From assembly GCA_009869945.1 (NCBI GenBank), contig WIXG01000731.1, positions 1 through 24,237 of the forward strand: DNA of 24,237 nucleotides, read 5' to 3'. How positions within the stretch are numbered: the stretch's first letter is position 1; each line of letters starts with the position of its first letter. The translations under genes and the position numbers were made by a program. The stretch is from Mesaphorura yosii. Taxonomy: Eukaryota; Arthropoda; Collembola; Poduromorpha; Tullbergiidae. A model generated the notes under the pieces. The model did no database searches and was not told the DNA's origin. It saw only the letters and a program-made list of their open reading frames with translations. Shown here in pieces: positions 1-24,237 of the stretch.

Positions 1-28
1 GCTCCAACTAAAAAATAGAAAGCACCAA

Positions 29-226
29 TCAATTAACTATTAACTGCCTGTCATTATTCGAAGACAACTGCTGTTTCAACATACCCACGATGAAGTCATA
101 TGTTTTGATGGAAGGGACATTGAAAACTCGCCACCGGTCGGGCACAGAGCGTCCCGTTCTATGTATAATAACAATGATTCTGGAGTTGGATAGCTTTTTA
201 TTGCCTCGTGTCGCCTGTCGACGCAT
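29..226 (-). CDS. Candidate partial exon, weakly doublecortin-like
   Basis: An open stretch of 65 codons reads leftward from an ATG at 224-226 to a stop at 29. The segment IIVIIHRTGR, then FNVPSIKTYDFIV, resembles the pattern of a doublecortin (DCX) domain: a beta strand, a basic Arg-x-Gly turn, then an Asn-Pro/Lys-Thr strand leading into a helix. A possible splice donor, GTATGT, starts at position 84 and would end the exon after about 47 codons, with the gene continuing off the left edge. If so, this is a first coding exon divergent from the potassium channel gene. DCX proteins bind microtubules or tubulin. The resemblance is by eye only and the stretch is short, so it could be a chance open frame. 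Confidence 0.3.
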   Translation of the reverse strand: MRRQATRGNKKLSNSRIIVIIHRTGRSVPDRWRVFNVPSIKTYDFIVGMLKQQLSSNNDRQLIVN

Positions 227-540
227 GACTACTTGAGACGGGGGTAGTTGACCAATTAAAATTACAAATTCATTGTGAACTTCACTCTTGTTGGCTGGAC
301 TTTCTGGGCTTCGTGCTCCAGCAGCGTTCGAGTTTGTGTTTCGTGTCCGTCGTGATTGATATGATTATTCATTTCAGTTTTCTACCGTCATTGAGTGACA
401 GATTAGGCTAATTGTCGGCTAATTAGCGTTACAGCGTTGCTCAATTTGCTGCTTGCTGCTCGCTCAAGTGTTGTGCGAGTCGAAATTGAAGAGACATTGC
501 GTTGATACCACCTGTCCGATGCCCTCCTCACAAACAAGTC

Positions 541-554
541 ATTTAGCGCTAAAT
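541..554. repeat. Perfect 14-bp palindrome
   Basis: The half-site ATTTAGC is followed directly by its reverse complement GCTAAAT. It lies 22 bp left of a second palindrome and about 1.06 kb upstream of the Kir start codon. A dimeric transcription-factor site is possible, but function is not shown. Confidence 0.5.
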
Positions 555-576
555 TACTGTAAGTGCATGAAATATC

Positions 577-598
577 TTCTTAATTAGCTAATTAAGAA
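577..598. repeat. Perfect 22-bp palindrome with two TAATTA cores
   Basis: The half-site TTCTTAATTAG is followed by its exact reverse complement. It contains two TAATTA homeodomain core sites separated by GC. Paired-class homeodomains are known to bind such inverted TAAT sites as dimers. Use here is inferred only. Confidence 0.55.
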
Positions 599-1615
599 AT
601 TGAATGAATGAAATATGATTTCGATTTCAACAGCGTTCGGCGATAATGGCAAATCGCAATCTCAATGCCAATTATTTTTGGTCCAGTGGCTCCAGAGTTT
701 AAAATTGAACTGTTTGAAATTGAGTTGAATCTTCTTCAACTCTGAAATCTGTTAGGTTCTGCTTCTGTTGTACGCTTGTAAAGCAAAAAGTGGATGAACG
801 AATTGTCGCAACGTGCGTACACACAGAAATCAGTTAATGATTCATTGATTTCACTCATTTCACGCACTCGTCAGCGTCTGCCGTCTGCGCTGCGCCGTGC
901 TTGCCTTAATCAGCCATATCTCATTCACTGATAAGAATGGCTCGGCTTGCTGGTGCCCTGCATTGCGTCGGCATTCCAGCATTACTATGTGGTAGTAGTG
1001 GTAGTTCGATTACCAGTATAACGTTCCGTTGTAATCACATGCTAACGAGCACGAGGTTAATACTCAACCAAGTAGTCTGACCTGAACCGGACCAGCAACA
1101 TTCACGGATCAACCCTTCAACCCTTTTACCCTCTCTGCCTGAATGCGTCAGCATTAGCATTCAGAATTCAACATCGTATACGTATAATGTTTACGTGTGC
1201 ATGCCTTCTTTTCCGTCCTGTAAATAAAATACTACAACATACAGGACTTAAAACATTTAAAAACACTGATAACGCACGACTTCTATTCTCGATCTGAGTT
1301 TGTATCACCGCATAAATTAACTCGCAGTCGTAATATGTGAATAACCTCGAACGCAAACGCTACTGCTGCCGGTGCATTGGCTCATGAATAATGTGCTGAA
1401 GAAGCAACTCGCAGCTGATCGTGAGCAATAAATTAGCAGTGATGTGGTTAGAGCCGAACCCAATTAATTCAAGTAATCGACAGATTCGTGACCGCAGAAG
1501 ACAAGAAAGAAGGACGAAAGTGGAGGAATGTTAAGCAAGTATTAAGTTGTAAAGTTTTGGTTCGGTGTATTGCATTAAAGGCATAAAGCGACTAGACTGG
1601 ACTCATAGTCGAAGA

Positions 1616-3063
1616 ATGGATTCCACAATTAACTACAAAAAACTCGAGAACGAGGAATCACATATATTTGAAAGTGATCATGATCACGAAGGGGCCGCCG
1701 ATCATGACTCGTCACCGTCACCGCCACCACTTATCACGATCGAGCAACCTGAACCACGGCCACGACAGCAACAGCAACTGGAAACACCCGAAGAACGATC
1801 GACGTCACAATTCCAGCCTCACTGGTTGTTTTCTTCTGATGAAGACGCACTGGGAACGCCAGCAGCCGTGCCCGTGCCCCGCCACCCTACACAGAAGAAA
1901 CCGTCGTATGGCTCCTGTTCCTCGTCTTCTCGATCTACGAATGATTCGTCAACAATGTAGGTTTCTTTTGACGCGAAATCGCCAATCGCCAATCGTGATA
2001 TTAGATCCATTGACCAACTTTGTTTCTGCTGCATTTTCTTAGTGGCGGACGAACCTTTTCCAAGAAAGGCTTTTCCAATCTCATTCCCGTCAACCTGGAC
2101 CGCAAAGACTGGCCGTTCTATCGGGATATTTTCACAACGCTCCTGGATGTTCGGTGGCGTTGGCTCCTTTGCGCCTTCTGCCTTATTTATTTCATGTCGT
2201 GGCTCTTCTTCGCCTGTCTCTGGTACTCGATCGTCCTCCTCCACGGAGACATTGACGAGTCGCAGCATCCCGAGCATGTGCCCTGCATTACGAACATGAA
2301 AGACTTCACGTCGACATTCCTGTTCAGTGTCGAGACGCAGCACACGACGGGCTACGGCTTCTACCACCTCACCGAGCAGTGCCCGATCGCAATAATCACC
2401 TTCTGCGCCCAGTCCATCATCGGAGTGATTATCGAGGGGCTCATGGTCGGCCTCGTTTTTGTCAAGATGGCACGAGCCAAGAAACGGTCCGCGACTCTGC
2501 TCTTTAGCCGCCACGCCGTTATCAGCCAGCGTGACGGGCAGCTGTGTTTCATGTTCAGAGTCGCAGACATGCGCAATAAATCACATCTGCTCGAGGCTCG
2601 AGTCCGGGCTCAGCTGATTGGGCGTCGTGTGACTGCGGAGGGCGAGGAAATCAATTTCGGGCAGCAGGAGCTGGAAGTGTCTGGCGACGGAGAGCGCTAC
2701 AATCAAGTTCTTCTCTTTTGGCCCACAACCATCATCCACCGCATAACTCCGGCGTCTCCGCTCTACCGCCTAAGGCCGGAAGATCTGACATTCGAGAACA
2801 AACGCTTCGAAATCATCGTCGTGCTGGAGGGCATCGTCGAGACGACGGGGCTCGTGACCCAGGCGAGATCGTCGTACCTACCGACGGAGATTCTGTGGGG
2901 CCACCGCTTCAAAAACATTGGCTTCACGGGCAAGACGAAGAACGGAAACCGGATTGTAGACTACTCCGTCTTCCACGAGACGGTCGACGTGCCGGCGACC
3001 CCTCGACTCAGCGCCTGGCAGCTGGATAGCGAGCGAAAGGCGAAAAACAAAGCAATTATTTAA
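1616..3063 (+). CDS. Inward-rectifier potassium channel (Kir/Irk family)
   Basis: Two exons, 1616-1956 and 2043-3063, flank an 86-bp GT..AG intron (1957-2042) in phase 2, giving 453 residues. Residues 1-113 are a variable, acidic, Pro/Gln-rich cytoplasmic tail. The Kir core follows: slide helix, TM1 (about 154-180), pore loop with filter TTGYG (215-219), TM2 (about 230-254), the basic PIP2-contact stretch KMARAKKR (255-262) and the cytoplasmic beta-sandwich with the G-loop (VETTGLVTQARSSYL region). The conserved pair of pore cysteines is present at 195 and 227. Such tetrameric plasma-membrane channels set resting potential and move K+ in epithelia. The family's usual filter is TIGYG, so the second Thr is unusual. 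TM2 has Glu245 where strong rectifiers carry Asp, which fits polyamine block. The start at 1616 is the only ATG in this frame upstream of the core. A variant poly(A) signal lies at 3165. Confidence 0.95.
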
Positions 3064-3164
3064 AGCCTGAGCTCTTTTTGCGCTTCTATTTTTACATTTT
3101 AACGAACTGCATGCTGGAATTTTTTAGCCTATAATCATTGTGTAACATAAAACTAAAGATTTTA

Positions 3165-3170
3165 ATTAAA
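3165..3170 (+). terminator. Probable poly(A) signal of the Kir gene (ATTAAA)
   Basis: ATTAAA about 100 bp downstream of the Kir stop codon. No AATAAA occurs on this strand before the tail of the convergent PKS gene. ATTAAA is the commonest variant of the animal polyadenylation hexamer. Confidence 0.4.
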
Positions 3171-3236
3171 AATGTCAGAGATCAGACGTCAGATGCCAGA
3201 AGTCAAACGACGCGACGCAATTCTGCATTTATGTTG

Positions 3237-3242
3237 TTTATT
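3237..3242 (-). terminator. Poly(A) signal of the glycogenin-PKS gene (AATAAA)
   Basis: A canonical AATAAA on the minus strand about 110 bp past the PKS stop codon at 3353-3355. Cleavage would be expected near 3215-3225. That leaves only tens of bases between this transcript's end and the end of the convergent Kir transcript. Confidence 0.6.
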
Positions 3243-3352
3243 TGTCTAATTTTACCAGCTACAACTACGAGTAAGATCCAAATTAATTACCGATTACGTA
3301 AGATTTCTAAAAATTCCCAACTGTGCCTATTTGTGTCTTGTGTATTTACACT

Positions 3353-6300
3353 TCACTGCTGAAAGTAGTAATCCAGATGCTTGTTGATAACATCCGTCGC
3401 TTTCAGGGCCAACGGCTGCAGGCTCCTCGGCTCCAGATTCCGACCCATTTTGTCGCTGATCCGGTTCGCCTGCACTTGCGGGCCATCTCCGCTTCCTCGG
3501 CGCGCAAAGAGCGGGTGATTCTGGCGACCGCGGAGCTGGCCGCTCTCGTCGTCTTCGTACAGCCAGCGGAATGCTTCCAGCGTATTCTCGGTTTCTTCTC
3601 CACCTTCCCCCGAGCCCCCGTCGCTACCACCGACGCTTGCAAACACTTCGTTCCTCCATTGCGCCATGGGCAGAAACTCGCACTCGATTCCCCGCTCCGC
3701 CATGACCTCCTCCATGACGAGCTGCGTCACGGCCGTCTCCGTCGTCATGTTGTACACGCCGTCCTCAGCGGTGCTGCTCAGGAGTAGCTCAAGCGTCAGC
3801 TCCGCAGCGACGTCGACGGGCACGAGCGTGATCCCGTTCGTGTTGTCCATGTACGGGAATTTCCGGAAGCGGACGCACGTCGTGAGCATGTTCCAACCGT
3901 GGTTGAAGTTGTTGTCCAGCGAGATGAAACCCGTGCGGCTGTGGCCCCAAATGCTCGGGTAGCGAATCACCTTCACGGCGGGAAGCCCAGCACGCACAGC
4001 CTCTCCGAGCAGAATCTCGGCCGCAAACTTCGAGACAGAGTAGCCGTTCTTGAGCAGCTCCGTGTAGTCGTCGAGGGTCGGGAACTGCTCAGTCAGGAGC
4101 CCGTCCTCGGTCACGTTCGTCACGGCGAGGAGGCTGGACGCGTGCACGAAGGATTTGAGTCTCCCACCGGCGAGGACGAAACGGAGCACGTGCAGCATTC
4201 CAAAGACGTTCTGGGCGCGGAGGGAGTCGGGAGACGAGTCGGCGCTGTACGGCTCGATGTGGTTGGATTTGATGGCGCAGTGAATTACGGCGTCCACGCT
4301 TGACGCGAGCGACTCGTACGCGTCCGGCGATGAAAAGCCCAGCTGTTCCCGGCCAACGTTGCCCGTAAAAATGCTTACTCGAGCCGGGTTCAGCATCGAT
4401 GCGTCACCAACCTTAAACTTCACGAACGCGTCTTGAAGCCTCGTCTGGCCTTCCTCTACCGAGGACGCTCGGACAACGCAATGAATCTTCAGCTTGGTTT
4501 TGGTCAGCAGCTCGGCGAGAATGTGAGACCCCAAAAAGCCTGTCGCGCCGGTCAACAGAATTTCCTTAAACTCCTTCGGAGACGGTGCACTCTTTTTCTG
4601 CTCCACGGCCGCCTCGATTCCGGCCCGAATGTCTTCGGGGAGCACGGTGTCCTGCTTCAGAAGCTCAATCACGGGCACGTCGTCCGTGTCGCCCGAGCTG
4701 TTGAGCAGATTCGCGAGATGCGTGCTGAGACTCCTCAGCGTGCGGTTCTCCTGGAGCGCGTTGATCGAGAGCGTCTTGTTGCTGTCCACGAGAATCCCCT
4801 GCAGCCGATTCCGCATTTCCATGGCCATGAGCGAGTCGACTCCGAGCTCCGTAAAGTTCTGGTCCGGGTCGATGACGTCGGACGGAGCGAGCCGGAGCGT
4901 CTGCTTCAGAATCTGCTCCAAGTAGTCTTGGATCTTGGTCTGCTTCTCCTCCGGCGAGCAGTTTCTGATTTCCTCGGCGAGTTTTGCGTACGCTGCCGCG
5001 GCGTCAGCGCTCCCGCCCGCCCCGCTGCTGGATTTCAGGTCGCCCAGGAAGGAACCCAGATTCAGAAACTGTTGCACGATCGTCCAGTCCGGGACGTCGA
5101 GCACGCAGGCTTGTGTGTAATTCTGCAGCATGAATTTCTCCAGGGCGTGGATGCCCTGTGAAGGCGTAAACGCGCGGATGCCGACGAGTCCTTCTTGCCC
5201 GAGTTTCAGAAAGGCGGCCGCGCCCACGTCGCTCCACGCGCCCCAGTTGATTGTGGCGCCCGGGAGTCCCATCGCGACGCGGTAGAACGCGAGCGAGTCG
5301 AGAAAACGCGAGGCAGCGGCGTGCGTCGTCTGGCCCATCATTCCTACGACGGCCACCATCGACGAGAACATGGTAAAGAACTCCAGGTCATAATTCAGTG
5401 TGAGTTTGTGCAGCCACCAGGCGCCGTACACTTTTGGGTGGAATACTGAGTTGAATTTCTCCCAACTCTGATTCTGGACGAGCGCATCAGCGAGGACGCC
5501 GGAAGCGAGGAAGATTCCACGGAGAGGCGGCATGCCAGACGACTTGATTTTGTCAAGTAGCGCCACACACTGGTCGTAGTGTCCCACATCGGTTTGGGAT
5601 GTAACGATTTCGCAGCCGGTGGAAGCGGCCAGTTGGTCCAAGAACGCCTGCAGCTGAGGTCCAGGCGGGTTTCTGCCCGCGAGAACGATGTGCTTGGCGC
5701 CTGTCCCGCTCATCCACTTAGTCACCTCGACTCCAAGGCCGCCCAGCCCCCCTGTGATCAAGTACGTCGACTCCGGATCGAAGAACGTGTGCTTCAGGAG
5801 GAGCCGCCCGCCCGCCGCTGGCGAGTTGATGTCCACCGTCGGCATTTTGATGACAATCTTGCCAATGTGCTTCGCCTCTTGGAAGTAGTAGAACGCGTCT
5901 CGGAGCCGCTCCAGTGCAAAGACGGTAAAGGGCAGCGGCTTGTAAGCCTCGGACTCGAAATTCGCGTTAAGGTCTCCGAACGTCTGCTGAATCACCTCGA
6001 CATTCGACTCGTCAGCTGACGCGAGGTCGACAACGTAGTAACGCACGTCCGGCCGGAGCTTGGCGACATCGTCATTCTTCCAGATGTTGAGTTTCCCGAT
6101 CTCGATGAACTGGGCTCCCTTGGCGCAGCAGTCGAGGGTCGTCTCCTTGAAACCGGGGCTCGTGAGCGAGTTGATGACGAGCGTCACTCCGGCGCCGTGC
6201 GTGTCCTTCAGGATTGCGGGGCCATAGTCGAGACTCCGTGAGTTGTACACGTGCTCGATTCCCAGCTGCTGGCGGAGGTACGCCCGTTTTCGCTTGCTGC

Positions 6301-9300
6301 CTGCAGTCGCGTAGATCGTCGCTCCGATCTGCTTGACGATTTGGATCGCCGAAAGCCCTACGCCGCCGGTCGCGACGTGGATAAGGACACGGTCTTTCGG
6401 GGTCAGCTTCCCCAGCCCGATGAGGCAATAGTAACTGGTGAGGAAGACGACGGGGAGCGTCGCTGCTCCGGTGAAGGTCATCAATTTGGGCTTGCGCATC
6501 AGGAGTGCTTCGTGGACGATCGTGTGCGATTTGAGCCCGCCCGTCGTCGTCAGCCCAAACACTTCGTCACCTACCTTCAGGCGCGACACCTGCTCGCCGA
6601 CGGATACGACGACGCCCGAGATGTCACCGCCCACGTCGTACCCGCCATCGCCCCCCGGTTTGACGTAGTGCTCGAAGCCAGGCGGCTTCAGGACGCAGAG
6701 CAGGTCGCGGAAATTGAGCCCGACTGCTCGAATCGCGACTTCGACGTGCTTCTCGTTGGAAATGACCGACCTGCTAACTTCTGGCCCGACTTGAATATCG
6801 GAGAACGAGCCAGAGACCGGGTTGATGAACGCAAAGCGTTCCGTGTTGATTGGCAGCGGGAGCGGCGGCGCAGGTTTGTCCATCGGCGCCAATCGATGAA
6901 CGTATTTCTTCCCACCGCGAATAACGACAAACTTGTCAGCGTTGGTTTGCGATGCGTTGTTGATCACGTTGGGTGTGCTCCAGAACTGAGCGCAGATTTC
7001 GTCCACAGTCCCGTCGTCCACTGCGGGGCTTTTGTCCAGGCCGTCGAGGTCGAGGTCCTGATCCACGTCGATGATGCAGCAGCTGAAATCACGGCACTCG
7101 TTGATGAAAGAGCGGAACGCGCCCCACGCCGTGGCGTTGGCCGGGTTGCCCACGCTCTGGTCGCCCAAGTAATGAATTCCTTTGGCAAGCACGACAACTT
7201 TCGGCTTGAGCTTCTGACTCGTAGCAGTAGCAGCTCCACTTCCGCCTGATGCTGCCGGCGTGTTGAACGAGGCGGACGCCAGATTCTGCAGGAAATGCAA
7301 GAGGCCTCCGATTTTGAAGCGTTCAATCTCTACAATTTGATCCAGGTCGCGGTCGTCGTCCAGGCAGAGGTACACAACGCCTTCGATGGTCAGCGGTGCG
7401 CTGAGAATGGACTCAAACGTCTGCTGGAATTGTTCCACGCTCTCAAAGTCTAGTGTATATTCGTTTTGGTTGTCACGCCTCATGGCAGTTGCTCCAGGTG
7501 TCGGTTTGACGTAAATCAGGTTTCGATTCATTGCTTGCAACCTGGCGCAGACCTTCTGGCTCAGCTTCGTCGGGCTACCGCAGAAAATCCAAGTCTTCAT
7601 GCCGGCTGTCGTGCTGAGCGGCGGCTCCAAAGCAGCCATGGCCATTGCCGGCGCCCTCCCAAAAATCATTCCCACGTCGGAGTTCTCATCCGTCTGGACG
7701 ACGTTCACGTTCGTGAAGCCGCAGCGCCCGAGAACGGAGGACCACTCTTTGCTCGTCACAATCGGGGAGCTCGTCCGAAAGTCGTTGAACCGCCACCAGC
7801 CCTCCAGCATCGCGAACGAGACTTTTATGAAGTGACGGGTCTCGAGCTGCTCCGTGATCATAATGGCCCCATGCGGCCGGAGTAGCGTGCGAATATGGCG
7901 GAGTGTCGTATCCAGATTGGCTGTTGCATGGAGCACCTGCATCGCGAGTACAATGTCGTAGTCCTGCGGGCAGAAGCCTTGCGCCAGCGGATCCTGCTCG
8001 AGATTGAGAATTCCGTACTGCATGTGCGCAGTCCCAAACTGCTCCTGAGCCCTGTCCAGAAACTGATGCGAAATGTCGGTGAATGTGTACTGGTACTTGA
8101 CGCCCGTCTCCTGCAGGAGTTTGATGAGCTTCCCCGATGTGGCGCCCGTTCCCGCGCCGACTTCGAGGATTCTGAGAATATTGGTACTGTTGAAGGTCGA
8201 TGCAGTCGCCGGTGTTCCGACCATTCCGGCTGCTGCTTCGCCTGCGTCCTTTTCCTTCTCCTTCGGAGGCATGAGTTTTGCGACGAGATCTGCAAAAGAC
8301 GCGACTACGACGTCCGATTGAATTGTGTACGTTTCGGATTCCTGATAAAATCGCGATGCGCCAACTTTCGATGTGTCTGAGGGGAAGAGGACAGAGAGCG
8401 CGGATGTTTTCCCCTTCACAATGGACGTCAGCTGCTCCGAGCAATGTAGCGAGAACTCGTAGAATTTTATGTCACGCGTGAGAAGCGATGGAATCTGTTC
8501 TCGCAGTTTGAGGATTGCCTCCTGGCACTCGGAGATGGTTGGAATCGGGCGAAGAATGCGGTGCGCACGTTCTCCGAGCTCGATGTAGCCTTCTTCAGCA
8601 AGGGCGGCCATGAACGAGTAATGGATCCGTGTGTCTTTCAGCTGCTCACCTAGACTTGCCTTCCACATGTCGTATGTCACGGTCGCGCCGACTTGCTGAG
8701 TCACCGCTGGCCAGGGCCATCCACACTCTTGGATGCACTTGACGATGTAGTAAAAACACATCAGATTCGTCTGCCTCCGGCCGACGTCGGTGGAATCGCC
8801 AGCCGTCAGAGCGTAGTATTCCTGAACCTTAGCAGCTGTCTGCTCGGACTCAATCGTCACATTCTGGAGTGTGGTGGCCAAATCGTGTCGGTGTTGAGTG
8901 ACGCCGAGTCGCGGTGCCCAGTTTTCCTGGTAAAAGTCCGGCACGGGCACGGACTCGGCACGAATGGCCCGGATGAAGGAGTCCACGCTGACTTTGATCA
9001 GTTCCAAGCCCTCCAACACAGCGAGCACGGCTCCCGTCTCGTCGTACAGGCAAATCACGCCGTTGGATCCCCCATCGTCGTCGCTGCTGCCGAGAGAGCC
9101 CGAGTACAAGTAAACTGTCTGCGTGGCCGGGACTCGGCCCATCCACGTAAACTTGCGGATGCTCAGCGGAAGTCGGAGCCAATGGTCGTCCTTTGCGAGC
9201 GTTCCGTTCAAAATGGTGCCGAATGCGAATGTCTGGAACATGGCGTCGATCACAATCGGGTGGCAAATGTAGTCCGAGTCGCCTGGGTTGCCTGCGCTCG

Positions 9301-12300
9301 TGTTGTTGTTGCTGTCGGAGTTCGTTGGCGGAGCACTCGGAAGCTGGACCATCGTCAGCACTTCTGTAGCGCTCGTCCAAGCCGCGACGATGCTCTGGAA
9401 CTTGGGCCCAAATTCGATTCCTTTGTCAGCCAGCGCCTCGTACACCGGCCCAATCGACTCCTTTGCTGTGAGCCGCGACTTGATCTGCTCAATATTCATC
9501 GTCCCTTCGTAAGATTTTGAACCCGAGCCGCCAGGTACCTGCACGGCGACGGGCAGAAACGTGGCGGTCGCATGACGTTTCCAGTTGTCAAACTGCCCAG
9601 CGACGAGTGGCCGATGGAAACTGATGGCGTAATGCAGAGCAGCAGCCGATGTGTTTCCTTCTTCTGGTTTGACGCAGGAGACGACCGTCTGCATCTGGAT
9701 CCCTTTCTTGGCCTCCACCTCCAAAGCCGCCTCAATGCTGAGATTCTGCACGGTGAGAGGAATCGCCACTGAGCTTGACGTCGGTCCAAGCAGCTCTTTG
9801 CCCACTGCCAAGGCAGCTTCTAAGTACACGGCGCCGGGAAGGATGATTTTGCCTCCGACTTTGTGGTCAACGACGTACGGTAGCGTCGCTGTCGAAATGG
9901 ACTGGCAATACACGGTTTCAGGGAGGGGTGACGGGATTTGACGCCCAAGCACGGGGTGACACAGCTTCGTGTTCAGGCTCAGGCCGCCGGCACGAGCTCC
10001 GCTTCCTCCGTATAGATCTCCAAAGTCGCCGTCCTCATCCTCATTCTCATTTTGGTTGTACCAGTACTTTTGGCGGTCGAAGGCGTACGTGGGCAGCGCC
10101 AGTTTCTTCGTCGTGCCTCGGTAAGGAGCGAACCATCGGCTCCAGTCCAGGTCCACGCCACCGATGTACAGCCGAGCGACGGTGGCGAGCATGATGCTCC
10201 AGTCGGTGTCATTTGCCACACGCCGGAGCGATGGACAGTACAGCAAATCGTCCGTGCTGCGTTTTCCGTCAAAGTTAGCCATTGCCAGACCAAGAAGAAT
10301 CGGTTGTGGGCCAATTTCAAGTAGAATATTGCAGGTGATGTTTGGGCCGCTGCCGAGGACGCGAATCGCATCGGAAAATCGCACTGTGTGACGCAGATGT
10401 TCGGTCCAGTAAGCAGTATTCAGCAATTCGTCCATCTCCATCACTTTGGCCTTCGTTCCCGAGATGAACATGCAATTCAGCGATGATGCTGAGCGTGAGG
10501 CTTCGAGAGCCTGCTTCACGGCGTTCTCAAATGCGGGCAGAATGGAGTCTATTGCCCGAGAATGGAAAGCGTGAGAAGACGCAAGTTTCTGGCATTTAAC
10601 GTGGTTGTTGACGCAGTACTCTTCAAGCGCAGCGATGGTCTCCTTCGTGCTGGATACGACGACTTCTGCCTGGGAATTGACGGCGGCCACGTCGACCCAG
10701 CAGCCTTTGCCAGGAGCGGTGGCCTGGAAGGACTTCAGGAGCGATTTCACTTTGTCGTTGCTGCACTTCATGACAAGCATGCAACTCTCTGGCAAGGCGT
10801 TGACGAGGCGCGATCGTTCGATGACGAGCATCATCGCCTGCTCCAGGCTGAAAACTCCGGCGGCGACGGCGGCCGCAAACTCGCCAACACTGTGTCCAAG
10901 CACATAGTCGGGGCACACGCCGAGCGCGGCCCAATGCTTCAGAAGGCAATACTGCACGCAGAAGATGGCTGGCTGACAAAAGATGGTGCTCGCCAGCCGG
11001 GACTCATCTTGCCAAATCACGTCGGCCAGACTTGTCCCAAGCCGCTCGTGGAAGAGCGCACTGCACTGCTGAAAAGCGGCTGCGAACGGGGCAGATGTCT
11101 TTTGCAGATTCTGCCCCATTCCGACGTACTGACAGCCTTGTCCAGTGAAGAGGAATCCAATTTTGGGTTTGACGGTCGGTGTTTTTCCGCTCAAGTAGTC
11201 TTGCTTCTGAAAACTGGCGACCGCGCCTTGCAGATCTTTTGCAGTGACGGCTATTCGGTGCGAAAAATTGTGTGCTCGACAGGCGTTTGTGGTGTATGCG
11301 AGGTCGAGGAGCGAAGTAGTCGGATTTCCGGTCAAATAAGCCAAGTATTTGCTGGCCAGCTCCTGCAACGAGTCTTGAGACTTGGCGGAGAGCGTTATCA
11401 GTTGCGGCACCTGCGCACTGGCCTTCGCCTCATTTGTAATCGCCATCGTGCTCGGTTTCGGAGGCGGTTCCTGCAGAATCACGTGCACATTCGTGCCACT
11501 CATGCTGAACGAGCTTACAGCAGCCAGTCGGGTCGCTGTGCTCGGTGGCGGCACCCAATCAGTGAGCTTCGACGGAATGACGGCAGGAATGACACCCAAG
11601 TCGATGTGTGGGTTCAGCGTCTTGAGGTTCAAATGCGGTGGAATTTTTCGATGTTGAATGGCCAGTATTGTCTTGATGAGCCCAGCGATTCCTGCCGCCG
11701 ACTCGGCGTGTCCGATGTTGGTCTTGACAGACGCGATGTGGAGGGGTCGATCTCTGTCACGGCCTTCGGAGTACACACGAGACAGTGCGTACATTTCGAT
11801 TGGGTCACCCACAGCCGTGCCTGTCCCATGTGCCTCGACGTACGAAACTTCCCTCGCCAGCACTCCGGCGTTCTTCAGCGCCTGACGAAATACTTTCTCC
11901 TGAGACGCCGCATTCGGTGTTCCAAAACTCGTGCCCGCCCCGTCGTTATTCAGAGCCGAGCCCCGAATGACAGTGAGGATGTTATCTCCATCGCGCAGGG
12001 CGTCGGGCGTCCGCTTCAGAATCAGCGCGCCGCATCCTTCAGCACGCACAAATCCGTCTGCGCTCTCGTCAAACGTCTTGCATCGGTAATCTTTCGAGAG
12101 CACAATCGTCTTCGTGTCCATCGTCAGCGGTTTTGCGACCCCGAGCGTCAGATTCACTCCGCTCGAGATGGCCAACGAAATCTCGCCACGGCGAAGCGAG
12201 TCGCAGGCGAGGTGGAGTGCGGAGAGCGACGAAGAGCATCCAGACTCCACGGCGATGTTGGGACCGAGCAGCCCAAGAAAGTATGAGATTCGGGAACTCG

Positions 12301-13850
12301 TCGCGCTGAACGCATTCCCGAGATAGCGATGGTGAAACTCTGATGAACTCAGGCCCTTTGAGCCGATGTACGACTCGTAGTCTTGCTGCCAGATTCCGAG
12401 GTAGGAGCCAGTCGTCGTGTCCTTCAGCGATCCGGGCGGAATTCCGGCGTGCTCTAGAGCCTCCCAAATCACCTCCAACAGCAACCGTTGTTGTGGGTCG
12501 ATGAATTGCGCCTCGCGAGGGCTGATTCCAAAGAATTTAGCATCAAATTCATCCACTGGACACTTCAAGAATCCGCCTTCGACTCCGTCAATCTCGGTGG
12601 TTGCGTACGTATTCTTTCGACCAGTCGGAAACGAGTGCACGCCATCACGGCCTTCGGCGAGAAGCTGCCAGAACTCGTCAGGGTTGTTGGATTCAGCGAA
12701 GCGACAGCTCATGCCAACGATGGAGATGGAATTCTGCAGAATTTCCTCGTCGTACGGATGCAGGGCGGCAGAAGAAGCTGAAGGGATCTTCGTCATGCCT
12801 TGTTTGCCGACAAAATCGGTCAGAAATGTCTTCACAGACCCTGCCTCCAATGCCTGGATCTTCGGCAAAATATCTTGAGCATAAACGTGGAGCCAATGAC
12901 TTGATTTTAGAGTCCAAGGTGGTCCTTGCGTGAACGCAAGAATACTTGGAGTGTCAACCCTGCAATGCAATTAGATTAACGTGTTGCTTCTCTTCACTAT
13001 TTTGGGGTTTTGATTTTTTTTAGTAGGACTTACAATTTGTCAGGATTTCCATCCTTATCCACAGTGGCATAAAATGAGTTGTCCAAATTATGGTCTGGCA
13101 AATCGGACCATTCGTTAAAACAAGCAAGAAGAGTGTCTTCAGCTCTGTCTGGAATTTAAGTAAGGTTATCAAGTCTTCAAGTCAACTCAGTAGACACCGT
13201 TTTCGAGCAAATTGAATAAATATCTTTACCAAGTCCCAATTCGTTCCACTTGTGGAGAATTTTCTTAAAAGTATCCAAGTCAGGTTTAAAGACGTAAAGT
13301 AAAGAATGATTGTCCACGGATGAAAAAGCGTTATGTTCGAAAAGATAGTCACAGTTTTCCAGAATCTGGAGAAAGAAGAAACCATAGGAGTACGTACGTA
13401 CGTGAAATAACACAATTTTCCTACGCATAAACTCATGTGTGGCACTCACCAATGAGTTCGGTGGAAGAAAGACGCACTTGTTCCATATTTTCAGGGTCCA
13501 CGCCCAGAATCTGGCACAAATACCAGTAGCCGGTTCTTTTCGCCATTTTTCTATTCCGCAGATTGTCTGGACTTGCTTCGAGGTCGGCTCGTCGATCACA
13601 AGGTCGAATTCTTGCCTTAAGATAAACCTGAAACGTGAAAACCCGAAATTAGAGAGCCCGTCACAAGCTTTCCGAAATCAGCAGTAAAATTTCCGTACGT
13701 AAACGCTGGCGACACATTCTGAGACACAATCACAGTCAGCCTCCTGCTCGTGTACAGATTCTTCAATGAGGAAGCCAACCCCCAAGCTTGCAACGCTTCC
13801 GTGTCATTCTGGACAGTGGTGACCCAAGATTCCTGTGCACATTTGCTCAT
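3353..13850 (-). CDS. Glycogenin-like GT8 domain fused to a reducing polyketide synthase with terminal reductase
   Basis: Five exons: 13705-13850, 13450-13627, 13230-13365, 13034-13148 and 3353-12959. The four introns are 77, 84, 81 and 74 bp with GT..AG ends and consistent phases. The protein is 3393 residues. Domain order: degenerate glycogenin/GT8 (1-230), KS (268-688), AT (792-1103), DH (1193-1518), C-methyltransferase (about 1533-1963), noncatalytic linker (about 1978-2228), ER (2238-2566), KR (2588-2773), ACP (2866-2945), thioester reductase (2991-3328). The layout is that of an iterative, fungal-type highly reducing PKS with reductive release as aldehyde or alcohol. The product is unknown. 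The KR lacks its Tyr and Asn, and the GT8 part lacks its metal ligands. The ATG at 13848-13850 is chosen because glycogenin similarity begins eight codons later and a TATA box lies about 140 bp upstream. The ATG at 12970 inside intron 4 is not the start. Gly/Ser/Asp-rich linkers are eukaryote-like. No tailoring genes or transporter adjoin it. Confidence 0.92.
3551..4564 (-). other. Thioester reductase (release) domain of the PKS
   Basis: Residues about 2991-3328. An extended short-chain dehydrogenase of the thioester-reductase class, with nucleotide-binding TGATGFLG (2995-3002) and the YxxxK pair Tyr3165/Lys3169 in YSVSK. These domains release the chain with NADPH as aldehyde or alcohol in place of hydrolysis. 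A Gly/Glu-rich insert and a tail of about 65 residues follow. Confidence 0.9.
4700..4939 (-). other. Acyl carrier protein domain of the PKS
   Basis: Residues about 2866-2945. Ser2901 in ELGVDSLMAME is the 4'-phosphopantetheine attachment site. There is a single carrier, as expected for an iterative PKS. Confidence 0.95.
5216..5773 (-). other. Ketoreductase domain of the PKS, active site altered
   Basis: Residues about 2588-2773. The NADPH motif LITGGLGGLG (2592-2601) and Ser2725 (MFSSM) are kept. The usual YAAAN of the active site reads HAAAS: His2738 (codon CAC at 5321-5323) replaces the proton-donating Tyr, and Ser2742 replaces Asn. The domain is probably inactive or changed in activity. 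Confidence 0.88.
5837..6823 (-). other. Enoylreductase domain of the PKS
   Basis: Residues about 2238-2566. VGLNFRDLL and GGDISGVV open the domain. The NADPH-binding motif HVATGGVGLSAIQ at 2386-2398 is intact. This is a medium-chain dehydrogenase fold typical of reducing PKS modules. Confidence 0.92.
7646..8938 (-). other. C-methyltransferase domain of the PKS
   Basis: Residues about 1533-1963, including a helical lid region. The SAM-binding motif I, LEVGAGTGATS, is at about 1790-1800, followed by YTFTDIS. The placement between DH and ER and the sequence style match the alpha-methylating domain of fungal highly reducing PKSs. It is predicted to add a methyl branch from S-adenosylmethionine. 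Confidence 0.88.
8981..9958 (-). other. Dehydratase domain of the PKS
   Basis: Residues about 1193-1518, starting at HPVLG. Catalytic His1224 sits in the HxxxGxxxxP motif (DHKVGGKIILPG), and catalytic Asp1430 in HPIVIDAMFQ. Both are intact. An Asn/Ser/Gly-rich insert lies between them at about residues 1400-1420. Confidence 0.92.
10226..11161 (-). other. Acyltransferase domain of the PKS
   Basis: Residues about 792-1103. The acyl-binding Ser882 sits in GHSVGEFAA, and the HAFH motif is at 988-991. HAFH is the family signature for malonyl-CoA choice, against YASH for methylmalonyl. Any methyl branches would then come from the internal methyltransferase. An acidic low-complexity linker (NQNENEDEDGDFGD) follows. 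Confidence 0.93.
11471..12733 (-). other. Ketosynthase domain of the PKS
   Basis: Residues about 268-688. It begins at SIVGMSCRF. The nucleophile is Cys433 in VESGCSSSL, and the two catalytic His are 569 (EAHGTGT) and 609 (NIGHAESAAG). All three are intact, so chain-extending condensation should work. The more usual DTAC motif reads ESGC. Confidence 0.95.
12845..13850 (-). other. Glycogenin-type GT8 domain segment of the PKS gene (degenerate)
   Basis: Protein residues 1-230, over exons 1-4 and the first 38 codons of exon 5. Similarity to animal glycogenin is readable along the whole segment. The start ESWVTTVQND matches the AFVTLxTND start, followed by SSLK then TSRRLTVIVSQNVS. NKCVFLPPNSLIL (98-110) matches KCVFMDADTLVL. 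LDRAEDTLL (153-161) matches the DGGDQGLLN region, and FTQGPPW (201-207) matches HFLGRVKPW. The helix SSHWLHVYAQDILPKI ends the domain as in glycogenin. Glycogenin self-glucosylates a Tyr using UDP-glucose and Mn2+ to prime glycogen. Here both Asp of DxD are Pro104 and Asn106, and the metal-binding His is absent, so catalysis is unlikely. The loop that carries the glucosylated Tyr is shortened. Confidence 0.85.
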
Positions 13851-13983
13851 GGTCCGGTTTCTTGGTTCCGAGAGTATTTCACTTTCAGGATTGATAGCTT
13901 ATCACAAAGATCGATCGGAAGAAGGTCTTTCTTGTGAAAGCCTAAGATGTAGAATGACAATACAAGTGAACGATTCAACCCCT

Positions 13984-13990
13984 ACTTATA
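13984..13990 (-). promoter_or_regulatory. TATA box of the glycogenin-PKS gene
   Basis: TATAAGT on the minus strand, followed by TCA-type initiator candidates at about 13967 and 13955 (23-35 bp downstream). The start codon at 13850 would follow a leader of about 105-115 nt without an intron. This supports 13850 as the true start. The transcription start itself is inferred. Confidence 0.5.
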
Positions 13991-14547
13991 GAATTTTTAT
14001 TGAATATGCTTACGTGCAGGTACAGGCAATGTAAAATGCGAAGATGCGATTGTTGGCTTTTGGCTTGGCTTGGCTTCCTATTAATCTCGTCTCACTTCGC
14101 CTCATTCACGAACATCAGAAACCAGAATTCAGCAACGCGTTGCATTTCATTATTGAGCCTCATCCTCATCTCATCTCTTCTCATAATGTCACGATCTTCT
14201 CACGATTAATCAGACGCATTTTGCAATTTTCCGAGTCCAGCAAGTAAAGCGGGCATGCCCAGCAATCGAGCCTGTAATTGAATTAAAATTTAGCAAGAGA
14301 TTCTGCTATTAAATTCTATTCTTTGAGTGCTGGATTCCGACATTGTATGTCTGGACTAATTAATTATGCCTTGCCGGTTGGTACTCGTAGTTCAAAAACC
14401 ACACCAGTGAAGGAATTCAGTTGGTAATTCACACATTGCGTCATAATTAGGCGTAAATATTAATTGACGCAGTGTCCAGCTCTGAGAAGCCATTATCAGC
14501 TCAAATATTGACACATTACCAATTGACATACTCAATGAATTATTGCT

Positions 14548-14577
14548 TAAAGCGTAAGCATAACGCGTAAAGCGTAA
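14548..14577. repeat. Short direct repeat TAAAGCGTAA x2
   Basis: The 10-bp unit occurs at 14548-14557 and 14568-14577, with a diverged relative (ACGCGTAA) between them. The spacing is 20 bp, start to start, about two helical turns. Significance is unknown. Confidence 0.5.
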
Positions 14578-15336
14578 TGTCTGATTTTAACTAGCCGTAA
14601 TTAATTGTTCACAAACGCGCGGCCACGAAATGGCATCAGATTCAAATTCCATGAATTTTTACACGGGAGGAATGAACAAGATTTCTTCAGCATGTGATTT
14701 GGTGATTTCCAAAAAATTTGATAAAGCTCGAAGTCTAAATAAAATCGTATGTACAAAGGTTAATGCTGTTTGATTCTGTCCTGGTTTTTGGTCTCACGTG
14801 AAATGCTTACAGAGCAAGCAAGTAGAAAATTGACGTGATGTGACAACACCCAACTTTAAACACGTAAATCACATCTCGCGTCTTGCGCATCTGTTTGAAT
14901 TGTTCGCTGACCTTATTAATAACCGCCTGCACTGCACTTCGCATTTTCGTGGTCATGAACTTCGCAATTCGTAGCTCGCTCGTACCGGTTGCTTTTGCGT
15001 GTAATTGTGTCAAGTGCCAAGCCCAGTCGTCAGTCATCGGTCGGTCGCAGTCTGATTTTTCATTTCATCTTCATTCTGTCTGGCCTGGGAACACTGCGAT
15101 GGACTGCTGACCAGCATCAAAGTGTCCCAGAAAGCTACCAATTCAGATTCTGTGATTCTTGGAAAAGTTTTACGTGAAGTGCGAACCAACCAGCGAAGAT
15201 GTGACTTTGCTAATGTGGGTTAAAGTCAAAGGCAAGATGCAAAAAATCAATCTCACATTGTCCTCATTTGAAATCTGAATAGAAATATGAATTTGCTGAC
15301 TCACGTTGCGTCAATTACCGAAGAAGACGAGGAAAA

Positions 15337-15364
15337 GCTGGCTGGCTGGCCGGCCTGGCTGGCT
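15337..15364. repeat. TGGC-rich simple-sequence tract
   Basis: Imperfect GCTG/TGGC repeats around a GGCCGGCC core (15348-15355). The tract is G+C-rich against AT-rich surroundings. It is low-complexity sequence with no coding sense. Confidence 0.7.
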
Positions 15365-16840
15365 TCTCACTGCTCATTCACCAGCTCCAAGATGTGGATT
15401 CTATTAATAAGCACGAAATATACGAACATTACGACTTTACGGCATTAACATAAAGGACACACATGAATCGAACACAATCATTAATGCGCGAAATGAGAGG
15501 ATGAGGAGACAGCGCATCTTCTCGTCTTATTAATGGTGATTGAATGCATTTAGTAGCACAAAGGTTAGACATGCATGCTATTTTGGTGTGCTGCTGGGTC
15601 AAACTAACGGTATATCTACACTTACGACGGTTTCGACGATCGCGATCTCAATTCTGCGTCGCAGTCGGGAAATCATGTCAATCATGTCCATTATGTTTAT
15701 CACGGGCGCACGGCACGGCACGGCCCACGTATTGTATCTAATCAGGATTTATGCAATTTATTATTAGTAACCTACAAAACAGTGTCACAGTCAAGTCAAA
15801 ACACTCACCCATCAGACAACTTGGGTTTGAAAGGGCTGAATGTTGAATCGCTGAATCTTCGTCTTGATTGAAATTCTGCAGCGAACGCGAAAAATTCTTG
15901 TGTTTTGTTCTTTGCACTTGAAATTAGCAAGCTGCTGCCCGCAATCTTGCAAAGAATTTGATGAAAAACACAATTATAAATTGATTAATTGCATTTCCCT
16001 GCAAACTGTAAAGCATATCAGCTGTCCCAAATTGAATACGCGTATTTTAGCGAACTTGGCTCTTTTTTGTTTGTTAACAAGAAGCTTAATTTGCTTGTAA
16101 TGCTTTTAGAAACGAAACGTCGTTTTAATGGTCCAAGAATGACTCGGCTAAAATGGCCGCCGAGCCAATGCAATGCACGATTTCTGCACGAATCAAAGTA
16201 AAGCAAGCCTGGTTGGTCTGGATTTGTGACCTTGATTGCAATTGACCATTTAATTAATTTTGCAGATTCATTCCGTGAAAACCCAATTTTGTTGGGAAAT
16301 TCTGAATTCCATTGTTTCCTGTATCCTATCATCTCGTTACATAACTAGTTGTCTTTATCAGTCGCGTCGCCGTGAATTAATTGACCAAACCCAAATCCAA
16401 AACAAAGTGTGACATGATTCTAAAGGTAATGCTTCAAGGTTTTTAATTATTCTGATCTCGTAGCCAGCCTTTGTTATCGGCAGTGATGATGTAATCTCAG
16501 GTTTTCCAAGTCATTGATGTTTGGATGCAAGTGATACTTGTTATTCATCCGGGACTGTTCATGGAGTCTTTTATTTATTTAATTTAGCGAATGTGGATGG
16601 ATTTCCAAGTGCGCAGGAATCTGAGCCGCAGACACCAGAATGGACATTATGATCCATTTTCCTGAAGACGGGCGTAAAATGACCTTCTTTCACTGATTTC
16701 AACTTTTGTTCCGAGGTTCCGACACGGCGAGTAGATGAACCAGGCTAGAACTGCAATAGTTTTTGCGTCATGACTCATAGCTGGCAAAGATTCCGACAGT
16801 TTATAATGTTGTAACAAAGAAACTTAGCACAGCTTAATTC

Positions 16841-16916
16841 TTCGAAACAGCGCGACTCACTTCAAATTATATTCGAAACAGTAAACTAGCCTCAACTGTT
16901 TCGAAATTTTGAGTCG
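16841..16916. repeat. Inverted-repeat cluster upstream of IMPACT
   Basis: TTCGAAACAG occurs at 16841-16850 and 16872-16881, and inverted as CTGTTTCGAA at 16896-16905. Outside the inner pair, CGACTCA (16853-16859) and TGAGTCG (16910-16916) form a second inverted pair. The cluster lies 60-135 bp before the IMPACT start codon and just upstream of its TATA box. It may be a promoter element or the relic of a small inverted-repeat element. Confidence 0.55.
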
Positions 16917-16933
16917 GACCAGAAACCGTTTGA

Positions 16934-16940
16934 TATAAAA
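16934..16940 (+). promoter_or_regulatory. TATA box of the IMPACT gene
   Basis: TATAAAA, with a TCA initiator candidate at 16961-16963, 29 bp downstream. The start codon at 16977 would then follow a leader of only about 15 nt. Confidence 0.6.
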
Positions 16941-16976
16941 TCAAGAAGCTCTGTCAAGCTTCAAGCTAGGAACACA

Positions 16977-17999
16977 ATGGCGTCCCCAGCAAGTTCTGAC
17001 CCTGTTGACAGCAATCGGAATTTGGACTTGCAGGTTAGCAGAGCCTTGACTTCATGAGTCAATTAGCTTTCCCCATCAAGTTAATCGGAAATGTAATCAA
17101 GTGCGCTGCTCTACTCTGCAGAAAGATGAACTGGAAGCCCTCAAGTCAATTTACGGAGACGATTTCGTGGTTGAGGATCCGAGCACGAATACCTTCAGCA
17201 TTCAGATTCACATTGGAGAAAAGGAAGGCGAAGAGGCGACTCTCGTCATTTCATACACTCCAGACTACCCGTCTATATCACTGCCGATTTATTATCTATC
17301 CATTCCGTGGATTCGTGGACCGGAGAAGCAGAGACTGCACAAAGTGCTGGAAGAATTGTATCGGTAAGTCAATGTAAGTGCGTGCCTGCTCCATTTGTTT
17401 GCTGATTTACAAAAGTCTTCAGTGAATCAAGTGGCGAGTCGGTCATCGTGTACGTGTGGGTCGAAAAATTGCGTGAACTCCTTTCAAAACCTGGAATGAC
17501 TCCTCCGAGCAGTGCTGACGCTGACAATCAACTTACTTCATCGGAGAATCTAATTAAAGAAGCAAGCGAAGCCCCAATTGAAGCTGGAGCCAAAGTCAGT
17601 GCAGTTCCGGTTCCGTTAATAAAGACTGGCGAGCCATTGACGGATCGAAAGAGCACGTTTCAAGCCCACGTCGCTCAAGTGAAGTCGGTGCAGGAAGTCA
17701 AGCTCGTTCTGGCGGAATTGCTCAAGAACAAAAAGATCGCCTCGGCCACTCACAACATGTACGCATACAGGATTCAAAAGAGTGATAAGAATTGGGTGCA
17801 GGACTGCGACGACGACGGAGAGACGCACGCAGGAGGAAGGCTGCTTCATTTGCTGCAGATTTTGGACTGCCAAAACGTCGTGGTAGTGGTGACGAGATGG
17901 TACGGAGGAATCATGTTGTATGGCGACCGCTTTAAACACATTAACAACGTGGCAAGAGTGGCCTTAGAGCAAAATGGGTTCATTAGACTGACAAAGTAG
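16977..17999 (+). CDS. IMPACT/YIH1 homologue (RWD domain plus UPF0029 domain)
   Basis: Three exons: 16977-17033, 17122-17363 and 17423-17999. The introns are 88 and 59 bp, in phases 0 and 2, giving 291 residues, close to the 258-320 of yeast YIH1 and vertebrate IMPACT. Residues 16-115 form an RWD domain (LQKDELEALKSIYGDDF). A charged linker follows. Residues about 168-283 form the UPF0029/Impact domain (GEPLTDRKSTFQAHV, ATHNMYAYR, DDDGETHAGG, VVVVTRWYGG, RFKHINNVAR). IMPACT binds GCN1 through its RWD domain and so restrains GCN2, the kinase that senses uncharged tRNA, in the cytosol. The ATG at 16977 directly follows a TATA-type promoter, and the first exon supplies the residues leading into the RWD. 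It is convergent with the valyl-tRNA synthetase gene. Confidence 0.95.
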
Positions 18000-18021
18000 T
18001 GAAAACTGAATTAACAACCTC

Positions 18022-18027
18022 TTTATT
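18022..18027 (-). terminator. Poly(A) signal of the valyl-tRNA synthetase gene (AATAAA)
   Basis: AATAAA on the minus strand, 131 bp past the synthetase stop codon. Cleavage about 10-25 bp further on would fall at or inside the end of the convergent IMPACT coding region (stop at 17997-17999). Confidence 0.6.
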
Positions 18028-18151
18028 ACTCAAATTCCAACTCCAATTACCAAATAGCCGTACATAAAGCATTAGAAAGTATGAAACACGAAAAATGAGT
18101 TCCGTTAATTGCCCAAAAATTCCAACTCTACATTGCCTTGTTCTGAGAGTA

Positions 18152-18157
18152 ATTAAA
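18152..18157 (+). terminator. Candidate poly(A) signal of IMPACT (ATTAAA)
   Basis: The first ATTAAA on the plus strand after the IMPACT stop codon. It directly abuts the synthetase stop codon on the other strand. If used, the two 3' untranslated regions overlap by more than 100 nt. Confidence 0.35.
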
Positions 18158-21100
18158 TTAAGTCGTGATATTATCAGGAGGAAGAACAATGAATACGCTG
18201 CATTTTGCCGACACAATCGTGCAGTTGGCCCCCGGCGGCGCCTCCTGCTTGCTCTTCACTAGCTGAATACTTTTGGTGTATGCGAGTGCGTTCATTGTAG
18301 CCTGCTCCTCCCGCACGACAATTTCACTCGTCTCGGCATCGCCCTCCTCGTTGTTCATCACGAAGACTGCAATTACAATAACAAAAATTACAATGTTTCA
18401 ATTAGAATTCGACAATCGTTAGGAATAAACTCAGGCGTATTTTTTCCACGCACCTTCCAGTCTCGACTTATTTGGAATCTTAAGCCCGGACTTGGTGCCT
18501 CTCACAGCATGGACCAAATGGTTCATCACCGCGACTTCCTTTTCGGCCAGCGCATTCACGAACTTCTTAAACTCCGTTGGTCGAGGGTATTTTTCTACGC
18601 ATATTGATGGTGGTCTCGTTTGGGCTTTGAAAGTTGGCAGTCGCTGCCAGAGCTCCTCCGACAAATATGGCATGAATGGCGAAAGCAAGGCAAGTCCCGT
18701 CGATACGCTGAAGAGGAGGACGTCAAGATGACTTTTCTGCTCTGGGCTCAACACGGTGTCCGGCTTCACGTCGGCGTACTTTGGTTTCAGTGACTCGAGA
18801 TACACATCGCAGAGTTCGTACAGCCAAAAGTTGTACACTGCCGTCGTGGCTTCCTGGAAGCTGTACTTCTCCAGTGACCCATCACACACGCGCACGGCGG
18901 TCTCCAGCTTGGACAGAATCCACTTGTCAAGACGGTCAGAGTAATCTTCTGTCTTCGCTGTCGCCGGGGACTCTCGCGCCGTCGCATCATAGTCGCCCAT
19001 CTTCAGGTAGAGCATGGCAAACTTGACGGCGTTCCAGAGTTTGTTGCAGAAGAAGCGGTAGCCTTGAATCCGCATCACGTCGAGGTTGATATCACGAGCT
19101 CCGGCTGTCAAGTGGGCGCAGAGGGCGAATCGCAAGGCGTCAGTCCCGCACTCGGGAATTCCATTCGGGTAAGATTGACGCTGTCCCGCCTTGGCCTTGT
19201 CCAACTCCTTCTTGTCCAGGTTGCCTTCTTCCAGAGCACGATTCAAGTCAGCCAACGTGATTCCTCGAATCACGTCGACTGGGTCGACGATGTTGCCGAG
19301 AGACTTTGACATTTTACGCCCGTGAGCGTCACGGATAATCGAGTGCAGGAACACTTCACTGAAAACGGAAAGGAGGCACAAATGAGTGAGCTCGTAAGTA
19401 GTGATTTAGATTTTATATTAGCGATTCAAAATTCATAGACTTACGTAAAAGGAACTGTTTTGGTAAGGGCGCCGGCCATGAAGACCATTTTCGCCACCCA
19501 GAAGAAGAGAATGTCGTGACCCGTCTCGAGAAGATCCGTCGGGTAAAACGCTTTCAAGTCTTCGTTGCCGTCCTCGGTTGGCCAGCCAAACACGGAGAAC
19601 GGGAACAAGGAGCTGGAGAACCAAGTGTCCAGCACGTCTTCGTCACGCACCAGTTCGAACTTTGTGCCCGCCGGCAGCTTCTTGCCGGCTTTGGTCCTTG
19701 CCTCTTCTTCAGACTCGGCTGCTATCCACAATTCTTCCGCTTGGGGTGGCTGCGTGATGATCCTGTACGCAGGGATTTGGTGACCCCACCACAACTGCCT
19801 GGAAATGCACCAGTCACGAATGCCGTTCATCCAGTGGTTCCAGATCTTGGCGTGGTGCTCAGGAATAAGACGCAACTCTTCCTTCTCAACGACAGCAATG
19901 GCGTCCTTGGCCATCTGCGTGCAGTTCACGTACCACTGCGGCTTCAGGAGTGGTTCCACAATGTCCTTTGAGCGTGAGCAGACAGGGACAACCATCACAT
20001 TGTCTTTGCTTGAGCGGAAGAGACCGAGTTCGGTCAAGGCCGCCAGCACTGCAGTTCGAGCCTCGAATCTCGGCATGCCCTAAAACGGAAGAAAAGAAGG
20101 CACTCGTTACGAGAAAAATTTGGCAAAAAGAGTTAATCTTTCCACCACTGCATTTTCACTTACGGAGAATTTTCCGCAGTTATCCTTCATTTTTCCATCT
20201 TCATCAATGACGGTGATAAATTCAAGATTGTGCCGCTTCCCAATTTCGTAATCGTTCGGGTCGTGAGCGGGTGTGATTTTTACTGCGCCCGTTCCAAACT
20301 CCTTGTCCACGTACTCATCTGCTATGATGATCAGCTCGCGATCCACGAACGGATGTTTTGCCTTACGCCCGAGGAATGCCTTGTATCTTTCATCTTCCGG
20401 ATGGACAGCAATGGCAACATCACCCAGCATGGTTTCCGGTCGCGTCGTGGCCACAACAATTTCCTCCGTCTCGTTAAACTTGTACGCGAATAGGCTGAGG
20501 ACTCCGAACTCGACTTTATTCTTGTAGCCAGGCACTGCCAACATCGTTCGACCCGTCAGCTCAGTTTTGTCCACTTCTATGTCGGAAATGCAGCTTTTGA
20601 GAGTACACGACCAATTCACGAGTCTGTCGGCTCGGTAAATAAGACCCTGAAATAAAATTAAAAGTTGCACCGTGTTCTTGAACTGATATCATCAATTTTC
20701 TGGTATTACCATATCGTACAAAGTCACGAACGCTTTTCTGACAGCCGCAGACAATTTTTCATCCATGGTAAAAGATACTCGATCCCAATCGCAAGAAATT
20801 CCCATTTTCTTTAGCTGTTCATAAATTCTGTCTCCCTTCACCTTCTTCCAATCCCAAACACGCTTTGTGAACTCCTCACGCCCGAGATCATGTCGTGATT
20901 TCCCTTCGGTTCTGGCAATCGTCTTCTCCACTACCATCTGAGTGGCTATGCCCGCATGATCACAACCAGGCACCCAAAGAGTCACCTTCTGTCGCATTCG
21001 ATTCCTGAAAATTTGTAAGTCGCGATTAAAATCACGAAAACTGCAAAACATTGAATCACGTCTTGTCTCCTGCCCTTACCATCTTGTAAGCACATCTTCG

Positions 21101-21865
21101 ACAGTGCACATCAACGCGTGTCCCAAATGCAAAGTGCCGGTCACATTTGGAGGCGGAATCACGATCACAAACTTTCCTCGCCTCTGAATTGCGTGAGACA
21201 AAGACTCGCCTTTCTGCAAATCGAAGTAGGGAATAAGGAATAAGCCATAAAATTCAGGAGCGGAGTGTGAAGATCTTAAATCTTGTTTTAATCTGTTAGT
21301 TTACACTAACCTCAAGTCCGTACTCTGGCTTGAAAAAGCCTTCCCTCACCCACCATTCGTACCAGTTGCTTTCCACAAATCTAGGCTCATATCCGTCCGG
21401 TAACACATCAATCGGCTTTCTTTCGCCCTTTTCAACGATGTTCAAACGGGCAAGCAAATCCTCGAGTGGTGTCTTTGCCTTCTTTGCGGTCTCCTTCTCT
21501 TTTGGCTTGGATGCCGCAGGTGCGGCTGCCGCTGCTTTCTTGGCATTTTCTTTTTCTTGAAACTTTTTCAGCTTGGCCGCCTTCTCAGCTGCCTTCTTGG
21601 CCTCTTTCGCTTTCTTTGCCTGGGTTGCGGCATCGACAGGAGATGGTCCATCTGGAGCGAACCCCAATGACTTCTCAGCGTTTTCTGTCACCTTTTCGTC
21701 TTCTTCTATTTGCACTGGACCCTTTTCTGGTTCGAGAAGCTGCTGCAAATCTGCTGGCGGAAGACGGCTGGAATCGGTATCCTTCTTCGCTTTATGTAGC
21801 TGGGTGTCAGACACCGCAGTGGGGTCGTTGCGTGGGCTTGGCTTTGGACGTTCAGTATCAGACAT
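18158..21865 (-). CDS. Valyl-tRNA synthetase, cytosolic type
   Basis: Seven exons: 21311-21865, 21080-21213, 20710-21004, 20164-20646, 19445-20079, 18454-19358 and 18158-18366. The introns are 63-97 bp with consistent phases, giving 1071 residues. It charges tRNA-Val with valine. Residues 1-150 are a hydrophilic extension with a Lys/Ala-rich helix and no GST domain. Class I signatures are HLGHA (214-218) and KMSKS (716-720). The editing domain shows [10 protein letters not shown] (395-404) and [13 protein letters not shown]. The helical anticodon-binding domain lies at about 770-930. The last exon ends at [14 protein letters not shown], just where the family's C-terminal coiled coil should begin. 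No downstream sequence before 18022 can encode that arm. Editing and catalytic motifs are intact. It is divergent from the queuine transglycosylase gene. Confidence 0.96.
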
Positions 21866-22566
21866 TGTGCTTCGCTTACTTCCCTTCGTGTTGACTCCTC
21901 AGTTGTGAAAACCTGCAGACGAAAAATAACGCCTTATTTAAGGCGTTATGGCTTAGAATGATGAAATGTTATTCAACTATTACCCAATTTCAAAGCACAC
22001 TTACGTTTTAATTAAAATCCAATCAATTACGATTCAGATTGCTGGTCCGGTTCAAGCTTCTGACACAGATCAGGATCAGGTCCGAAATTAGCAGTAGCAC
22101 AGCTGTAGATTTCTTATCTCTGATCTGTACGCGGTCGATACCATGCACACTACTACACGCTTTCACTTCTGAATCTGATGAGCTGTCAATGTCAATCAAA
22201 TCAGGTGGAGGTAATAATTAAAGCACTGTACTTATGCGAAATGAACAGCAGGTTGAATCGATTCTTACTATTCTTGCACGCAATCACGCCGTCAGATTTC
22301 AACATATTTTGTAAATATGTGCAAGGAGATCCTTGCCTTACCGGCTTTCCGAGAGCAGCCAGCGAGTAGCGAGTGAATTCATAATTCCTCGTGTTTCGTG
22401 TTGTGTAAAAGTCTCAATTCTCCAGCCAGCCAGCTGAAATCAATGCAAGGTTCCAATTCATGCTCATATCTATAACTTAATTAAAGTTAGTAAATTACTT
22501 TAAGGCTAGCGTAGGACGAACAGCTTCAGCGAACAGATTAGTGAATTCGAGAGTCTTTGCTTCGCG
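21866..22566. other. Shared spacer between divergent VARS and TGT genes
   Basis: About 700 bp with no convincing exon. It holds a 24-bp palindrome (21926-21949) near the synthetase start and a loose inverted repeat (ACAGATCAG at 22065-22073 with CTGATCTGT at 22120-22128). No clear TATA box precedes the TGT start. It may act as a bidirectional promoter for two tRNA-related housekeeping genes. Confidence 0.55.
21926..21949. repeat. Perfect 24-bp palindrome upstream of valyl-tRNA synthetase
   Basis: Arms ATAACGCCTTA (21926-21936) and TAAGGCGTTAT (21939-21949) flank a TT centre. It lies 61-84 bp upstream of the synthetase ATG. It could be a dimeric protein-binding site, or a hairpin if it is transcribed in the 5' leader. 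Confidence 0.6.
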
Positions 22567-24021
22567 ATGACCACCGCCGCTGCAGCTGCGTCAGTTTCAG
22601 CCGCCGTAGGAGCCACGACCGCTGCCGGCGCTGCCAAATCCGCCTCAACTACCGCTGCTTTCAGCTTCAAGATACTTGCAGAATGTCCAGTTTCAAAGGC
22701 ACGCACTTCCCTGCTGACTTTACCTCATGGCGTCGTTGAAACTCCAGTATTTATGCCAGTAGGGACGCAAGTAAGAAACTAATTACCTTATCACGATCAC
22801 CGTTGAATGATTATAGCAGAGAAAACGTGCTAGGAAGGTGAACTTAAAGTCGATGCCTTAATTTACCGTAGGGCACGCTGAAGGGGCTTCTACCCGAGCA
22901 ACTCGAGAGGTTGAACGTGCAGATTATGCTGGGAAACACGTACCATCTAGGAAACCGCCCCGTAAGTAAATTAAATCATCACGCCCATATTCTTGTTCTA
23001 AAATTTGCTTGAATGTCGCTGTTTTGATTGCAGGGTCACGCACTTCTTGAAAAAGCTGGCGGACTGCATCCTTTCATGAACTGGAATCGCCCACTGCTCA
23101 CCGACTCAGGAGGGTTTCAAATGGTGTCGTTGTTGGAGTTAGCCACAATCACCGAGGAAGGAGTGCAATTCAAGAGCCCTTATGACGACTCCATTTGTAT
23201 GCTAACACCCGAAGAATCCATCAGGATCCAGAATCGAATTGGAGCAGATATCATTATGCAGCTGGACGATGTCGTTTCCTCCACAACGACTGGACATCGC
23301 GTGGAGGAGGCCATGAAACGCACGATAAGATGGCTGGACCGCTGCATTGAAGCTCATAGCCGAAAGGATAAGCAGGCCCTATTTCCGATTGTGCAAGGCG
23401 GGCTGGATGCGGAACTTAGGAAAGAGTGCGCACGAGAGCTAAGCAAGAGGGACACACTGGGGTACGCAATCGGAGGCTTGAGGTAGGCAACGCTCAAATT
23501 GGCAGTCAGGTCAAGATTTGAGAATTACATTCTGAGGGTCATCATGAATATTTATTTTAGTGGAGGCGAAGCAAAGGACGATTTCTGGAAAATGGTGCAC
23601 GTCTCGACGGACATTTTACCCAAGCACAAGCCCCGGTATTTAATGGGCGTTGGATTCGCTGAGGATTTGGTTGTTTGCTGTGCGCTTGGCTGTGATATGT
23701 TTGACTGCGTGTTTCCAACACGAACGGCAGTAAGTAAACTTCCAAACCATCAAAGACCAGACCAAAACCCGTGGCATTCATGTCATTTCTAATGGCTGTA
23801 CCATTTCCATTTCCTGTCTTGAATAGAGATTTGGCTGCGCGTTGACATTTACTGGACAGATGAACCTAAGACTCAAGAAGTTTGAGCAAGATTACGATCC
23901 GATTGATAAAGAGTGTCCTTGCTCAACCTGCGCCACGCATAACCGAGCGTACCTGCATTCCATCGTCACGCACGAGACAGTCGCCTGTCATTTAGTGACG
24001 GTTCACAACATTGCATTTCAG
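22567..24021 (+). CDS. QTRT1: Queuine tRNA-ribosyltransferase catalytic subunit (TGT), 3' end missing
   Basis: Five exons visible: 22567-22770, 22872-22961, 23034-23482, 23561-23729 and 23827-24021. The introns are 72-101 bp in consistent phases, giving 369 residues against about 400 for the family. The enzyme swaps the wobble guanine-34 of GUN-anticodon tRNAs for queuine, working as a dimer with QTRT2. Residues 1-33 are Ala/Thr/Ser-rich. Signatures: [22 protein letters not shown], catalytic TDSGGFQ (Asp122), PIVQGGL, the nucleophile Asp296 in [13 protein letters not shown], and zinc ligands Cys334, 336, 339 with His364 in VHN. The final 30-40 residues should be in a further exon. A splice acceptor occurs at 24114-24115, but what follows is a copy of exon 3 and not the expected C-terminus. 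This is a partial or broken gene as presented. Confidence 0.94.
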
Positions 24022-24118
24022 GTAAAGGCACCACATATTGCACATAGTCACTGATCACTGGCACCAGTCTTTCTTTGTCCTGTACATCATGAGGCCTAAT
24101 TTTACTTGATTTTAGATG

Positions 24119-24237
24119 AGCCACAATCACCGAGGAAGGAGTGCAATTCAAGAGCCCTTATGACGACTCCATTTGTATGCTAACACCCGAAGAATCCATC
24201 AGGATCCAGAATCGAATTGGAGCAGATATCATTATGC
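24119..24237 (+). repeat. Exact 119-bp copy of TGT exon 3 sequence at the window edge
   Basis: Identical base for base to 23141-23259, 978 bp upstream, and running to the last base of the window. It follows a plausible acceptor (TTTTAG at 24110-24115) plus four bases. Read in the frame set by exon 5, it gives 15 codons and then TGA at 24161-24163. It is either an assembly artefact at a contig end or a recent partial duplication. Confidence 0.9.

Follow-up and report, generated by a model that had tools for sequence, protein, structure and literature searches.

A glycogenin-like domain predicted to be fused in frame to a reducing polyketide synthase in the springtail Mesaphorura yosii

The locus described here raises the question of whether a single animal gene encodes a glycogenin-type (GT8) domain followed by a complete polyketide synthase (PKS) and, if so, where the front domain came from and what it might do. 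The stretch analysed, referred to throughout as the window, comprises 24,237 nucleotides of contig WIXG01000731.1 from the genome of the springtail Mesaphorura yosii. On its minus strand, a gene of five exons runs from an ATG at 13850 to an end at 3353 (Table 1). The four introns, of 71, 84, 81 and 74 bases, all have GT-AG boundaries and lie in phases 2, 0, 1 and 2, and the spliced frame of 3395 amino acids contains a single stop, the terminal one. The sequence NPDKLVDTPSILAF is a stretch of this fused protein. According to Pfam, the PKS domains follow one another as KS-AT-DH-MT-ER-KR-ACP-reductase, all in order. Motifs that we take to be the active-site patterns of these domains are present in KS, AT, DH, MT, ER, ACP and reductase, while the catalytic Tyr of the KR is replaced by His.

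Table 1. Features of the fused gene in the window (positions in the window; domain limits with their Pfam families)
Feature	Position	Strand	Remarks
Exon 1	13699..13850	(-)	start codon; N-terminal portion of the glycogenin-like domain, MSKCAQESWVTTVQND...
Exon 2	13450..13627	(-)	glycogenin-like domain; PPN at the DxD place, about 13456-13464
Exon 3	13230..13365	(-)	glycogenin-like domain, ILENCDYLFEHNAFSS...
Exon 4	13034..13148	(-)	glycogenin-like domain; the phase 2 intron after this exon matches an intron place in the ordinary glycogenin gene
Exon 5, start	12848..12959	(-)	C-terminal portion of the glycogenin-like domain, with PW motif and closing helix
Exon 5, whole	3353..12959	(-)	one exon of ~9.6 kb: end of the GT8-like domain and complete PKS
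Ketosynthase (KS)	11624..12733	(-)	PF00109 and PF02801; Cys, His, His motifs
Acyltransferase (AT)	10220..11155	(-)	PF00698; GHSVG motif
Dehydratase (DH)	8984..9958	(-)	PF21089 and PF14765
C-methyltransferase core (MT)	7865..8167	(-)	PF08242
Enoylreductase (ER)	5849..6754	(-)	PF08240, PF00107, PF13602
Ketoreductase (KR)	5228..5770	(-)	PF08659; His at the catalytic Tyr place, 5321-5323
Acyl carrier protein (ACP)	4715..4927	(-)	PF00550
C-terminal reductase-type domain	3800..4555	(-)	PF07993 (NAD_binding_4)

Animal-type genes, in which introns were seen by eye, flank the fused gene. The neighbours are an inward-rectifier potassium channel (about 1616-3063, plus strand, gene ends by eye), a UPF0029 gene (16977-17999, plus strand, ends by eye), a class I tRNA synthetase, by eye of the valyl type (18174-21866, minus strand, ends by eye), and a queuine tRNA-ribosyltransferase (from 22567 on, plus strand, ends by eye).

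A sequence-only reading of the window had proposed that exons 1 to 4 encode a continuous frame that aligns with animal glycogenin, and the comparisons bear this out. In a phmmer search, window residues 5-171 matched PDB chains of glycogenin-1 (best E 4.7e-16, 62 bits), and alignment of two profiles, one built from five fused domains and the other from 15 glycogenins, gave a probability of 99.9% (E 1.1e-37, 226 aligned columns). These 15 sequences were picked from 119 listed glycogenin-like matches, out of 2955, and the 14 that carry an organism name come from different animals. The profile-profile alignment takes in the PW motif and the closing helix and extends to window residue 231. As the aligned residues from 195 on belong to exon 5, the homology crosses the exon 4/5 junction and continues for 37 residues (195-231; 38 had been counted earlier) into the exon that also encodes the KS. 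The Pfam family for GT8, PF01501, gave no match to the window domain at E up to 1 and none to the four spliced paralog domains scanned at E up to 10; it matches the ordinary glycogenin of this genome on contig C264 (E 1.4e-23), and none of its eight matches genome-wide lies at a PKS locus. The expected GT8 relationship is therefore seen against glycogenin itself, by phmmer and by profile-profile alignment, but not with the Pfam profile.

The arrangement recurs within the genome. Searching all contigs with the window domain (E up to 10) returned 13 matches, five of them in the window, one at C264, which is the ordinary glycogenin gene of the genome, and seven on contigs C246, C632, C135, C225 and C851, on each of which a KS match lies just downstream of the domain match. 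Recurrence at five further loci makes the glycogenin-PKS arrangement more than chance. The C851 domain, at E 0.16 with the window domain, reached 3.1e-27 with a profile from which C851 had been left out. A profile search over 50 loci, covering ~1.5 kb upstream for most PKSs outside the clade described below, detected nothing under E 1 beyond the six fused loci and C264; coverage of the whole genome was by the search with the window domain alone. An assembly artefact was considered as an explanation and is unlikely, given the presence of the arrangement on six contigs and the animal-type neighbours of the window gene. An arthropod source agrees with 66 Chitin_bind_4 matches in the genome; a search of the assembly for COX1 gave no match.

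The 93-Mb genome holds many pieces of type I synthases, on contigs C641, C444, C908, C841, C155 and C1104 among others, and yields 36 KS matches, of which the 17 best-scoring were used for the KS trees. In these trees the window gene belongs to an eight-gene clade (support 100/99) with C627, C246, C135, C225, C632, C851 and C799. Six of the eight members carry the domain. C627 and C799 are without it, and ~5.4 kb of sequence upstream of each contains nothing GT8-like (best E 2.4 and 0.3). Since these two genes fall in different halves of the clade, the simplest account would be that each lost the domain independently. The in-frame joining of a glycogenin-type domain and a reducing PKS, as first proposed from the letters of one locus, is thus upheld by a single 3395-residue frame and is better supported than could then be known, because it is common to six of eight clade members.

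The structure of these genes bears on whether they are single genes. In the models for C246, C135, C632 and C225, splicing at GT-AG introns brings the domain and the KS into one frame; the models start at the domain, with upstream exons of some of them unplaced. Intron phases were computed, and intron places were assigned by visual inspection of the alignment. Three genes (window, C246 and C135) have intron A, in phase 2, and four (window, C135, C632 and C225) have intron B, in phase 0; intron C, in phase 1, and intron D, in phase 2, are common to all five gene models. Intron D is also present in the ordinary glycogenin gene C264 (30380/30465, phase 2), at the matching codon plus or minus one residue. 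One or two extra phase-0 introns, with no counterpart in the window gene, precede the KS in each of the four spliced paralogs. In C135, the modelled intron A measures 2440 bases compared with 60-165 for all other modelled introns, so that the first exon of this model could be mis-joined. A single open frame of 3162 amino acids spans both the KS of C851 and the first half of its domain; this frame probably includes a short intron that happens not to disrupt it.

Two adjacent genes, a glycogenin-like one that stops short of exon 5 and a PKS gene whose start lies within that exon, would have a possible start codon in the window, namely an in-frame Met of exon 5 that lies 22 residues before the KS motif. 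Together with C225, C632 and C851, the window gene is one of four in which such a Met occurs 22 to 176 residues ahead of the KS motif, so that in these four a PKS start without exons 1-4 is possible; in the GT8-less genes a Met precedes the motif by 8 residues (C627) or about a dozen (C799). However, the KS exons of C246 and C135 contain no in-frame Met between the last splice acceptor and the KS, the C851 KS shares one frame with half of its domain, the same linkage and introns are found at the four other spliced loci, and the glycogenin homology extends well into exon 5. The C851 frame, the Met-less exons and the common introns rule out a two-gene organization in our judgement, and we give it very little residual probability. 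As judged from the gene models, the glycogenin-like domain and the PKS are thus very probably encoded by one gene and made as one polypeptide.

With regard to origin, the six fused domains form one group against 16 glycogenins (the 15 above and C264), with support of 99/98. Within this group, a split of C225, C632 and C851 from the rest (100/99) agrees with the KS tree. When the GT8 tree is rooted on the glycogenins, the window and C135 branch first (85/77), an order not recovered in the KS tree. The branches of the GT8 tree are very long, and the program issued a warning to that effect; the case for a single origin therefore rested mainly on the common introns. We infer that a copy of the host glycogenin was probably fused once to a PKS, before the expansion to eight genes. 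The idea that host 5' exons had been captured is supported as an account of origin, since one intron place is common to the fused genes and the host glycogenin gene, but may not be the whole account.

The same build was also sought in other proteins. For a 2609-residue query, none of 417 candidates among proteins of 1435-4566 amino acids reached E 1 or better in region 1-240, in a search that required shared five-letter words and so likely misses similarity at the distance of the paralogs. For a 1900-residue query, whose matches bear on a possible lateral acquisition of the PKS, run against proteins of up to 3325 amino acids and thus shorter than the window protein itself, the best 120 of 7919 matches were bacterial where an organism was named, with scores inflated by repeated KS modules. 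Two bacterial candidates for a PKS of the same build, P0087 and P0097, were rejected as two-module proteins.

The residues of the fused domains suggest that glycogenin chemistry has been abandoned. Both Asp residues of the DxD motif, the Asn of FNSG and the equivalents of D159, D162, Q163, H212 and K218 (in what we take to be rabbit glycogenin numbering) are invariant in the 15 aligned glycogenins. In the window, C246, C135, C632, C225 and C851, in that order, the second DxD Asp is replaced by N, N, N, H, C and R, and the first place reads P, S, D, H, H and H, with PPN in place of DAD in the window. At the places of the FNSG Asn, D162, Q163, H212 and K218, none of the six fused domains has the glycogenin residue, the H212 and K218 places being gaps in some rows; D159 is kept in the window only. 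The acceptor-Tyr column, in a gappy part of the alignment, holds Tyr in none of the six compared with 14 of the 15 glycogenins. Judged by these residues, the fused domain appears to be a dead glycogenin. In addition, the glycogen-synthase (GYS)-binding motif occurs downstream of C264, as WEQGTMDYMGKDSFDNI, whereas neither domain nor linker contains it in the window gene and the four spliced paralogs (C246, C135, C632 and C225).

Another feature of the family lies in the reductive half of the PKS. Of the six genes with the domain, five (window, C851, C135, C632 and C225) have His at the place of the KR catalytic Tyr and one (C246) has Asn; the Tyr is kept in both GT8-less members, C627 and C799. 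This co-occurrence hints that reductive processing and the front module may be functionally linked. The link is not a clean one, because the KRs of C641 and C1104 also have His at this place. Among the 120 best of the 7919 matches, the KR motif has Tyr in 66 and His in four, the latter in four similar proteins, and four others were set aside as non-KR. Matches to the KR family number 36 in the genome, although the weaker among them may represent ordinary short-chain dehydrogenases. The KR of C1104 is of the PKS type, but the contig gave no match in the genome KS search.

The explanation that we prefer, with a probability of about 60% as a whole, is that a host glycogenin was fused once, lost its catalysis and was kept as a structural or docking module. 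A duplicate of the host glycogenin gene would have been joined to a PKS gene that multiplied afterwards, giving polypeptides in which a glycogenin-like domain of about 235 residues precedes an iterative reducing PKS ending in a reductase. The domain would then have lost its glucosyltransferase activity, being also without the glycogen-synthase tail, and two of the eight paralogs would have lost it altogether. Where retained, it may serve as a folded, non-catalytic module ahead of the KS, most likely for homodimer stability or partner docking. Glycogenins dimerise, and the adjoining KS would be dimeric as well. For the structural-module part by itself, we consider the odds to be even or somewhat better. 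A stronger version, in which the dead glycogenin works as a dedicated platform at the N-terminus, for dimerisation or docking, and shapes the assembly of the PKS or the placement of the enzyme, fixed once and kept in the family, is offered tentatively, with odds well short of even.

The main rival is that a glycogenin copy supplied the PKS with promoter, 5' exons and start codon, leaving the domain as a functionless, decaying relic, which we regard as rather unlikely. The loss of catalytic residues in all six domains would be expected of a relic, and slow decay also fits the absence of the domain from two of the eight clade members, its shortening in C851 and its faster change than the KS (identities of 25-47% among five fused domains versus 46-71% among the KSs of the six). 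Nevertheless, the frame is open through the domain at six loci and the splice sites are present at five. Moreover, 22 columns are invariant among the five fused domains, 18 of them when C264 is added, and in all 10 pairs of the five domains second codon positions differ least and third positions most. This pattern of substitution suggests that the domain is under constraint, looser than that on the KS. Pseudoenzymes with ligand-sensing or regulatory roles exist, and the fused domain could likewise act on the PKS as a sensor or regulatory module that has retained binding of a ligand such as a nucleotide sugar or a glucan; the fold appears to be kept as far as homology tells, but with the equivalents of the second DxD Asp, H212 and K218 gone in all six and the replacing residues varying among paralogs, we consider such binding improbable. 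More doubtful still is a link of polyketide synthesis to glycogen stores through attachment of the domain to glycogen or its pairing with ordinary glycogenin. Dimerisation of glycogenin and the presence of an ordinary glycogenin gene in the genome would allow this, but the acceptor-Tyr column is non-Tyr in every fused domain, in an uncertain part of the alignment, and the GYS-binding motif of C264, the genome's own glycogenin gene, is missing from the window gene and the four spliced paralogs. For the latter reason, a scaffold to glycogen-synthase surfaces, one of the roles suggested originally, is unlikely. We continue to favour a non-catalytic structural or docking module.

Our literature search, mostly at the level of titles and abstracts and with subscription journals outside its range, found no description of a glycogenin-PKS fusion. 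The reducing PKS itself is of a known kind; the glycogenin-like front module appears to be new. The mapping of animal PKSs is only beginning, and since the largest survey consulted, PMC10764717, by its own statement, analysed KS domains only, fusions at the front end would go unnoticed in it; the string 'glyco' does not occur in its main text. Likewise, 'glycogenin' does not occur in the main text of PMC5490193, and the single mention that we located in PMC3188802 is in the reference list. In the present family, a host metabolic protein would have become joined to a PKS in a single event and multiplied in one genome, and the family would also be a case of a glycogenin-derived pseudoenzyme. Its six members with the domain and two without form a natural series in which the role of a non-catalytic N-terminal domain in a megasynthase can be tested.

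Taken against known systems, the fused domain resembles glycogenin-1 and glycogenin-2 (GT8; PDB 3v90, 1ll2 and 4ueg) by homology over the whole catalytic domain and by the intron place common to the fused genes and the genome's own glycogenin gene. It differs from them in the loss, in all six domains, of the second DxD Asp, the FNSG Asn, D162, Q163, H212 and K218, in the missing GYS-binding motif of the five fused genes checked, and in being joined to a PKS. The remainder of the protein resembles the reducing type I iterative PKSs of fungi and bacteria with a C-methyltransferase and a terminal reductase, in domain order and in most active-site motifs; unlike these, it has an extra N-terminal glycogenin-like domain and His at the KR catalytic Tyr. 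The animal FAS-like PKSs (AFPKs), as presented in PMC10764717, are likewise type I synthases of animals, and a few arthropod sequences ending in R domains are mentioned there by Lin et al. 2024; the window PKS differs from AFPKs in having a C-methyltransferase. Furthermore, its KS clade lies apart in the KS tree from a six-gene clade holding C927, C354 and C682, which we infer to be the FAS-like genes of this genome. A further parallel is offered by the horizontally acquired PKSs of Folsomia candida, for which the main text of PMC5490193 gives 30 type I PKS clusters, again a large number of such clusters in a small soil arthropod.
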